A stretch of DNA of 64,000 nt from Halorubrum sp. BOL3-1 (GTDB taxonomy: Archaea > Halobacteriota > Halobacteria > Halobacteriales > Haloferacaceae), in the NCBI RefSeq assembly GCF_004114375.1, contig NZ_CP034692.1, positions 124,001-188,000 on the forward strand. The letters run 5' to 3'. The notes beneath the pieces were generated by a model. It had not been told where the DNA came from, searched no databases, and saw only the letters and a list, made by a program, of their open reading frames with translations. Positions 1 through 64,000 of the stretch are shown here, piece by piece. A program made the translations under genes and the position numbers. How positions within the stretch are numbered: the first letter of the stretch is position 1; each line of letters starts with the position of its first letter.

Positions 1-1113
1 ATGAAGCGGAGTCAGCGGTGGCTGACGTTGTCGGACGTGTCGGTTCCACAACAGACGGAGTTCACGGACTGGTCTGTATTCGATCGGTATACGAACGAGT
101 ACGTGCGGTCGGCGTTCCAAGATCTCCCTGAGGAACCGGAGCCGGAGAGCATTCCGGACGCGCTTCAAGCGATCGAAACCGGGGACGAGTGGGAAAAGCG
201 TATCGCGCTCGTCCGACTCAAACGAATCGCTGAACGCCATCCTGACGCGTGCGAGTCCGTTGTTCCTCGCCTCTCGAAGATTCTCCCGGAGAGCGACCTC
301 GCGGTACAAGCGGAAGTCACCGGGATTTTCAGCGTGCTTGCTGAGGAGTCTCCCGCACTTGTTACACCGGCGCTCGACGTGTTGAGCGATTTCCTGACGC
401 CGGACACCGATGACCACGTGTTGAAGAATGCACTCTCAGCGATCAAGGAGATCGCAGAGGAGGACGCGTCTGCGGTTACCGATGTGGTCCCGCGATGTGA
501 AGTGTTGCTCCAAGACGAGACGCGCGAAACGATACGAGTCCTGTTGATCTTGGAACGCGTTGCTGACGAACATCCGGAGACGGTGCTCCCGACCGTTCCA
601 ACGCTCATCGAGTACACAACGGATGTCTCGAACGGTAACCGTGTCGGGGCGCTGTCTGTCTTGGGACGAGTTTCGAAAGCGTATCCCAACGTAGCGACTG
701 ACGTGATCCCGACGGCCCACGAGTTACTCTCCACAGACGACGATCAGCTCAGAGCGAACGCGGCTGGGATCCTCGCCGATCAAGCTGAGGAGTATCCCGA
801 GGAAGTGCGACCGACCGTTCCTGATGTCATCGAACTGCTCGGTGACGAGGATGAGTATGTCCGGTATAACGCGACGTCGATTCTCGCTCGGATCGCCGAA
901 CACTACCCGAACGTCGTTGAACCCGCGACTGAAACGTTACTCGCTTCGCTCGACGAAGACCGCGCAGCGGCGCGTGAAAACGCGTGCTGGGCGCTCGGCC
1001 GTCTCACTGCGACGACCGCGGAAGACGCGCTTCGGGCACGCGCTGAACACGACTCCAATGAACGTGTTCGCAACGTCGCATCGTGGGCACTCGATGAGAT
1101 CAACGATGGGTAG
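1..1113 (+). CDS. HEAT-repeat protein
   Basis: The 370-residue acidic protein consists of about eight helical repeats of 36-40 residues from roughly residue 45 to the end, each with the HEAT pattern of a hydrophobic helix, a short turn with D/E and P, and a second helix. Examples are 'VVPRLSKILPES' and 'TVPDVIELLGDEDEYVR'. HEAT arrays are protein-interaction scaffolds, so no enzymatic role is implied. The first ATG is base 1 of the window, so the true start may lie upstream. The N-terminal 40 residues are not repeat-like. The gene stands alone, with about 200 bp to the next gene on the opposite strand. The family call is firm; the function is unknown. Confidence 0.8.
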   Translation: MKRSQRWLTLSDVSVPQQTEFTDWSVFDRYTNEYVRSAFQDLPEEPEPESIPDALQAIETGDEWEKRIALVRLKRIAERHPDACESVVPRLSKILPESDLAVQAEVTGIFSVLAEESPALVTPALDVLSDFLTPDTDDHVLKNALSAIKEIAEEDASAVTDVVPRCEVLLQDETRETIRVLLILERVADEHPETVLPTVPTLIEYTTDVSNGNRVGALSVLGRVSKAYPNVATDVIPTAHELLSTDDDQLRANAAGILADQAEEYPEEVRPTVPDVIELLGDEDEYVRYNATSILARIAEHYPNVVEPATETLLASLDEDRAAARENACWALGRLTATTAEDALRARAEHDSNERVRNVASWALDEINDG

Positions 1114-1311
1114 CTGAGGTCTCGATATCCGGGGAGCCCCACCGTGCGTATCGATACGTGGGGTATGCCAAACGACTCCTTGGATAAACCGGACAGATTA
1201 GATTGGTGCTTTTGTGTGAAATACAGGGTGTGAGTCGGTTAAGAGAAGCCAATCACACTCGGAGAGTCAGGTCGTTAACAGCAGTAGCCAGATTGACTGG
1301 GCAACTGATGA

Positions 1312-1596
1312 CTACGACTCGGACGCCGCTCCGACTTCGTCAGCGATCGCTTGGAGATCAGCCTTCCGGAAGGTGGAGTCGTCGGCCGCCTCCCTCGACT
1401 CTGCGATACCGATGTGCGCCCGGATGAGCTGACGCATCTGCGGTGTTGATGACCGTCCACCCTCGTCGACACCGATTCCGAGAGACTCACGAATTGCTTG
1501 TAGCTCCTCCTTCGTGAACGACGCTTTGATTTCCCGTTCGAAGCGGCCAGTTGCCACTCGAATCGCGTTTTGAAGTTCTTGGACGGTCGGACTCAT
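1312..1596 (-). CDS. Small acidic protein with an internal duplication, function unknown
   Basis: This 94-residue protein has haloarchaeal composition and a clear start (MSPTVQEL). It contains a duplicated segment: 'FTKEELQAIRESLGI' near residue 27 and 'FRKADLQAIADEVGA' near residue 76. The shared pattern F-x-K-x-[ED]-L-Q-A-I is like a helical DNA- or protein-binding motif of SAP type, but this is only a resemblance. No catalytic motif is visible. The downstream HEAT-repeat gene is on the other strand, so no operon is suggested. Confidence 0.6.
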   Translation of the reverse strand: MSPTVQELQNAIRVATGRFEREIKASFTKEELQAIRESLGIGVDEGGRSSTPQMRQLIRAHIGIAESREAADDSTFRKADLQAIADEVGAASES

Positions 1597-1960
1597 GAAT
1601 CTCTACTCTCCGCTTATCCCCTCAAAGTTCCTACTCAGTTGCGGTGTGACGTTCCTAATGATTCGGACTTACTCCCGTCACTGCTGAACAGAATCCGACA
1701 TACTATCAGACCACAGTACATCCAACTAAGAATCAGTACTCAGCGACGAGGGAGATCCGATATGGTCGTGCTGTCAGTCGGACATCCGTACAGTGAATCT
1801 GAATTCGGGCGTTTCAGGCATTCTATAGTCGGAAATCAGCGTACATTGGGACAAGGATTTATACGTAACTGGGTGATTTCAGGAGGTGCGATGTAATAGG
1901 CCACCAATTACACAATAGGAGACAAGAACAGTTGGCTGATCAACTCACCAAATAACCACA
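1597..1960. other. Gene-free AT-richer stretch
   Basis: These 364 bases separate two small hypothetical genes. One long frame crosses part of it on the plus strand, but its translation is Ser/Arg-rich and unlike haloarchaeal proteins, so it is not called. A TATA-like 'tttatac' at about 1858 could promote the gene beginning at 1961. Nothing else is recognisable. The lower GC content fits recently acquired DNA. Confidence 0.5.
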
Positions 1961-2314
1961 ATGACAACAAACCACGAAATCGAAACAATAGTAGAGGCCG
2001 TAGACGATAATCGCGTTCCCCTTGTCAGTCTGAAACACAAACCTGGTGTCTTCCAAACTTACAAATTATCTGATGATATTGTCCAAGAGAGAATAGATGG
2101 ATTTGCATCATCTGATTCTCTCATCATCTTACAAGAAGATATTACTAAACTCGTTGATTTTCTCGACGAACCATCTGATCTACCGTCTGGTATGACGGTT
2201 TTTGCAAGGCCTTGTCGCGCAGATCTCATTTGGGGAACCACATTTAATTACCGTGAAGATCTGAATGAAGATAGATATTCAGGCTGGGTCCCAGATGATC
2301 ATGGAATAATCTGA
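1961..2314 (+). CDS. Hypothetical protein in low-GC DNA
   Basis: This 117-residue protein (MTTNHEIETIV to DDHGII) has no recognised domain. Its codons are much richer in A/T at the third position than elsewhere in the window, a sign of recent transfer or of belonging to an accessory island. It lies directly upstream of a miniature element and an insertion sequence. No transmembrane helix or signal peptide is visible. The call rests on an uninterrupted frame with sensible composition and start. Confidence 0.55.
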   Translation: MTTNHEIETIVEAVDDNRVPLVSLKHKPGVFQTYKLSDDIVQERIDGFASSDSLIILQEDITKLVDFLDEPSDLPSGMTVFARPCRADLIWGTTFNYREDLNEDRYSGWVPDDHGII

Positions 2315-2410
2315 AAGACGTCCGCCATTTGAACATCCGAACGTAGAATTAATTCTTGACCTTACGAGAGAACCCGATCAACTCTACGATCGGTAATAAG
2401 GTCGATTTTT

Positions 2411-2540
2411 CTACTGTGTTGAATAGCGATCTCTGAGCGGGGATATCGCTCCTCTCAATCTGAGACTACTGGTCTCAAGCGCTTACAAGCGCACCTAGAG
2501 AGTGGCCGTCCACGAAGGCACCGCTATTCAACAGAGCAGT
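2411..2540. repeat. Miniature element related to the adjacent insertion sequence
   Basis: About 130 bp is bounded by inverted ends: 'tgttgaatagcg' at 2417-2428 on the left and the complementary 'cgctattcaaca' at 2522-2533 on the right. The right end continues as 'gagcagt', matching the terminal sequence of the neighbouring insertion sequence. It has no coding potential. It is best read as a non-autonomous derivative (MITE) or leftover end pair of the same IS family. No clear target duplication was found. Confidence 0.5.
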
Positions 2541-2561
2541 CTACACTGCTCTGTTGAATAG
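2524..2561. repeat. 17-bp perfect inverted repeat at the element junction
   Basis: 'ctattcaacagagcagt' (2524-2540) and its exact reverse complement (2545-2561) flank the 4-base spacer 'ctac'. This is the abutment of the right end of the miniature element with the left end of the insertion sequence. It could form a 17-bp hairpin or cruciform. Confidence 0.85.
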
Positions 2562-3483
2562 ACATTGAGTCACGGTTACAGCTGCTCACACAGTGGTTCT
2601 ATGTTGGTGATGGCGAACATGAGGACAATTTCACGGAACTGTCGATACCAGCTCAGCGCTCGCACGGCATCGCCGAGCGAGCGCTTCGTTGTTGAGTAGG
2701 ATGTTTCGGCCATCCACCGCTGAGCGTAGCCGTTTGCTCGATTAAGCGCGTTATTCGCGGCTGCTTTCGCTGATGAGCCGCGGTAGTGAACGAGGTACTC
2801 AACGTCATGTGCGGCGATTTCGTACTCGGTATGCCAGTCTTGGAAACCGTTGTCGGCGGCAACGGACTGCAGGTCGTCCGCGTTTCTGCGGACGACCTGC
2901 GGTCCGGTCTTCGTATCGTGCTTCCACCGTGCTGCGATGTGAACATCGAGAACAGCAAGCGATTCCACATCTGTCAATGTCGTCGCTTTGAGCGTCTGTA
3001 TCGTCCGTCCGGCTCGCTGTCGGAAGTACGATGACGCACGTCGCCGGTCGAAAAACGTGCTGTCGAGCACAGCGTGCCCAGACTGTGGGTGCTGCTGCGC
3101 GGAAACGCGCAGCAGCGCCCGCCACACCCACATTTTCAGCCGATCAAACGATTTGTAGATCGTCGTGTGATCGGGAAGATCATCCGGATCTAGGTTGAGA
3201 GCGTCACGAACTTCGGCCATGTACTTCAGCCGATTTGGCGTTTCACGGTAGCTGCGCTCGTCTTCGACCCGAAAACAGTGAAGGACAACGTGCACCCAGC
3301 GGGCGAACCCGCCGCTGGCGGGCTCGCCCACGTGCTTCCCTAACGCTTGTTTAGCTAGGTGACGACACTGCTCGATGAAGTCGAGGATGTCGATTTCCAT
3401 GGTAGGTTCGATTTCCTCGGCTTCACCCTTCTAAACCGGTGATATCGGCTGATAAGATCGCTCTTCAACAGAGCAGTGTAGAC
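2539..3483 (-). mobile_element. IS5-type insertion sequence
   Basis: The element is about 945 bp with 20-bp terminal inverted repeats. 'gtctacactgctctgttgaa' at 2539-2558 is matched by its reverse complement at 3464-3483. It carries one transposase gene on the minus strand. The two ends look intact, so the element may be active. Flanking target duplications could not be defined because a related miniature element abuts the left end. Confidence 0.85.
2576..3400 (-). CDS. IS5-family DDE transposase
   Basis: This 274-residue transposase shows an N-terminal helical domain (residues 1-95) with 'LPDHTTIYKSFDRLK', typical of haloarchaeal IS5-like enzymes. A DDE catalytic core follows: the first Asp in 'AVLDSTFFDR' (about residue 116), the second in 'VAADNGFQDWH' (about 182) and the Glu in 'RWMAETSYST' (about 231), with the usual R after the E region. 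The length is normal for a single-frame IS5 transposase and the frame is intact. It lies wholly within the inverted repeats. It cuts and joins the element's DNA ends. Confidence 0.9.
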   Translation of the reverse strand: MEIDILDFIEQCRHLAKQALGKHVGEPASGGFARWVHVVLHCFRVEDERSYRETPNRLKYMAEVRDALNLDPDDLPDHTTIYKSFDRLKMWVWRALLRVSAQQHPQSGHAVLDSTFFDRRRASSYFRQRAGRTIQTLKATTLTDVESLAVLDVHIAARWKHDTKTGPQVVRRNADDLQSVAADNGFQDWHTEYEIAAHDVEYLVHYRGSSAKAAANNALNRANGYAQRWMAETSYSTTKRSLGDAVRALSWYRQFREIVLMFAITNIEPLCEQL

Positions 3484-3555
3484 AACTATTGTAGTGGTCT
3501 TCAGTCTTTGCCGACAGACAGGAGGGGGTTACTAAACTCGTGGGCTTCCGCCTCG

Positions 3556-4125
3556 TCACTCCGTGAGGTGACCCGTACGGGTCGCCTCACTGATAGCGAG
3601 CGTTGCTTCTGCGAGCGCGAGGTTACGCCGCGTCGTCTGCCATTGTGTGAGGAGTTCGCCGTGGTCGCTGTCGGCGTCGTCCACATCGAGTTCACGGGCG
3701 AACTCTTCGGGGGAATCGACACCGTGTTCCTCTCGCCACTCCCGTATCTCAGCCTTCATGTCGGCAATTCCGGACGCGATCTCTTCGGGTGTCCGTTCCG
3801 CGAGTAGCGACTGTGCGTGCTCAGTCACGATGGCCGTCTCCGATCGGCGGTACAGCGTCGTCTGTCCGTCTTGGGCGGTCGTCACTTCGCTAGCGCTCAC
3901 GAGCGTCCGCAGGTGCTTTCGCGCTGTGGTCGACGAGACTCGGGCCCGGTCAGCGATCTGCGTGGCGGATATCGGCTCGTAGACGCGGCTGATGATCTCA
4001 TAGACTCGTTCGAAGGGCGTCGTCTCCTCGGTCCACTCCTCGACGACGACATCGTTCACGTCACGGTGTTCGCTCCCACCATCTGCGCGTATCCGGTCGG
4101 GCGGGGGTGCCTCCTCACGCCTCAT
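3556..4125 (-). CDS. Winged-helix HTH transcriptional regulator
   Basis: The protein is 189 residues when started at 'MRREEAPPPD'. The frame extends 25 codons upstream, but that part is Cys/His/Phe-rich and not haloarchaeal in character. Residues 45-100 contain an ArsR/MarR-like winged helix with a recognition segment 'SATQIADRARVSSTTARKHL'. The C-terminal half is charged and helical. It resembles a family of haloarchaeal HTH proteins common near mobile elements. The gene ends only about 70 bp from the right end of the insertion sequence, so the element inserted just downstream of it. The target is unknown. Confidence 0.75.
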   Translation of the reverse strand: MRREEAPPPDRIRADGGSEHRDVNDVVVEEWTEETTPFERVYEIISRVYEPISATQIADRARVSSTTARKHLRTLVSASEVTTAQDGQTTLYRRSETAIVTEHAQSLLAERTPEEIASGIADMKAEIREWREEHGVDSPEEFARELDVDDADSDHGELLTQWQTTRRNLALAEATLAISEATRTGHLTE

Positions 4126-4318
4126 GTGCTGAACAGCGTGGAAGAAGCATAATAATATGTGGACCAGTATACTGATCTTTGTCAGGGACTGTGACGCCAA
4201 ATGCCCAGTTATGCTTCTGTATGGCTCTTAGCAAGCGTGTTGAATACAGCGCGCAGGTCTCATACGACGATATACGCAAATAGCGGGTGAAGAGAATTGG
4301 TCGATATCGTGGACTCAG

Positions 4319-4420
4319 TTAGAAGGCTCCGAAGAGACCCGCTCCACCAGCCACGATCATGCTGATGCCAAGCAAGAGTATCAGGATCTGCCGCGGGCCG
4401 AGGGCGTCATACCCCATCAT
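4319..4420 (-). CDS. 33-residue single-helix membrane protein
   Basis: A short frame, MMGYDALGPRQI to GLFGAF, encodes one hydrophobic helix ('LILLLGISMIVAGGAGLF') preceded by a polar N-terminus. Codon use and the clean stop support a real gene, and micro-membrane proteins of this kind are frequent in haloarchaea. The upstream AT-rich stretch at about 4436-4455 could hold its promoter. No function is known. It lies between the HTH regulator and the nuclease gene and is transcribed away from the latter. Confidence 0.55.
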   Translation of the reverse strand: MMGYDALGPRQILILLLGISMIVAGGAGLFGAF

Positions 4421-4609
4421 AGAATAGGATTCTACGGGCTAACTATTAGTTCTATGCTCGGAACAGTTAGAGTAGTTCCCACGCTCGGTGAGCAGCCAAT
4501 CCTCTGTATCTCACACGGCAACTCTATCAGTCAATTAAACATTTCAGCAGAGCCGAACAGTTCTAACTACCGCGTTGAATTGCGTTCATCTACTGATTCC
4601 CAAGCAAGG

Positions 4610-4615
4610 TATATA
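4610..4615 (+). promoter_or_regulatory. TATA box of the Mrr-like nuclease gene
   Basis: 'tatata' is centred about 34 nt upstream of the ATG at 4647. At usual archaeal spacing transcription would start about 8 nt before the ATG, giving an almost leaderless mRNA. This supports the 4647 start over an upstream in-frame ATG at 4575, which lies before this box. Confidence 0.55.
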
Positions 4616-4646
4616 CGCCAAAGCGTCGACGTATCGCACGTCTCAA

Positions 4647-6011
4647 ATGCCAGTTCTCGACGACCTCTCTGGGTTCGAGTTCGAGGATGTGATGGAAGAC
4701 GTGTTCCGGAACCTCGGGTACGAGAACGTCCGCCAGGCCGAGCGGACGGCCGACGAGGGGCGGGACGTCCTCATGGAAGAGGTCGTCGACGGGACGCGCC
4801 GGGCGGTCGTCGTCGAGTGTAAGCACACTGGGACGGTAGGAAGACCGGTCGTACAGAAACTACACTCGGCGATTGCGACGTTCGAGTTCGACGGGCCGAA
4901 ACGCGGGATGGTGGCGACGACCGGCCGGTTCACCGGCCCAGCGATCGAGTACGCCGAGCGACTCCGAGGCAACGGCGACCCGTATCCGATCGAACTGATC
5001 GACGGTGAGGACCTCCGCGAGATCGCCGACGACATCGGGTTGGATCTGTACAACGGTCGGATCGAAATCCTGTGCGACGAGACGCTCCGCCCGTACGACC
5101 CGGCGACGGCAGTAGCCGCACCCGTCACGGCGGCGTTCCGTGACATCGACAATATCGATTCCACAGACCTTCCCGACCCGTACTCGGAAGTCACGTTTCG
5201 CCCGGTCGTCACCGTGACGGCGGACACGAACGCGGTCTTCGAGACGTCGGTCGGTGTGGTTCATCGGATCAACGACCGATCCCGGTTCGTCGTCCACGCA
5301 GAGCGCGGCCAGCCACGCACCGCGTCGAGTGACGTGTCGAATCTCGTGGTGGAGAATCTCAACGCGACGGTTGCCCTCGATACGGACCGATTCGAGACCG
5401 AGTTCGATGCGATGGAGGAGCGGCGGTTCGGGCAGACCCAGACCGAGTACAAGGAGTGGGCGGTCGAGCGGCTCCGCGACCACCACACGACGACCGTCTC
5501 CTACACGGGCGATAACAACGTTACGTACACCAAGACCTGCGAACCGAACCGCTCCGACGTGTCCGTCCAATCGATTGAGCCGGTGTATCTACCACAAGTC
5601 CGGCAGACGACCGAGCTCGGGGAATACTCGTATCCGTACGAATATTTCGCGGCCGGGCCCTCACGCGTGACTAGCGAAGACGGGATCCATCAGTGTGTTC
5701 AGTGCGACACTGCCGGAACGGACGCCACCTACACGTTCTGTACGAACTGTGGGAGTATCAACTGCGACTCGCACATCAAAACCGAGCGGTTGGAAGGAAC
5801 GCCAGTCTGTACTGGCTGTGCGGTGACCGAGCGGTTCGCGCTCAAAACGAAGTACTTCTACGACGAGACGAACCGGGACGCGTTCCGAGACCAATACGAC
5901 GCGATGCCGTTCTACGAGAAAGCCATGGAGAACACGCTGCTCGCTGTCGGTGTAGTCGTGCTAGTTGTATTCGTACTGCTCGGATTCTTCGCCAGCGTCG
6001 GTGGGCTCTGA
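4647..6011 (+). CDS. Mrr-like restriction endonuclease with zinc ribbon and membrane anchor
   Basis: The 454-residue protein has three parts. Residues 5-115 form a PD-(D/E)xK nuclease fold of the Mrr/DUF2034 type, with 'DEGRDVLME' (Asp40) and 'VVVECKH' (Glu57, Lys59) as the likely catalytic residues. A middle region of about 200 residues is of unknown fold. A zinc ribbon with four CxxC-like pairs ('CVQCD', 'CTNCG', 'CTGC') lies around 350-395, followed by one transmembrane helix at about 427-448. Mrr enzymes cut modified or foreign DNA. The C-terminal anchor would place this nuclease at the cell membrane, which suggests a defence role at DNA entry (inference). The gene is monocistronic. Confidence 0.8.
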   Translation: MPVLDDLSGFEFEDVMEDVFRNLGYENVRQAERTADEGRDVLMEEVVDGTRRAVVVECKHTGTVGRPVVQKLHSAIATFEFDGPKRGMVATTGRFTGPAIEYAERLRGNGDPYPIELIDGEDLREIADDIGLDLYNGRIEILCDETLRPYDPATAVAAPVTAAFRDIDNIDSTDLPDPYSEVTFRPVVTVTADTNAVFETSVGVVHRINDRSRFVVHAERGQPRTASSDVSNLVVENLNATVALDTDRFETEFDAMEERRFGQTQTEYKEWAVERLRDHHTTTVSYTGDNNVTYTKTCEPNRSDVSVQSIEPVYLPQVRQTTELGEYSYPYEYFAAGPSRVTSEDGIHQCVQCDTAGTDATYTFCTNCGSINCDSHIKTERLEGTPVCTGCAVTERFALKTKYFYDETNRDAFRDQYDAMPFYEKAMENTLLAVGVVVLVVFVLLGFFASVGGL

Positions 6012-6270
6012 CTCGCGTTCTAGCTGTTCGGTCGTTGGCAGCGTTCGGTCCCGTCGATCTCACCTGACGCAGCGTGGCGTACCCTGTGATCGAGTTTTCT
6101 TCCGAGAGGCGGCTGACCAGCTGCTTCTTCCGTCTGTGGATGGCTTAGGTAATCGAGTCCTCTCAAACGATCCCCAAATCGAAAGACGACGGGCAGATCG
6201 GGTTCGTCTGACAAGCGTATCGCTATCGACAGACCGAACAGGAGCCGTGGTACCGTGACGTTCGGAAGCG

Positions 6271-6276
6271 TTATAC
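6271..6276 (+). promoter_or_regulatory. TATA-like box of the cold-shock gene
   Basis: 'ttatac' ends about 27 nt before the ATG at 6303, the normal distance to the transcription start, so the mRNA is probably leaderless. A second AT-rich run ('tatattt', 6289-6295) is too close to the start to be the TATA box. Confidence 0.4.
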
Positions 6277-6302
6277 CCATAATGACTGTATATTTGATCG
6301 CA

Positions 6303-6509
6303 ATGGCAAACGGAAAAGTTGATTTCTTCAACGATACTGGCGGCTACGGTTTCATTTCGACTGACGACGGCGATCTCGACGACGACGAAGACGTGTTCTT
6401 CCACATGGAGGATGTTGGCGGCCCGGACCTCGAAGAAGGTCAAAAGATTGAGTTCGACATCGAACCATCCCCCAAGGGACCCCGCGCGACGAACCTCGTC
6501 CGCAACTAA
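6303..6509 (+). CDS. cspA: Cold-shock domain protein CspA
   Basis: This 68-residue single cold-shock domain is an OB-fold that binds single-stranded RNA and DNA. It begins 'MANGKVDFFNDTGGYGFIS', containing the RNP1-like 'GYGFIS', and has the RNP2-like 'DVFFHMED'. The acidic insert 'DDGDLDDDEDV' is usual for haloarchaeal CspA. An in-frame ATG lies 48 nt upstream, but the family N-terminus and the promoter position favour 6303. It acts as an RNA chaperone in the cytoplasm. The gene is single, with no operon partner. Confidence 0.95.
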   Translation: MANGKVDFFNDTGGYGFISTDDGDLDDDEDVFFHMEDVGGPDLEEGQKIEFDIEPSPKGPRATNLVRN

Positions 6510-6671
6510 CGACCACTTCTGCCCTCGTTTGTAGCGATGGCCGGAATTCCGTTCTTTCAGACTTTTATGCGCCCAGTCAGCGCTCTCTGTCTATGTGTCT
6601 TAGAGTGACCTACGAGCGACTCGATTATGCTTTGCGACACGCTGAAGATATCCCTCTGCGAATACGAGCGT

Positions 6672-6860
6672 ATGCCGAAGGTCAGCGTCGAGATTCCCCA
6701 GGAGTTGCTTGATGACCTTGACGAACACGTCGGTGACGAGGGAAAGTTCGTCAATCGAAGCGACGCAGTTCGGGCGTCGATCCGCAAAACACTCGATATG
6801 CTCGATGAGATCGATGAACGACACGGGCGGATTGAGACGGACGACGGTGAATCTCACTAA
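6672..6860 (+). CDS. Ribbon-helix-helix (CopG-type) regulator
   Basis: This 62-residue protein starts at 'MPKVSVEIPQELLDDLDEHV'. The N-terminal strand 'PKVSVEIP', followed by two helices with 'FVNRSDAVRASIRKTL', is the MetJ/Arc (RHH) DNA-binding fold, which acts as a dimer. An upstream in-frame ATG at 6627 is rejected because its 15 extra residues are not part of the fold. The stop codon TAA lies inside an 8-bp target duplication created by the miniature element that follows, so the insertion kept the reading frame intact but removed the native downstream sequence. The operator is unknown. Confidence 0.8.
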   Translation: MPKVSVEIPQELLDDLDEHVGDEGKFVNRSDAVRASIRKTLDMLDEIDERHGRIETDDGESH

Positions 6861-7012
6861 GTCTCGCTCTTATGTAGAAACGTGGAAATCGGTCGTCTGC
6901 GTATGCTTACTTCACTCTGAGAAACTGAGAGAGCAGTCAAATCGCCAGAAGAGAGCAGGTCCAGTTCATGTCAGATCGACTTTCCACAGTTCTACATAAG
7001 AGCGCTAAGTCT
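6857..7012. mobile_element. 140-bp MITE with 8-bp target duplication
   Basis: The element at 6865-7004 has 24-bp inverted ends that match at 22 positions. The left end begins 'cgctcttatgtagaa' and the right end is its complement, ending at 7004. Both sides carry the identical 8-bp sequence 'ctaagtct' (6857-6864 and 7005-7012). There is no gene inside and the interior is AT-richer than the chromosome. An 8-bp duplication excludes the IS5-type element at 2.5-3.5 kb as the source, so an unrelated transposase elsewhere in the genome must have moved it. The flanking 7013-7304 shows no gene. Confidence 0.85.
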
Positions 7013-7184
7013 TAACCAACAGAACTGAAGAAATACAGCGCACTGTTGGTTATACTCGTTGGCGGTCGCCGCGTACCAGAACGAGTCCTATCGTCGACCT
7101 GTTCAACTGATTCACTCGAATCCGATTCAACCGGCTACTCGCCGCAGACTCTCTCCCTCAGACTCAGGGTAGGAAGGATCAGAC

Positions 7185-7616
7185 TCAACCGTCGAGATGT
7201 CCGATACGATACCGACATATCGATCCGAACGGTCGAATATCAGACCCGGCGGCGACAGACCTCCCGATACAACAGACTTTCCATGTGGCGCTTCTCGTGT
7301 TCGTATGACGATAGCTACTGGCGATTCTGTGACGCTTGAGTACACGGGACGACTCAACGATGACACAGTGTTCGACACCTCCCGAGAATCCGTCGCCGAG
7401 GAGACGGGCCTCGCCCTCGGCGCGCTCTTCGCGCGCCTCCAGATCCGCTTGGAGCGCGTCCAACCGTGACTGCTCCGGTTCCGGCTCCTCGTCCTCCCGG
7501 CCGACGAGCTCTTTCACGCGCTTTTCGACCGGCTTCAGCTCCTCTACGACGCCCGCCTTCACGTGTTCCGTCGCTCGACCGGGGTAGTACCGCGCGTCTT
7601 CGAAGTGCTTGCTCAT
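7185..7616 (-). pseudogene. Conserved small haloarchaeal protein, 3'-truncated and read through
   Basis: The frame starts 'MSKHFEDARYYPGRATEHV'. Its first 70 or so residues are a charged helical protein ending '..EEREERAEGEA'-like, which I recognise as a small conserved haloarchaeal family of about 85-95 residues (function unknown). Beyond position about 7406 the frame runs antisense through the FKBP remnant and stops only at 7185. This adds some 74 residues unlike any haloarchaeal protein. The natural C-terminus is therefore lost. The N-terminal part may still be made. Confidence 0.65.
7305..7469 (+). pseudogene. 5' remnant of an FKBP-type peptidyl-prolyl isomerase gene
   Basis: The frame starts 'MTIATGDSVTLEYTGRL' and continues '..DTVFDTSRESVAEETGLA'. 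This is the well-known beginning of haloarchaeal FKBP/SlyD-like prolyl isomerases, normally about 150-160 residues. After about residue 37 the similarity ends abruptly. The remaining 17 codons read the complement of another gene and stop at 7469. The FK506-binding active site beyond the first strands is missing, so the product cannot be a working isomerase. It was lost by the deletion that also cut the convergent gene on the other strand. Confidence 0.8.
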
Positions 7617-7750
7617 ATCTGTCCTTTGGTCGAGGGCAGATATGACATTTGTGGCAGCGCGTGGAGGACAGTATTCGACGCGGCGTCCGACGAGTCGATC
7701 GCCGGGACCGCAGAACGAGTCGTTCAGTACTGCTACACCCTCTCTGCGCC

Positions 7751-8707
7751 TCACTCTCGCGCGCCCGGGGGTAACGGGTCGGCGTGGTCAGCGATCGCCT
7801 CCGCAACGCGGTGCGGGTGTTCGTGGACGACCCAGTGGGTCGCATCGTCGATCGTGAGCAGGCGGCCGTCGGCGCAGCGCTCGACGCTCTCGTGGGCCAA
7901 CCGGCGCGCGAGGAACCGGTCCTGCGCACCCCAGACTACGAGCGTCGGAACGGTCACCTCCGTCCGGACCGGGTCGGGGCGGTCGCGAACGATCGCGCGG
8001 TACCAGTTCACCATCGCCTCGAAGGCGCCGTCGCGGTTCCACGCCCGGCGGTATCGTCGCAGGTCCTCGTCGGTGAACGTGCCGGGCGCGCTCGTGTCCC
8101 GCAGCGCGTTCGTCGCCAGTCGCCAGTTCCCCGCGCCCGCGACCGCCTCGGGGAGCTTCGGGAGCTGGAACGCGAGCATATACCAGCTCTTGAGCCGCTG
8201 GTTCCACGAGGTGCGGAGCGCGCGCTCGAAGACGCTCGGGTGCGGGACGTTGACCGCGACCAGTTCCGAGACGCGAGCCTCGTGGCCGAGCGCGAGCCAC
8301 CACGCCACCGCGGCGCCCCAATCGTGACCGGCGACGGCGGCGGTCTCGCGGTCGTACGCGTCGATCAGGCCGACGACGTCGCGCGCGAGTTCTCCGATGC
8401 GGTAGTCGCTCACGTCGGAGGGTCTCTCGGAGCAGTTGTACCCGCGCTGGTCGGGGACGACGACGCGGTAGCCCGCGTTCGCGAGCGGCGCGATCGCCTC
8501 GTGCCAGCCGTACCAGAACTCCGGGAAACCGTGGAGTAAGACGAGTAGCTTCCCGTCCTCGGGACCGGCCTCCACCACGTGGAGGGCTACATCGTTCGTC
8601 TCGATCGCACGGGATCGACCCGGAACCGATTCCGGGATCTCGTCGTCGGAGATTGGTTCCGGGAGATCCCCCTCCTCGACCGGTCGGCCCGTCGGCGTTT
8701 CGCTCAT
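7751..8707 (-). CDS. Alpha/beta hydrolase, epoxide-hydrolase-like
   Basis: The protein is 318 residues from 'MSETPTGRPV'. It has the alpha/beta hydrolase fold with the oxyanion motif 'LHGFPEFWYGW' (about residue 59), the nucleophile elbow 'GHDWGA' with Asp129, and a C-terminal 'DATHWVVHE' carrying the catalytic His. The HGxP motif with an Asp nucleophile is the signature of epoxide hydrolases and haloalkane dehalogenases, with epoxide hydrolase more likely. It is cytoplasmic. The gene lies divergent to the sulfatase gene and about 135 bp beyond the truncated small gene. The frame extends 29 codons upstream, but these are not protein-like. Confidence 0.85.
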   Translation of the reverse strand: MSETPTGRPVEEGDLPEPISDDEIPESVPGRSRAIETNDVALHVVEAGPEDGKLLVLLHGFPEFWYGWHEAIAPLANAGYRVVVPDQRGYNCSERPSDVSDYRIGELARDVVGLIDAYDRETAAVAGHDWGAAVAWWLALGHEARVSELVAVNVPHPSVFERALRTSWNQRLKSWYMLAFQLPKLPEAVAGAGNWRLATNALRDTSAPGTFTDEDLRRYRRAWNRDGAFEAMVNWYRAIVRDRPDPVRTEVTVPTLVVWGAQDRFLARRLAHESVERCADGRLLTIDDATHWVVHEHPHRVAEAIADHADPLPPGARE

Positions 8708-8866
8708 ACGATGCTCGTGGGCCGGAGCCGCCAAATAGCTACCTTGCGGACCGACTTCGGTGATCGAAATCCTCAAACCGCTGGCAGGCCGCACTCCGGG
8801 TATATCCGCGATTTCCCGCGGGTCGCTCGTCGAACGCGCGTTTCCCGGGAACTCGCTTCGTACCCC

Positions 8867-10417
8867 ATGACATCCGATTCGTCAACCCCTTCGGCCGCGG
8901 ACGCGTCGGACGAGGACGCGACCGTCTCGAACGTCGTCCTCGTCACGGTTGACTCGCTGCGCGCGGACGCCGTCTCCCCGTACGACGCCGAGCGCCACTC
9001 GCCGGTGATCGACGGGCTCGCGGACGACGGGACCGTGTTCGACCGCGCGTTCGCGACGGGCAACTGGACGCCCTTCTCGTTCCCCTCGATCCTCGCGTCC
9101 GAGCCCGTGTTCGCCCGGAGCGGCGACATCGGCGTGAAGGGGGCACAGACTCTCGCGGAGACCCTCTCCGAGGCGGGAATTGCGACCGGCGGGTTCAACG
9201 CCGCGAACGGCTTCCTCACCGACCACTGGGGATACCCGGAAGGTTTCGACGAGTTCGAGCCGTTCGTCACGAGCGTCGGGTCGAACGTCTATAGCCGCTA
9301 TCTCGCGGCTCACCCCACCGTCGAGGCGTGGATCCAGCTCGCGACCTCGCCGGTCCGCCGGCTCGGATCGAAGCTCCGGGGCGACGAAGACGATCGCCCG
9401 TTCCTCGACGCCTCGCGCATGTTCGACGTCGAGGACGCCGCGACCGACTTCGTCGACGACACCGACGGACCGTTCTTCCTGTGGGTTCACTACATGGACA
9501 CGCACACCCCGTACGTCCCCGCGCCGCGGTACATCCGCGAGGTCTCGGACGGCATCGTCGGCACGCACCAGATGCTCCACGCGCACGCTCGAACGAGTCT
9601 CGGTCTCAAAGTGGGCGAGCGAACCCTCAGCGAGCTCCGAACGCTGTACCGGGCGACGGTGCGACAGGTCGACGCCAGCGTCGGCCGGCTGCTCGACAGC
9701 TTGGACGCCGCTGGCGTCGCCGACGACACCGCGGTGTTGCTCGCGGGCGACCACGGCGAGGAGTTCCAAGACCACGGGCACCTCGCCCACTATCCGAAGC
9801 TGTACGACGAGCTGATCCACGTCCCGCTCGTGGCTGACGTGCCCGGACTCGACGGTGGGCGCGTCGACGGCCACGCCGGACTCGACGCCATCCCGCCCAC
9901 GGTCGCTGACCTGCTCGGCGTCGAGTCGCCGGACGACTGGCACGGCGAGTCGCTCGTGCCCGCGTTGCGCGGCGACGACGAGGGCGACGACGACACGGCC
10001 GACGGTGACGCGATCGACGGGGGTGACGAGAGCGATGACGGTCTCTCGGACGACCCCGTCGTCTCGGTGACCGTCCGCGGGGAGGACGTGACCCAGCAGC
10101 CGATCCCACGGTCGCTGTCGGACGGCGACCTGTTGATCGGCGTGCGCGACGACGACTGGACCTACATCGAGAACGTCGACGCCGACGACGTCGAGCTGTA
10201 CCACCGTCCCTCGGACCCCGCTCAGCAGGAGAACCTCGCGGTCGACCCCGACGAGCGGGAACGTTCGGTCATCGACCGGTTCGCTCCGATCGTCGACGCT
10301 CACGCGGAACTGCTCCGCGAGCGCGGCGCGGCGGCGGAAGCGGCCGCCGAGCGCGACGGGGACGACGAGGTCGACGAGGACCTCGAAGCCCGTCTCGAAG
10401 CGCTCGGGTACAAGTGA
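8867..10417 (+). CDS. Sulfatase / alkaline-phosphatase superfamily protein
   Basis: This 516-residue protein starts at 'MTSDSSTPS'. The metal-binding 'VTVDSLRAD' is near residue 27 and 'LLAGDHGEEFQDHGHLAHY' near 290; both are typical of the sulfatase fold. The position of the modified Cys/Ser reads 'TPFSFPSIL' (Ser71) without the usual following Arg of the (C/S)xPxR motif. Formylglycine maturation is thus doubtful, and it may be a phosphodiesterase or phosphoglycerol-transferase-like enzyme. An acidic linker occupies about residues 370-395. No signal peptide is visible. It overlaps gtrA by 1 base (TGATG), so the two are co-translated and a cell-surface glycan role is plausible. Confidence 0.85.
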   Translation: MTSDSSTPSAADASDEDATVSNVVLVTVDSLRADAVSPYDAERHSPVIDGLADDGTVFDRAFATGNWTPFSFPSILASEPVFARSGDIGVKGAQTLAETLSEAGIATGGFNAANGFLTDHWGYPEGFDEFEPFVTSVGSNVYSRYLAAHPTVEAWIQLATSPVRRLGSKLRGDEDDRPFLDASRMFDVEDAATDFVDDTDGPFFLWVHYMDTHTPYVPAPRYIREVSDGIVGTHQMLHAHARTSLGLKVGERTLSELRTLYRATVRQVDASVGRLLDSLDAAGVADDTAVLLAGDHGEEFQDHGHLAHYPKLYDELIHVPLVADVPGLDGGRVDGHAGLDAIPPTVADLLGVESPDDWHGESLVPALRGDDEGDDDTADGDAIDGGDESDDGLSDDPVVSVTVRGEDVTQQPIPRSLSDGDLLIGVRDDDWTYIENVDADDVELYHRPSDPAQQENLAVDPDERERSVIDRFAPIVDAHAELLRERGAAAEAAAERDGDDEVDEDLEARLEALGYK

Positions 10418-10839
10418 TGATCCGAGCGACGTTACGCAATGTCGCCAGCGGGCCGATCGCGGTCCAGATGCGCCGATTCGTCATCGTCGGCGCGCTCACC
10501 GCGGGACTCCAACTGGCGCTGCTGTGGCTGTTCGACGACGTCGCCGGGCTGAACTACATCCTCGCGGCGACGGTCGCCATCGAGATCACGATCGTCTGCT
10601 CGTACGTTCTCAACAACGCCTGGACCTTTCGCGCGAGCCAGAACACCGGCGTGTCCGAGTACCTCTCCGGACTGCTGAAGACGAACTTGGTCCGCGGTAC
10701 CGCCATCCCGATCCAACTCGGTGTCCTCTACGCGCTCGTCGAGTGGGGCGGAATAATGGTTCTCGTCGCGAACGTGCCCGCGATCCTCATCAGCGGACTC
10801 TACCGATTCGTGCTCGACTGGCAGTGGACGTGGGGATGA
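10417..10839 (+). CDS. GtrA-like membrane protein
   Basis: This 140-residue protein has four transmembrane helices and is in the GtrA/DPMS_rel family. It shows 'FVIVGALTAGLQLALLWLF' in helix 1 and the family hallmark 'YVLNNAWTF' after helix 2. GtrA proteins help flip or present polyprenyl-linked sugars for cell-surface glycosylation. The start ATG overlaps the stop of the sulfatase-like gene, implying a common function in modifying surface glycans. A GTG immediately upstream (10414) is an alternative start. Confidence 0.85.
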   Translation: MIRATLRNVASGPIAVQMRRFVIVGALTAGLQLALLWLFDDVAGLNYILAATVAIEITIVCSYVLNNAWTFRASQNTGVSEYLSGLLKTNLVRGTAIPIQLGVLYALVEWGGIMVLVANVPAILISGLYRFVLDWQWTWG

Positions 10840-10873
10840 GCCGGGCGTCGGAGCGGCCGACCGCGTCCACAGA

Positions 10874-11575
10874 TCAGAACGGAAGCCGCGGCTCGAAGCG
10901 CTCAACGAGGTCGCGGACCGCGTCCTGCTTGTAGTACCCGACCGCCGAGGCGGCCACGACGAGCGCGACGAGCGCCATCGCAGAGAGGAACCGGCCGCTC
11001 GCGAGTTCGCCGCCCGCGTACACCGTCAACACGTACGCCGGGAGTCGGCCGACGGCGATGACGCCGATGAAGGTTGGGAGCGACCACTTCGTGAGTCCGC
11101 TCAGAAAGCAGATGGCGTCGTCCGGGAGCCCCGGAATGATCACGAACGCGAACAGTCCCGGAACCCCGACGGTGTCGACGAAGCCGTCGAAGCGGGCGAT
11201 CACGTCCTCGTGGATGACGTTCTCGACGAAGGAGCGACCGTATCGCTTCGAGAGCGAAAACGCGATCGTGCTGCCGATGAGGACGCCGGTGAGACTGTAG
11301 ACGGTACCCCAGAACGAGCCGAAGAGGTAGCCGGCCACGAGGGCGACCACCTGTCCCGGAATCGGGGCGACGACGACTTGGAGGGCCTGAATGCCGACGA
11401 AGACGATGGGGGCGAAGATCCCGAACTGATCGAGCCACGTCCGGAGGGCCTGCGCGTCGGTGATGAAGCCGGCGTAGCGGCTCACCAGGACGTAGAGTCC
11501 GAACGCGAGGACCGCGACGCCGACCGCGGCCGCGATCCCCCGCCGGCGGTCCGCCCGCGAGGAAAAGAGTCTCAT
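10874..11575 (-). CDS. TVP38/TMEM64 (DedA-like, SNARE-associated) membrane protein
   Basis: The 233-residue membrane protein has about five or six hydrophobic helices. The domain core includes 'APIPGQVVALVAGYLFG' and 'RYGRSFVENVI', followed by 'IIPGLPDDAICFLSGLT', the conserved G-x-P-D-D motif of the family. Members of this superfamily act as lipid scramblases or in membrane homeostasis. The full family length is present and the start 'MRLFSSRADRR' has a positive N-terminus. It is convergent with gtrA, 35 bp apart. Confidence 0.85.
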   Translation of the reverse strand: MRLFSSRADRRRGIAAAVGVAVLAFGLYVLVSRYAGFITDAQALRTWLDQFGIFAPIVFVGIQALQVVVAPIPGQVVALVAGYLFGSFWGTVYSLTGVLIGSTIAFSLSKRYGRSFVENVIHEDVIARFDGFVDTVGVPGLFAFVIIPGLPDDAICFLSGLTKWSLPTFIGVIAVGRLPAYVLTVYAGGELASGRFLSAMALVALVVAASAVGYYKQDAVRDLVERFEPRLPF

Positions 11576-11621
11576 TCAAGTGATAGCGGGTGACAGAGCG
11601 ACTTGAAGGTTGCCGATAGCG

Positions 11622-12413
11622 TCACGCCAGCGGCTCGTCGCTCCAGTACGCCATCCGCATCGGGATCCCCTCGTCGTCTCGGTGGGTCGCGTCGCCCGGG
11701 AGGAACCGGAGCTCGTCGGTCGGGCGGCGCGCGACCACCGCCAGCCCGAGCGCGTCGACGGCGTCGTCGACGGTGGGGTCGGCGGTGTCGTCGACGGATT
11801 CGGTCCCCTCGGTCGCGCTCGTCTCGTCGACCAGCTCTCGGCAGATCCGCCCGAGCGTCGCGTCCGGATCGTCGAGGTGGCCGTCGAGCGCGTCGAGCCG
11901 CTCGCCGACGCCCGGCGCCGTGGTCTTCGAGCGTTCGAGAGCCCGGCCGCTGAGTCCGCGGAAACACACTTCCGGGTGCGCCTCCATCACGCGCTCCCGC
12001 GCCGCCTCGTCCCCTCGGAGGAACGCGTCGACCGCGCCGACCGCCGGCGCGATGTGGTACGACTGCCGGCTGAGTCCCTTGTCGAGGTCCGCGCGGTTCC
12101 GCTCGCTCACGGTCTCGTAGTCCGCGCCGTCGCGCGCCAGTTCGCACGCCCCGCGCGAGGGCACCGGAAACACGCTGCTCGGGCGTTCGGCGGCCGACCG
12201 CGCGGCCGAGTCGACGGCCTCGCGCTTCGCCAGCGTCTCGGGGCCGTCGGGGAGTCCGATCGGTACGTCAACGAGGATTCGGTTGACGCTGTCGTTCCAG
12301 AGGGTTTCGAGGTCGGCTTCGAGGCGGCACCGTAGCTCGTCGTCTCCGTCGAACACGACTGCGATCCACGCGCCGCCCGCCCAGTCGACGCCCGCGACGG
12401 TCTCGGTTGGCAT
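11622..12413 (-). CDS. DUF429 family predicted nuclease (RNase H-like fold)
   Basis: The 263-residue protein starts at 'MPTETVAGVDWAGGAW'; an upstream in-frame ATG would add ten residues. The N-terminal 'GVDWAGG' and 'ILVDVPIGLPD' are the conserved Asp-containing strands of DUF429, predicted to have an RNase H-like fold and possible nuclease activity. 'HPEVCFRGL' is also typical. An acidic linker lies near residue 190. The true substrate is unknown. The gene ends 47 bp from the start of the TVP38 gene on the same strand, so they could be co-transcribed. Confidence 0.8.
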   Translation of the reverse strand: MPTETVAGVDWAGGAWIAVVFDGDDELRCRLEADLETLWNDSVNRILVDVPIGLPDGPETLAKREAVDSAARSAAERPSSVFPVPSRGACELARDGADYETVSERNRADLDKGLSRQSYHIAPAVGAVDAFLRGDEAARERVMEAHPEVCFRGLSGRALERSKTTAPGVGERLDALDGHLDDPDATLGRICRELVDETSATEGTESVDDTADPTVDDAVDALGLAVVARRPTDELRFLPGDATHRDDEGIPMRMAYWSDEPLA

Positions 12414-12505
12414 CGGCTGATCGTTCTCGCTCCGGCTATTCAATCGGTTCGGTGAATCCAGGAGGGAGTGCTGCCGCTCATCACCTGAAACAGATGCGGG
12501 AGAAG

Positions 12506-12578
12506 TGGGCCGGCACGAATTTGAATCGTGGTTACGGCCACCCGAAGGCCGAAGGATACCAAGCTACCCCACCGGCCC
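12506..12578 (-). tRNA. tRNA-Pro (CGG)
   Basis: The cloverleaf is complete on the minus strand. The acceptor 5' GGGCCGG pairs with 3' CCGGCCC, followed by discriminator A. The anticodon stem CGGCC/GGCCG encloses the loop TTCGGGT, giving anticodon CGG, and the T arm is CACGA-TTCAAAT-TCGTG. The D loop holds TTGGTA. No intron is present and the 3' CCA is not encoded. It reads the proline codon CCG. Confidence 0.93.
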
Positions 12579-12601
12579 GCACCTAATCGAAAGCCGCTCG
12601 T

Positions 12602-12610
12602 TCTTTTAAT
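12602..12610 (-). promoter_or_regulatory. TATA box of tRNA-Pro
   Basis: Read on the minus strand, 'attaaaaga' lies 24-32 nt before the tRNA 5' end. This is the expected position for an archaeal promoter. Confidence 0.6.
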
Positions 12611-12722
12611 CCTTCCGAAAGGGGGCGGTACGCGATGGCCAGATACCGTACCGGTGGGACCGACAACGCCGCTGTCCCGGAAACAGTACGGGACACGTCT
12701 CGGTGTGTTCCGGCGTGAACGC

Positions 12723-13036
12723 TCCCGAAGCCCCAGTCGCTCGCTACGACGAATCCAACGTTGTGACCGAGACCGCCGAAGCCCCAGTCGCGAGGCGGGC
12801 GCACGCTCGTTGCGCTCCTCGCTCGGTCACTTCCGCTCCCTCGCTGCGGTGCTTACGTCGCCTGCGTCCGCCTCGCGACTGCCCCTTCGATTCCCGCCCC
12901 GCACCGCGCAGTAACCGCAGCCTCACGCCTCCCCAGCCTCGTCGCTGGCACCCTCCGCTTCGCTCCGGGGCCAGCGACTCCCTCGCGCGTACTACTCGCG
13001 GCGCTTTGCGCCGCTCGCAGGCACGCGCCACCGCAC
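12723..13036 (-). repeat. Complex hairpin repeat, copy 1
   Basis: On the minus strand this non-coding stretch shares, in the same order, several conserved blocks with 48186-48441: 'ggcgcgtgcctgcgag', 'agtacgcgcgagggagtc', 'gacgaggctggggaggcg', 'gaaggggcagtcgc' and 'ggggcttcgg'. Between the blocks lie inverted repeats specific to this copy. Examples are gcggcgc-aaa-gcgccgc at 12998-13014, a long stem of 'gtcgctggc' with 'gccagcgac', and 'gtcgcgaggcgg' with 'ccgcctcgcgac'. The terminal motif 'gaagccccagtcgc' occurs twice (12727 and 12779). It may be a mobile repeat or encode a structured RNA. It fills most of the gap between tRNA-Pro and the CHY gene. Confidence 0.75.
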
Positions 13037-13047
13037 AGCAGGTTTGG

Positions 13048-13569
13048 TTATAAACTCTCGTCGCTATTCCCGGACCTCGCCGCGTCTTCGGTCTCGAAGT
13101 ACCGGTCGCGATGTTTTCGACAACCCGGATTGAACGTGACCCCGCACGCGGGACAGGCGTCGTCGTCGGTCTTTGCCCGGCTGTCACCGAGCGAAGCCCG
13201 GCTTCCCGAGAGACTCTGTCCCTCGCTGCTGGAGGCGCGTCGCGCCTCCTCGTCGCCGTCGAGGTAGGTCCGGGCCGAGAGGGTCGTCCGGCAGGCGCCA
13301 CACAGGACTGCCGGCTCGTCGAAGCGCTCGCGGGGCCACGGGATCGCCTCGTGGTCGGTCGCCGCGTCGTGGCAGGCGTCACAGGGGTAGTACGTCTCAC
13401 AGCAGCCGAACCGGAGCGCGACCACGTCGACGGGGTCGTCCCAGTGGGCGCAGCGCGTCTCGGGGTCGACCCGGACTCCGCGCAGCGGGACCGCGAAGCG
13501 CGGGTCGGTGTCGGGCGCGGTCGTCGTCTCTCGGTCCGCTCCCGACCCGTCAGTAGGCGGCGTAGCCAT
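13048..13569 (-). CDS. CHY zinc-finger protein with a repeat-derived insertion
   Basis: The protein has 173 residues from 'MATPPTDGSG'. It shows the CHY finger pattern: 'TRCAHWDDPVDV' (Cys40, His42), 'CCETYYPCDACHD', 'CGACR', and near the end 'CPACGVTFNPGCRKH'. In this family the knuckle after 'LSARTYLDGD' normally runs directly into the 'ACPACG' motif. Here about 25 residues (107-131, rich in Ser/Gly/Arg) intervene, encoded by a partial copy of the hairpin repeat. The gene starts 20 bp inside the end of trmY, so the two form an operon. Zinc-binding is expected; the partner is unknown. Confidence 0.85.
   Translation of the reverse strand: MATPPTDGSGADRETTTAPDTDPRFAVPLRGVRVDPETRCAHWDDPVDVVALRFGCCETYYPCDACHDAATDHEAIPWPRERFDEPAVLCGACRTTLSARTYLDGDEEARRASSSEGQSLSGSRASLGDSRAKTDDDACPACGVTFNPGCRKHRDRYFETEDAARSGNSDESL
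13178..13249 (+). repeat. Partial hairpin repeat inside a coding sequence
   Basis: Read on the plus strand, this segment matches 48335-48406 of repeat copy 2. It shares 'ccggctgtcaccg', then 'aagcccgg', 'cccgag' and 'tgtccctcgctgc' in the same order and spacing. It keeps three small hairpins with three-base loops, the last being ggaggcgc-gtc-gcgcctcc. At 72 bp (24 codons) it is in frame within the CHY gene on the opposite strand. Confidence 0.75.
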
Positions 13570-14179
13570 CAGTGTCGAGCCAATTGTGAACCACGGTGAT
13601 CGCGTGGTCCGCGTGGAGCAGTTCGGGACCGACGCGGAGGCGGCGCTCGGCGTGGTCGGCGACCGACTCCGCCTCTTCGGGCGCGAAGTCGTGATGGTCC
13701 GAGAGCACGAACACGGGGTCGCTCGGCGGTGCGGCGTCGACGAGCGGGTCGCCCTCCTCGTGGAGCTGGACGAGCGTCCCGTCGGGACCGCGGCCGCCGG
13801 AGCCGGCACCCCCGTCTCCCACGAGCCGGTCGAGGGTCGCGTCGAGTCCCATCCGGCGGAGTCCGACGCCGGGCGAGACGTCCGCGGGCATGTGACCGAT
13901 CGCGTCCGCCTTCGCGGCGAGCGCGTCGCGGACCCGCGCGGCGACGTTGCGCTCGTCGGGGTGGAGGTGCCGGAGCGTGTCGGCGTCGAAGGTGGCGGTG
14001 AACGCGTCGTCGATCACGAGGTGGACCCGGACCGACTCGCGGATGCCGTGCGAGAGGAAGACGCCGGCGCTCACGCACCGACAGAGCAGATCGAGCCGGC
14101 CAGCCCCGGGGATGTCCGACAGCGAGATCGCGTCCGGGTCGGTGGGCACGTCGCGGCCGATGACGACGAACTGGCGCAT
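13550..14179 (-). CDS. trmY: tRNA (pseudouridine-54 N1)-methyltransferase TrmY
   Basis: The 209-residue SPOUT-class enzyme starts 'MRQFVVIGRDVPTDPDAISL' and contains 'GRLDLLCRCVSAGVFLSHGIR', the conserved core of TrmY (DUF358). The C-terminal knot region 'VFVLSDHHDF' binds S-adenosylmethionine. It methylates N1 of pseudouridine 54 in the T loop of archaeal tRNAs. The last 20 bp overlap the CHY gene. The Met after 14 odd upstream residues is chosen because the family begins exactly there. Confidence 0.93.
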   Translation of the reverse strand: MRQFVVIGRDVPTDPDAISLSDIPGAGRLDLLCRCVSAGVFLSHGIRESVRVHLVIDDAFTATFDADTLRHLHPDERNVAARVRDALAAKADAIGHMPADVSPGVGLRRMGLDATLDRLVGDGGAGSGGRGPDGTLVQLHEEGDPLVDAAPPSDPVFVLSDHHDFAPEEAESVADHAERRLRVGPELLHADHAITVVHNWLDTDGYAAY

Positions 14180-14229
14180 GTCCCTGCGTCGCCTCCGACC
14201 GTGATAAGGGGTCCGACCCAACGACCGGC

Positions 14230-14366
14230 GTGAGCCTCACGGGACCGTGCCAGATCTGCGAGGCGGCGGCCGCCGGACCTGCGACCGCTGCGGCCGCGCC
14301 GTCTGTGACGACCACTGGGACGAGGGAGCACACGCCTGTACCGGCTGCGTCGCGGGACGGCGATAG
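14230..14366 (+). pseudogene. Small zinc-finger gene split by a one-base frameshift
   Basis: From GTG 14230 the frame reads 'MSLTGPCQICEAA', a CxxC knuckle. From about 14272 the homologous continuation 'TCDRCGRAVCDDHWDEGAHA' and 'CTGCVAGRR' is found in another frame, ending at TAG 14364-14366. Joined, they give a 45-residue protein with the pattern C-x2-C, C-x2-C, C-x3-H, C-x2-C, a common haloarchaeal B-box-like mini zinc finger. One base seems to be missing near the 'gcggccgccgg' run. It is either decayed or a sequencing error. It is divergent from trmY. Confidence 0.65.
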
Positions 14367-14387
14367 CCGATCCGGAAGCCGCTCGTC

Positions 14388-15218
14388 CTATCGGTGTCGG
14401 TTCAGCCGCTTCTTGAGCCGCTTCGCCGCGTCGCCCGCGGCACCGAAGTACGTCGCCTCGTCGCCGGGACGGCTCGACTCCTCGCCGGCGAAGACGATCC
14501 CGCGCGAGGAGTTCACGAGCCCCACGTCGACCGGGAGGTCGGGTCGCGAGGCGAGCCCGTGTTCGACGGCGGCCGCGGCGTCGCCCCCCTGCGCGCCGAC
14601 GCCCGGGACGAGGAACGGGATCTCGGGGACGATCTCGCGGACCGTCTCCAACTCTGCCGGCGCGGTCGCACCGACCACGAGCCCGACGTTGTCGTTCGCG
14701 TTCCACACGTCCGCCAGCGCGGCGACGCGCTCGTAGAGGGGTTCTCCGGAGGCGAGTTCGAGGTCCTGGAGGTCGCTACCGCCCGAGTTCGAGGTGCGAC
14801 AGAGCGCGAACACGCCCTTGTCCGCCCGGTCGAGGAACGGCTGGAGCGAGTCGCGCCCGAGGTACGGGTTCACCGTGATCGCGTCGACCCGGTCGAGCGC
14901 CTCGGCGTACCGCCGCGCGGTGTTCCCGATATCGCCGCGCTTGGCGTCTAAGAGGACGGGGACGCCCTTCCCCTCGGCGTACGCCGCGGTCTCTCGGAGC
15001 GCGCGCCAGCCGTCGGGGTCCTCGTAGAAGGCGGCGTTCGGCTTGTAGCAGGCGGCGTGTTCGTGGGTCGCGTCGATGATCCGACGGTTGAACGCCCACC
15101 GCGGGAGGTCGGCGTCGGCCACGCTGTCGGGGAGCCGGCTCGGGTCGGGGTCGAGTCCGACCGAGACGACGCTGTCGACCGCATCGATCCGGTCCGCGAG
15201 CGTCTCGAAGAAGTCCAT
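14388..15218 (-). CDS. pyrF: Orotidine 5'-phosphate decarboxylase PyrF
   Basis: The 276-residue enzyme catalyses the last step of UMP synthesis. It belongs to the longer type 2 group. It has 'VSVGLDPDPSRLP' at the start, the catalytic 'LLDAKRGDIGNTA' (Asp and Lys tetrad, about residue 90) and the phosphate-binding 'VGLVNSSRGIVFAG' near the end. The N-terminus 'MDFFETLADRI' is standard. It is encoded on the same strand as the upstream ATP-grasp gene, 66 bp away, but a shared operon is uncertain. Confidence 0.95.
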   Translation of the reverse strand: MDFFETLADRIDAVDSVVSVGLDPDPSRLPDSVADADLPRWAFNRRIIDATHEHAACYKPNAAFYEDPDGWRALRETAAYAEGKGVPVLLDAKRGDIGNTARRYAEALDRVDAITVNPYLGRDSLQPFLDRADKGVFALCRTSNSGGSDLQDLELASGEPLYERVAALADVWNANDNVGLVVGATAPAELETVREIVPEIPFLVPGVGAQGGDAAAAVEHGLASRPDLPVDVGLVNSSRGIVFAGEESSRPGDEATYFGAAGDAAKRLKKRLNRHR

Positions 15219-15284
15219 ACGCGGCCTGCGACGGCCGGCGCACTAACGGTTGTGTTCCGTCGCGACACGGACCGCTATACGCTC

Positions 15285-16607
15285 CTAACAGGAGCAGTAG
15301 TACTCGCGGTCGACGAACTCCGTCTCGAACAGCTTCGCGGCCGGTCCCGGATCGGAGGGCCGGTACACGCCGGTCGTCAGGTTCCCCTCGCGCTCGAACG
15401 CGCCGGAGACGAGCCGCCGCCAGTCGGCGGCCGACAGCTGGTCCCAGAACGCGTCGTCGCCGGCTAAAAGGGAGAGGTAGTCGCGGAGGTACACCCACCG
15501 GGTCGGCTCGACGCCGTCGGACGCGTAGCTCGCGTCGGTGACCGCGGCGTACGCCGCCATCGGGAGGTTCGCGCCCGCGGCGACGGGCATCGAGATCCAC
15601 TTCCACGGCCGGGTGTTGACGTCGAGTAAGAGGAACTCCTCGCGGGCCTCGTCGTAGACGAACTCCGCCTCGCTGATCCCGTGGTAGCCCGCGTCGTCGA
15701 GGACGGCGAGCGCGCGCTCCTCGATGGCCGGCTCGTCGGCCGTCTCGACGAGACAGGAGGTGCCGAAGTTCAGGGGGTACCGCACCGCGGCGTTGCCCAC
15801 GACCGCGAGCGCGTCGTCGGCGCCCGAGGGCGGGACGTACGACGCCAGCGAGTGGTCGCGGCCCGTCGCGACCTCGACGCGCTTCTGGGCCATCACGGCG
15901 ATCCCCTCGTCGCTCGCGGCCGCGACGACGTCCTCGAACTCCTCGCGGTCCGCGACCTCGATCACGTTGGTGCCGAACGCCTCCTCGAAGTCGCGCTTGA
16001 GTTCGGGTTTCACCACCAGCGGGAAGCCGAGCGCCTCCGCGGCCTCGTCGACGGTGGCGTCCGGCTCCCGGGTGCCCGTCGCCCCGGTCGCCTCCAACCG
16101 GTACGTCTCCGGGTAGGGGACGCCGAGCGCCTCGCAGGTCGCGTACAGCGCCGACTTGTTCAACACGTCGTCGAGCGTGTCGCTCCCGGCGAAGGGGAGC
16201 CGGACGCCGTCGGGGTCGGCCTCGGCGTACGACAGCGCCCACTCGTCCATACAGCCGAACGCGACCGCCTCGGCCCCCGCGGCGTCGACGATCGCCTCCA
16301 CGTCCTCGCGGAACCCGTCGAGGTCGTCGAGCGGGTACGTCACCGCCCCGGCGAAGTCGACCGCGTCCGAGGGCGGCGCCAATCCGTCGTGGCGGACGCT
16401 CCCGGCGTCGCCGGCGGTCCCGTCCGCGTCCCCCGCGGTCCCCCCGGCGCGGTCGAGCGCGATCACGGGCACGTCGTGAGCGTCGAGCGCCCGAGCGACG
16501 CCGAGTCCCGTGATGTGCGCGTTGCTGACGAGCGCCGGCGGCCGGTCGAAGTCGGCGGCCGCGAGCGCGTCGATCAGTTCTTCCGTAGACCGGAACTGGT
16601 CTGCCAT
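15285..16607 (-). CDS. ATP-grasp ligase-like protein
   Basis: This 440-residue protein starts at 'MADQFRSTEEL'. The N-terminal part (1-130) holds a Rossmann-like substrate domain ('ALVSNAHITGLGVARAL'). The ATP-grasp core spans about 130-350, with 'GFPLVVKPELK', 'VMAQKRVE' and the metal-binding 'FLLLDVNTRPWKWI'. This matches the COG3919-type family of predicted carboxylate-amine ligases. The substrate is unknown. A long frame extends far upstream, but its composition is nonsense before this Met. It ends in 'REYYCSC'. Confidence 0.8.
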   Translation of the reverse strand: MADQFRSTEELIDALAAADFDRPPALVSNAHITGLGVARALDAHDVPVIALDRAGGTAGDADGTAGDAGSVRHDGLAPPSDAVDFAGAVTYPLDDLDGFREDVEAIVDAAGAEAVAFGCMDEWALSYAEADPDGVRLPFAGSDTLDDVLNKSALYATCEALGVPYPETYRLEATGATGTREPDATVDEAAEALGFPLVVKPELKRDFEEAFGTNVIEVADREEFEDVVAAASDEGIAVMAQKRVEVATGRDHSLASYVPPSGADDALAVVGNAAVRYPLNFGTSCLVETADEPAIEERALAVLDDAGYHGISEAEFVYDEAREEFLLLDVNTRPWKWISMPVAAGANLPMAAYAAVTDASYASDGVEPTRWVYLRDYLSLLAGDDAFWDQLSAADWRRLVSGAFEREGNLTTGVYRPSDPGPAAKLFETEFVDREYYCSC

Positions 16608-16769
16608 ACCTCGTCTCGTCGGTCGACGTACAAAAGGGTCCCACGTACCGGCCCGGAGTGCCCGTATCGGTGACGGGACGAGACCGAACCGGTAGCGAGA
16701 CCGAACCGGTAGCGCGGCCCGCGGGGGCGACGCGAGCGGCTTTTCAGGCCGCGTCGCCTCCGGATCGGT

Positions 16770-17324
16770 ATGACCGAAACCGAGGACGACGCCGAACGCG
16801 CCGACGACGCTGGCGAACACACTGACCCGGCGGACGAACTCTCCGACCGAGTCCGTCGGGCGTTCGCGAGCCACGGCTCCTTCGAGCGCGACGGCGACGC
16901 GTGGGTCTCGTCGACGACCGCGTTCGACGGGCGGGTCCGCGCAGAGCCGGCGGGCGAGGGCCGGACTCGGTTTTCCGTCACGGTCCGCGTGCCGACCCTC
17001 TCCGGGGTCACCGCCGACGAGGTGGCCGACGTGGTCGAGGACGGCTGGGCCGACACCTTCGAGCGCCGCGCGGTCGACGTCGGCGGCGTCACGCGCGCGG
17101 ATCGGAAGTTCGACCCGGTCGTCGAGCGCGATGGCGACGAGATCGCGGTCGCCTACGCGCTCACGGATATCAACGAGCGTCGGGGCGTCGACGACGCGGG
17201 CGCGCTGATCGACTTCGTCGAGGGGACGTACGTCCAGGGCGTGATCCCCGGCTACGAGTACACGGAGCCGGTCTCGGACCTGCTCTCGGCCGCGCGGCGA
17301 CACGGGAACGACGGCGAGGTCTGA
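16770..17324 (+). CDS. DUF5813 family protein
   Basis: The protein is 184 residues, very acidic at the N-terminus ('MTETEDDAERADDAGEH'), followed by a compact alpha/beta domain with 'RVRRAFASHGSFERDGD' and 'VQGVIPGYEYTEPV'. The family is restricted to haloarchaea and has no known function. It is followed at 58 bp by a small membrane protein gene on the same strand. Confidence 0.75.
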   Translation: MTETEDDAERADDAGEHTDPADELSDRVRRAFASHGSFERDGDAWVSSTTAFDGRVRAEPAGEGRTRFSVTVRVPTLSGVTADEVADVVEDGWADTFERRAVDVGGVTRADRKFDPVVERDGDEIAVAYALTDINERRGVDDAGALIDFVEGTYVQGVIPGYEYTEPVSDLLSAARRHGNDGEV

Positions 17325-17382
17325 AACGCCCCGGCTCCTCTGCGGTCGATAGGGAAAAGTGTCGGCGGCCCCTACGACGCAC

Positions 17383-17706
17383 ATGCTCGCGCTGTTCGGG
17401 TTCGGCAGCCTCCTCGCGCTGGTCGCGTTCCACACGTTCCTCGCCGGGGTCGCCACCCGATTCTTCCGCCTCCAGCTGTCGACGTCGTGGGGGTCCGTCG
17501 TGTACACGCTCGTGTTGACGCCGGCGCTGTTGCTCGTTTCGACGCTCGTCTTCGCGGGCGCGCTCGGCGTCGGGACCGGAATCAACGTCGGGAGTTCGAC
17601 GATCTTGCTGGCGCTCCTCGTCGCGCTCCCGCTGGCGTTGGGGGTCGCGATCGATTACCTCTACGTCCCGTCGCCCGAGGAGTACGAACTGCCGGACACG
17701 CGCTGA
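17383..17706 (+). CDS. Small haloarchaeal membrane protein
   Basis: This 107-residue protein has three transmembrane helices (about 5-25, 42-62, 70-90) and a conserved acidic tail 'YVPSPEEYELPDTR'. Related sequences with the same tail occur throughout haloarchaea, with no assigned role. The start at 'MLALFGFGSLL' is preferred over an upstream ATG, which adds eight polar residues. It is convergent with tmk. Confidence 0.7.
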   Translation: MLALFGFGSLLALVAFHTFLAGVATRFFRLQLSTSWGSVVYTLVLTPALLLVSTLVFAGALGVGTGINVGSSTILLALLVALPLALGVAIDYLYVPSPEEYELPDTR

Positions 17707-17750
17707 GGGAGCGCTCCCGAGAGACGCGCCGAGGATGCGTTTCCGGGCGA

Positions 17751-18344
17751 TTAGCGCCCGACCAGACCGGCGACGATCTCCTCGACCCGAGCGATGACGT
17801 CCTCCGGCGGCCGCGTCGCGTCGACGCGGTGGAACCGCCCGGGGTCGGCGTCCAGCAGGCGCTCGTAGTTCTCGCCCACGGCCGCGAGGTAGCCGTCGCG
17901 CTCGAACTTGTCGGTCCGGCCGGCGCGCGCGGCCGCAGTCTTCGGGTCTAAGTCGAGGTAGATCGTCGCGTCCGGCGGACGCGAGAACGCGGCGTGGACG
18001 CCCCGAATATACTCTACGGGTCGCTGGATGTCGACGTCGGCGCGCGCGAGCGTCGCCCCTTGATAGGCGAACCGCGAGTCGGAGTACCGGTCGGAGATCA
18101 CCAGATCGCCGTCCGCGAGCGCCGGTCGCACCGTCTCCGAGAGGTGGTTCGCGTGGTCGGCGGTGTATAAGAACAGCTCCGCGAGCGGGTCGGCCTCCGA
18201 GTCGGCCATCGAGCGGGCCACAGCGTCGCCGTACCAGCTGTCCGTCGGCTCGCGGGTGAACGTCGCGTCGGGGTACACGTCGTGGAGCGCCTCCCAGACC
18301 GTCGTCTTGCCGCTGCCGTCGAGCCCCTCCAGCGTGATCAGCAT
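17751..18344 (-). CDS. tmk: Thymidylate kinase
   Basis: The 197-residue enzyme phosphorylates dTMP to dTDP. It has the P-loop '[12 protein letters not shown]' at the N-terminus, the DRY-like motif '[14 protein letters not shown]' (about residue 88) and the lid region '[16 protein letters not shown]'. The length matches archaeal Tmk. The frame continues upstream for over 100 codons without protein-like sequence, so the P-loop Met is the start. The flanking gene on the other strand begins about 170 bp upstream. Confidence 0.95.
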
Positions 18345-18513
18345 GGTGGCGTTCCGCTGCGGCGAGGAATAAACGACCCGGGTCGGGGCGGCGCCGTTCG
18401 GCCCTTCGGGGTGGCAGCGCCGCGTTCGATCGACGCCCCTTTTTAGTGACCCCTTCCCGAACGGCCGGCATGGTATTCGACTCGTCAGTCGCTCGGGCGT
18501 CCGGAGGGGACGC

Positions 18514-19857
18514 ATGGTAGCGACCGCCGTCTCACTTGCCCGCGTGGCGGGCGCGTTGGTGCTGGTCGTCCTGAACGGCTTCTTCGTCGCCTCGGAGTTC
18601 GCGTTCGTCAGGATCCGGGCCACCTCGGTCGAACGGCTGGTCGAAGAGGGGAAGGCCGGGTCGGAGACGCTCCAAGAGGTGATGGCCAACCTCGACGACT
18701 ACCTCGCGGCGACCCAGCTCGGGATCACGCTCGCGTCGCTCGGGCTGGGGTGGATCGGCGAGCCGGCGGTCGCGGCGCTCATCGAGCCGATCCTCGGCCC
18801 GCTGCTGCCGGAGGGGCTGGTCCACCTCGTCGCGTTCGCCGTCGCGTTCTCCTTTATCACGTTCCTTCACGTCGTCTTCGGCGAACTGGCGCCCAAGACC
18901 ATCGCCATCGCGCAGGCGGAGCGTATCTCGCTGCTGCTCGCGCCGCCGATGAAGCTCTCCTACTACCTGTTCGCGCCGGGGATCGCGGTGTTCAACGGCA
19001 CCGCGAACGCGTTCACCAAACTGCTCGGCGTCCCGCCCGCCTCCGAGAGCGACGAAACGCTCCAAGAGCGCGAGATACGCCGCGTGCTGGCGCGGGCCGG
19101 CGAGGCCGGCCACGTCGACGAGTCCGAAGTCGCCATGATCGAGGGCGTCTTCGAGCTGGACGACACCGCGGCCCGCGAGCTGATGGTCCCCCGGCCCGAC
19201 GTCGTCTCGCTGTCCGCCGACGCTTCGCTGTCCGAGATCCGGAAGACGGTTCTCGACGCCGGCCACACGCGGTACCCCGTCGTCGACAGCGACGACGACG
19301 ACCGCGTCGTCGGCTTCGTGGACGTGAAGGACGTGCTGCGCGCGACCGATGAGGGAGACGACGGCACCGCGGTCGACCTCGCGCGGGAGGTCCTCGTCGT
19401 CCCGGAGACGACGAGCGCGAGCGACCTCCTCGTCCAGTTCCGCGACGAGCGCCGGCAGATGGCCGCGGTCATCGACGAGTGGGGCGCCTTCGAGGGGATC
19501 GCGACCGTCGAGGACGTGGCGGAGGCGCTCGTCGGCGACCTTCGAGACGAGTTCGACGCCGCCGAGCGCCGGCACACGATCCGTCGGACCGGTGAGGGCA
19601 CGCACGAGGCCGACGGCTCCGTCTCGCTCAACGCCGTCAACGACGCGCTCGGCACCGACCTCAGCGGCGACGGCTACGAGACGCTCGGCGGGTTCGTCCT
19701 CGACCGTATCGGCCGATCGCCCGAAGTTGGCGACGTCGCGGAGACGGACGCGTTCGCCTTCGAGGTCACCGCGGTCGACGGCGCGCGCATCTCGACGGTG
19801 CGCGTCACGCGACGCGGGGACGCCGATGCGTCCGCGGACGACGACGCGGGCGAGTGA
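18514..19857 (+). CDS. CNNM/HlyC-CorC family transporter with CBS domains
   Basis: The 447-residue protein carries an N-terminal DUF21 membrane domain of four helices (1-180), with '[15 protein letters not shown]' and '[11 protein letters not shown]'. A CBS pair follows at about 205-330 ('[16 protein letters not shown]', '[13 protein letters not shown]'), then a C-terminal CorC_HlyC domain at about 350-435 ('[13 protein letters not shown]'). Homologues export Mg2+ or Co2+ across the cytoplasmic membrane. The last residues are acidic. The gene is followed by tandem repeats and a universal stress protein gene. Confidence 0.92.
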
Positions 19858-19868
19858 CGGCGCCGACG

Positions 19869-19952
19869 CGAGCGTCTTTCACCCGCGGCCGCGACACGAG
19901 CGTCTTTCACCCGCGGCCGCGACACGAGCGTTTTTCACTCGCGGCCGCGACC
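19869..19952. repeat. Three 28-bp tandem repeats upstream of uspA
   Basis: The unit is 'cgagcgtctttcacccgcgg' plus 'ccgcgaca'. It occurs at 19869-19896, 19897-19924 and 19925-19952; the first two are identical and the third has a few changes ('gtttttcactcg'). Each unit contains the octamer gcggccgc. The array ends 8 bp before the ATG of the stress-protein gene. The last unit's T-rich run sits at promoter distance, so the array may multiply a promoter element. Confidence 0.85.
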
Positions 19953-19960
19953 CGTCGCGT

Positions 19961-20829
19961 ATGTTCGACCGGATCTGCGTCCCCACCGACGGTAGCGACG
20001 CGGCCGCGGCGGCGTTCGACCACGTCCTCGACCTCGCCGCCGACCACGGCGCGACCGTCGACCTCCTCCACGTCGCGGACACGACCCGCGACAGCGTGAC
20101 GCGGATCGGCGGCGACGTGGTCGACGTGCTCGAACGCGAGGGCGAGTCGATCGCCGCGGACGCCGCCGCCCGCGCCGCGGACCGCGGCGTCGACGCGGAG
20201 ACGGCGGTCCGACAGGGCGGCGTTCCGGAGACGATCGCCGCGTACGCCGAGGAGGTCGACGCCGACCTCGTCGCGATGTCGACGCGGGGGCGGCAGGGCG
20301 TCGAGCGCATCGTCGGCAGCACCACCGAGCGGGTCGTCCGGCGGTCCCCGGTGTCGGTGTTGGCCCTCCGACCGGGCGACGAGGAGACTCCGTACCCGTA
20401 CGAGGACGTCTTGGTGCCGACCGACGGGAGTCCGGCGGCGACCGCGGCGCTCGACCGAGCGATCCCGATCGCGGAGCGCGCGGGCGCGACGGTCCACGTC
20501 CTCTCGGTCGTCGCCACGGGCGGAATCGGTATCGGTGAGTACGTCGAGCCGGATGCCCTCTCCGAGTACGCCGACGACGCGGTCGACGAGGGCGTCGAAC
20601 GCGTCGAGGCGGCCGGGCCTGAGGCGGTCGGCGCCGTCGAGGTCGCCCCCTCGGCCCCCGCGGGATCCGAGCGTACGTCGACGACCACGGCGTCGACCTC
20701 GCGGCGATGGGAAGTCACGGTCGGACCGGCGTGGGGCGGTACCTGCTGGGGAGCGTCGCTGAGCGAACGCTCCGGACCGCTCCCGTGCCGGTGTTGACCG
20801 TGCCGACGCCCGAGACCGAGGACGGGTGA
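19961..20829 (+). pseudogene. Tandem universal stress protein gene with a frameshift
   Basis: From ATG 19961 the frame gives a complete UspA domain ('MFDRICVPTDGSDAAAAAF' to 'SVLALRP') with the ATP motif 'STRGRQGVERIVGST'. A second domain begins 'YPYEDVLVPTDGSPAAT'. Near 20660 the similarity jumps to another frame ('[20 protein letters not shown]', then '[16 protein letters not shown]'), ending at TGA 20827-20829. The joined product would be a normal two-domain Usp of about 289 residues. The uncorrected frame ends at 20797 with 52 unrelated residues. A base is missing around 'ccccgcggg'. The first domain remains intact. Confidence 0.8.
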
Positions 20830-20858
20830 CCCGCTCGCGCCGCCGGAGCGTCCGAGGC

Positions 20859-21043
20859 AGTGTTCAGAGACGCCGCCGACAAACGGAGCTGAATACCGCG
20901 CTTCACCGACGGCCACGGTGTCGCTTCTCTCTCCGCGAACTCGACGTTGATATCGCCCGAAAACCGCTGAGGCGGTCGTTTTCGGGTATCGGTCACTTCG
21001 AAGCCTCACCGCCTCACCTCTCCGTCCTTATCCGGACACCGCC
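20859..21043 (+). repeat. Dispersed repeat, copy A
   Basis: This intergenic stretch resembles 50158-50319. Both begin 'agt(g/a)ttcagagacgc' and share, in order, 'ccgctg', 'cggtcgttt', 'atcggtc', 'cctctcc' and 'tatccg(g/a)acaccgcc'. A hairpin centred on 'ccgctgaggcgg' is present. The region contains no gene and separates the convergent usp and flavoprotein genes. Similarity over the last 90 bases is about 80% by eye. Confidence 0.6.
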
Positions 21044-21073
21044 ACGCGGCGTCGACGGCGTTCGACCGTCGGC

Positions 21074-22534
21074 TCACCCGTGATGGTGGTGGTCGTGGGC
21101 GCCGCCGCGCGAGAACTGTCCGGAGAACGCGCGGTCGACGACCTCCGAGAGCGCCGGGTGGATGTGGACCGCCTCGCGGACGTCCGCGACGGTCCCCGAC
21201 CCGGCGGTCATCGCGACGACGACCTCCTCGATCAGGTTCGACGCCTCGGGACCGACAATGTGGCACCCCAGAATTTCGCCGTCGAGGTCGATGAGCACCT
21301 TCGCGAACCCGTCGGCGTGCATCGCGCTGCCGCGGGCCGTCTCGTCGTACGCGTACGTGTTCGTAGCGTACTCGCGGTCCGCCTCGCGGAGGTCCCGCTC
21401 GCGCGCGCCGACGCCCGCCACCTCGGGCGAGCCGAACACCGCGAACGGCATCGCCGAGTAGTCGACCGGCTCGGGGTCGTCCCCGAGCAGGTTCCGGACC
21501 GCGGCCTTCGCCTCGTGGTTCGCGCTGTGTTTCAGCAGGTACTCACCGACCACGTCACCGAGCGCCCACACGCCCTCGGCGTCCGTCCGGAGGTATTCAT
21601 CCGTCTCGACGAAGCCGGCGTCGTCGGTCTCGACGCCGGTCGCGTCGAGGTTCAGCGCGTCCGTGTTCGGTCGTCGGCCCGCGGCGACGAGCAGTTCGTC
21701 GCCGGCGACGGTCACGTCCTCGACCGCCTCGGGAGCGCCGACGACCTCGTCGCCCGCCCGCACCGCGTCGGCATCGGGGTACGGGCGCGCCTCGACGGTC
21801 ACCTCGCCGCCGCCATCGTCGACCGCGACCGCCTCGTAGCCGGTGTACACGTCGACCCGGTCGGCGTAGCGGTCGGTGACGGCCTCACCGACCTCCGCGT
21901 CGGCCTCGGGGAGGAGGTGCTCTCGCCGGCCGACGATCGTCACGTCGCCGCCGAAGGTCTCGAAGAAGTGGCCCAGTTCGGCCGCGATGTAGCCGCCGCC
22001 GACGATCACGAGGTGGTCCGGCGCCGTCTCCAGTCGGAGCGCCTCCGTACTCGTGAGGTAGTCCACCTCGTCGATCCCGTCGATCGGCGGGATCGACGGG
22101 CGGGTGCCAGTCGCGACGAGAACCTCGTCCGCGCGTAGCGTCGCGCCCTCGTCGTCGCCGTCGACGATCTCGACGGTGCGGTCGTCGACGAACCGGCCGG
22201 TCCCCGAGAACAGGTCGTGGGCGTCCGACGACTCCAGCCCGCGCCGGATAGACTCGGAGCTCCCGGCGACGTCGTCGGTGACCGTCCGAACGATCTCCGC
22301 GAAGTCGACATCGACGACCTCGGCGTCGATCTCGAACTCGCCGGCCCGCTCGACCGTCTCCAGCACGTCGGCGTGGTAGAGGAGCTGTTTCGAGGGGATG
22401 CAGCCGCGGTTGAGACACGTCCCGCCGAGCCGGCCCTCCTCGACGACCGCGACCGAGTTCCCGCGGCTCGCCGTCGCGTTCGCCACGTCCAGTCCCGATC
22501 CCGACCCGACCACGAGGAAGTCGAACTCCTGCAT
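21074..22534 (-). CDS. FAD-dependent pyridine nucleotide-disulfide oxidoreductase with a His-rich tail
   Basis: The 486-residue protein belongs to the dihydrolipoamide dehydrogenase / mercuric reductase family. It has the FAD-binding 'FLVVGSGSGLDVANA', the redox pair in 'GGTCLNRGCIPSKQLLYH', an NAD(P) site 'HLVIVGGGYIAAELGHFF', a second FAD contact 'GVWALGDVVGEYLLKH', and the dimer-interface 'VHIHPALSEVV' with the catalytic His. The C-terminus ends 'SRGGAHDHHHHG', an unusual natural metal-binding tail. No E1/E2 complex genes are nearby, so a lipoamide role is not implied. An upstream Met is rejected because the family starts at 'MQEFDFLVVG'. Confidence 0.88.
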   Translation of the reverse strand: MQEFDFLVVGSGSGLDVANATASRGNSVAVVEEGRLGGTCLNRGCIPSKQLLYHADVLETVERAGEFEIDAEVVDVDFAEIVRTVTDDVAGSSESIRRGLESSDAHDLFSGTGRFVDDRTVEIVDGDDEGATLRADEVLVATGTRPSIPPIDGIDEVDYLTSTEALRLETAPDHLVIVGGGYIAAELGHFFETFGGDVTIVGRREHLLPEADAEVGEAVTDRYADRVDVYTGYEAVAVDDGGGEVTVEARPYPDADAVRAGDEVVGAPEAVEDVTVAGDELLVAAGRRPNTDALNLDATGVETDDAGFVETDEYLRTDAEGVWALGDVVGEYLLKHSANHEAKAAVRNLLGDDPEPVDYSAMPFAVFGSPEVAGVGARERDLREADREYATNTYAYDETARGSAMHADGFAKVLIDLDGEILGCHIVGPEASNLIEEVVVAMTAGSGTVADVREAVHIHPALSEVVDRAFSGQFSRGGAHDHHHHG

Positions 22535-22767
22535 GGCCCCGAGGAGGGGGCCCGCCTTCATCAAGTCCCGCCCGCAATGGCAGCCGGGACACACGACCGC
22601 GGGATCGGGTCCGTTCGGGAGACGAATCAGATTCGATCGTGCGGAATAGTCACACAGAATCCGACAACGAGCCGCGGTCCGGTGCCGGAATCAGCGACTC
22701 CGGCCGGCCGTGTCCCCACACCGCACTCTCCACGGCCATTTATGAACGGTCCACTCGTCTCGTCGGT

Positions 22768-23553
22768 ATGACGCTCGCGCTCTCTGCCGATCTGGTCGCG
22801 ATGATCGTTGTCGTGGTCGCGGTCGCGGGCGCCGTCAACGGAGTCGCCGGCTTCGGCTTCGCCGTCGTGGGGACGATGGTCCTGGCCGCGACGCTCGACC
22901 CGGCGGCCGCCGTCGCGTTCATGATCCTGCCGATGTTCGCCGTGAACCTCTCGCTCGTCGGGGATCTCTCGCGCGAGGAGCTTCGGACGTGCGGGACCCG
23001 GTTCGCGCCGCTGCTCGTCGCCGCGCTCGCGGGCACCGTCGCGGGGATGGCCCTGCTCGATCGGCTCCCCGAGGCGCCGGTGCGCGTGCTGCTCGGTCTC
23101 GTCTCGCTCGGCTTCGTCGCGACCGCCCAACGCGCGGTGCCGCTCCCGAACCCGTCGGGCATGGGCACGCGTGAAACCGCCGAAACGCCGCTCGTCATGG
23201 CGACCGTCGGCGCCGTCTCCGGCGTCCTCTTCGGGGCGACGAACGTCGGCGTCCAGCTCGTCGCGTACGTCCGGAGCTTCGACCTCTCGCACGGGCTGTT
23301 CGTGGGGGTCGTGGCGCTGGTGTTCGTCGGGATCAACGGCCTGCGGGTCGCCGCCGCCGCCGCGCTCGGCTTCTACCCGGACGCCGCGTTCGCACTCGCG
23401 TCCGTCGCCGCGGCCGTCCCGGCGGTCGCGGGCGTGGCGGTCGGGAAGCGGCTCCGAGACCGGGTGAGCGACCGGCTCCGTCGCGGAACCGTCCTCGGGC
23501 TGTTGACCGTCATCGGGGTCAGACTCGTGCTCGGCGGCGCCGGCGTCCTCTGA
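22768..23553 (+). CDS. TSUP (TauE/SafE) family membrane transporter
   Basis: This 261-residue protein has eight predicted transmembrane helices and is a member of the sulfite/sulfonate exporter family. The family's paired repeats begin 'GAVNGVAGFGFAVVGTMVL' and 'GAVSGVLFGATNVGVQLV'. The substrate could be sulfite, sulfoacetate or other organosulfur anions. The in-frame Met at 22768 starts just before the first helix; an upstream extension is polar and unconvincing. It is divergent from the flavoprotein gene, about 230 bp apart. Confidence 0.85.
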   Translation: MTLALSADLVAMIVVVVAVAGAVNGVAGFGFAVVGTMVLAATLDPAAAVAFMILPMFAVNLSLVGDLSREELRTCGTRFAPLLVAALAGTVAGMALLDRLPEAPVRVLLGLVSLGFVATAQRAVPLPNPSGMGTRETAETPLVMATVGAVSGVLFGATNVGVQLVAYVRSFDLSHGLFVGVVALVFVGINGLRVAAAAALGFYPDAAFALASVAAAVPAVAGVAVGKRLRDRVSDRLRRGTVLGLLTVIGVRLVLGGAGVL

Positions 23554-23594
23554 CCGCCGTCTCAGAACACCGCAGACCGTCGCCTCCGGACGTC

Positions 23595-23825
23595 TCACCG
23601 ATTCAGTCGCCACCGGATCGCGACGGCCACGACGAGCACCGTCGCGAATGTAACGCCCCCCGATATCAGCGCGCCGCGAGCGCTCGACGCGCCCGTGGTG
23701 GCGACGGTGGCGGAGGCGCCGCCGCCGGCGAGGGCCGCGCCGCCCGCGATCCCGCCGAAGCCGAGACAACAGAGACTCAAGAGTCCGACGACCGACAGCG
23801 ACCCCAACAGACCGTCGTCGCTCAT
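23595..23825 (-). CDS. Small two-helix membrane protein
   Basis: The 76-residue protein (MSDDGLLGSLSVVGLL to AIRWRLNR) has two hydrophobic segments: one with 'LSLCCLGFGGIAGGAALAGG', the other near residues 52-68. The CC pair in the first helix and the Gly-rich turn are faintly like mercuric-transport (MerT-like) proteins, but the evidence is weak. Its ATG overlaps the stop of the DUF547 gene by four bases (ATGA), so both are translated together. Confidence 0.65.
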   Translation of the reverse strand: MSDDGLLGSLSVVGLLSLCCLGFGGIAGGAALAGGGASATVATTGASSARGALISGGVTFATVLVVAVAIRWRLNR

Positions 23826-24598
23826 CGGTTTTCCCCGCCGTCGCGAAACGCGTCGAGCGCGAGCGACCAGTCGTACTCGCGGTATCGGACCCGCGGGACA
23901 GCGTCGGGGTCGACGACATCGAACTCGCGGAGGAGCCGCCGTATCCCGCTCCCGCCGCCGAAGTCCCCCCGGTACCAGAGCAGGAGCCGCGGCACGTACG
24001 CGGTCCCGTCCTCGACGACGGTCTCGCTCCGGAGGTAGCTCTCGGTCGCGGCGTCGAGGTCGGAGTCGACCGTCGCGGCGTCGTAGGCGGCGACGGCGGG
24101 ACAGGAAGCGGCGCCGCAGTTGAGCGCGAAGTGGACCCGACAGTCCGGCTCTCCGACCCGGTGGCGGCCGACGAACGCCGAGGGAAACGGGTTCGGCACG
24201 TACCCGAGACCGTACTTCCACTGCGAGCCGCGGAGGATCCCGTGCTCGATCGCATCGAGACTCAGGGGTTCGCCGGCCACGGTGACGATCGGGTCGGCGA
24301 AGAACCGGCGACGGCTCTCGAACCGCTCCGGCTCGGACAGCAGGGCGCCTCCGGTCGCGGCGTTGTAGACGTTGAGCCAGAAGGCGAGTCGCTCGTCCGA
24401 ACCGAGCGCGTCCAAGTCGCTCTCGGCGAGGCCGGCGAGGCAGTCGCGTGCGTCCTCGCGCTGCCCGTCGCGTTCCGGGCCGGTACGGACCGCACGGAGG
24501 AACCGCTCCGAGACCTCGACGGGCCCGCCATCGGACGCGGGAGGGGAGTCGAAGTCGGAGGAGGAGCGGGACGCGGACGTCGTGTCCGACGCTGTCAT
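23822..24598 (-). CDS. DUF547 domain protein
   Basis: The 258-residue protein has a DUF547 core with 'RLAFWLNVYNAATGGALL', 'GEPLSLDAIEHGILRG' and 'VHFALNCGAASCPAV', whose Cys and His are conserved. The fold is related to papain-like/transglutaminase proteins and the function is unknown. The Ser-rich N-terminus (1-25) could be a linker. It is co-transcribed with the downstream two-helix membrane protein through an ATGA overlap. Confidence 0.85.
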   Translation of the reverse strand: MTASDTTSASRSSSDFDSPPASDGGPVEVSERFLRAVRTGPERDGQREDARDCLAGLAESDLDALGSDERLAFWLNVYNAATGGALLSEPERFESRRRFFADPIVTVAGEPLSLDAIEHGILRGSQWKYGLGYVPNPFPSAFVGRHRVGEPDCRVHFALNCGAASCPAVAAYDAATVDSDLDAATESYLRSETVVEDGTAYVPRLLLWYRGDFGGGSGIRRLLREFDVVDPDAVPRVRYREYDWSLALDAFRDGGENR

Positions 24599-24697
24599 GG
24601 TCGACGGTAGGGGACCAGCGTTGAATAACCGCCGCGGTTGGGCGCGGCGCGCGGCAGACCGACCGATCGTTATGCGTTCGGGGCGCGGTGTACGGCC

Positions 24698-25216
24698 ATG
24701 AGCGACACCGCGGTCTCCTCCGAGCAGGTACCAGACTTCGAACTGCCGAACGCCGGCGCCGGTCCCGACCCGTTCTCGCTGTCCGCGGCCGCCGCCGACC
24801 CGGACCTCGACGCCGTCGTCCTGCTGTTCCAGCGCGACTACCACTGCGGGAACTGCCGGAAACAGGTTCAGGCGATCGCTGACCGGTACGACGAGTTCGA
24901 GGCGCTGAACGCGTCGGTCGTCTCGATCCTCCCGGAACCCGTCGACCGGGTCACCGAGTGGCAAGACTCGTACGACCTCCCGTTCGCGCTGCTCGCGGAC
25001 CCGAACACCGACGTGAGCGACGCCTACGACCAGCCGGTGCGGTTCGGGGTCCTCGGCTCGCTCCACGATCTGGTCGGGCGGATGCCCGTCGCGACCGTCC
25101 TCGACGTCCGGTCCGGCGAGCCGGTCGTCGCGTACGCGTACGAGGGACGGATGCCCGCCGACCGCCCGGAGACCGACGACCTCCTCGACGAGGTCCGGGC
25201 GCTGCGCGCGGACTGA
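24698..25216 (+). CDS. Peroxiredoxin-like (AhpC/TSA) protein
   Basis: This 172-residue thioredoxin-fold protein starts at 'MSDTAVSSEQVPDFELPN'. The active site reads 'LLFQRDYHCGNCRKQVQ', a CxxC motif rather than the single peroxidatic Cys, as in the AhpC-like redoxin subgroup. The end segment 'FVLDVRSGE'-like strand and 'DDLLDEVRAL' helix are normal. It probably reduces peroxides or disulfides in the cytoplasm. The UbiA gene follows after 3 bp, so they form an operon. Confidence 0.85.
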   Translation: MSDTAVSSEQVPDFELPNAGAGPDPFSLSAAAADPDLDAVVLLFQRDYHCGNCRKQVQAIADRYDEFEALNASVVSILPEPVDRVTEWQDSYDLPFALLADPNTDVSDAYDQPVRFGVLGSLHDLVGRMPVATVLDVRSGEPVVAYAYEGRMPADRPETDDLLDEVRALRAD

Positions 25217-25219
25217 CGG

Positions 25220-26140
25220 ATGCGCGAGCCCGACCGCCGCACCGTCCTCGTCGCGCTCTGGCGGATGTCGCGTCCCGCGCAGCTCGCGCTGATCGCTCTC
25301 GTGTACGCCCTCGGCGTCGCGATGGCGGTCGGCCGAGGCGCGACGGTCGACCCCGCGGACGTGGGTCTCGGCCTGGCCGCGCTCGTCCCGGTCGCCGCGA
25401 GCGTCCACTACGCGAACGAGTACGCGGACGCCGAGACGGACGCGATCACGGACCGAACGGCCTTCTCCGGCGGGAGCGGCGCGCTCTCCGAGACCGGTCT
25501 CCCGCGTCGCCTCGCGCTGCGCGCCGCGCTCGCGTCCGCCGCGATCGGTCCGCTACCGCTCGCCTGGGCCGCGAGTCCGCTCGGTCGACGACCGCTGTCG
25601 GCGGTTCACGCCGTCCTACTCGGCGGGGTCCTCGTCGTCGGCTGGCAGTACTCGGTCGGACCGCTCCGGCTCGCGTGGCGCGGGCTCGGGGAAGTCACGA
25701 ACGCCGCGCTCGGCGGAGTCGTACTGCCGCTGTACGGGTTCGCGGTCGCCGCCGACGGCGTCACCGTCGCGGCCGCGCTCGCGACCGTCCCGTTCGCGCT
25801 CGTCGTGTTCGTGAACCTGCTGGAGACGCAGTGGCCGGACCGCCGGGCGGACGCCGCGGTCGGGAAGCGGACGCTCGCGACGCGGTGGTCGCCCCGTCGA
25901 CTTCGAGCGGTGTACGGGCTCGCGAGCCTCGCCGCCGCGGGATCTGCCGTCGCGCTCGGCGGTCGCGTGCTTCCGTCGGTCGTCACGGTCGGGACGCTCG
26001 TTCCGATGGTCGGTCTGGTCCCCGGGTACCACCGGTTCACGCGGCGGGAGGAGCCGCTGCCCGCGGTCGCGACGATGGTGGTCACGGCCGCGACGACGAC
26101 GGTCGCGTGGGGCGCTGTCGCCGCCGGATTCGCCGGCTGA
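25220..26140 (+). CDS. UbiA family prenyltransferase
   Basis: The 306-residue integral membrane enzyme has about eight helices. The two Asp-rich motifs are 'HYANEYADAETDAIT' (about residue 65) and 'LLETQWPDRRADAAVGKRTL' (about 203), which bind Mg2+ and the prenyl diphosphate. The spacing and sequence are closest to MenA-like 1,4-dihydroxy-2-naphthoate prenyltransferases. A role in menaquinone synthesis is plausible, but no other men gene is nearby. It follows the peroxiredoxin gene by 3 bp. Confidence 0.85.
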   Translation: MREPDRRTVLVALWRMSRPAQLALIALVYALGVAMAVGRGATVDPADVGLGLAALVPVAASVHYANEYADAETDAITDRTAFSGGSGALSETGLPRRLALRAALASAAIGPLPLAWAASPLGRRPLSAVHAVLLGGVLVVGWQYSVGPLRLAWRGLGEVTNAALGGVVLPLYGFAVAADGVTVAAALATVPFALVVFVNLLETQWPDRRADAAVGKRTLATRWSPRRLRAVYGLASLAAAGSAVALGGRVLPSVVTVGTLVPMVGLVPGYHRFTRREEPLPAVATMVVTAATTTVAWGAVAAGFAG

Positions 26141-26313
26141 CTCGACGGCCGTCAGCCGAAATTCACGGTATCGACGATCCGGGGCCGCCGAGCGACCACG
26201 CTCGACATCCGGCTTCGAACGGTCTGCCGGTCGGGAGCGGCAGGAGCGTCGTCGAGAGCCCGCCGACGGGCCACACCGCGGTCCCGGCTCGATCCGTCTG
26301 CCGCGACTCCGAC

Positions 26314-26458
26314 TCACTCCGGCTTTCGTGCGTCCTCGTCGACGAACCCCTCGCAGGCGACAGTACTCGCGTTCCTCCTTCAGCTCCGAGGGCTCGATGA
26401 CCGCGAGCCGGCTCTCCGTCTCGTCGCCGCAGGTCGGGCAGGTAGCGTCTCCGGTCAT
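26314..26458 (-). pseudogene. Small zinc-binding protein gene with a one-base insertion
   Basis: The frame begins 'MTGDATCPTCGDETESRLAV' and continues to 'EEREYC'. At about 26352 the natural C-terminus 'ACEGFVDEDARKPE' continues in another frame, ending at TGA 26314-26316. An extra C in 'tgtcgcctgc' explains the shift. The reconstructed 47-residue protein has a CxxC pair and a C-x-C pair, a plausible zinc site. Uncorrected, the frame runs into a long Arg-rich tail. The adjacent 26141-26313 is gene-free. Confidence 0.6.
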
Positions 26459-26477
26459 GGTTCGGTGGTCGACTCCG

Positions 26478-26612
26478 TCACTCCCCGTCCCCGAAGTTCT
26501 CCTCGTACGCGTCGGGGTGGTTCTCCTCGGCGTGGTCTTTCAGTTCGTCGAGCGTGTCGAACGTCGCGCCGCAGTTACAGGCGTGAACGTCGCCGTCGTC
26601 GTGGTCTGACAA
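26478..26612 (-). CDS. Small zinc-finger-like protein
   Basis: This 44-residue protein on the minus strand starts at TTG 26612 ('MSDHDDGDVHACNCGATF') and ends 'DAYEENFGDGE'. The pattern C-N-C-G-x-x-F...L-K-D-H-x4-H resembles a zinc finger of C2H2 type with one residue fewer between the cysteines, or the small metal-binding DUF1059 group. There is no ATG in frame; TTG is the only reasonable start. It lies just upstream of the other small zinc-protein gene on the same strand. Confidence 0.6.
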   Translation of the reverse strand: MSDHDDGDVHACNCGATFDTLDELKDHAEENHPDAYEENFGDGE

Positions 26613-26690
26613 CGCGTCTGATAATCTGCGGGCCGCGATTAAATAGCCCCCGCGGAAGTGTGTGGCAACCGCGTCGGCGGGGACACAACC

Positions 26691-27515
26691 ATGAGCCAGC
26701 GATCACGCGATTCTGACGGACGGGACCAGTCGGAAGAGGGGCCCGAATCGGAGGATAGGCCCGGGTCGGAGGAGAGGGTCGGGTCGAACGAGGAATCCGA
26801 GTCGGACGGCGACGTACCGCTCTCGACGCTGACGGGCGATCACGCGGTGCTCCTCTCGGAGATCGGTACGGACCTGAGCGAGTCGGGCGACGCGATCGAC
26901 TCGCTGTCTCGCGGCGCCGGGGAGGCGAACGCGTCCAGTTCCGACACGGCCTCGTTGGCCGAGACGGCGCGCGGGTCGGCCCGCGAGGCGACCGACGACG
27001 TCGACGAGGCCAAGGTCGCGGCCGCCGCAGCCGAGGAGAAGCTGGAGGCGCTCCGTGAGACCGTCACGGAGATCGACGACATCGTCGCGATGTCGAACGA
27101 GATAGCCGATCAGACGAACATGCTCGCGCTCAACGCTTCGATCGAGGCCGCCCGCGTGGGCGAGGCGGGATCGGGGTTCGCCGTCGTCGCCGACGAGGTC
27201 AAGAACCTCGCCGAGCAGGCTCAGGAGCGAGCGACCGAGATCGAGGCGACCGTCGATGAGGTCCGGTCGACCGCGGACGAGACGATAGACCAGATCGAGA
27301 CCGTCGATACGCGGACCGACACCGCGGCGGCGTCGATCGCGGACGCCGTGGACGACCTCGACGGGATCACCGGCAGCGCGGTCCGGACCTCGGAGAACAT
27401 CGACGAGGTGACCGAGACGACGCAGGCGCACGCGGACGACCTCGACGACATCGCCGGGGACGTGATCGACGCGATCAGTCAGGCGAACGAGATCGACGAG
27501 CGGACGGACGGGTAG
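26691..27515 (+). CDS. Soluble methyl-accepting chemotaxis protein
   Basis: This 274-residue protein has no transmembrane helix. An acidic, disordered N-terminus (1-55) is followed by a coiled-coil signalling hairpin. The CheA/CheW-binding tip reads '[20 protein letters not shown]', followed by '[19 protein letters not shown]', both diagnostic. No HAMP or sensor domain is visible, so it must sense through a partner or act as a minimal cytoplasmic transducer. The true start is taken as '[10 protein letters not shown]'. It is followed by a membrane transducer. Confidence 0.9.
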
Positions 27516-27603
27516 AAACGGGGTTACGACGACGTTACCCGCTAGAACCGCGCGTGATAATCGGCACCGACGAATTAAATCGGAGACCGTCACACACTCT
27601 CGC

Positions 27604-27666
27604 ATGCGCTCACAGCAGCACGGGAGTCGCGTCCAGCTCGACCGTCGATCGGGGTGGGACCCGTGA
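27604..27666 (+). CDS. 20-codon leader ORF before the membrane transducer
   Basis: ATG 27604 lies about 24 nt after 'attaaat' (27574-27580), at the expected transcription start for a leaderless mRNA. The 20-residue peptide, beginning [10 protein letters not shown], stops at TGA 27664-27666. That stop overlaps the GTG start of the transducer in a GTGA. It may couple translation of the transducer to the first start codon. The peptide itself shows no domain. Confidence 0.4.
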
Positions 27667-29279
27667 CGCCAGACCGAAGCCGACTCGGTGAGACTCGGGA
27701 CCGTCTCGTCCCGACCGTGATCGAGGAGAATCGATTCGTCAAGTTCGGCCTCTCGATCGGTCTCGTCATCGTCGCGATCGCAGTGACTGGCGTCTTCACG
27801 ATCCGGCAGACGGCCGGCGTCGTCGATCCGGCGGCCCACGCGGTAGTGACACGCAACATCGTTCTGATCATCGCCGTCGCCGTCGTCGGGCTCGGAGCCG
27901 TGGGCGTGGGACTCGCTCGCCCGACCGTCCGCGAACTCGACGAGCTTGGCCGACGGGCTGAGGCCCTGGAGAACGGGGACCTCGACGTCGACCTCGAACC
28001 GAAGACCGAAGACGAGATCGGCAGGCTCTACGAGTCCTTCGACGCGATGCGGACCGCGCTGAAATCCCGGATCGAAGAGGTGGAGACGGAACGGGAGCGC
28101 GCCCACGAGGCCAAACGCGAGACGGAGGCGTTCGCGGACGCGCTCCAGACGCGCGCCGAGGCGTTCGCGGAGACGATGGGAGAGGCGGCCGACGGCGACC
28201 TCACCGTCCGGCTCTCGGTCGAGCCGGACGACCCGGAGGCGCTCCGCGAAATCGCCGACGCGTTCAACGAGGCGGTCTCGGAGCTCGACGCGACGGTCGC
28301 AGACGTGCGCCGGTTCGCCGACGAGGTGGCGGACGCGGGCGACGCGATGACGACGAGCGTCGACGAGGTTGCCACGGCCGCACGGGAGACGAGCGGTTCG
28401 ATCGACGAGATCTCGGCCGGCGCGGAGAAACAGAACGACCGGCTCGTCGAGATCGCCGGCGAGATGGAGACGATGTCCTCGACGACCGAGGAGGTCGCGG
28501 TCTCGGCCGAGCAGGTCGCGTCGACCTCAGAGCGGGCGACCGAGCTGAGCGACGACGGGCGGTCTGCGACGCGGCGCGCCGTCGAAGAGCTCCACGCCGT
28601 CGAGGAGCGCTCACAGTCGGCGACGGAGGCGGTCACCCAGCTCGAAGACGGGACGGAGCGGATCGGCGTCATCGTCGATACGATCACGGAGATAGCCGAC
28701 CAGACGAATCTGCTCGCGCTGAACGCCTCGATCGAGGCGGCGCGGGCGGGCGCCGCGGGGTCGGGGTTCGGCGTCGTCGCCGACGAGGTCAAGAGTCTCG
28801 CGGAGGAGACGAGCGACGCCGCCGCCGAGGTCGAATCGCTCATCGCGGATCTCGAGGGGCTGACCGACGAGAGCGTGACGGAGATGGCGGCGATCCGCGA
28901 CCGGATCGACGACGGGGTCGACACCGTGGAGGCGGCCGAGTCCGCGCTCGCCGACATCGACGAGCAGATCACCGAGGCCGACGAGGGCGTCAAGGAGATC
29001 TCCGACGCGATGGACGAGCAGGCCCGCGCGGTCAACGACGTGACGGAGTCGGTCGACGACGTCGCCGAGATCAGCAACCGGACGTCGACGAACGCCTCGT
29101 CCGTCGCGGCCGCGGCCGAGGAACAGGCGGTCTCCTCGGACCGCGTTTCCGAGCGGGTGAACGAGTTGGCGGAGCGGACGACCCGCCTCCGGGAGTCGCT
29201 CGCGACGTTCCGGACCCGAGACCGGGCCGAGGGGCCCTCGGCCGAGGCGGCCGCGAGCGCGTCGGCGGACGACGACTGA
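27663..29279 (+). CDS. Membrane chemotaxis transducer with minimal extracellular loop (HtrI-like layout)
   Basis: The 538-residue transducer has two transmembrane helices ('[19 protein letters not shown]' and '[20 protein letters not shown]') separated by only about 18 residues, so there is no periplasmic sensor domain. A HAMP region ('[19 protein letters not shown]') and a long coiled coil follow, with the signalling tip '[20 protein letters not shown]'. A short loop is known from the sensory-rhodopsin partner HtrI. No rhodopsin gene is in the window, so the stimulus is unknown. GTG 27663 is used; GTG 27654 is also possible. Confidence 0.88.
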
Positions 29280-29385
29280 CGCCGCGTCGGTCGCCGCACG
29301 GTTGAGTTGGTGGCGGTCGGCCGCGATCGCCGCGATCGAGTCGACCCGACGCGGTTCTCCCCCGAGTGCGCCGACTCTCGCGGCC

Positions 29386-31440
29386 TCAGTCGGTGCGGCC
29401 GTCGGGTGCGAGCCCGAACGGTTCCCCGCGGACGTGGTTCTCGACGAGCAGGAGGTATGTCGCCTGGCTCCACTGGAGGTTCGAGTTCCACCGGACCCGC
29501 CCGCTCCCGTCGACGCGCTCGGGCAGCAGGCCGGCGCTCGTCGTCCACGCGTGGGCGTCCTCGAACACGTGGTCCGCGACCGCGTCGGGGTCGTCCCCGC
29601 CGAGCCGGCGCGCGACGTCGGCGTACGCCTCACACAGCGGCCAGCCGCCGTCCTCGACGGTACCGGTCGGGGTGTAGCGATCGCCGGGGTACCGCCCGAG
29701 ACACGGCGAGTCGCCGGCGACCCACGCCTCGTCGTCGGCGGCGGCGAGGGTCGCGGCGACGGCGTCGCCGTCCGCGTCGACGACGTTCCACGGCCAGACG
29801 GTCATGAACGCGGCGGCGTCCGGCCGGGCGTCGGCCGGCGGGTCCGACGGGGTCTCCGGGCTATCCGCCGTGACGAGCGCGTCCCCGTACGGCGTGGACT
29901 TGAAACAGTACTTTTCGACGTTGTCCGTCCACACGGCCGCCCGCTCACGGCACTCTTCCGCGAACGTCTCGTCGCCGTGCGCGTCGGCGAGTTCGCCCAT
30001 CGCGCGCAGTCCCGCGATCGCCGCGGCCGTGCCCTCGGTGCTGTGACCCCAGATCTCCTCCCACGGGTCCTGGTGTTTCTCCGGGAAGCCGTAGCCGTTG
30101 TCGTACGAGAGCAGGAACTCGGCCGCACGTCGCGACATGTCGTAGTGCTCGGCCAGCAGGTCGTCGTCGCCGGTCTCCCGCCAGACCAGCCAGTGGGCGT
30201 ATATCGGCCCGCCGACCTGATCCAGCTGGAGCGCGCGCCAGTGGGGCTCGCCGGTGACGTAGTAGTTCTGCCACCACGTCCCGTGGCGGTCGATCCCGCG
30301 GTCGTCGACGACGTCGCCGGTGATCTGGTTCTCGTCGAACCACCGGAGCGCGAGCCGCGCCTCGCGCTCGGCCCCGGCCGCGATCAGCGCCTGCGTGATG
30401 ATGACCTGGTCGCGAGGCCAGATGAACTTGTAGGTCATGTCGCTCGGCTTGAACGCGCCCGCGACGACGCCACAGCAGCCGTCCTGCGCGCACTTCATCG
30501 CCGTCAGCGACCGCTCGTACAAGTCGTTGACCGCGGGGTCGTCCGTCGGCCCGTCCGAGACCGTCTCGTGCCACTCCTCCCACGCCCTTGCGAACGACTC
30601 CCGCTCCGACTCGTACCCCCGGTCGAGGAGCCGGAGCGCGTGTTCGACCGCCGAATCCTCGCCGTAGCCGAAGCCGACGGCCGTGAGCCACGACGCCGCG
30701 TCCGTCTCGCCGACGTACAGTCCGACGCCCACGTCGAGGTTCCCCGCCGCCCGCTCGTTGTCCTCGACGAACCCGTCGTTGCCCTCGTAAACGTCCGCCC
30801 ACGCGCTCCGGTCCGGACCGTCCGCGACGCCGGTGTGACCGATCCGTCGCCCGTCGAACTCGCGACTCCCGTCGCGGTCCTGCGCGAGCGCCAGCCACCG
30901 GTCGCCGTCGGTCGCGACGACCAGTTCCGCGCCGTCCCGCTCCGTGACGAACGCCTCCTGGACCGCGTTGGGGTCCTCGTGGTCGTGCCCGTGAATACCG
31001 AGGTCGGCGACGGTGTAGAAGGTCCGTTCCGCGACCGTCTCGAAGTCGGCCTCGGTCCGCAACAGGAGGCCGCAGGTGTCGACGCTCGCGACGACGCGCT
31101 GCGTGAGGGTCCCCGTCGACCCCGGCTCCTCGAATCGGTTTTCGAGGGTCACCTCCGGGACGCGGCTCGACGCGTACGAGACGTCGCCCGCGACGGCGTC
31201 GTCTCTGGCGTCTAAGGTGTGTCCCTCGTCGGCGTTCCACGCGAGCGCGTGGAGGTCGTAGAACAGTTCGACATCCGACCGGAACGCCGACGTCTCCTCG
31301 ATTATCGCTCCGTGACGACCGCGATCCGGGTCGTCGTAGCTGTTCGCGGTCGACAGGACGTTCGCGCCCTCCTCGCGCGGCGCGCTGAGGATCGCGTCCT
31401 TGTCGCTCGGGACCGACGGCGCGTTGGATTCGACGGGCAT
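29386..31440 (-). CDS. Glycoside hydrolase family 15 glucoamylase
   Basis: This 684-residue protein starts at 'MPVESNAPSVPS'. The N-terminal beta-sandwich domain spans about 1-270, and the (alpha/alpha)6 barrel lies beyond 290. Catalytic-region motifs are 'YKFIWPRDQVIITQAL', 'PWEEIWGHSTEGTAAA' with the general acid Glu, and near the end 'RWNSNLQWSQATYLLL'. GH15 enzymes release glucose from starch or glycogen, or split trehalose. There is no signal peptide, so the protein is cytoplasmic and probably acts on stored glucan. It is convergent with the transducer, about 105 bp away. Confidence 0.92.
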   Translation of the reverse strand: MPVESNAPSVPSDKDAILSAPREEGANVLSTANSYDDPDRGRHGAIIEETSAFRSDVELFYDLHALAWNADEGHTLDARDDAVAGDVSYASSRVPEVTLENRFEEPGSTGTLTQRVVASVDTCGLLLRTEADFETVAERTFYTVADLGIHGHDHEDPNAVQEAFVTERDGAELVVATDGDRWLALAQDRDGSREFDGRRIGHTGVADGPDRSAWADVYEGNDGFVEDNERAAGNLDVGVGLYVGETDAASWLTAVGFGYGEDSAVEHALRLLDRGYESERESFARAWEEWHETVSDGPTDDPAVNDLYERSLTAMKCAQDGCCGVVAGAFKPSDMTYKFIWPRDQVIITQALIAAGAEREARLALRWFDENQITGDVVDDRGIDRHGTWWQNYYVTGEPHWRALQLDQVGGPIYAHWLVWRETGDDDLLAEHYDMSRRAAEFLLSYDNGYGFPEKHQDPWEEIWGHSTEGTAAAIAGLRAMGELADAHGDETFAEECRERAAVWTDNVEKYCFKSTPYGDALVTADSPETPSDPPADARPDAAAFMTVWPWNVVDADGDAVAATLAAADDEAWVAGDSPCLGRYPGDRYTPTGTVEDGGWPLCEAYADVARRLGGDDPDAVADHVFEDAHAWTTSAGLLPERVDGSGRVRWNSNLQWSQATYLLLVENHVRGEPFGLAPDGRTD

Positions 31441-31604
31441 AGTCGATGGACGACGAACGAGCGGATAAAGACGAGGCGAGCGTGTATCGGCGTTACCATT
31501 CGGCGCGGAAGCCCGAGTTCGGTTCGTCGGTCGGTAACCGACGGGTAACCCGCTTACCGTCGGGTACGGGAAGGGATATCCCCTCATGGGGCGTAATTCA
31601 GCCT

Positions 31605-31949
31605 ATGTCATCCGACACGGCTTCCGGCAACGACGCGCAGGCGGGCGGAATCGTCGACGTGGAGAGCGCGGAGTCGTTCCGCGAGACCGTCGCGAGCAAC
31701 GATCGGGTCGTCGTCGACTACTTCGCGGACTGGTGTGGTCCCTGCGAGCAGCAGACGCCAATCCTCGAAGAACTGGCGGGGACCGTCGACGCCCCGGTCC
31801 TCGGCGTCGACACCGACGAACACAACGACCTCGCCGCGGAGGCGGGCGTCCGGTCGATTCCCACGGTCGCGGTCTACCACGACGGCGAGGAGGTCGAGCG
31901 GTTCGTCGGCGTCACGGGCGCCGACGAGATCCGGGCCGCCCTGGCGTAG
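31605..31949 (+). CDS. Thioredoxin
   Basis: The 114-residue thioredoxin has a complete fold and the active-site sequence 'VDYFADWCGPCEQQTPILEE'. The cis-Pro loop 'VRSIPTVAVYHDG' is present. The N-terminus before the fold is about 20 residues, acidic, without signal. It reduces protein disulfides in the cytoplasm. ATG 31605 is selected; a longer upstream frame is not protein-like. It is divergent from the glucoamylase. Confidence 0.93.
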   Translation: MSSDTASGNDAQAGGIVDVESAESFRETVASNDRVVVDYFADWCGPCEQQTPILEELAGTVDAPVLGVDTDEHNDLAAEAGVRSIPTVAVYHDGEEVERFVGVTGADEIRAALA

Positions 31950-32113
31950 CGAGTCCGGCCCGGTTCGAACACCGGTTCCGACCCGACCCCCGACGGGCAG
32001 CGACCTTTCGACGTGGGCTACGCGCTGTGAGCGCCTCCGACGTCGCGATCGACTGTGTGATCACGTCGCACAGCGTCCTCGGTTACTTATGGTTATCTTC
32101 TGTACTCAGTAGT

Positions 32114-32503
32114 ATGGACGAACGCACAGGCCACACGGACGCGGACGACCGGGAGAGCGACTGTACGACCACGGAGTCGTTCGATGACCACGGGATCGAC
32201 GACGGCTCCGAGCTGATCCGGCGTACCTACTACCGCTTGATCGCCGACGGCGACGACGCGTTCGAGCCGACCGAGCGGTTCCTCGACCGCCTCGCGGACG
32301 CGTTCACGCGGGCGTATCTGACCGTCACCGACTCACACGAGCTCCCCGCGCACGTCGCGGCCGCAGTCGACGACGCTCGCGTCTGGACGGGCGCCGAGTT
32401 CGGGGACGAGCCCGACGCCGACCTCCGCGGGACGGTGATCCCGGCGTTCTATCGGCACGCCGCCGGGTTCCACTGCGCGTACCGCGACCAGCGGAGCGCG
32501 TGA
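32114..32503 (+). CDS. Conserved haloarchaeal protein of unknown function
   Basis: The 129-residue acidic protein starts at 'MDERTGHTDADDRES'. Residues 38-129 look like a small helical domain ('ELIRRTYYRLIADGDDAF', 'TRAYLTVTDSHELPAH'). A hydrophobic/aromatic end 'AAGFHCAYRDQRSA' is unremarkable. No catalytic motif or membrane segment is present. It lies about 165 bp after thioredoxin on the same strand and could share its transcript. I do not recognise the family. Confidence 0.55.
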   Translation: MDERTGHTDADDRESDCTTTESFDDHGIDDGSELIRRTYYRLIADGDDAFEPTERFLDRLADAFTRAYLTVTDSHELPAHVAAAVDDARVWTGAEFGDEPDADLRGTVIPAFYRHAAGFHCAYRDQRSA

Positions 32504-32677
32504 TGATATTTTGATACTTTTTCGGTAAACGAGGTGACGAGTGACCGTTCGATGAATCTCCGGCGACGGGCGGGCGACGTACCGCGCGGTCGACTCGCGC
32601 GGATCAGCCCTCGTGTGACGATGTCTCCGATCCGCGGTGACTTTTTGTACTAATCCGTCCGTTTTGGACCGACGACC

Positions 32678-32917
32678 ATGCGAGAGCTCTATCGACTCCC
32701 GGGCTGCCCGTACTGCGCGAAGGTGGAACGCAAACTCGACGACCTCGGTCTCGAATACGAGACCCACAGCGTCCTCCCGTTCCGATTCCTCCGGTTCAGT
32801 GTGAAGTCAGTCAGCGGTCAGTCCGGCGTGCCCGTTCTCGTCGACCTTGAACACGGAGTCGAAGGGATGGCGGAGAGCGACGACATCGTCGCCTATCTCG
32901 ACGACACGTACGCCTGA
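32678..32917 (+). CDS. Glutaredoxin-like protein
   Basis: The 79-residue protein has 'MRELYRLPGCPYCAKVERKL', in which CPYC is the glutaredoxin active site, followed by 'SGVPVLVDLEHGVEGMAESD', the cis-Pro and binding loop. This is a compact glutaredoxin / GST N-terminal fold. Haloarchaea use gamma-glutamylcysteine rather than glutathione, so that thiol is the likely reductant. The cytoplasmic redox role fits the nearby thioredoxin and flavoprotein. Confidence 0.88.
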   Translation: MRELYRLPGCPYCAKVERKLDDLGLEYETHSVLPFRFLRFSVKSVSGQSGVPVLVDLEHGVEGMAESDDIVAYLDDTYA

Positions 32918-33126
32918 GGCGGAACGAGAATGCGCCGGAGCAGAACGATACGCTGGGAGAACCAGACCAGATCCGCGACGAGCGAGTAGGCGCACTGTCC
33001 GGCGTTCGAGAACGACACGCGTGACGTGACCGGCTGATACGAGTCTCAGGTCAAACGAGCGCCACGCCCACCACGTTCTCTTCCGGTCGCGGAATCGTTA
33101 AGAGACGGCGACCGACATCGGATACC

Positions 33127-34533
33127 ATGTCCACACACGTGGCGGTCGTCGGTGCGTACGGAAGCGCGGGCGCGGCCGTGGCCGAGCGGCTCGCGAACGA
33201 CCCGGGGATCGCGTTGACGCTTATCGACGACGGCGACCCGGGCGGCGGCCTCTGTATCCTCCGTGGCTGTATGCCCTCGAAGGAGGTCCTCTCCGCCGCC
33301 GAGCATCGGTTCGCTGCCCGTCATGACGACCGGCTCACGGGAGCGGTACCGGACGTCGACCTCGAGGCCGTCGTCGGCCGCAAGGACGAGCACACGTCGA
33401 ACTTCGCGGCGCATCGCCGTGCCGCGGTCGAAGGGCTCACCGAACGCGACGGCGTCAGCTTCGTTCACGACACCGCGCGGTTCGTCGACGACGGTCGGCT
33501 CGCCGTCGGCGAGCGGACGATCGATCCGGATTACGTGGTGATCGCCACCGGCTCGACGACGAATCTCCCGTCGCTCCCCGGGATCGACGGCGTCGAGGTG
33601 CTGACGAGCGCGGACGTGCTCGACGCCACGTCGTTCGGCGACTCCGGCGTCGTCATGGGGTTCGGCTACGTCGGCATGGAGCTCGTGCCGTACCTCAGCG
33701 AGGCCGCGGAGATGGACCTGACCGTTATCGAACACGACGCGCGACCGCTCGACGAGGCAGACGCTCCGTTCGGCGACGCGCTCCTCGAGTATTACCGGGA
33801 CGCCTTCGACATCGACGTGCTCACGCGGACCGACGAGCGACGGGTCGAACCCACCGACGCAGGCGGCGTCAGGCTTCACGTCACGCGTGACGGCGTCGAA
33901 GAGACGGTCGAGGCCGACCAGCTGTTCGCGTTCACCGGTCGTCGCCCGACGCTCGATCGGCTGGGGCTCGACGAAACGGCCCTCGGCCCCGGCCAGGGGT
34001 GGGTCGAGGCGACGATGCAGGCCCGCGACGACGACCGCGTTTTCGTCGCGGGGGACGCCAACGGGAAGGAGCCGGTCCTCCACGTCGCGAAAGAGCAGGG
34101 GTTCACCGCCGCGGCAAACGTTCGAAACCATCGCGACGGGGACCCGCTCGAAGAGTACGCGAACCTCCATCACCACGTGGTGTTTTCTGGACTCGGCGTC
34201 CTCCCGTTCGCTCGGGTCGGTCACTCGGCGGCCTCGGCCGAGGCGGCGGACGTCGACCACCTGGTCGTGACCCGCGACGCGTCGAGTGACGGTGTGTTCA
34301 AGACGAAGAACGTCCCGGAGGGTCTCGCCCGACTCGTCGTCGGTACCGACGGGACTGTCCTCGGCTATCAGGGCCTCCACTACCACGCCGACGCGATGGC
34401 GAAAACGATGCAGGTGATCGTCGAAACGGGACTGGACGTGCGGGAGGTCCCTGACCGAGCGTACCACCCGACGACGCCCGAGATACTCGACGGACTGTTC
34501 CGGGACGCGGTGGCGGCACTCTCGGAGGAGTGA
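33127..34533 (+). CDS. Dihydrolipoamide-dehydrogenase-like FAD oxidoreductase
   Basis: The 468-residue flavoprotein carries a first FAD site 'VAVVGAYGSAGAAVAERL', a redox pair in 'GGGLCILRGCMPSKEVLSA' (Cys-x4-Cys), an NAD(P) site 'GVVMGFGYVGMELVPYL' that is atypical of GxGxxG, and 'RVFVAGDANGKEPVLHVA'. The C-terminal domain lacks the usual His-Glu pair; it reads 'DRAYHPTTPEILDGL', in which the His may serve. It may reduce a thiol such as bis-gamma-glutamylcystine, or mercury, but the substrate is unknown. The single gene follows the glutaredoxin by about 200 bp. Confidence 0.85.
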   Translation: MSTHVAVVGAYGSAGAAVAERLANDPGIALTLIDDGDPGGGLCILRGCMPSKEVLSAAEHRFAARHDDRLTGAVPDVDLEAVVGRKDEHTSNFAAHRRAAVEGLTERDGVSFVHDTARFVDDGRLAVGERTIDPDYVVIATGSTTNLPSLPGIDGVEVLTSADVLDATSFGDSGVVMGFGYVGMELVPYLSEAAEMDLTVIEHDARPLDEADAPFGDALLEYYRDAFDIDVLTRTDERRVEPTDAGGVRLHVTRDGVEETVEADQLFAFTGRRPTLDRLGLDETALGPGQGWVEATMQARDDDRVFVAGDANGKEPVLHVAKEQGFTAAANVRNHRDGDPLEEYANLHHHVVFSGLGVLPFARVGHSAASAEAADVDHLVVTRDASSDGVFKTKNVPEGLARLVVGTDGTVLGYQGLHYHADAMAKTMQVIVETGLDVREVPDRAYHPTTPEILDGLFRDAVAALSEE

Positions 34534-34605
34534 AACGGGTCGTTTCGCCGCCCCTGCCCCGCGATTCCGCGAAAAAATAATAACTCGCCGTCACTTGGTT
34601 GTGGT

Positions 34606-34719
34606 ATGACGACGAACCATACATCGGACGAACAGCACGTCTGTGAGATCTGTGACGAACCGTTCGAGACCGAGTCCGAACTGACGCGTCACGTCCGTGA
34701 TGTCGGCATCGTCGACTGA
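34606..34719 (+). CDS. C2H2 zinc-finger mini-protein
   Basis: The 37-residue protein (MTTNHTSDEQHVCEICDEPF to GIVD) has one finger, C-E-I-C-x12-H with 'ELTRHVRDV'. The second His of the classic motif is replaced by a Val-Gly segment, so the fourth zinc ligand is uncertain. Small proteins of this type regulate transcription or protein interactions in haloarchaea. A clear TATA-like AT run 'aaaaaataataa' lies about 25 nt upstream. Confidence 0.6.
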   Translation: MTTNHTSDEQHVCEICDEPFETESELTRHVRDVGIVD

Positions 34720-34817
34720 TGGGGGCCTTCGGTCGGTCGGTCGCGACGGGATTGACACGAGAGACGCGATACACCGATGTGTCGGCACTGCCGACTGACG
34801 TCCACGGCGGTGCCGAC

Positions 34818-36098
34818 TCAGCGCTCGTGGGCCCTGCCGTCGTCGATGCGCGCGGCGTACTCCCCGACCAGCCGCGCGTACGCCTCGGCGTTCCCCACGA
34901 GCGCCTCGACCGTCGTGTACTCGTCGACCGCGTGGGCGGTGTCCGTCCCGAAGCCGAACTCCACGGTCGGAATCCCGTCGTGACGGAGGTCCTTCGCATC
35001 GCCGCCACCGGTCGCGCTCCGACGGTACACCCGCCCGTCGACGACGGACCCCGCCGCGCTCGCGGTCGCCTCCACCAGCGACGAGTCGACCGGTTCGTGG
35101 CTCCCGCGGCTCCACGAGACGTCCGCTATGGAGACTCCCTCGACACCCCCGAGACAGCCACGGATCGACCGGAGCGCGTCGCGGGTCTCGACGGTCGCGG
35201 TCAGCCGCACGTCGACCTCGGCGCGCGCCGACGCCGGGACGGCGTTGACCGCGCTCCCGCCCTCGATGGTCCCGAGGTTGATAGTCGGGTGTCGGAAGAG
35301 GTCGCGGACGGCCTCCGCGTCCAGCTCGCCCTCGTGGAAACCGACCGACTCCTCGACGATCGGCGCCATCTCGGGGGCGACTTCCAGCTCGCGCGTCCCG
35401 AACTCCCGTTTCAACCGGTCGACCGCGGCCGTCAGCCGGTCGATCGCGTTGACGCCGAGCATCGGCCGCGAGCCGTGTGCGGCCTCCCCGGTCGCCTCCA
35501 GCGTCAGCCAGATCGCGCCGCGGTCGGCGATCGACACCGCACACCGGCCGCCCCGCGAGGTGGTCTCGCCGATGACGCAGGCGTCGGGCGCGAACTCGAT
35601 CGACTCCCTGACGCTCGGCAGCCCGGCGTCGCCGTCGGTCTCCTCGTCGCTCACGAACGCGAACCGGAGGTCGACGGGCGGCTCGGGGTCGGTCTCAGCG
35701 TACGCGAGTGCGACCCGTATCATCGCGGCGACGGCTCCCTTCATGTCGGTCGCCCCCCGGCCGTAGAGCCGGTCGCCGTCGCGCTCTCCCAGGGGGTCGC
35801 GGGACCACGCCGACGCCTCGAACGGGACCGTGTCGAGGTGACCGACGAAACAGAGCGTCCGGTCCGACGCGCCCGGCAGCGTCGCGACGAGGTTCGGCTT
35901 CTCCGGGTCGACCGCAATCTGCTCGACGTCGACGCCGCCGTCCGCCAGCCGCGACGCGACCCACTCGGCGGCGGCCGCGGTGTGGCCCGGCGGGTTCGCG
36001 GTGTCGTGGCCGATCAGCGTCTCCGCGGTCGAGACGAGGGGTTCACGGTTCGCGTCGAGGTGCGTCTCGACGGCGTCGGGGAGGCGAGGCGGCGCCAT
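34818..36098 (-). CDS. M20 family metallopeptidase (ArgE/DapE-like)
   Basis: The 426-residue enzyme shows the dizinc site of M20 amidohydrolases: 'CFVGHLDTVPFE' (His and Asp), 'LYGRGATDMKGAVAA' (bridging Asp), 'FVSDEETDGDAG' (Glu-Glu) and the C-terminal 'FGTDTAHAVDEYTTV' (His). The dimerisation domain occupies about 185-300. Substrates may be N-acyl amino acids or succinyl-diaminopimelate. The specific role is open. It begins 4 bp after the end of the upstream cupin gene, so they share an operon. Confidence 0.9.
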   Translation of the reverse strand: MAPPRLPDAVETHLDANREPLVSTAETLIGHDTANPPGHTAAAAEWVASRLADGGVDVEQIAVDPEKPNLVATLPGASDRTLCFVGHLDTVPFEASAWSRDPLGERDGDRLYGRGATDMKGAVAAMIRVALAYAETDPEPPVDLRFAFVSDEETDGDAGLPSVRESIEFAPDACVIGETTSRGGRCAVSIADRGAIWLTLEATGEAAHGSRPMLGVNAIDRLTAAVDRLKREFGTRELEVAPEMAPIVEESVGFHEGELDAEAVRDLFRHPTINLGTIEGGSAVNAVPASARAEVDVRLTATVETRDALRSIRGCLGGVEGVSIADVSWSRGSHEPVDSSLVEATASAAGSVVDGRVYRRSATGGGDAKDLRHDGIPTVEFGFGTDTAHAVDEYTTVEALVGNAEAYARLVGEYAARIDDGRAHER

Positions 36099-36102
36099 CG
36101 GG

Positions 36103-36618
36103 TCAGGGCACCTCGCCGTCCGTCGACCCCTCGTACCAGCGTCCGGTCTCGGCCCCGCACTCGACGCACTCCGCGACGACGGCGTCCCGTCCGTTCTCGT
36201 CTCCGTCCCCGTCCGGGACGGCGCGCAGTTCCGACTCCGTCTCGGTGTCGCACGCCGGGCAGTACCGGAGCTTGGCCTGCGTCCCGTACTCCAGCGGCGC
36301 GCCGATAGCGAGCGCCCGGACGGGCTCGTCGCCGCGGTTCCACCCCCGCTGGAACTCGTCGCGGCCGAACCGCACGACCTCGTTTTCTCCCACCTCGACC
36401 GGCCCGTCTTCCGTCTCGAACGTCGCGACGCCCGAGACGACGTAGAACGCCTCCTCCTGAACCTCGTGGCTGTGGTACGCGAACGCGAAGCTGTCGCCCG
36501 GCTCCAGCTCGTAGTAGTTGACCGCGACGTCGGTCAGCCCCAGCGCGTCGGTGAGCGGTCGCATCGTCGCGGCCGGCTGGACCGAGTTTTCGACGTCGTC
36601 GACGCTGACGCGTTTCAT
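36103..36618 (-). CDS. Cupin-domain protein with a C-terminal zinc ribbon
   Basis: The 171-residue protein has a cupin beta-barrel at about 20-108 ('FAYHSHEVQEEAFYVVSG' holds the His/Glu metal ligands). A rubredoxin-like zinc ribbon with two CxxC pairs follows ('CPACDTETES' and 'CVECGAETGRW'). This architecture is repeated in haloarchaeal genomes. The metal-binding cupin may sense or isomerise a small molecule. It is co-transcribed with the M20 peptidase. Confidence 0.82.
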   Translation of the reverse strand: MKRVSVDDVENSVQPAATMRPLTDALGLTDVAVNYYELEPGDSFAFAYHSHEVQEEAFYVVSGVATFETEDGPVEVGENEVVRFGRDEFQRGWNRGDEPVRALAIGAPLEYGTQAKLRYCPACDTETESELRAVPDGDGDENGRDAVVAECVECGAETGRWYEGSTDGEVP

Positions 36619-36733
36619 ACCCGCCCGTTCGGCGTCGACCGACTAAACGAGGCGGGACGGATCGCGGCGCCTGAGGGGCGCTCGGCGTCGGAGGGGGGCC
36701 CGGCGTCGGTCGCCCCCGACCGGGCCGGACCGG

Positions 36734-38452
36734 TCATCGACGGCGTCCCTCCGCGCCGACGCCGCCGTACTCGACGCCGGTGAGGTCGGCGATGTCGCGC
36801 TTCCACGTCGTCAGGTCGCGGCGCTCGAAGCCGTCGAGGTCGTCGTGGCCGCACGCGCGAGCCATCACCTTCATGAGCTTGACCGTGGCGGCGAAGTAGT
36901 TCGCGAGCCCCTCGGCCGCCGAGTCGATCACGAGTCGGCTCCGGAGGTCCTCTCTTTGACTCGCGATCCCGACCGGACAGTTGTTCGAGTCGCATGCGCG
37001 CATCCCGAGACAGCCGATCGCCTGCATCGCGGCGTTCGCGACCGCGACGCCGTCGGCGCCGAGCGCCAGCGCCTTGATGAAGTCCGACTCGGTGCGGAGC
37101 CCGCCGGTCGCGATCAGCGTCACGTCGGTCGCGTCGCGGGCGTCGAGGTGCCGGCGCGCCCGGGGGATCGCCGCGATCGTCGGCACAGAGATATTGTCTT
37201 TGAACACGTCCGGCGCCGCGCCCGTCCCGCCGCCGCGGCCGTCGAGGATGAGGTAGTCCGCGCCGGCTTCGAGCGCGAAGTCGATATCGTCTTCGACGTG
37301 CTGGGCGGAGAGCTTGAACCCGACCGGGATCCCGCCGCCGACCTCGCGGACGCGGTCGGCCATCGCCGCGAAGTCGTCGGCAGTCTCTAGCTCGTCGAAC
37401 TTCGCCGGACTGACGGCGTCGGTGCCGGGTTCGAGGTCGCGCACCTCCGCGATCTTCCCCTGTACCTTCTCGCCGGGGAGGTGGCCGCCGGTCCCCGTCT
37501 TCGCCCCCTGTCCGGCCTTGAAGTGGAACGCCTGCACGTCCGCGACCTTCTCGATGTCCCAGCCGAACTTCCCCGTGGCGTACTCGTAGAAGTACCGCGA
37601 GTTGGCCGCCTGCTCCTCGGGAAGCATGCCGCCTTCGCCGGAGCAGATGCCCGTCCCCGCGGCGTCCGCGCCCTTCGAGATAGCGACCTTCGCCTCCTCG
37701 CTGAGCGCGCCGAAGCTCATGTCGCTGACGAACACCGGGATCTCCAGTTCGAGCGGGTTCTCCGCGTTCGGACCGATCACCAGTCCCGTGTCGACGGGGT
37801 GGTCGTCGATCAGGGGCGTGCGGTCGAGTTGGGCGGTGAGGATCTGGAGGTCGTCCCAGCTCGGCAGCTCCGTCCGCGGGACGCCCATCGCGGAGACGCT
37901 CCCGTGCTCACCGATCCCCTCGGGTCCCTCGCGGGCGAGCTTCTGGATGTAGTGGGCGTACGGCTCCGTCTCCGCCTCCGGCTCCCCGTAGAACTCGGGG
38001 TCGACGGTCCCGCCGTCGACGTCGTCGGCCGCCCCTCGCATCGCGCCGTCGGCCGCCTCGCCGGGCTCGGGGTCGCCGTGCGGCTGCGGGTTCTCTTCGG
38101 CCCACGCCGCGACCTCGTCGGCGTCGACGTAGACGGCGTCGTCGTCCTCGTCGACCCACGCCGTGAACGTCTCCAACACCTCCGAGTTGTCGTACTCGCT
38201 GATCCCGGTGTCGACCCGGTAGTCCCAGCCGTGAACGCCGCAGATGAGGTCGTCGCCCTCGACGTGGCCGTCGCCGAGGAGCACCCCCCGGTGGAGACAT
38301 CGGCCGTACAACACGGAGACCTCGCCGTCGTACCTGACGACGACGAGGTCGACGCCCTCGACGCGGGCGTGGACCGGATCGCGGTCATCGAGGTCGCTCC
38401 AGGCGGCCACCCGGCTGGAGGACCCGACGTCGGTCGGCGGCGTCTCCGTCAT
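36734..38452 (-). CDS. Rieske domain fused to glutamate-synthase-like FMN domain
   Basis: This 572-residue protein is a fusion. Residues 10-115 are a Rieske [2Fe-2S] domain ('YGRCLHRGVLLGDG', then 'LICGVHGWDYRVD', giving C-x-H and C-x2-H). Residues 165-560 are the FMN-binding and Fe-S part of glutamate synthase, with 'VSDMSFGALSEEAKVAISKG' and a 3Fe-4S cluster motif 'CLGMRACDSNNCPVGI'. The amidotransferase part of GltB is absent. Electron transfer from the Rieske centre to FMN is likely. The product is either a glutamate synthase variant or a dehydrogenase with another substrate. The gene is convergent with none; the cupin gene lies 115 bp downstream. Confidence 0.85.
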   Translation of the reverse strand: MTETPPTDVGSSSRVAAWSDLDDRDPVHARVEGVDLVVVRYDGEVSVLYGRCLHRGVLLGDGHVEGDDLICGVHGWDYRVDTGISEYDNSEVLETFTAWVDEDDDAVYVDADEVAAWAEENPQPHGDPEPGEAADGAMRGAADDVDGGTVDPEFYGEPEAETEPYAHYIQKLAREGPEGIGEHGSVSAMGVPRTELPSWDDLQILTAQLDRTPLIDDHPVDTGLVIGPNAENPLELEIPVFVSDMSFGALSEEAKVAISKGADAAGTGICSGEGGMLPEEQAANSRYFYEYATGKFGWDIEKVADVQAFHFKAGQGAKTGTGGHLPGEKVQGKIAEVRDLEPGTDAVSPAKFDELETADDFAAMADRVREVGGGIPVGFKLSAQHVEDDIDFALEAGADYLILDGRGGGTGAAPDVFKDNISVPTIAAIPRARRHLDARDATDVTLIATGGLRTESDFIKALALGADGVAVANAAMQAIGCLGMRACDSNNCPVGIASQREDLRSRLVIDSAAEGLANYFAATVKLMKVMARACGHDDLDGFERRDLTTWKRDIADLTGVEYGGVGAEGRRR

Positions 38453-38661
38453 CGGCCGATCACCCGAGTCCGGATTCCGCGCGCGGCCGGCCGGGTCTCC
38501 CGGCGGCGGGACCGTCGTTCGTCGGCTGTTAGGCTCGTCGACGTACTCACTGTTGACACAGGCGAACCGATCGCGTCCGGGGTTGTAGACGTTCCGGCGG
38601 TCGTGTAATCCGTTTCAACACCCGGGAGGGAGCTATATCCCGGTGTGAGGTACAAAGCATC

Positions 38662-39075
38662 ATGGCATCCACGTACCCGGACCGCCTGTCCATCGACGAG
38701 ATAGAATCGACGGTCGGCTCGATCAAGAAGATGTTGAAGGTCGGTGCCGTCTTCGCGGCGGTCGGCTACCTGCTGGTCGGCGCGGCGCTGTTCTTCGAGC
38801 TGACGGAGTTCCACCCGCTGTTAGAGAGCTTCTTCAGCACCTACGCGGACACGAGTCTCGCCGGCGGGAGCGGCGGCACTCGGGGCGCCGCGGTCAACGG
38901 CGCCCTGGCCAGCATCCACAAGTGGCCGTCGACGCTGCTGTGGCTCAAGCTCGGCGGCGTCGCGCACGTCCTGGTCGGGATCTTCGTCTCCCTGGCCGCC
39001 ATCGTCCGCGCCCTGAGCGTCATGCCCCACCGACTGAGCTACGAGATGGAGCGCGCGCAGGAGACGCAGGACTGA
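38662..39075 (+). CDS. Membrane protein of unknown function
   Basis: The 137-residue protein has two strong hydrophobic helices, 'VGAVFAAVGYLLVGAALFF' and 'LGGVAHVLVGIFVSLAAIV', with a Gly/Ser-rich loop between them and a charged C-terminal tail. The family is not recognised. A TATA-like 'ctatatcc' lies about 28-34 nt before the ATG. It precedes another membrane gene by about 50 bp on the same strand. Confidence 0.55.
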   Translation: MASTYPDRLSIDEIESTVGSIKKMLKVGAVFAAVGYLLVGAALFFELTEFHPLLESFFSTYADTSLAGGSGGTRGAAVNGALASIHKWPSTLLWLKLGGVAHVLVGIFVSLAAIVRALSVMPHRLSYEMERAQETQD

Positions 39076-39117
39076 GACGGCCATGAGCCAGAACCCCGCC
39101 GCGACCGCGTCCGGAGC

Positions 39118-39534
39118 GTGTCGCCCGTGACCCGTCTCGACCGCACGCGGGTGGGCGGCGGCGCACTCGTGGTCGGCTACGTCCTCGTGCTCGCCCTGCT
39201 CTTTCGCGATCCGGGGGGCGCGCTCGCGGCCGCGACGGCGGGTCCCGAAGCCGCTGCGTACTTCCTCGTACTCCCGACGCTCGGGGTTATCGCGGGGCTC
39301 TACGCGTTCCTCGACGGGCCGCTCGCGTCAGCCGCGCTGTTCGCGTTCGGGAGCTACCTCGGCGTCTTCGGGCTCGGGCTCGCCTTCGGAACCCTCCTCT
39401 CCCCGGCCCCGGTCAGCCTCCCGCTCGGCGTCGGCCTTCTCGGGCTGGCGCTGGCCGTGGCGGCGCTGGCGGCGAGCGTGCTGGAGCTGGCGTCGGTCCT
39501 CGGGCCCGCAGCGCCGCGGATCGGGGTCGACTGA
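39118..39534 (+). CDS. Membrane protein, function unknown
   Basis: The 138-residue protein has four predicted transmembrane helices and is almost wholly Ala/Leu/Gly/Val. It may start at GTG 39118 or at GTG 39127 ('MTRLDRTRVGGG'). No conserved polar residues are visible in the helices. It is followed directly by the remains of a channel gene, which may once have been part of the same operon. Confidence 0.5.
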   Translation: MSPVTRLDRTRVGGGALVVGYVLVLALLFRDPGGALAAATAGPEAAAYFLVLPTLGVIAGLYAFLDGPLASAALFAFGSYLGVFGLGLAFGTLLSPAPVSLPLGVGLLGLALAVAALAASVLELASVLGPAAPRIGVD

Positions 39535-39895
39535 GCGAGACTGCGACCCTGCGCCGGCTGACCAACGGTTTCCTCGACCTCGTCGCCAGCCGCGGCGAGC
39601 AACCGCACCGGACCGCCGCGGTCGCGTCGGGGGGTCATCGCCGGGATCACGCTCCTGTATCCCGCGACGGACGGCCTCGCGACCGGGAGCGAGGTCGTGC
39701 GCTACGGGAGCCACGGCGCCGCTGCCGCGCTCGACGGCCGCTATTTCAGCGTCGTGACGTTCGCGACGCTCGGACTCGGCGACATCTACCCCGTGAGCGA
39801 CGTTGGACGATTCCTCGCGACCTCTGATGGACTCGCGGGCGCCTTCCTCACCGCCGGTCTCCGTCTTCTCGCTCGGCCGCCGCGTGACGCGGTGA
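39531..39895 (+). pseudogene. Ion-channel (two-helix potassium channel type) gene broken by frameshifts
   Basis: The first part is in one frame ('LRRLTNGFLDLVASRGEQPH'). After a run of six G at 39629-39634 the frame moves to 'VIAGITLLYPATDGLA', a pore helix and 'FATLGLGDIYPVSDVGRF', the selectivity filter. At about 39855 it shifts again to 'VSVFSLGRRVTR', ending at TGA 39893-39895. The joined protein is a small Ion_trans_2 channel of about 120 residues. Two shifts in 360 bp make function unlikely, unless they are sequencing errors. Confidence 0.7.
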
Positions 39896-39927
39896 GTGTC
39901 CGCTCGCGGCCGCCGGCCGCGTTCTCC

Positions 39928-41157
39928 CTACCCCGCGCCGCCGGCGAGAGCGCTCGCGTCCGGGCGACGACGCAACAGCAGCATCGACACCGCACCCACG
40001 ACGGGACCGACGACCAGCGGCGCGAACGCCCACCGCCACCCGACGACCCCGGCGACCGCGGGCGTCAGCCGTATCGACCCGATAGTGAGCAGGAAGCCGA
40101 CCGCGGTCTGTAGCGTGAGCGCGGAGCCGACGTAGCCCGGCTCCGCGAGTTCGGAGACGGCCGCGGAGAACTGCGCCGAGTCCGCGACGACGACGAACCC
40201 CCACACCAGGACGAACGGGGCGACCAGCCACACGGGACCACCGAAGACGACCCCGGCGAGGACGGTCGCCGCACCGCTGACGGTCAGGCTCGCGACGGTG
40301 ACCGTCGTCCGCCCCCACCGGTCGGCCGCCGAGCCGGCGAGCCACGCGCCGACACCGCCGATTGCGATGGTGCCGAACGCCAGCAGCGAGGCCAACTCGG
40401 CCGGGTCGCTGACCCCTCGGTGGGCGAAACTCGCGGTCAGGTAGGCCGGAATCCACGTCCAGACGGCGTACAGCTCCCACATGTGGCCGACGTAGCCGCC
40501 GTTAGCGAGCGTGACGCTCCGGTCGCGGACGATTCGGCCGAGTGCTCTCGGGTCGAACGGCGACGGGTCGGGCTGGTAGGGACCCTCCTCGTAGCGCAGC
40601 GCGAGGCCGGCGCCGGCGAGTGCGAGGGCAGTCGCTCCGTACAGTACGAGCCGGGGGTTGCCGACGCCGCCGACGACCCGCAGCAGGTGTGGGGTGGCGG
40701 ACCCGACCGTCAGCGCCCCGACGAGGACGCCGATGGAGAGCCCGCGCCCGCGCTCGAACCAGCCCGCCATCATCTTCATCCCCGTCGGGTAGACGCCGGC
40801 CAGCGCGACGCCGGTCACGAACCGGAGGAGTATCGCCGGGAGCGCGGCGTCGACGACCGCCGCGATGCTGCCGGTCGCGGTCGCGCCGAGGACGGCCGAC
40901 GCCGCGAAAACGTACCGGGGAGGGAAGGTGTCGGAGACGGTCAGCGCCGCGGACAGCAGCGCGCCGACGACGAACCCGAGCTGGACGGCGTTCGTCAGCC
41001 ACGCCTGCTCCGCCCCAGAGAGCGCCCACCGTTCCGCCAGCTCGGGTGCGACCGCCGACGCGCTGAACCACAGGGTCATGACGAACAGCTCGGCGACCCC
41101 CACCAGCGCGAGCATCCGCCACCGGTCGTCGTCGTTGTCGTCTCGTGGTTCCGTCAT
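39928..41157 (-). CDS. Major facilitator superfamily transporter
   Basis: The 409-residue protein has 12 hydrophobic helices and a cytoplasmic loop after helix 6. The MFS A-like motif 'GSAADRWGRTTVTVASL' follows the second half's first helices, and 'YPTGMKMMAGWFERGRG' marks the loop 4-5 region. The sequence resembles the CynX/NimT-like transporter group. The substrate is unknown. It lies 99 bp downstream of the RCK gene on the same strand. Confidence 0.85.
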   Translation of the reverse strand: MTEPRDDNDDDRWRMLALVGVAELFVMTLWFSASAVAPELAERWALSGAEQAWLTNAVQLGFVVGALLSAALTVSDTFPPRYVFAASAVLGATATGSIAAVVDAALPAILLRFVTGVALAGVYPTGMKMMAGWFERGRGLSIGVLVGALTVGSATPHLLRVVGGVGNPRLVLYGATALALAGAGLALRYEEGPYQPDPSPFDPRALGRIVRDRSVTLANGGYVGHMWELYAVWTWIPAYLTASFAHRGVSDPAELASLLAFGTIAIGGVGAWLAGSAADRWGRTTVTVASLTVSGAATVLAGVVFGGPVWLVAPFVLVWGFVVVADSAQFSAAVSELAEPGYVGSALTLQTAVGFLLTIGSIRLTPAVAGVVGWRWAFAPLVVGPVVGAVSMLLLRRRPDASALAGGAG

Positions 41158-41256
41158 TGATGTCCCCGTCGTCGCCCCGTCAGTTAATTCTCCGATAACG
41201 TCTTGTTCGTCGCCTGAACGGCCGGTTACCTCGAGTGATCTTGGCGCGCCAACCGC

Positions 41257-41922
41257 TCACCCCCGCATCAGCCTGATGAGTTCGTCGAGGCAGTGGGGCT
41301 TCGCCGCGACGAGGTACCGGCCGCCCGGCTCCAGCACCGTCTCGGCGGTCGCCAGCTCCTCGTCGTCCTGACGCTGGATGACGATACTTCCCCGAGGGAA
41401 CCCGATCTCTGCGAAGCGCTTGTTCGCGGCCGGGGCTTCCTCGGTCGCCGTGATGTCGACCAGCTCCAGGTTCTCGGAGTACTCCTCGATGGTCCTGACC
41501 CCGCCATCGCTGACGTCCATCACCGCGTTGGCTGCGCTGTGGGCCGCGAGCTCTTCCGGATAGACGACGCTGTCGACCAGCTCGTCGTACTCGTCGCCAT
41601 CGCCGTGGTCGATGCGCGCGACGGTGTGGATGTCCGGCGCGAGCCGCCGGGCGGTCATACAGACGCCGATGTTCGTGCCGACGTTGTCGCCGACCATCGA
41701 CGCGATGACGTCGCTCCGGCCGGGCTGAGCCTGCTCTAAGATGCTCGGCCGGGTGCCGTCACCCTCGATGACCGTCGCCACGTAGTTGTCCTGGATGACC
41801 TCACAGCGGTCCGGATCCCGTTCGACGATGACGACGTCGTGGCCGCGGTCGTCCAGCAGTTCCGCCATGTGGTAACCGACATGCCCGCCGCCGACGACGA
41901 TGATGCGCAGGTCCGTGCTCAT
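41257..41922 (-). CDS. TrkA-type RCK regulatory protein
   Basis: This 221-residue protein has two domains. The RCK_N Rossmann domain (1-130) starts 'MSTDLRIIVVGGGHVGYHMA' with the NAD-binding GGGHVG motif and Glu34-like acidic residue. The RCK_C domain lies at about 140-220 ('ATAETVLEPGGRYLVAAKP'). RCK proteins gate potassium transporters in response to nucleotides, and RCK_C domains often bind c-di-AMP. The adjacent APC transporter gene, 57 bp upstream on the same strand, is the likely partner, as no TrkH gene is in the window. Confidence 0.88.
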   Translation of the reverse strand: MSTDLRIIVVGGGHVGYHMAELLDDRGHDVVIVERDPDRCEVIQDNYVATVIEGDGTRPSILEQAQPGRSDVIASMVGDNVGTNIGVCMTARRLAPDIHTVARIDHGDGDEYDELVDSVVYPEELAAHSAANAVMDVSDGGVRTIEEYSENLELVDITATEEAPAANKRFAEIGFPRGSIVIQRQDDEELATAETVLEPGGRYLVAAKPHCLDELIRLMRG

Positions 41923-41979
41923 TGGTGGTTCTCCCTCGGTTCGGTCGTCGAGTGGTATGGTTGTGGTTCCATCGGTCGG

Positions 41980-43398
41980 TCAGTCGTCCGGGTTCGCGGC
42001 CTCGTCGGGGCCGTCCTCGGTCGGTTCGCCGAGACCGACGGTCTCGGGGTTCAGTGCGACGTAGACGGCGGCTCCGAACGCCAGCACGCCGGCGGCGACC
42101 CCCCACGTGGACGGCGAGATGTACACGCCCAAAAGGAGGTTCAGTGCGATGCCGAGTATCGGCGGAATCGGATAGAACGGAACCTCGAACGGCCGGGACA
42201 GGTCCGGCTGGGTCCGCCGTAGCTTGATGACCGCGAGGTTGACGACGACGAACCCCAGAAGCGAGAACAGGCTCGCGAGGTTCCCGACGAGGCGGATGGG
42301 CGCGGCGACGGTCGCGACGAGCATGATGGCGCCGCTGGCCAGCAGCGCCACGAACGGCGTCCCGTACTCGTGGTGGATGCGTCCCAGCCGGCCCGGCAAC
42401 TGCCCCTCCCGTCCCATCGCGAACGCGATGCGGCTCGACCCGATGACGACGGCGTTCAGCGCGCTGATCGTCGAGAACACCGCGCCGAACGCGATGAGCG
42501 CCGCGCCGATCGACGCGCCGAACAGCGCGACGTCGGGCATGAACGAGACGGCCGCCTCAACGACCGCCTTCTCGCCCGCCGCGCCCAGCCGCGGCGCGCC
42601 GAGCGTACCGAGGGCGACCCCGACGACGAGGAGGTAGATGAGCACCGTCGCGCCGAGGCTGATGAAGATGGCGCGCGGGATGTTCTTCCGCGGGTTCTCG
42701 ACCTCCTCCGTGACGGTCGCGATCAGGTCGTATCCCTGGAACGCGATGAACGTCAGCCCCATCGCGGGCAGGACGTTCATCGCGCCTCGGGAGAAGAACT
42801 CCGAGAGCCCGAAGCCTGCGCCCGCCTCGACGCCCATGAACGTCGACGGCGAGACGGCGCCGATGCCGGCGATGATGAACACGCCGAGGATGCCGATTTT
42901 CACGAGCGTCACGACCGTCTCGGCGCCGCCGCTGGCCTCCGTCGAGAGGGCGTTGAGCGCGATGAACGACGCGACCGCGAGCAGCGCGTACGCGAGTTGG
43001 GCGAGTTCGCCGCCCGGAAGCCCGGTCCAGTAGAGGTGGACGAACTCCACGAAGTTCGAGGAGAACCCGAGCGCGTACAGCGCCCCGGCGGACGTGTACG
43101 TCAGCCACCGCGTCCACCCCATCACGAACGCTACCGGGTCCGAGAACGTCTCCCGGATGTAAGCGTACCCGCCGCCGTTCTTAGGGATCGCGGACGCGAG
43201 CTCCGCGTACGACAGCGCCGTAAACGTCGTGACGCCGCCGTTCAGGGCGAACACCAGAAGCGCCGCCGGGCCGGCGATCTCGGCTGCCAGTCCGGTCAGC
43301 ACGAAGATGCCCGCGCCGATCATCGCCCCGATCCCGACCATCGTGGCGTCGAGGAGTCCGAGGCTCGCCGCGGGTTCCCTGCTACCTTCCTGTGGCAT
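41980..43398 (-). CDS. APC family amino-acid/potassium permease
   Basis: The 472-residue protein has 12 transmembrane helices. The APC signature 'MVGIGAMIGAGIFVLTGLAA' is in helix 1, and 'FIAFQGYDLIATVTEEVENP' and 'FSTISALNAVVIGSSRIAFAM' mark helices 6 and 8. The substrate could be an amino acid, or potassium as in KimA-like members. The immediate downstream RCK protein supports regulation by a cytosolic nucleotide. It starts at 'MPQEGSREPAA' and is in the same direction as the Rieske-TPP gene upstream. Confidence 0.88.
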   Translation of the reverse strand: MPQEGSREPAASLGLLDATMVGIGAMIGAGIFVLTGLAAEIAGPAALLVFALNGGVTTFTALSYAELASAIPKNGGGYAYIRETFSDPVAFVMGWTRWLTYTSAGALYALGFSSNFVEFVHLYWTGLPGGELAQLAYALLAVASFIALNALSTEASGGAETVVTLVKIGILGVFIIAGIGAVSPSTFMGVEAGAGFGLSEFFSRGAMNVLPAMGLTFIAFQGYDLIATVTEEVENPRKNIPRAIFISLGATVLIYLLVVGVALGTLGAPRLGAAGEKAVVEAAVSFMPDVALFGASIGAALIAFGAVFSTISALNAVVIGSSRIAFAMGREGQLPGRLGRIHHEYGTPFVALLASGAIMLVATVAAPIRLVGNLASLFSLLGFVVVNLAVIKLRRTQPDLSRPFEVPFYPIPPILGIALNLLLGVYISPSTWGVAAGVLAFGAAVYVALNPETVGLGEPTEDGPDEAANPDD

Positions 43399-43503
43399 GT
43401 TCGCCGTGCGGTGTGTCTCTTTTGGTGATCACTGACAGTCTTTCAAGCCGCCTGAAGCGCCCGAAGTCGGCGTAGTGCGGGACCGAGTCGGAGCGGGACC
43501 GGA

Positions 43504-45495
43504 TCATACCGGGTCCGAGTCGGTGCTGATCTCGACGAGCGCCGGGCCGTCGTGGGCGATAGCCTCCCGGAGCGCGTCGCCGAGTTCGTTCTCGTCGTCG
43601 ACGTAGGCGCCGTGGCCGCCGCAGTTTTCCGCGAACTCCGCGAATTCGGGGTTCACGAGGTCGGTCTGCCAGACGTCCCACCCGCCGGTGCGCTGTTCCT
43701 TGCTGATCTTCCCGAGCTCGTCATCGTTGAGCAGGACGTGCGTGAGGTCCATGCCGTACTTGACGGCGGTGGTGAACTCGCTCATGTACTGCCCGAACCC
43801 GCCGTCGCTGGAGACCGACACGACCGGTCGGCCCGCGAACTGCGACTCGGGTTCCTGCGTGGCGGCCCACGCGCCGAGCGCCGCCGGGAACGCGAACCCG
43901 ATCGAGCCGAGGTAGCCCGACATCAGCACCGACTGGTCCTCGGGCTCGAAGTATCGCCCGAACGCGTAGGTGTTGTTCCCCACGTCGACGGGGACGACCG
44001 CGTCGTCGGGGACGATCCGGCTCATCGCCTCGAAGACGGTCGCGTAGTTGACCCCGCGCTCGGCGGGCTGGTCGCGTCGCGTGGCCTTCTCGTCGCGCCA
44101 GATATCCCAGCGGTCGGCGAGTTCCTCGCGCTGGCCCTCGGCGACGACCTCGGCACCGTCGAGCCGGTCGTTCAGTTCGGTGACGGTGACCCCGACCTCG
44201 CCCCACACCGGCACGTCGACGCTGTGGTGTTTCCCCAGCGTCATCGCGTCGAAGTCGACGTGGATGATCGGCTTGTACTCCGCGATGCCGGTGTGGTTCG
44301 AGAAGCTCGCGCCGAACACCGCGAGCAGGTCCGACTCGTTCATGAAGTGGCTCGCGATGGGCGTGCCCGACCGGCCGAGGACGCCGCCGGCGAGCGGGTG
44401 GGAGTCGGGGATCTGGCCCTTGGCCTTGAACGTCGTCAGCACCGGGCAGTCCAAGCGCTCGGCCAGATCGACGACGGGGTCCATGTGGAAGCGGGCGCCG
44501 TGGCCGACGACGATGACCGGCCGTTCCGCCTCCGCCAGCAGCTCCTCGGCGTCGTCTAACGCGTCCGCGGGCGGACTGATGTCCCGGCCGGTGAGACGAC
44601 CCTCCGGGTCGCTCGGGTCGACGCCCTCGGCGGACTGGGTCTGTATCTCGTCGGGGAAGACCAGGTGCGAGACGCCGCGTTCGAGGACGGCGGTCTTCGC
44701 GGCCCGCGTAGCGAGCTCGGCGGAGTCCGAGTCGCGTAGCACCGTCGCCTCGAACTCGGCGACGTCGCCGTAGGCGGCCTCGAGGTCGACCTCCTGGAAG
44801 TTGCCCGTGCCGAGCACCTGTGACTCGACTTGGCCGGTCAGCGCGACCGTCGGCGAGCGGTCGACGTTGGCGTCCCAGAGGCCGGTGAGCATGTTCGTCG
44901 CGCCGGGACCGGCGATGGAGAAACACGCCGCCGGCCGGCCGGTGAGCTTGCCGTACGCCGAGGCGGCGAACGCGGCGGCGCCCTCGTGCCGGACGCCGTA
45001 GTACGAGAGGGTCCCCGTCTCGGCCTCCCGGCGGAGCGCGTCCGCCAGCCCGAGGTTCGAGTGGCCGACGATCCCCCAGACCTGTCTGACCCCCCAGTTG
45101 ACCAGCGTCTCGGCGACGACGTCGGAGACGGTCCGTTCGTGTGGCTCCCCCTCGGGGAACCCGACGTAGATGCCGTCATCGCGCTCCTCGACCGGGAACG
45201 TCTCCACGGAGTCGTCGTGCGATCCGGGAGTCTCGCCGGTCAGCGGGTCGAAGTCCCACCCGTGCCAGGGACACCGGAGGCAGTCGGTCTCAATCGATCC
45301 CTCGCCGAGGGGACCGCCCTGGTGCGGACAGCTGTTGTTGAGGGCGGCGTACTCCCCGTCGTAGTGTGTCATCGCGACGGTGGTGCCGCCACAGCTCACC
45401 GCGTCCACCCTCCCTTCGGGTAATTCGTCCGGCGAGAGCGCCTTGTGCCAACTGACGTTCCCCGTCGGTGGACCGGGAGAATCGTTCGTTCCCAT
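43504..45495 (-). CDS. Rieske domain fused to a thiamine-pyrophosphate enzyme
   Basis: The 663-residue protein has a Rieske [2Fe-2S] domain at residues 12-110 ('NNSCPHQGGPLGEG' and 'LRCPWHGWDFDP'), joined to the three domains of an acetolactate synthase/pyruvate oxidase type enzyme. The TPP-enzyme N domain includes 'YYGVRHEGAAAFAASAYGKL' with the catalytic Glu. The C domain includes 'VSVSSDGGFGQYMSEF' through 'LLNDDELGKISKEQ', the TPP/Mg2+ site (GDG-like DGG and N). Electrons from 2-oxoacid oxidation could leave through the Rieske centre. The physiological reaction is unknown. It is upstream of the APC transporter in the same direction, about 105 bp apart. Confidence 0.88.
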   Translation of the reverse strand: MGTNDSPGPPTGNVSWHKALSPDELPEGRVDAVSCGGTTVAMTHYDGEYAALNNSCPHQGGPLGEGSIETDCLRCPWHGWDFDPLTGETPGSHDDSVETFPVEERDDGIYVGFPEGEPHERTVSDVVAETLVNWGVRQVWGIVGHSNLGLADALRREAETGTLSYYGVRHEGAAAFAASAYGKLTGRPAACFSIAGPGATNMLTGLWDANVDRSPTVALTGQVESQVLGTGNFQEVDLEAAYGDVAEFEATVLRDSDSAELATRAAKTAVLERGVSHLVFPDEIQTQSAEGVDPSDPEGRLTGRDISPPADALDDAEELLAEAERPVIVVGHGARFHMDPVVDLAERLDCPVLTTFKAKGQIPDSHPLAGGVLGRSGTPIASHFMNESDLLAVFGASFSNHTGIAEYKPIIHVDFDAMTLGKHHSVDVPVWGEVGVTVTELNDRLDGAEVVAEGQREELADRWDIWRDEKATRRDQPAERGVNYATVFEAMSRIVPDDAVVPVDVGNNTYAFGRYFEPEDQSVLMSGYLGSIGFAFPAALGAWAATQEPESQFAGRPVVSVSSDGGFGQYMSEFTTAVKYGMDLTHVLLNDDELGKISKEQRTGGWDVWQTDLVNPEFAEFAENCGGHGAYVDDENELGDALREAIAHDGPALVEISTDSDPV

Positions 45496-45602
45496 GGTTT
45501 CGGCCCGTAGAGAAGAGCCTTAATCGCGCCGCGGTCGTGCGTCCGCGTTCAACGACCGCGCCGCGATTTAATAGCCGTCTCGCGTCTGCCCGAACCGAAC
45601 TC

Positions 45603-46028
45603 ATGGCCTCAGTCATCGCTGGACTCGCCGGCGGCGTGGTCGCAACGATCGTCATGACCGTCGCGATGATGATGATGGGAGACGACGGACCGCCGCCGAC
45701 GGCGGGGCTCGTCGCGAAGTTCGCCGGCGGACAGCCCGAAGACTACGCGATGCCCGGAATGGTGTTACACCTCCTCTACGGGGTCGTGGCCGGAGCGGTG
45801 TTCGCGGTCGGCGTGCCGATCCTGGGGCTGAGCCTCGGCTCCATCAGCGTCGCGGTCGGACTCGGTCTCGCGTACGGCCTCGTCCTGATGATCGGCGGGA
45901 TGATCTTCTGGATGCGGCTGGTCATCGGGATGGAACCCGACAAGGGGACGATGATGACGTTCGGCACCGTCCACGTCATCTACGGCGTCGTCCTCGGTGC
46001 CTTCCTGGGCGCGGAAATCGTCGCGTGA
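45603..46028 (+). CDS. Small membrane protein
   Basis: The 141-residue protein has four transmembrane helices and a Met-rich early stretch ('VMTVAMMMMGDDGPPPTAGL'). The first helix starts at residue 4, after 'MASVIAGLAGG'. Families with this 'GGxVATxxM' beginning are common in haloarchaea and have no assigned function. It lies about 110 bp before the second TSUP transporter gene on the same strand. Confidence 0.55.
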   Translation: MASVIAGLAGGVVATIVMTVAMMMMGDDGPPPTAGLVAKFAGGQPEDYAMPGMVLHLLYGVVAGAVFAVGVPILGLSLGSISVAVGLGLAYGLVLMIGGMIFWMRLVIGMEPDKGTMMTFGTVHVIYGVVLGAFLGAEIVA

Positions 46029-46140
46029 ACGGCGACCCTCCCGCGTCCGAACCGCGCGCCCGCCACCGGAGTTCGCCGCGTACGTGTCGCTCGCCTTCGA
46101 GAGGTTCGACCGATCGCTCGGCCCGGCACGATCCCCGAAC

Positions 46141-47127
46141 ATGAGCCGATCGGACGCCCTCGGCCTCGGTCTCGTCGGGCTGTCGGGAGCGGTCGCACTC
46201 ACGACGCTGGGGGGTGACGCCGGGGTTCGAGTCGGGATGACGGCACTTCAGTCGCTTCCGCTTCCGACCGGATTCCCGGTTGACCGGTTCCTCGCGCACT
46301 GGTGGGTGTTCCCCGCCTCGGTCGTCTTCTCGCTGGTCGCGCTCGCCTCCGGGGTCTCCGGCGCGCTGTTTTTCAGTCCATTCTTCATGTTGGTCGTCGG
46401 TCTGTCGCCCTCACAGGCGATCGGTGCCGGCCTCCTGACGGAGGTGTTCGGGATGGGGAACGGACTGCTGAACTACGTCCGCCAGCGCGTCGTCGACTAT
46501 CAGACCGCCAAGTGGCTGCTCCTCGGGGCGGTCCCGTCGGTCGTGGTCGGCGCGTTCGCGGCCCACTACGTTCCGACGACGCTCCTGAAAGTCGCCTTCG
46601 GCCTCGGGCTCCTGCTGCTCGGCGGATTCTTAGTCTACTACGATCCGCCGGAGGAGTACGTGCCGGGCGAGCACGAGGGCGAGTATCTCAAACGAAAGAA
46701 CACCGGTCGGGGCACGACGACCGTCGAGACGGCGGACGGCGAGACGTTCACTTACGACACCTGCTGGCGTCCTCCCGGCGTCGGTCTCGCCACGGCCGGG
46801 GGCTTCATCACCGGACTCGTCAGCGCCGGCCTCCCCGAAGTGACGACGACGCAGCTGATCGTCCGGTGTCGCCTGCCGCCCCGCGTCGCCGTCGCGACGA
46901 GCGTGTTCGTCCTCGCCGTCGCGGCGGGCGCGGGCGCGGCCGTCCACGCGCTCGCGGCGACGCCGGTCTGGTACGTCGTCGCGTGGTCGATACCGGGCGT
47001 GATCGTCGGCGGGACGGTCGGGACCCGCGTCGGCAAGTACGTTCCCAGCGAGGTCATGGAGCCCGCACTCGGAGTCGTCTTCGGTGTCGTCGGCGCGGTG
47101 GTTCTCGGCAGTGAATTACTCGCCTGA
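46141..47127 (+). CDS. TSUP (TauE/SafE) family transporter, large-loop type
   Basis: The 328-residue protein has eight transmembrane helices in two TauE halves. The first half contains 'ASGVSGALFFSPFFMLVVGL' and 'GLLTEVFGMGNGLLNYVRQR'. The second half contains 'FITGLVSAGLPEVTTTQLIV' after a 60-residue polar loop with 'TYDTCWRPPG'. TSUP proteins move sulfite, sulfur compounds or organic anions. This one has a long loop between halves not present in the protein at 22.8 kb. Confidence 0.85.
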   Translation: MSRSDALGLGLVGLSGAVALTTLGGDAGVRVGMTALQSLPLPTGFPVDRFLAHWWVFPASVVFSLVALASGVSGALFFSPFFMLVVGLSPSQAIGAGLLTEVFGMGNGLLNYVRQRVVDYQTAKWLLLGAVPSVVVGAFAAHYVPTTLLKVAFGLGLLLLGGFLVYYDPPEEYVPGEHEGEYLKRKNTGRGTTTVETADGETFTYDTCWRPPGVGLATAGGFITGLVSAGLPEVTTTQLIVRCRLPPRVAVATSVFVLAVAAGAGAAVHALAATPVWYVVAWSIPGVIVGGTVGTRVGKYVPSEVMEPALGVVFGVVGAVVLGSELLA

Positions 47128-47142
47128 ACCCCCTCGCTCTCC

Positions 47143-47214
47143 TATCACGGGTCGACTCCGAGGGCGTCCGGCGGGTGGTATCACGGGCTGACTCGGAGAG
47201 CGCCCGTCGGACGA
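47143..47214. repeat. Imperfect 36-bp tandem duplication
   Basis: Two consecutive units (47143-47178 and 47179-47214) both start 'tatcacggg' followed by 'gactc', 'gag' and 'gcg', with about 27 of 36 matching positions. The duplication lies at the C-terminal end of the broken HTH gene and may have altered its stop. Confidence 0.6.
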
Positions 47215-47453
47215 CGCCGCCCTCTCGGTTCGACTCGGAGCGTCGGAGCAGTCCGAGGTCGACGAGCCTGTTGCGGTATCGCGTGACGGTACTCCGGTCG
47301 TACCCCGGCTGGTCGGCCGCCTCGCTTGCCGAGAGCGGCCCTTCCCCGATGACGCGGAGACAGATGTCGGGTCCGGCCTTCGGGGAGACCGAAAGCCCGC
47401 CGGAGGAGCTGCTTCACGTCCGGCGGCTTCGCCGTCATCTCCGCCTCCGTCAC
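47143..47453 (-). pseudogene. HTH transcription regulator gene with a frameshift
   Basis: From GTG 47453 the protein begins 'VTEAEMTAKPPDVKQLLRRA'. Near the run of four Gs at 47382-47385 the reading shifts to another frame that gives a clear winged helix: 'CLRVIGEGPLSASEAADQPG' then 'YDRSTVTRYRNRLVDLGLLR'. Uncorrected, the first frame stops at 47181 after a low-quality Arg-rich tail. In the corrected frame no stop is met before the TSUP gene, so the C-terminus is also altered. GTG follows directly on the stop of the small upstream gene (TAGGTG), an operon. Confidence 0.6.
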
Positions 47454-47621
47454 CTACTCCATCGGTCGGCCGTGACAGGACATCGGCGGGTCGTCGCGGC
47501 CGATTCGGAGAACGACGTTGTCGCAGCCGGAACGCTCGTAGATGTCGTACCGGCCGGTGTCTGGATCGTACCGGACTTCGTCGGACCCCTCGTCGGCCCG
47601 AGACGAGTTTCCGTCAGTCAT
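47454..47621 (-). CDS. 55-residue acidic protein with two cysteines
   Basis: The protein 'MTDGNSSRADEGSDEVRYDP' continues with 'YDIYERSGCDNVVLRIGRDD' and ends 'PPMSCHGRPME'. The GCDNVVLR and SCHG segments look like a small metal- or redox-active knuckle. It was found in the intergenic stretch because the frame is short. It is followed without a gap by the HTH gene. The function is unknown. Confidence 0.6.
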   Translation of the reverse strand: MTDGNSSRADEGSDEVRYDPDTGRYDIYERSGCDNVVLRIGRDDPPMSCHGRPME

Positions 47622-47693
47622 CGGTAGTCGGTCCCTCTATCGATTTCGTTCCACGGTCGGCAGGCCGATGAATGCCAATCCTCTCGAATTTCG

Positions 47694-47945
47694 TTACGTC
47701 GGGTCGACGATCGCCAGTCCGTCGGCGTCGAGACCCAGCAGTTCCTCGCCGGTGACCGTGACCCGGACCCGTCCGTCCGAGTACGTTCGGACCAGCTCGC
47801 ACGTCGCGAGTCCGATCAGGTGCGCGTCGACCGTCCGTTCGTCGACGCCCAGCGACGCCGCGAGCGCCGTCCTCGTCGTCTCTCGCCGGTCGGCGTCGCT
47901 CAACGCTGCCAGTCGCTCCAGGACGGTCCGTCTCGTCACAGTCAT
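47694..47945 (-). CDS. Small winged-helix transcription regulator
   Basis: The 83-residue protein starts at 'MTVTRRTVLERLAALSDADR'. The helix-turn-helix is 'LAASLGVDERTVDAHLIGLA', followed by the wing 'YSDGRVRVTVTGEELL'. The frame extends upstream for another 90 codons, but these are not protein-like. Such small proteins occur widely in haloarchaea. It is on the same strand as the 55-residue protein gene, 72 bp upstream, and may regulate it. Confidence 0.72.
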   Translation of the reverse strand: MTVTRRTVLERLAALSDADRRETTRTALAASLGVDERTVDAHLIGLATCELVRTYSDGRVRVTVTGEELLGLDADGLAIVDPT

Positions 47946-48185
47946 TATCGAGGGTGGGCCGCGTCTCCGCTCGCGTCCGAACCCGTTGCCTGAGTCCGGT
48001 TCGGCGGGTCGTGACCGTAATAACGGCTCGGAGCGGATTGATTGCTCTGATGCCGGCCGAAAGCCCCGCCGCTCGCCACCGTCTCGTCCCTCGACCGTTC
48101 GTCCGCCAGCGACCGTTCGGACACAGTTCGACGTCGAGCGAGACGATCGCTCCCGCGGCGTCGACCCGACCGACGGCGTTCGCGG
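47946..48185. other. Gene-free stretch ahead of hairpin repeat copy 2
   Basis: Together with the repeat it leaves about 600 bp without a protein-coding gene between the small regulator and the JAMM protease. Several long frames exist but have Ser/Arg/Pro-rich translations with no family likeness. Nothing else is recognisable. Confidence 0.5.
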
Positions 48186-48441
48186 CGGCGCGTGCCTGCG
48201 AGGCCGCATCGCGGCCGAGGAGTACGCGCGAGGGAGTCAGTCGCCGGAGCGGAGGCGACTGACGAGGCTGGGGAGGCGTGAGGCTGTACGGTACGGGGCG
48301 GGACTCGAAGGGGCAGTCGCCGGCGGCGGAGCCGCCGGCTGTCACCGGGCAAAGCCCGGTTGCCCGAGGGACCGTGTCCCTCGCTGCCAGAGAATCGAAG
48401 ATTCTCGCGGTTGGGGCTTCGGTGGTGTCCGTCACAACGTC
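48186..48441 (+). repeat. Complex hairpin repeat, copy 2
   Basis: This copy carries the same conserved blocks as 12723-13036 but in plus orientation. Its hairpins are its own: ggccgc-atc-gcggcc at 48202-48216; cagtcgcc with ggcgactg at 48238-48261; gccggcggc-gga-gccgccggc at 48320-48340; ccgggc-aaa-gcccgg at 48345-48359; gagggac-cgt-gtccctc at 48366-48382; and gagaatc-gaa-gattctc at 48390-48406. Nearly all the loops are three bases. The end reads 'ggggcttcggtggt' and 'gtcacaacgt'. No coding frame is plausible. Confidence 0.8.
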
Positions 48442-48552
48442 GATCGCACCAGAATCGATCACGTACGGTCGAACGACTGAGGCGTCAACCGGCCCCACAG
48501 CGTCCCCACCAGAAACGACCACAGAGACGCGACCGAAACGATCCCGACGGTC

Positions 48553-48981
48553 CTATCGCTCGCTCCGGACGACCACGGCCTCCTGCTCGAACTCCTCGTC
48601 GTCGCCGCGCCAGCGCCACGACCCGACGAACGGGTATCCGTCCAGCGCGCAGATGACGTACGAGCGGTCGGGCCACGCCGCGCGCGCGGCGTCCGTCTCG
48701 CTCGGGTTCGCCGGGCCGGTGGGATGCGAGTGGTAGAAGCCCACGACGTCGAGACCGTCGTCCTCGGCCCGTTCGATCAACTCGAACTGCTCTTCGGGAT
48801 CGATGAGGTATCGTATCTGCGGGGTCTCAGCGACGTTCTCGGCCTCGTAGGCGCGCTCGACGACGCTCGGCTCGCCGTCGTCACCGAAGCTCCCGGCGAG
48901 GACGCCGCAGATCTCGGCCTCGCCACCGCCGTACGCCCGGTAGACGACCTCGTCGTACGCCGCTCTGGGGAATTCGATCAC
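48553..48981 (-). CDS. JAMM/MPN+ desampylase
   Basis: This 142-residue metalloprotease shows the JAMM motif. Glu22 is in 'EAEICGVLAGS', and the zinc site 'GFYHSHPTGPANPSETD' provides H-x-H-x7-S-x2-D. It is the archaeal type of desampylase, like HJAMM1, which removes SAMP ubiquitin-like modifiers from target proteins. It is cytoplasmic and complete. It lies about 110 bp from repeat copy 2. Confidence 0.92.
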   Translation of the reverse strand: MIEFPRAAYDEVVYRAYGGGEAEICGVLAGSFGDDGEPSVVERAYEAENVAETPQIRYLIDPEEQFELIERAEDDGLDVVGFYHSHPTGPANPSETDAARAAWPDRSYVICALDGYPFVGSWRWRGDDEEFEQEAVVVRSER

Positions 48982-49114
48982 GTCTCAGACGAGGGGAGTC
49001 GCCAAATAAGTCCGTTCCGACCGACGGGGGTCGCGTCGGCTCCCGCGTTCGCGGCAGTCGCCGGCGCGGTGGTTTCCCCAACGACGCGGGCGATCTCGCG
49101 CCCGGTCGTCCCGC

Positions 49115-49468
49115 TCAGAACGTGATGATCTCGTAGTCGTCGTCGACGAGCGAGCGGATGCTCGGGTGTCCGTCGTGGTCGTCGAGGGTGACGAGACCGG
49201 CGTCGGCGACGGCGTCCTCGACGCCGAACGCGCCGGAACAGAAGTCACAGACCGCCGCGTTGTCGCGGACCGCCTGGTACAGTTCGTGGTAGTCGCTCTC
49301 CTCGTCTTCCAGCTCGGGGATCCACTGAGTTCCCGCACCGTCGAAGATGAGCTCGAGCTCGTCGTCGTTCTCCGCGAACTCCTTTGCGGCCTCCAGCGCG
49401 TTCGCGAGGCGACCGTAGTCCGAGTGCGATTCGTTGCCGGCGAGAATCACGATTGCTGCTTTTGTCAT
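49115..49468 (-). CDS. DsrE/DsrF-like family protein
   Basis: The 117-residue protein starts at 'MTKAAIVILAGNESHSDYGR'. It has the DsrE fold with 'LANALEAAKEF' and 'AVCDFCSGAFGVEDAV', whose Cys residues could carry sulfur. DsrE proteins serve in sulfur transfer or as small oligomeric carriers. A further ATG ten codons upstream is rejected because the added residues break the first strand. It is single, with a gap of about 130 bp to the JAMM gene. Confidence 0.8.
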   Translation of the reverse strand: MTKAAIVILAGNESHSDYGRLANALEAAKEFAENDDELELIFDGAGTQWIPELEDEESDYHELYQAVRDNAAVCDFCSGAFGVEDAVADAGLVTLDDHDGHPSIRSLVDDDYEIITF

Positions 49469-49585
49469 CGTGTATCGGTACAGGGTCCACTCGTACATAA
49501 CCCGTCCGCGGGTGTGTGTTTCGAACGCCGACTCGTCATGTGAAAACGTGGCGCGTATTTTCTATCCCGTCACGGTCCCCGCGTG

Positions 49586-50107
49586 TCACGGACAGTCGCT
49601 CGCGTCGAACGAGGTCGGATCCGGCCCTTGAGCGACTCGCCGGACCGTCCCGTCGTCCGGGACGACTACGGCGGCGACCCCGCCGTACCCGTGCGTCTGG
49701 TCGTGGCCGCGGACGACGACACAGGACGCGTCCTCGGAGACGTCGACGGTCTCGGAGCGAGTGAACGGCTGCTCGGAGTGGGCGTGGACCAGCTCGCGTC
49801 GACCGAGCCGCGTCCCGTCGGGTCGCTCGACCTGCCACCAGTTCGCGTAGCCCTCTTCGCCGTCGTCGTCGTGGTGGAGCGTCACGTCGAACCCGTACCC
49901 CTCGTCCGTCGCCTCAACGGCGACGTCGACGACGTTCGCCTCTCGGAGGTCGAGGTCGTCGTTCGGGTCGTCTGATCCCTCGACTCCGTCGGTGTCGTCC
50001 GGATCGTCGCCGGCGCCGCGGTCGGTACATCCGGCCACGGGCGCGAGTGCGACTCCGACGGCTCCGAGGAGGTATCGACGACGAGAGGGGCTTCGGCGCT
50101 GAACCAT
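49586..50107 (-). CDS. Tat-exported lipoprotein, function unknown
   Basis: The 173-residue protein starts 'MVQRRSPSRRRYLLGAVGVA', a twin-arginine signal, and has a lipobox at about 'PVAGC' (Cys27). The mature part is acidic at first and then a beta-rich domain with 'GFDVTLHHDDDGEEGYANWW' and 'EDASCVVVRGHDQTHGYGG'. It is expected on the outer face of the cell membrane. No known fold was recognised. Confidence 0.75.
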   Translation of the reverse strand: MVQRRSPSRRRYLLGAVGVALAPVAGCTDRGAGDDPDDTDGVEGSDDPNDDLDLREANVVDVAVEATDEGYGFDVTLHHDDDGEEGYANWWQVERPDGTRLGRRELVHAHSEQPFTRSETVDVSEDASCVVVRGHDQTHGYGGVAAVVVPDDGTVRRVAQGPDPTSFDASDCP

Positions 50108-50157
50108 GAACGTGGTTCGGCGGCGGGAATTAAAACTTCTCCCCCGGCGCGGCGGGT

Positions 50158-50319
50158 AGTATTCAGAGACGCTGATTCCATGCGAAGGTGAGCGATCCGA
50201 CCCGCTCGTCTGCCGTTTCCGCTTTAGCGTTGCTAAACGACCGCTGCGTCGGTCGTTTCGGGCATCGGTCGCTCCGAAACCCCACCGGCTCTCCTCTCCA
50301 TCCGTATCCGAACACCGCC
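50158..50319 (+). repeat. Dispersed repeat, copy B
   Basis: This is the partner of 20859-21043; the shared segments are listed there. The hairpin here is perfect: aaacgaccg-ctgcgt-cggtcgttt (50235-50258). It sits between the lipoprotein and epimerase genes. Confidence 0.6.
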
Positions 50320-50367
50320 GTCTGACGTCACGGTAGGTTTAGGAGGCTTCCACGCGACAGAGGCTGT

Positions 50368-51264
50368 ATGAAACTGTTGGTAGCCGGTGGAACCGGCTTC
50401 ATCGGATCGTACCTCTGTCGCGCGCTCGACGACGACGGACACGACGTGACGGCGCTGTCGAGATCGCCCGAGGACGCGCCCGAGGGAGTGACGGGCGTCA
50501 GCGGCGACGTGACCGATTACGACTCCATCGAGTCGGCCGTCGAGGGACACGACGCGGTCGTAAACCTGGTCGCGCTCTCGCCGCTCTTCGAACCCGACGG
50601 CGGCAACCGCATGCACGACCGGATCCACCGCGGCGGGACCGAGAACCTCGTCAGAGCCGCGGAGGACGGCGGCGTCGAGGGGTTCGTTCAACTGAGCGCG
50701 CTCGGCGCGGACCCGGGCGGCGACACCGCCTACATCCGCGCGAAGGGCGAGGCGGAGGCGATCGTCCGCGGGAGCGACCTCGACTGGACGATCTTCCGCC
50801 CGTCGGTCGTCTTCGGCGAGGGCGGCGAGTTCGTCTCGTTCACCAAGCGGCTGAAGGGGATGTTCGCGCCGGGCGTCCCGCTGTACCCGCTTCCCGGCGG
50901 CGGGGAGACGCGGTTCCAGCCCATACACGTCGAGGACCTCGTGCCGATGATCGCGGCCGCGGTGACCGACGACGAGCACGTGGGCGAGACCTACGAGGTC
51001 GGCGGTCCCGAGGTGCTCACGCTCCGGCGGGTGACGGACCTCGTCTACGAGGCCGAAAAGAAGGGAGTCACCATCGTCCCGCTGCCAATGCCGCTCGCGA
51101 AGGTCGGCCTCTCGGTCCTCGGCGCGGTCCCCGGGTTCCCGATGGGACCGGACCAGTACCGCTCGCTGAAGTTCGACAACACGACCGCCGACAACGACGT
51201 CGCGGCGTTCGGGGTCGATCTCGACGATCTGACTACCCTCTCGGCGTACCTGGGGGTCACGTGA
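50368..51264 (+). CDS. NAD(P)-binding epimerase-like (NDUFA9-type) protein
   Basis: The 298-residue atypical short-chain dehydrogenase has the nucleotide-binding 'MKLLVAGGTGFIGSYLCRAL' and 'AVVNLVALSPLFEPDGGNRM', with 'TIFRPSVVFGEGGEF' typical of the complex-I subunit NDUFA9-like group. The usual catalytic Tyr-x3-Lys is 'YIRAKGEAE' (Tyr-x3-Lys present). Substrate could be an isoprenoid or sugar. It is cytoplasmic. It is located upstream of cetZ on the same strand, with a gap of about 180 bp. Confidence 0.85.
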   Translation: MKLLVAGGTGFIGSYLCRALDDDGHDVTALSRSPEDAPEGVTGVSGDVTDYDSIESAVEGHDAVVNLVALSPLFEPDGGNRMHDRIHRGGTENLVRAAEDGGVEGFVQLSALGADPGGDTAYIRAKGEAEAIVRGSDLDWTIFRPSVVFGEGGEFVSFTKRLKGMFAPGVPLYPLPGGGETRFQPIHVEDLVPMIAAAVTDDEHVGETYEVGGPEVLTLRRVTDLVYEAEKKGVTIVPLPMPLAKVGLSVLGAVPGFPMGPDQYRSLKFDNTTADNDVAAFGVDLDDLTTLSAYLGVT

Positions 51265-51393
51265 GCCGAGCGTCGGCCGCGGCCGGCGCAGTTCCCGCGA
51301 CCGCCGCGGCCTCGACCGCCGACGCGAGCGCTGCCGCCGGCGCGCCGAACGTGTCAACCGTTCGAATCTCACGGCTGGTAACGGCAACCGAAG

Positions 51394-51402
51394 TTTTATA
51401 TA
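51394..51402 (+). promoter_or_regulatory. TATA box and ribosome-binding site of cetZ1
   Basis: 'ttttatata' at 51394-51402 lies about 25 nt before the probable transcription start. 'ggaggg' at 51432-51437 is a strong Shine-Dalgarno, 8 nt before ATG 51446, which fixes the start. A leader of about 20 nt is implied, unlike the leaderless genes here. Confidence 0.65.
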
Positions 51403-51445
51403 TGAGATCGCGTTCTGTTCATTTCAAACGCGGAGGGAGCACACG

Positions 51446-52624
51446 ATGAAACTCGCAATGATCGGATTTGGACAGGCGGGGGGTAAAGTCGTTGACAAGT
51501 TCTTGGAGTACGACAAGCGGACCGGCTCCGAGATCGTCCGGGCCGCGGCGGCCGTCAACACGGCCAAGGCGGACCTCATGGGGCTCGAACACATCGACGA
51601 GAGCCAGCGCGTCCTCATCGGCCAGTCGCGCGTGAAGGGTCACGGGGTCGGCGCGGACAACGAACTGGGCGCGGAGATCGCCGAGGAGGACATCGACGAG
51701 GTCCAGGGTGCAATCGACTCGATTCCGGTCCACGAGGTCGACGCCTTCCTCGTCGTCGCCGGACTCGGCGGCGGGACCGGCTCCGGCGGCGCACCGGTGC
51801 TCGCGAAGCACCTCAAGCGTATCTACACCGAACCGGTCTACGGTCTCGGCATCCTGCCGGGTAGCGACGAGGGTGGCATCTACACCCTGAACGCGGCCCG
51901 CTCGTTCCAGACGTTCGTCCGCGAGGTGGACAACCTGATGGTGTTCGACAACGACGCCTGGCGGAAGACGGGCGAGTCCGTTCAGGGCGGCTACGAGGAG
52001 ATCAACGAAGAGATTGTCCGCCGTTTCGGCATCCTGTTCGGAGCCGGCGAAATCCAGCAGGGCCAGGAGGTGGCCGAGAGCGTCGTCGACTCCTCGGAGA
52101 TCATCAACACCCTGTCCGGCGGCGGCGTCTCCACGGTCGGCTACGCGGAGGAGGAGGTCGAGGAGCGCTCCTCGGGCGGCCTGCTCTCGCGGCTGCGCGA
52201 CGACGGCGACGACGACGAACTCGACAGCGCACACACCACGAACCGGATCACCAGCCTCGTCCGCAAGGCGGCGCTCGGGCGGCTCACGCTCCCCTGCGAG
52301 ATCGAGGGCGCGGAGCGCGCGCTGCTCGTGCTCGCCGGCCCGCCGGACTACCTCAACCGGAAGGGCATCGAGCGCGGCCGCAAGTGGCTCGAAGAGCAGA
52401 CCGGCTCGATGGAGGTCCGGGGCGGGGACTACCCGTACCGCGGCGCCGGCTTCGTCGCGACCGTCATCCTGCTCGCGGGCGTCACGAACGTCCCGCGGAT
52501 CAAGGAGCTCCAGCAGGTCGCCATCGAGGCGCAGGACAACCTCGACGAGATCCGCGAGGAGAGCGACGAGAACCTCGACGACCTCGTCAGCGACGACAGC
52601 GACGAGCTGGAATCCCTGTTCTAA
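51446..52624 (+). CDS. cetZ1: CetZ1 tubulin-like cell-shape protein
   Basis: The 392-residue tubulin/FtsZ superfamily GTPase starts '[20 protein letters not shown]' and has the G-box '[20 protein letters not shown]'. The C-terminus is the typical acidic '[15 protein letters not shown]'. CetZ proteins polymerise with GTP at the cell envelope and control haloarchaeal cell shape and motility. The sequence is closest to CetZ1 of Haloferax volcanii. A GTPase T7 region '[15 protein letters not shown]'-like loop is intact. It is followed after 16 bp by cofC. Confidence 0.95.
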
Positions 52625-52640
52625 GCCGCCGTCGATCGCG

Positions 52641-53300
52641 ATGGAGGTCATCGTTCCATTCTCGACCGACCGCCCGAAGTCTCGACTCTCCGGGGTTCTC
52701 TCGACGGACGAGCGACGAGCGTTCGCGCGAGCGATGCTCGACGACGTGCTGGACGCCGTCGCCGCCGCCGGCGGTGACCCGCGGGTCCTCGCGACCGGCC
52801 CGGTCGACGTCGACCGCCCGGTAACCGTCGACGACCGCCCGCTGACTGACGCGGTGAACGCGGTGCTAGACGCGCGACTGGGGGCCGACGGCGAGGACGG
52901 CGCCGAGACCGTCGGCTCCACTGACCCGGTCGCCGTCGCGATGGCGGACCTCGCGCTCGCGACGCCGGCGGCGCTCGACCGCCTCTTCGCGGCCGGGCGC
53001 GACGCCGACGTCGCGGTCGCGCCGGGTCGCGGCGGCGGCACGAACGCGTTCGTCGCCTCCCACCCCGAGTTCCGGGTCGACTACCACGGCGCGTCGTACC
53101 TCGACCACCGCGAGGTCGCGGCCGAGATCGGCGCGGACTTCGCCGCGGTCGACTCCCACCGACTCGGCACCGACGTCGACGAGCCGGACGACCTCGCCGA
53201 GGTGTTGATCCACGGGGAGGGACGCGCGGCGACGTGGCTCCGCAGGGCCGGCTTCGTCCTCGACGCGTCGGACGGGCGCGTGACGGTCGCTCGCGAGTAA
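52641..53300 (+). CDS. cofC: 2-phospho-L-lactate guanylyltransferase CofC
   Basis: The 219-residue enzyme makes the activated 2-phospholactate (LPPG) for coenzyme F420. It starts '[20 protein letters not shown]', matching the nucleotide-binding 'P-x-K-x2-L' loop, and contains '[14 protein letters not shown]' and '[15 protein letters not shown]'. It is a nucleotidyltransferase fold enzyme of normal length. It lies between cetZ1 and cofG, with 16 and about 60 bp spacing. Confidence 0.9.
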
Positions 53301-53359
53301 CCACATTCGGTGTCGACGCGGGATCCGCAACCGCGATCCTTTTTGAACGCCGCCCGCGA

Positions 53360-54532
53360 GTGACGGCCGTGTTCGCCGGGACCGAGGAGTACGGGGTCGA
53401 CGTCGCGGTCGACGAGCGGGAGGTCGAGCGACTGCTCTCGGTCCGCCCGGCCGACGTCGACACGGCCGATCGCCTCACGTTCGCGCGCAACGTCTTCATT
53501 CCGCTCACCACGGCGTGTCGGTACACCTGTACGTACTGTACCTACTACGACGTGCCCGGCGAGGCGTCGCTGCTGTCGCCCGAGGAGGTGCGCGAGCAGT
53601 GCCGCATCGGCGCCGACGCGGGCTGTACGGAGGCGCTTTTCACGTTCGGCGACGAGCCGGACGACCGGTACACCGCGGTCCACGAGACGCTCGCCGAGTG
53701 GGGGTTCGACTCGATCCATGAGTACCTCTACCGAGCCTGCGAGATCGCCCTGGAGGAGGGGCTGCTCCCGCACTCGAACCCGGGCGACCTGACTGAGTCG
53801 CAGTTCGCCGCCCTCCGCGAGGTGAACGCGTCGATGGGCGTCATGCTGGAGACGACCGCCGACGTCGACGCGCACTCGGGCGGCCGCCGGAAGACGCCCG
53901 GCCAGCGGCTCAACACGATCCGCGCGGCGGGTCGGCAGGGCGTTCCGTTCACGACCGGAATCCTAGTGGGTATCGGCGAGGGATGGCGGGACCGCGCCGA
54001 GAGCCTGCTCGCGATCCGGGCGCTCCACGAGCGCCACGGCCACGTCCAAGAGATAATCGTCCAGAACGTCGTCCCCAACGAGCGCTCCGACTTCCCGAAG
54101 CCCGACCTGGACACGATGCGACGGGTCGTCGCGATGGCCCGCGCGGCGCTCCCGCCGGAGGTGTCCGTCCAGGTGCCGCCGAACCTCTCGCCCGCGGCCG
54201 AGTTGGTCGACTGCGGTATCGACGATCTCGGCGGGGTCTCGCCGGTGACGGACGACTACATCAATCCCGCGTACGAGTGGCCCGACCTCCGCGGACTCGA
54301 AGCCGTGGCGGACGCCGGCGGCGTGCCGCTCCGCGAGCGTCTCCCCACCTACGCCCGATACCTCCGCGATGAGACCCGACCCCCGGGCGTCGACCCCGCG
54401 CCCGACCCAGAGGGCCGCGAGGCGTGGACACCCGCGGCGGTCCGAGAGCGGATCGCCGCGGACGACGTTCACGGGCGGCGGCTGCGCGCGGTCGCGCGCG
54501 GCGACGGTCCGCTCGCGGTCCAGAGCGACTGA
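53360..54532 (+). CDS. cofG: F420 biosynthesis radical SAM protein CofG
   Basis: The 390-residue radical S-adenosylmethionine enzyme forms 7,8-didemethyl-8-hydroxy-5-deazariboflavin together with CofH. The iron-sulfur motif is 'TTACRYTCTYCTYYDVPGE' (C-x3-C-x2-C), followed by 'LEEGLLPHSNPGDLT' and 'VPFTTGILVGIGE', conserved in CofG. GTG 53360 is the most likely start; an alternative GTG is at 53369. It follows cofC in the same direction; CofH is not in the window. Confidence 0.9.
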   Translation: MTAVFAGTEEYGVDVAVDEREVERLLSVRPADVDTADRLTFARNVFIPLTTACRYTCTYCTYYDVPGEASLLSPEEVREQCRIGADAGCTEALFTFGDEPDDRYTAVHETLAEWGFDSIHEYLYRACEIALEEGLLPHSNPGDLTESQFAALREVNASMGVMLETTADVDAHSGGRRKTPGQRLNTIRAAGRQGVPFTTGILVGIGEGWRDRAESLLAIRALHERHGHVQEIIVQNVVPNERSDFPKPDLDTMRRVVAMARAALPPEVSVQVPPNLSPAAELVDCGIDDLGGVSPVTDDYINPAYEWPDLRGLEAVADAGGVPLRERLPTYARYLRDETRPPGVDPAPDPEGREAWTPAAVRERIAADDVHGRRLRAVARGDGPLAVQSD

Positions 54533-54601
54533 ACCGCCGCGAGCGAGCGCACGCGACTGCCGGCCACACCGAGCGGAAACAACCGCGCTGCCGATAAATT
54601 C

Positions 54602-54609
54602 TTTATATA
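54602..54609 (+). promoter_or_regulatory. TATA box of the mechanosensitive channel gene
   Basis: 'tttatata' is 21-28 nt before ATG 54630, giving a leaderless or near-leaderless mRNA. Confidence 0.6.
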
Positions 54610-54629
54610 CTCTCACGAAAAAGCGGGTG

Positions 54630-55487
54630 ATGTACTTTTTACAGATCGACGCGATCACGAACGCGGTCGACGTGGCGGCGGTCGCGACGACGATGATCCG
54701 GTTCGTCGCCGGATTCGTGGCCGTGTTGCTGCTCGGGAAGCTCGTGCTGATTCCGGGGTTCCGACGGGTCGCTAGGTCGCGCGGGTTCGACGAGGCGGTG
54801 TTGAGCCTCGGGACGAACGTGCTCAACGCCGTCGTCTGGATAGCGGCGGTCGCGATCGGGTTCGCCGTGGCGGGGTACGGCGCGTTCCTCTCGGCGTTCG
54901 CCGTCTTCGGCGGCGCTATCGCGCTCGCGGTCGGCTTCGCCGCGCAGGACCTCCTCGGCAACTTCGTCGCCGGCGTGTTCATCCTGAAGGACAAGCCGTT
55001 CGGGGTCGGGGACTGGATCGAGTGGGAGGGGAACTCCGGCCGCGTCGAGGAGATCGACCTACGCGTCTCGCGCGTCCGAACCTTCGACAACGAGCTGGTC
55101 ACCGTGCCGAACGGCGACCTCGCGAACAACGCGGTCACGAACCCCGTCGCCTACGACACGCTCCGACAGAAGTTCGTCTTCGGGATCGGCTACGACGACG
55201 ACATCGGGGAGGCCACCGACATCGTCGTCGAGAGGGCCGAGGCCCACGAGGAGATCCTCGACGACCCCGCGCCCTCGGTCCGCGTCGTCGAACTGGGCGA
55301 CTCCGCCGTCGGGCTCCAGTCGCGCTGGTGGATCGACGACCCCGACCGCGGCGACTTCGTCCGCGTCCGATCCGAGTACGTCACCGCGGTGAAGGAGGCG
55401 TTCGACGACGCCGGCATCGACATGCCGTACGTCCACCGGCAGCTCACCGGCAGCGTCGAGGTCCTCGAATCGGTCGCGGACGAGTAG
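54630..55487 (+). CDS. MscS-type mechanosensitive ion channel
   Basis: The 285-residue protein has three transmembrane helices. The pore-lining helix carries Gly/Ala repeats in 'VFGGAIALAVGFAAQDLLGN'. The beta domain reads 'KPFGVGDWIEWEGNSGRVEE' and 'VTVPNGDLANNAVTN'. MscS channels release solutes upon hypo-osmotic shock, important for a halophile. The length matches small archaeal members. Confidence 0.92.
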   Translation: MYFLQIDAITNAVDVAAVATTMIRFVAGFVAVLLLGKLVLIPGFRRVARSRGFDEAVLSLGTNVLNAVVWIAAVAIGFAVAGYGAFLSAFAVFGGAIALAVGFAAQDLLGNFVAGVFILKDKPFGVGDWIEWEGNSGRVEEIDLRVSRVRTFDNELVTVPNGDLANNAVTNPVAYDTLRQKFVFGIGYDDDIGEATDIVVERAEAHEEILDDPAPSVRVVELGDSAVGLQSRWWIDDPDRGDFVRVRSEYVTAVKEAFDDAGIDMPYVHRQLTGSVEVLESVADE

Positions 55488-55518
55488 CCCGCCGGACCGC
55501 CCGCGGCGATCCGGGCGC

Positions 55519-56970
55519 TCAGCCGAGCTCTTCCTCTGCGTCGCCCGCATCGGGCCGATACTGCCGGCTGACGGCCTGCCACCGGTTCGAGCGGAACCGG
55601 TAGCCGTTCAGGACCGCCGGGACGAGCTTCTCGAACACGAGCGCCGCGTAGAGGCCGCCGACGCCGAGCGGCGTCGCGAGCCCGACGAGCGCGACCGGGA
55701 GCGCGAACGCGTACAGGCCGACCATCGAGGCCGCGAACGGCCAGCGCGTGTCGCCCGCGCCGCGGAGCGACCCCGTGACGGAGCCGTCGACACCGAGCGG
55801 GACCGCGGAGACCGCGGTCGCGACGACGAACGCCGCGGTCGCCCCCACGGCGGCCGGGTCGTCGACGAAGACGCCCGCGATCGGCCTCGCGGCGAGGATT
55901 ACGCCGAGCGACGCGAGGACGTAGACGACCGCCGACAGCGCGATCACGTCGCGGCCGTGGGCGGTTGCGAGCGATTCCTCGCCGGAGCCGAGCCGCTGGC
56001 CGACGAGCGTGCTCGCGGCGATCGAGAAGCCCCAGCTGAAGCTGCCGAGCAGGGCTCTCACCCGGCGGCCGACCTCCAGCGCGGCGACGACCGTCTCACC
56101 GAACGACGACGCGATCCACAGGAGCGGGAACACGACGACCCCCTGAGCGACTCGGCGCGCAATGAGCGGCGCGGACACCCGGAGGAGCTGCCGGGAGAGG
56201 TCGACGTCGAACCACGGTCCGGAGCGCCCGACGGGAACGGGCGACGCGCCGCGACCGAAGTACGACCGCCCGGACATCCCCCACGCGAGGACGAGACCGA
56301 CGGCAGCGATAGAGACCGCAGTACCGAACGCGGCGCCGAACACGCCGAGGCCGGCGCCGAGGACGAGCCAGCCGGTGAGGATGACGTTCAACAGCGCGCC
56401 GCCGGCGCGCGCGACCATCGGCGTGCGGGTATCGCCGACGCCGGCGTACGTCCGGCTCGCGATCATGTTGAAGAACTCGAAGGCGAGCGCGGGCGCCGTG
56501 ACAGTGAGGTAGGTGGTCCCCGCGGACAGCGCCGCGCCGTCGCCGCCCACCAGGGCGATCAGCCGCTCCGCCCCGAGGACGTACCCCGCGGCGATCGGCG
56601 CGACGAGCAGCGCCGCCACGATCAGCGACTGCTTGACGACGAGTCCGGCCCGCCCGGGCTCGTCGCCGCCGTAGTTCTGGGACACGAGCGAGACGGTGCC
56701 GCCGGCGAGTCCGATAGAGACGAACTTCGCGAGCTGCCAGTACGCGAACGCGAACCCCAGCCCCGCCACCGCCGACACCCCGACGGCGTAGCCGATCACC
56801 GCCAAGTCTACGGTGTTTTTCGACATGATCGCGAAGCCGGTGACGATCCGGGGCCACGCGAGCCCCATCGTCTCGTCGAGCCGCGACCGGTCGATGACGC
56901 CGGCCCGGTGGAGCGCGCCCGCGACCGCCTCGGCGACGCGGGCGACGCCGTTTCGGAGCCGAGATAACAT
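55519..56970 (-). CDS. MATE family multidrug/sodium antiporter
   Basis: The 483-residue protein has 12 predicted transmembrane helices in two similar halves. 'LAWPRIVTGFAIMSKNTVDL' begins helix 1 and 'VSAPLIARRVAQGVVVFPLL' begins helix 7. 'GTVSLVSQNYGG' and 'IAASTLVGQRLGSGE' are the matching conserved segments at the ends of helices 2 and 8. It exports organic cations by Na+ or H+ exchange. The start 'MLSRLRNGVARV' lies 100 bp from thiE, which is divergent. The frame's 103 upstream residues are not used. Confidence 0.88.
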   Translation of the reverse strand: MLSRLRNGVARVAEAVAGALHRAGVIDRSRLDETMGLAWPRIVTGFAIMSKNTVDLAVIGYAVGVSAVAGLGFAFAYWQLAKFVSIGLAGGTVSLVSQNYGGDEPGRAGLVVKQSLIVAALLVAPIAAGYVLGAERLIALVGGDGAALSAGTTYLTVTAPALAFEFFNMIASRTYAGVGDTRTPMVARAGGALLNVILTGWLVLGAGLGVFGAAFGTAVSIAAVGLVLAWGMSGRSYFGRGASPVPVGRSGPWFDVDLSRQLLRVSAPLIARRVAQGVVVFPLLWIASSFGETVVAALEVGRRVRALLGSFSWGFSIAASTLVGQRLGSGEESLATAHGRDVIALSAVVYVLASLGVILAARPIAGVFVDDPAAVGATAAFVVATAVSAVPLGVDGSVTGSLRGAGDTRWPFAASMVGLYAFALPVALVGLATPLGVGGLYAALVFEKLVPAVLNGYRFRSNRWQAVSRQYRPDAGDAEEELG

Positions 56971-57040
56971 CGAACCTGAGTACGTGTCGGGCCGGCTTGT
57001 GTCTGTCCGTCTGGGGCCCTGCCGTCCCGTAGCGCAACCG

Positions 57041-57048
57041 TTTTTACG
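57041..57048 (+). promoter_or_regulatory. TATA-like box of thiEM
   Basis: 'tttttacg' ends 23 nt before GTG 57071, so the message is leaderless. No room remains for a TPP riboswitch. Confidence 0.45.
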
Positions 57049-57070
57049 CCACCGGAGCCGTGTACCACAC

Positions 57071-57706
57071 GTGAATATCAACGAGTGGCAGACATACCTC
57101 GTCACGGCGGCGAGCCGGTCCGCGGGCCGGACGACCCCGGATGTCGTCGCGGCCGCGCTCGACGGGGGGATCGACGTCGTCCAGCTCCGCGACAAGGGAA
57201 CCTCCGCGCGGGAGCGGTACGAGACCGGGCTCCGGCTCCGCGAACTGACGGCCGAGGCGGGCACGCCGCTCGTCGTCAACGACCGGATCGACCTCGCGGC
57301 TGCGGTCGACGCCGACGGCGTCCACCTCGGTCGGTCGGACCTGCCGGTCGCGGTCGCCCGCGAGCGGCTGGGCGAGTCGGCGGTCGTCGGCGTCTCCGCG
57401 TCGACGGTCGACGAGGCGCGCGAGGCCGAGGCGGCGGGTGCGGACTACCTCGGGGTCGGAGCCGTCTACGGGACGGACTCGAAGGACGTGCCCGACGAAC
57501 AGAACGGGATCGGCACCGACCGGATCGCCGCGGTCGCCGAGGCGGTCGGGGTCCCGGTGATCGGGATCGGCGGCATCGACGCGAGCAACGCGGGACCGGT
57601 TATCGATGCGGGCGCGACCGGCGTGGCGGCGCTGTCGGCGATCACGGCCGCGCCGGACCCGACGGAAGCGACCGCGGCGCTCGGGGAGGGGGTCTCGGAT
57701 GTCTGA
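57071..57706 (+). CDS. thiE: Thiamine-phosphate synthase ThiE
   Basis: The 211-residue TIM-barrel enzyme joins HMP-pyrophosphate and thiazole phosphate to thiamine phosphate. It starts with GTG ('VNINEWQTYLVTAASRSAGR') and contains 'DVVQLRDKGTSARERYE' and 'LGVGAVYGTDSK', the pyrophosphate site. It ends 8 bp inside thiM, a two-gene operon. Confidence 0.92.
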   Translation: MNINEWQTYLVTAASRSAGRTTPDVVAAALDGGIDVVQLRDKGTSARERYETGLRLRELTAEAGTPLVVNDRIDLAAAVDADGVHLGRSDLPVAVARERLGESAVVGVSASTVDEAREAEAAGADYLGVGAVYGTDSKDVPDEQNGIGTDRIAAVAEAVGVPVIGIGGIDASNAGPVIDAGATGVAALSAITAAPDPTEATAALGEGVSDV

Positions 57707-58562
57707 CGGGCGCGACCCGCTCGCCGACTTCGGCGCTGACCGCCTCCGCCGGGCGCTGTCCGCGGTCGGCGAGGCCGAGCCCCTCGTCCACCACCTCACG
57801 AACGCCGTGACGACGAGCGAGACGGCGAACGTCACACTCCACTGGGGCGGGCTTCCGGTGATGGCCGACGCGCCGGCCGAGGCGGGCGACATGGCGGCCG
57901 GAGCCGACGCCGTCGTGATAAACACCGGGACGGCGAGCCGACCCGACGTCGACGCCATGGTCGACGCCGGGCGTCGGGCGAACGAGGCCGACGTCCCCGT
58001 CGTCCTCGACCCGGTCGGCTACGGCGCGACGCCGCACCGAGTGGAATCGGTCGGCCGGCTCCTCGACGCGGTCGCGTTCGACGTGATCAAGGGCAACGCC
58101 GGGGAGGTCCGCGGACTCGCGGGCGAGGAGGCGACGGTCAGGGGCGTCGAGTCCGTGGGCGAGGAGTCAGGCGTCGCGGCCGCCGCCGAGGCGTTGGCGG
58201 ACGAGACCGGTGCCGTCGTCGTGGCGTCCGGCGCCGCGGACGTCGTCGCCGACGCGGAGCGGGGCACGCACGAACTCGCCGTCGGCCACGAGCGGATGGG
58301 GTCGTTCGTCGGCTCGGGCTGTATGCTCGCCAGCACGCTCGGGACGGTGACTGCGCTGACCCGGCGAGCGGACGCTCCGGTCGCGACGACGGTGGAGGCG
58401 GCGCTCGTCGCGACGGTGGCGTACGGACTGGCGGGCGAGCGCGCGGCCGCGACGGAGCCGGACGGCCCGGCGAGCTACCGGACCGCGTTCACGGACGCGG
58501 TGGCGGCGACGGCGGCCGACCCGCCGGACGCGGGCGTCGCCGACCGCGTGTCCGAGACCTGA
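57699..58562 (+). CDS. thiM: Hydroxyethylthiazole kinase ThiM
   Basis: The 287-residue kinase phosphorylates 4-methyl-5-hydroxyethylthiazole for thiamine salvage. It has the HTNAV-like 'EPLVHHLTNAVTTSETANV', 'VLDPVGYGAT' and 'KGNAGEVRGL', and the phosphate-transfer loop 'GSFVGSGCMLASTLGT' with the catalytic Cys. The start ATG lies inside the thiE end. The salvage pair suggests this archaeon scavenges the thiazole moiety. Confidence 0.93.
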   Translation: MSDGRDPLADFGADRLRRALSAVGEAEPLVHHLTNAVTTSETANVTLHWGGLPVMADAPAEAGDMAAGADAVVINTGTASRPDVDAMVDAGRRANEADVPVVLDPVGYGATPHRVESVGRLLDAVAFDVIKGNAGEVRGLAGEEATVRGVESVGEESGVAAAAEALADETGAVVVASGAADVVADAERGTHELAVGHERMGSFVGSGCMLASTLGTVTALTRRADAPVATTVEAALVATVAYGLAGERAAATEPDGPASYRTAFTDAVAATAADPPDAGVADRVSET

Positions 58563-58598
58563 TCTCCGACGACGCGATCGGACGCTGAACGGGCCGAC

Positions 58599-59378
58599 CT
58601 ACCGCGTCGCCGTCTTCCACTCCCGCAGGCCGATTCGCTCTCCGTTGAGGTCCTCTGCCGGCGCTTCCGTGGCGGCCCAGACGAACAGCGGCGCGACGCT
58701 CTCGGGGTCGCGGGCGCGCTCCTTGCCGGTGAGGTCGGTGGCGACGAGGCCCGGGTCGACGACGCCGACGGTCGCGTCGAGGTCGGCGGCGAAGCCGCGC
58801 GCGACCGCCTCCGCCGCGGCCTTCGAGACCGCGTACGCGCCCATTCCCGGCTTCGACTCGGCCGCGACCGCGCCCGACGGGACGAGGAAGCGCGCCTCGT
58901 CCGCGAGGTGGGGGACCGCCTCCGTTATCGTCGCGAACACGCCGCGCGCGTTCGTCCGCATCGTGTCGTCGTAGTCGGCGTACGTCAGTTCGGTCGTCGG
59001 GCTGTCGCCCGGCGCGCCGTGGAAGACGGCGGCGTTCGCGAACACGACGTCGACCGGGCCGGCCTCGCGGGCGACGCGCTCGAAGAAGCGTTCGAGGTCG
59101 AACTCGTCGCGCACGTCGACGCGGTCGCCCCAGGCGGTGCCGCGCTCGGCGGCGCCGTCGGCCTCCTCGCTCGGGGTCTCGTCGCCGGCCTCCGAGTCGT
59201 CGCCGCCGGTGTCGACCCCCTCGTCGCTCCCCTCACCGTTCAGCGCGGCGACGGTCCGATCGACGGCGTCGCCGTCGCGTCCGGAGACGGCGACGAACGC
59301 CCCCTCGTCGACGAACGCCTCGGCGACGGCCCGTCCGATCCCGCTCGTTGCCCCGGTGATCGCGACCGTCAGATCCAT
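58599..59378 (-). CDS. Short-chain dehydrogenase/reductase with an acidic insertion
   Basis: The 259-residue SDR has 'AITGATSGIGRAVAEAFV' (NAD(P) binding), 'VVFANAAVFHG', and the catalytic Tyr and Lys in 'MGAYAVSKAAAEAVARG'. Between strands 2 and 3 (about residues 48-82) lies an unusual Asp/Glu/Gly-rich insert, not expected in the Rossmann fold at this point. The reaction is unknown. It is convergent with thiM, 36 bp apart. Confidence 0.88.
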   Translation of the reverse strand: MDLTVAITGATSGIGRAVAEAFVDEGAFVAVSGRDGDAVDRTVAALNGEGSDEGVDTGGDDSEAGDETPSEEADGAAERGTAWGDRVDVRDEFDLERFFERVAREAGPVDVVFANAAVFHGAPGDSPTTELTYADYDDTMRTNARGVFATITEAVPHLADEARFLVPSGAVAAESKPGMGAYAVSKAAAEAVARGFAADLDATVGVVDPGLVATDLTGKERARDPESVAPLFVWAATEAPAEDLNGERIGLREWKTATR

Positions 59379-59547
59379 GTAACACCGGATACGCGCGTTG
59401 TCGACTTAGTGGTATCCACTCGGCTCGAACTTTCGCACAAGTCGCCCGGTCCGCGCGTATCGCACCGCGTGACGCGTCGTTCTGCCCTCGGTGTGACCGA
59501 TGTCGTCCCGAACGTGTCAGGGCCGCCCCCGCGCCGCGTCTGACCGG

Positions 59548-59556
59548 ATTTATACC
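59548..59556 (+). promoter_or_regulatory. TATA box of the bacterioruberin operon
   Basis: 'atttatacc' lies 23-31 nt ahead of the crtD ATG at 59579, so the operon mRNA is probably leaderless. Confidence 0.6.
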
Positions 59557-59578
59557 GCCGCCGCCCGTACGTTCGAAT

Positions 59579-61081
59579 ATGGATGTGGTCCCGGACATCG
59601 ACGGCGTTGCCGGCGAGTCAATCGTCGTTATCGGCGGCGGATTCGGCGGACTCTCGACGGCCTGCTACCTCGCGGACGCCGGCGCGGACGTCACTCTCTT
59701 GGAGAAGAACGAGCAGCTCGGCGGTCGCGCCAGCCGGCTCGAAGTCGACGGCTTCCAGTTCGACATGGGGCCGTCGTGGTACCTGATGCCGGACGTCTTC
59801 GAGCGGTTCTTCGACCACTTCGGCCGGTCTCCGGACGAGTTCTACGAGTTGGAACGGCTCGACCCGCACTACCGGGTGTTCTGGAAGGACGGCGACAAGG
59901 TCGACGTGCTCCCGGACCGCGAGGAGAACAGGGAGATATTCGAGTCGTACGAGCCGGGCGCGGGCGAGGCGTTCGACGCCTATCTGGAGGAGTCGAAGCG
60001 GACCTACGAGATCGGGATGGAACACTTCGTGTACGAGGACCGCCCGCGGCTGCGCGACTACGTCGACACCGACGTGATGCGATACTCGTGGGGCCTCTCG
60101 CTGCTCGGCAAGATGCAGGGGCACGTAGAGGACTACTTCGACCACCCGAAGCTCCAGCAGCTGATGCAGTACACGCTCGTGTTCCTCGGCGGCTCACCGA
60201 CGAACACGCCGGCGCTGTACAACCTGATGAGCCACGTCGACTACAACATGGGCGTCTACTACCCTGACGGTGGGGTCGGTGCGGTCGTCGACGGCATCGT
60301 CGAACTCGCGGAGGACCTCGGCGTCGAGTTCGTCACGGACGCCGAGGTCACGGCAATCGAGGGTCGCTACGGCGCGTTCGCTGTCGACACCGAGAACGAC
60401 GAGCGCTACCTCGCGGACCGGGTCGTCTCCGACGCCGACTACGCGCACACCGAACAGGCGCTGCTCCCGGAGCGGAAACGGCAGTACACCGAGGAGTACT
60501 GGGAGTCGCGGACGTACGCTCCCTCCGCGTTCCTGCTGTACCTCGGCGTCGAGGGCGACGTGCCGAACCTCGAACACCACACGCTCGTCCTCCCGACCGA
60601 CTGGAGCGGGCACTTCGAACAGATCTTCGACGACCCCGAGTGGCCCGACGACCCCGCGTATTACCTCTGTGTCCCCTCGAAGACCGACGACACGGTCGCG
60701 CCCGAGGGCCACAGCAACCTCTTCGCCTTGGTGCCGATCGCACCCGGGCTGGAGGACACCCCGGAGCTCCGCAACCGGTACCGCGACCTCGTGATCGACG
60801 ATATCGCCGAGAACACCGACACCGACCTCCGGGGGCGGATCGTCGTCGAGGAGACGTTCTCCGTCGACGACTTCGCGGACCGGTACAACAGCTACGCGGG
60901 CAGCGCGCTCGGGCTGGCACACACGCTCACGCAGACCTCGCTTTTGCGCCCGGGGCACGTCTCCGACGCGGTCGACGGGCTCTACTTCACGGGGTCGACG
61001 ACGACGCCCGGTATCGGCGTCCCGATGTGTCTCATCAGCGGCCAGCTGACCGCGGAGGCGATGGCCGACGACGACGTGTGA
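59579..61081 (+). CDS. crtD: Carotenoid 3,4-desaturase CrtD (bacterioruberin pathway)
   Basis: The 500-residue CrtI-family FAD enzyme has 'SIVVIGGGFGGLSTACYLAD' (FAD Rossmann) and 'LYFTGSTTTPGIGVPMCLIS' near the C-terminus, the conserved FAD/substrate end of phytoene desaturases. Its position directly before lyeJ and cruF identifies it as the desaturase of the C50 carotenoid bacterioruberin. It is membrane-associated. Its stop overlaps the next gene in a GTGA. Confidence 0.9.
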   Translation: MDVVPDIDGVAGESIVVIGGGFGGLSTACYLADAGADVTLLEKNEQLGGRASRLEVDGFQFDMGPSWYLMPDVFERFFDHFGRSPDEFYELERLDPHYRVFWKDGDKVDVLPDREENREIFESYEPGAGEAFDAYLEESKRTYEIGMEHFVYEDRPRLRDYVDTDVMRYSWGLSLLGKMQGHVEDYFDHPKLQQLMQYTLVFLGGSPTNTPALYNLMSHVDYNMGVYYPDGGVGAVVDGIVELAEDLGVEFVTDAEVTAIEGRYGAFAVDTENDERYLADRVVSDADYAHTEQALLPERKRQYTEEYWESRTYAPSAFLLYLGVEGDVPNLEHHTLVLPTDWSGHFEQIFDDPEWPDDPAYYLCVPSKTDDTVAPEGHSNLFALVPIAPGLEDTPELRNRYRDLVIDDIAENTDTDLRGRIVVEETFSVDDFADRYNSYAGSALGLAHTLTQTSLLRPGHVSDAVDGLYFTGSTTTPGIGVPMCLISGQLTAEAMADDDV

Positions 61082-61995
61082 CCGAGGCCGTGAGCGACCA
61101 ACACCGATCCACCACGGACGACCGAGGGCAGTCAGCCGGGAGCGGCCGCGACGGTCTCCGGTACCTGCTCGTCTTGTCGCGGCCGCGCTTCTGGCTGTAC
61201 CTCGCCGGGCCGGTCGCGGTCGGCGTCACCTACGGTATCGGTGACGTGAGCGGGCTGTTCACGCCTGTCACGGTCGCGCTCGCGGCGTACTTCCTCGTCC
61301 CCGCGAACGTCTTCCTCTACGGCGTCAACGACGTGTTCGACGCCGACATCGACGAGCTGAATCCAAAAAAGGAGAGCCGAGAGGCCCGCTGGCGAGGGAG
61401 CAGAGCGGTGGTCGCCGCAGTCGTCGCCGCCGGCGCGCTCGGGCTCGCGACGCTCGCGGTCACGCCTCGGGTCGCGTGGCCGTACCTGCTCGGGTTCCTC
61501 GCCCTGGCGGTCGGGTACAGCGCGCCGCCCGCGCGTTTCAAGACGACGCCCTTCCTCGACTCGCTGTCGAACGGGCTGTACGCCCTCCCCGGCGCGGCGG
61601 CGTACGCGACGGTCGCGGGCGCGCACCCGCCGCTCGCGGCGCTCGTCGGCGCGTGGCTCTGGACGATGGGGATGCACACGTTCTCCGCGATCCCGGACAT
61701 CGAGCCGGACCGAGCCGCGGGGATCGACACGACCGCGACGCTGCTCGGGGCGGCGCGCACGTACGCCTACTGCTTCGCGGCGTGGACCGCTGCCGCCGCC
61801 GCGTTCTGGCTCGTCGACCCTCGGCTCGGCGCCCTGCTCGGCGTGTACCCGATCTTCGTCGCGTGGGTGGCGCGTTCGTCGGTCTCGGTCGACCGGGCGT
61901 ACTGGTGGTTCCCGGCGCTGAACACCGTCGTCGGCACGCTGCTGTCGATGGGCGGTCTCTGGCGGGTGTACCCGCTCTGGGAGGCGCTGCCGTGA
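61078..61995 (+). CDS. lyeJ: Lycopene elongase/hydratase LyeJ (UbiA family)
   Basis: The 305-residue membrane prenyltransferase adds two C5 units to lycopene to give the C50 skeleton. Asp-rich motifs are 'YGVNDVFDADIDELNPKKES' and 'AIPDIEPDRAAGIDTTATLL'. About eight transmembrane helices are expected. GTG 61078 starts four bases before the crtD stop ends; GTG 61090 ('MSDQHRSTT') is also possible. It is translationally coupled. Confidence 0.9.
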   Translation: MTEAVSDQHRSTTDDRGQSAGSGRDGLRYLLVLSRPRFWLYLAGPVAVGVTYGIGDVSGLFTPVTVALAAYFLVPANVFLYGVNDVFDADIDELNPKKESREARWRGSRAVVAAVVAAGALGLATLAVTPRVAWPYLLGFLALAVGYSAPPARFKTTPFLDSLSNGLYALPGAAAYATVAGAHPPLAALVGAWLWTMGMHTFSAIPDIEPDRAAGIDTTATLLGAARTYAYCFAAWTAAAAAFWLVDPRLGALLGVYPIFVAWVARSSVSVDRAYWWFPALNTVVGTLLSMGGLWRVYPLWEALP

Positions 61996-62930
61996 GCGAC
62001 GGCGACGCCGGGGCGCCGCCGGAGGGCGGCACGGCCGGGAGCGGATCGGCCGACGGCGCGTCCGCCGCCTCGACCGCCTCGGGACTCGACGGACTCCGCG
62101 AGCGCGTGCCCGACACCCGCCGCGAGGCCGAGGCGCTCCTCGACCGACTCGTCCGCGAGAACCGGTTCACCATCGCGGTCGTGTTCCCGCTCGTCGGGGC
62201 GATCGCGCTCGTCGGCAGCGCCGAGGGGTGGGTGCCCGAGCCGTACGCCTTCCACCCGTGGTTCGTGCTGTTCGGCGTGATCGTGATGCGGTCGCCGCTC
62301 GTCGTCGGGCTGCTGCCGACGGTCGACCGCCGCGCGCTCGGCTGGATCGGCGTCCTGACCGCGTACACGTACCTGATCGAGGGCGTCGGCGTGGCCACCG
62401 GCTGGCCGTACGGCCAGTTCGCGTACATCGTCGACCTCGGGCCGATGCTCGCCGGCGTGCCGGTCGCGCTCCCCGTCTTCTTCATCCCGCTCGTGACGAA
62501 CGCCTACCTGCTGTGTCTGCTCCTGCTCGGCCCGCGGGCGGACTCGATGTGGGTCCGGTTGGCGACGGTGATCCCGACCGTCGTCGCGATGGACGTCGTG
62601 TTGGACCCCGGAGCGGTCGCGCTCGGGTTCTGGAACTTCGGCGGCGGCGCGTTCTACGGGGTCCCGCTCTCGAACTACGCCGGGTGGGTGCTGTCGGCGG
62701 TCGTCGCGGTCGTCACGCTCGATCGGGCGTTCTCGGCGGCAGAGATTCGGGAGCGCCTCCGCGACTGCGAGTTCATGCTCGACGACATGGTGAGCTTCGT
62801 GATCCTCTGGGGTTCGATCAACGTCTGGTTCGGAAACCTCCTGCCCGCGGCGGTCGCGGCCGCGTTCGGCGTCGGGCTGGTCCGCGCCGACCGGTTCGAC
62901 GCGCGCCTGTTCACCGAGTGGCGACGGTAG
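61992..62930 (+). CDS. cruF: Bisanhydrobacterioruberin hydratase CruF
   Basis: This 312-residue membrane protein has eight hydrophobic helices. Family residues include 'YLIEGVGVATGWPYGQFAYI' and 'MDVVLDPGAVALGFWNFGGG'. It adds the terminal hydroxyl groups that complete bacterioruberin, the red membrane pigment. GTG overlaps the lyeJ stop by four bases. The N-terminus (about 35 residues) is Ser/Gly/Ala-rich and dispensable-looking. Confidence 0.9.
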   Translation: MSDGDAGAPPEGGTAGSGSADGASAASTASGLDGLRERVPDTRREAEALLDRLVRENRFTIAVVFPLVGAIALVGSAEGWVPEPYAFHPWFVLFGVIVMRSPLVVGLLPTVDRRALGWIGVLTAYTYLIEGVGVATGWPYGQFAYIVDLGPMLAGVPVALPVFFIPLVTNAYLLCLLLLGPRADSMWVRLATVIPTVVAMDVVLDPGAVALGFWNFGGGAFYGVPLSNYAGWVLSAVVAVVTLDRAFSAAEIRERLRDCEFMLDDMVSFVILWGSINVWFGNLLPAAVAAAFGVGLVRADRFDARLFTEWRR

Positions 62931-62957
62931 CGAGCGCGTCCGCTCCGCTCGGCTGCG

Positions 62958-62966
62958 CTTATATAC
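62958..62966 (+). promoter_or_regulatory. TATA box and RBS of dacZ
   Basis: 'cttatatac' at 62958-62966 predicts transcription from about 62990. A Shine-Dalgarno 'gggagg' at 63025-63030 lies 10 nt before ATG 63041, so the leader is about 50 nt. Confidence 0.6.
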
Positions 62967-63040
62967 TGGGACCTCCTCCGTTCGACCGTGACCGACGGCG
63001 GCATTCGCACGGGACGACGGAACCGGGAGGACAGAGGGCG

Positions 63041-63598
63041 ATGAGCGATCTCGCGATCGCGTACGACGACCACGAGCGGGTGCGCGAGGTCGTCGACCGG
63101 CTCATCTACTGCGCCGAAGGCGTCAGCGTCTCCTTCGACGGGTACGACGAGGCCCACGTGAAGGGACCGGGGCTGTACTTCGCCGTCATCGGTGACAGCG
63201 ACTACGGCGCGTACGCGGACCCGATGGGAGACAACCGCTGGCCGCGCGACGACTGTCCGTCCGTCTTCGACGAGGACGCGTTCGCGGCCGCCGCCGAGTC
63301 GGTGAGCGTCGCGCGGGACGGCGGCGTCGTCGTCGCGGTCGACGGCGAGGTCGAGACCCAGATGGTCCGGTTCCGCGACCTGGGCACCCGCGCCGAGGAG
63401 TCGGACCTCGTCGACGACGTGAGCTACGAGCCGTGGATGGGGTCGCGCCACATGAGCGCGATCGAGACCTCGGTCCGCCCCGAGGTCGTCGCGACGGTGA
63501 CGCTGAGCGAGGAGACCGGCCGTGTCAGCGTCTTCCGCGACGGCGAGGCGGACAGCACGGGGCGCGAGGCGATCGGCGGCCGCTGGCGCGTCGAGTAG
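63041..63598 (+). CDS. dacZ: Diadenylate cyclase (DacZ-like)
   Basis: The 185-residue protein is a compact DisA_N-type nucleotidyltransferase as found in archaea: 'GLYFAVIGDSDYGAYADPMG' and 'DNRWPRDDCP', and the RHxxA motif in 'WMGSRHMSAIETSVRPEVVA' (Arg-His). These match the archaeal c-di-AMP synthase DacZ studied in Haloferax. The DGA motif appears as 'VDGEV' or 'RDGGVVV' and is somewhat diverged. The product c-di-AMP regulates potassium uptake and osmotic state. It is followed by a usp gene after about 60 bp. Confidence 0.82.
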   Translation: MSDLAIAYDDHERVREVVDRLIYCAEGVSVSFDGYDEAHVKGPGLYFAVIGDSDYGAYADPMGDNRWPRDDCPSVFDEDAFAAAAESVSVARDGGVVVAVDGEVETQMVRFRDLGTRAEESDLVDDVSYEPWMGSRHMSAIETSVRPEVVATVTLSEETGRVSVFRDGEADSTGREAIGGRWRVE

Positions 63599-63659
63599 CG
63601 CTCCCGGAGTCCGGTACCGAGGCCCCACGGTTAAGCCGCCGCCGAGCGAACGACGACAC

Positions 63660-64000
63660 ATGTACGACGACATCCTGGTGCCGACCGACGGGAGCGAGGC
63701 CGTGGACCGCGCGCTCGACCACGCGATCCGGCTGGCGACCGACCACGACGCGACGGTCCACGCGCTGTACGTCGTCGACCGGCGGATCGCGACCGCCAAC
63801 TCCGGCGACCTCCACGACGAGGTCGTCGACGACCTCGAGGCCCAGGGCGAGGCGGCGGTCGACGCGGTCGCGGACGTGGCCGCCGAGGCGGGTCTCGACG
63901 TCGAGACCCACATCGCGCACGGTACGCCCGACACCGAAATCGTCGCGTACGCCGACGAGACCGGTATCGACGTGATCGTGATGAGTCCGGAGGGGAAGTC
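63660..64000 (+). CDS. Universal stress protein (UspA domain), cut by the window end
   Basis: The frame starts 'MYDDILVPTDGSEAVDRALD' and runs to 'YADETGIDVIVMSPEGK', an almost complete UspA fold lacking only the ATP loop and last strand, which lie beyond position 64000. It probably has the GxxG-x9-GS motif there. It is located 61 bp after dacZ on the same strand, so the two may be one transcript. Confidence 0.9.
   Translation, partial: MYDDILVPTDGSEAVDRALDHAIRLATDHDATVHALYVVDRRIATANSGDLHDEVVDDLEAQGEAAVDAVADVAAEAGLDVETHIAHGTPDTEIVAYADETGIDVIVMSPEGK

Follow-up and report, generated by a model that had tools for sequence, protein, structure and literature searches.

BOX elements of Streptococcus pneumoniae are modular, structured, intergenic repeats with many copies, and are composed of the sequence modules boxA-boxB-boxC in variable number. 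A paper on repeats is available as PMC3049150. REPs are palindromes of 20-40 bp with GTAG/CGTC tags (PMC3733652). Haloquadratum carries palindrome-associated transposable elements (PATEs), with SMR-A insertions in their palindromes. PATEs are non-coding and heterogeneous, are present in 177-194 copies and have near-terminal palindromes (PMC3119063).

Two related repeats lie in a 64,000-nucleotide stretch of the genome of Halorubrum sp. BOL3-1 (the window). They belong to what appears to be a large, conserved, unnamed family of a well-studied archaeal genus, in which each Halorubrum chromosome has some 130 or more of these non-coding copies. The family makes up roughly 1% of the chromosome and its covariation is very clear. 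PATEs are nearest to it in kind. Both are haloarchaeal, transposase-free, high in copy number, sequence-heterogeneous and palindromic, and small repeats nested within palindromes are another likeness (PMC3119063). Those membership features of PATEs that could be tested were not found in the Halorubrum repeat. In contrast to PATEs, no relation to IS605 ends was found, the palindromes build up a multi-helix architecture inside the element in which unpaired blocks are conserved, the repeat is confined to the main chromosome, and genomes lacking a Y1 match are full of copies. BOX resembles it in build only, being modular, intergenic, structured, multi-copy and variable in module number, whereas the Halorubrum repeat is archaeal, has a larger fold and has hairpins that are replaced yet paired; no sequence relation is expected. 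An earlier note on this DNA had suggested a REP-like element as one possibility. The analogy is fair as far as high copy number, palindromes, intergenic position and presence/absence polymorphism go, but no linked RAYT was found and the element is longer (about 250-350 nt) and multi-helix.

Like the structured RNAs of Rfam 15, the repeat has covarying helices around conserved unpaired blocks, but no Rfam 15 family matches it at the gathering score or at E<=5. No description was found in a search of mostly open-access literature. These searches do not contradict the earlier statement that no haloarchaeal RNA of such form is known to be described, and the family is apparently undescribed.

Copies in the window and anatomy of the family

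Direct reading of the sequence confirms that two copies share five ordered blocks, as had been noted: GCGG[TC]GGCGCGTGCC, ACGCGCGAGGGAGTC, GACGAGGCTGGGGAGGCGTGAGG, CGAAGGGGC and TGGGGCTTCGG. The hp1 and hp2 stems of both copies are also as quoted before, with different sequences at matching sites (Table 1). Copy pairs usually cease to match upstream of GCGG, so that the 5' boundary of the core is placed there and corrected to 13034 in copy 1 and 48182 in copy 2. The 3' side includes the first tail block, often followed by 1-8 more. No terminal inverted repeat, a feature of MITEs, is visible in copies 1 and 2, but their 3' limit is only loosely set. Twelve sister copies were used to build a covariance model, R1 (112 positions, 28 pairs). 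In the window, it found only copies 1 and 2, at 100 and 85 bits, with the next best match at the noise level (22 bits). The predicted folds of both copies are more stable than those of shuffled sequences (z -6.0 and -3.0). Copy 1 is flanked by a gene at 13048-13809 (minus) and tRNA-Pro at 12505-12578 (minus). The TAA of the TTTATAA box beside it doubles as the stop codon of this gene.

Table 1. Positions of the two repeat copies and their parts in the window.
Feature	Positions	Strand	Remark
Copy 1, whole element including two tail blocks	12725-13034	-	
TTTATAA box upstream of copy 1	13048-13054	-	20 nt from core
Copy 1 P1 helix GCGCGTGC/GTACGCGC, encloses hp1	12985-13028	-	
Copy 1 variable hairpin hp1, gcggcgc-aaa-gcgccgc	12998-13014	-	sequence read directly
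Copy 1 variable hairpin hp2, gtcgctggc..gccagcgac	12941-12978	-	sequence read directly
Copy 1 conserved block GAGGCTGGGGAGGCGTGAGG	12921-12940	-	family-wide near-invariance
Copy 1 conserved block CGAAGGGGC	12881-12889	-	
Copy 1 long stem P4 (AGTCGCGAGGCGGACGCA..TGCGCCCGCCTCGCGACT), interior structured	12786-12880	-	
Copy 1 first tail block CTGGGGCTTCGG	12776-12787	-	
Copy 1 second tail block CTGGGGCTTCGG	12725-12736	-	51 nt past first
Copy 2, whole element to first tail block	48182-48422	+	
Copy 2 P1 helix, encloses hp1	48188-48229	+	
Copy 2 variable hairpin hp1, ggccgc-atc-gcggcc	48202-48216	+	sequence read directly
Copy 2 variable hairpin hp2, gtcagtcgcc..ggcgactgac	48236-48263	+	sequence read directly
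Copy 2 conserved block GAGGCTGGGGAGGCGTGAGG	48264-48283	+	
Copy 2 conserved block CGAAGGGGC	48306-48314	+	
Copy 2 four-short-hairpin array replacing P4	48319-48406	+	
Copy 2 array members	48319-48339, 48345-48359, 48366-48382, 48390-48406	+	
Copy 2 tail block TGGGGCTTCGG	48412-48422	+	

On the top strand, GCGGTGGCGCG opens P1, which surrounds hp1, and is followed by CGAGGGAGTC, hp2 and GAGGCTGGGGAGGCGTGAGG. Then come a G-rich linker ending in GGGCGGGACT, CGAAGGGGC, P4, CTGGGGCTTCGG and the tail. P4 can be closed by CGAAG and CTTCG. Among the copies, P4 may be replaced by another module, absent or inverted in its interior. A second subfamily, at G000:C3:602827 and 735082 (L171, L174), is bounded on the 5' side by CAGTACAG..GATCGGT and on the 3' side by a flank peculiar to it. 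The identity of this pair reaches 99% over 349 bp but is limited to the 5' part, and their 3' parts are diverged.

The tail blocks are repeated 1-9 times per copy. The gaps between successive blocks are nearly always a multiple of 3 (40 of 43 in BOL3-1, 32 of 33 in other species and 7 of 7 in the collinear relative G006). Spacings of 51, 54, 57, 63, 66 and 69 are seen, for example at G000:C3:1417562 and 1575732. Coding of the tail was considered and dropped, because the minus-strand frame is open in just 16 of the 32 units from other species.

A TTTATAA-type box precedes the core in 17 of 108 copies of BOL3-1 and 39 of 108 copies of other species, mostly at 14-17 nt (14-20). In a minority of copies, such boxes lie on both sides, and they are also seen in tails. 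The boxes may be remnants of target sites. A role as core promoter was rejected, since by the usual haloarchaeal promoter spacing the TTTATAAA box seems too near the core for transcription to begin at its 5' end.

Covariation and the fold of one strand

Covariation was tested in 73 copies from other species, with shuffle and slide controls in place of R-scape. Paired bases occupy 96.0% of the stem cells, compared with 74.5% after shuffling and at most 44% when the stems are slid. Rather than random stem changes lacking compensating pairs, 24 of the 28 pairs show changes on both sides, and none of 500 shuffles reaches any of the covariation measures. The alignment is model-fitted and leans toward structure, with an effect far above the controls. 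P4, examined without the model, pairs likewise, and individual pairs of P1 covary through several kinds of base pair. The covariation proposed in the earlier note is thus strongly supported, and with it selection for pairing. It suggests that selection keeps shape rather than sequence.

The top strand has 136 occurrences of the motif GA-xy-NNN-y'x'-GA, in which tandem G.A pairs and two base pairs are closed by a triloop; the bottom strand has 4 and shuffled sequences have 13. The loop is GNA in 92 of the 136 top-strand motifs. This bias indicates that the fold of one strand matters. Mismatches in stems are also asymmetric: G.T exceeds A.C by 132 to 38, and in P4 by 75 to 25 and 65 to 26. The excess is partly confounded and supporting only, because in unpaired columns, too, pyrimidines are more variable than purines; mutation bias could be its cause. 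A single folded strand is thus indicated by several tests, and RNA may be a likelier selected form than single-stranded DNA.

Host range, genomic placement and origin

With a threshold of 36 bits, BOL3-1 has 125 copies or more, all on the main-chromosome contig C3. A DNA search gave 40 scored copies; the model gave at least 129 matches, of which those at >=36 bits were kept. The other contigs (294 kb) contain 0 copies, against 10.9 expected. A single-contig relative has at least 148 copies. All Halorubrum genomes in a sample taken across the class are saturated (13 of 13 scored, 12 of 13 in one), and other haloarchaeal genera have few or no matches. The hosts of exact blocks are almost all Halorubrum, with a few Haloparvum, Halobellus and Halorussus. 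The Haloparvum and Halorussus copies keep P1, hp2 and the G-rich core, and the remainder differs. Two plasmids carry one copy each, both in spacers.

According to gene calls by a purpose-made codon-score caller, 117 of the 118 copies of BOL3-1 lie outside called genes. Convergent spacers outnumber divergent ones by 79 to 37 in the pooled data, compared with 57 to 65 in the background (p=0.001). For about half of the copies (55 of 118), the gene to the left shares the strand of the element. An antisense bias in tandem sites (44:23 in BOL3-1) was not replicated (26:20) and was set aside. The longest parts of the chromosome without a copy measure 380 kb (G000:C3:2929-3309 kb) and 196 kb (G000:C3:846-1042 kb). 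The latter contains 6 of the 13 TnpB hits, and because it is rich in TnpB, copies seem to be excluded from acquired islands.

One group of species has the element at the copy-1 site, beside tRNA-Pro, and others do not. Further sites shared by BOL3-1 and G006 differ in element presence, and among 30 genomes block matches are found at the copy-2 site in few only. The empty sites are too diverged for defining a clean target duplication or exact ends. The gene upstream of copy 1 has a longer C-terminus in element-bearing species (L244, L254) than in empty-site species. At the tRNA-Pro locus L243 (genome G177), the element appears partly duplicated beside an assembly N, perhaps an assembly error.

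With a probability of about one half, the family is an old, resident, non-autonomous, non-coding interspersed repeat of Halorubrum, selected for the fold of one strand. The folded strand would consist of P1-hp1-hp2, then an unpaired G-rich block, then the long P4, which CGAAG/CTTCG would close. A putative recogniser might read the shape and the unpaired blocks, so that the stem sequences would be free while pairing holds, and the element is a defined target for finding it. Copies would have arisen by copying to new intergenic sites, would survive mainly where no promoter is disturbed and would now reside mostly in the core chromosome. Against this explanation, no mobilising enzyme was found, and a mobile repeat that is active would not usually be almost missing from islands and plasmid-like contigs, as this one is.

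Less probably, and as the main rival reading, the copies would instead be genes for structured non-coding RNAs, or RNA elements, that serve the host, for instance by binding protein or by marking the boundary where transcripts converge. Duplication would have multiplied them, and they would be retained for the working RNA. The conservation of unpaired blocks that lie between helices with covariation, the G.A/GNA motif on the top strand only, the G.T excess in stems, the restriction to the core chromosome and the enrichment at convergent sites are all consistent with this. Many copies, however, are not kept at the same sites between species, the strand of the left gene gives no steady 3'UTR position, the TTTATAAA box is ill-placed for a transcript start at the 5' end, and the tandem-site antisense bias failed to replicate. 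It is rather doubtful that the family is a modular archaeal RNA system, with ~130 chromosomal RNAs per genome that carry exchangeable hairpin cassettes, swapped between loci, on a fixed scaffold whose G-rich blocks and G.A/GNA caps bind a common partner; if true, this would be a kind not yet described. Pairing could also be kept by mutation mechanics alone, if template switching and gene conversion make and repair palindromes. Perfect hairpins are replaced whole, inverted P4 interiors occur and short perfect hairpins are present in coding DNA too, but invariant unpaired blocks in fixed order, single-pair covariation of P1 with several pair types and a non-canonical motif on one strand make this unlikely.

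An equally improbable origin is a PATE-like, IS200/IS605-dependent element, of which Y1 (TnpA) would cut and move the folded top strand of lagging-strand single-stranded DNA. Such a derivative would share end features with IS605-type transposons, be served in trans by a Y1 transposase and insert beside a set short target without duplicating it. The high-copy, heterogeneous PATEs of Haloquadratum with near-terminal palindromes are a precedent (PMC3119063), and the one-strand fold and the TTTATAA boxes flanking both sides in part of the copies would fit. However, copies abound (12-13 of 13 scored) in seven Halorubrum genomes without a Y1 transposase match (G006, G009, G011, G187, G194, G248 and G290), though these may have had a Y1 in the past. 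No element block lies beside the single Y1 gene of BOL3-1, where a RAYT-type linkage would place it. A search of 14 Y1/TnpB loci of BOL3-1 for the element blocks gave scattered hits to single blocks and just one full element, and the IS605-type loci of this genome do not carry the element ends. The full element sits after a TnpB gene that ends in its own hairpin; an origin from TnpB guide RNA was rejected, as the other elements do not follow a TnpB gene. Neighbouring copies are on the same strand in 60 of 124 cases (62 expected), and this absence of strand clustering along the chromosome counts against lagging-strand mobilisation. A retroelement or SINE-like RNA copied by a reverse transcriptase would also be a structured one-strand element in high copy, but it is very improbable here, as RVT_1 is found in 0 of 38 Halorubrum genomes and the repeat has no relation to SRP RNA by profile. 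The SRP RNA comparison was prompted by an Alu-like 15-mer; direct profile comparison gave no match, short reverse-strand BLAST matches were taken as chance, and this origin was rejected. The phage-type mobile repeat suggested earlier found no support, since exact blocks match neither the phage records nor any of 2.9 million viral contigs.

Hairpin replacement between species

If selection acts on the one-strand fold of this repeat, each hairpin would be exchanged entire, through recombination or gene conversion among the copies, in addition to changing by paired substitutions. A 400-kb segment of BOL3-1 was compared with the collinear 400 kb of G006. At three shared sites, the gene flanks align, and both hp1 and hp2 are different hairpins. 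The unpaired blocks are kept while the whole hairpins differ. At one shared site, P4 shows paired substitutions, from GCGAGG/CCTCGC to GTGAGG/CCTCAC. For the three sites, the ortholog is outscored by 10, 43 and 130 other copies. Exchange between copies probably explains the replaced hairpins, and the pair with 99% identical 5' parts and diverged 3' parts also points to it; a fresh insertion at the same site is a less favoured possibility. With whole hairpins exchanged at orthologous sites, one can directly measure in an archaeon how hairpins turn over and how distant copies exchange them.

An array of short perfect hairpins is also present inside the coding gene at 13048-13809, at 13160-13250 (minus), with linkers of the GACAGC/GGCAAC/TGGCAGC type. 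Upstream of tRNA-Pro, this array differs among species (L258, L260, L265 and L266). Hairpins like these occupy the place of P4 in copy 2.
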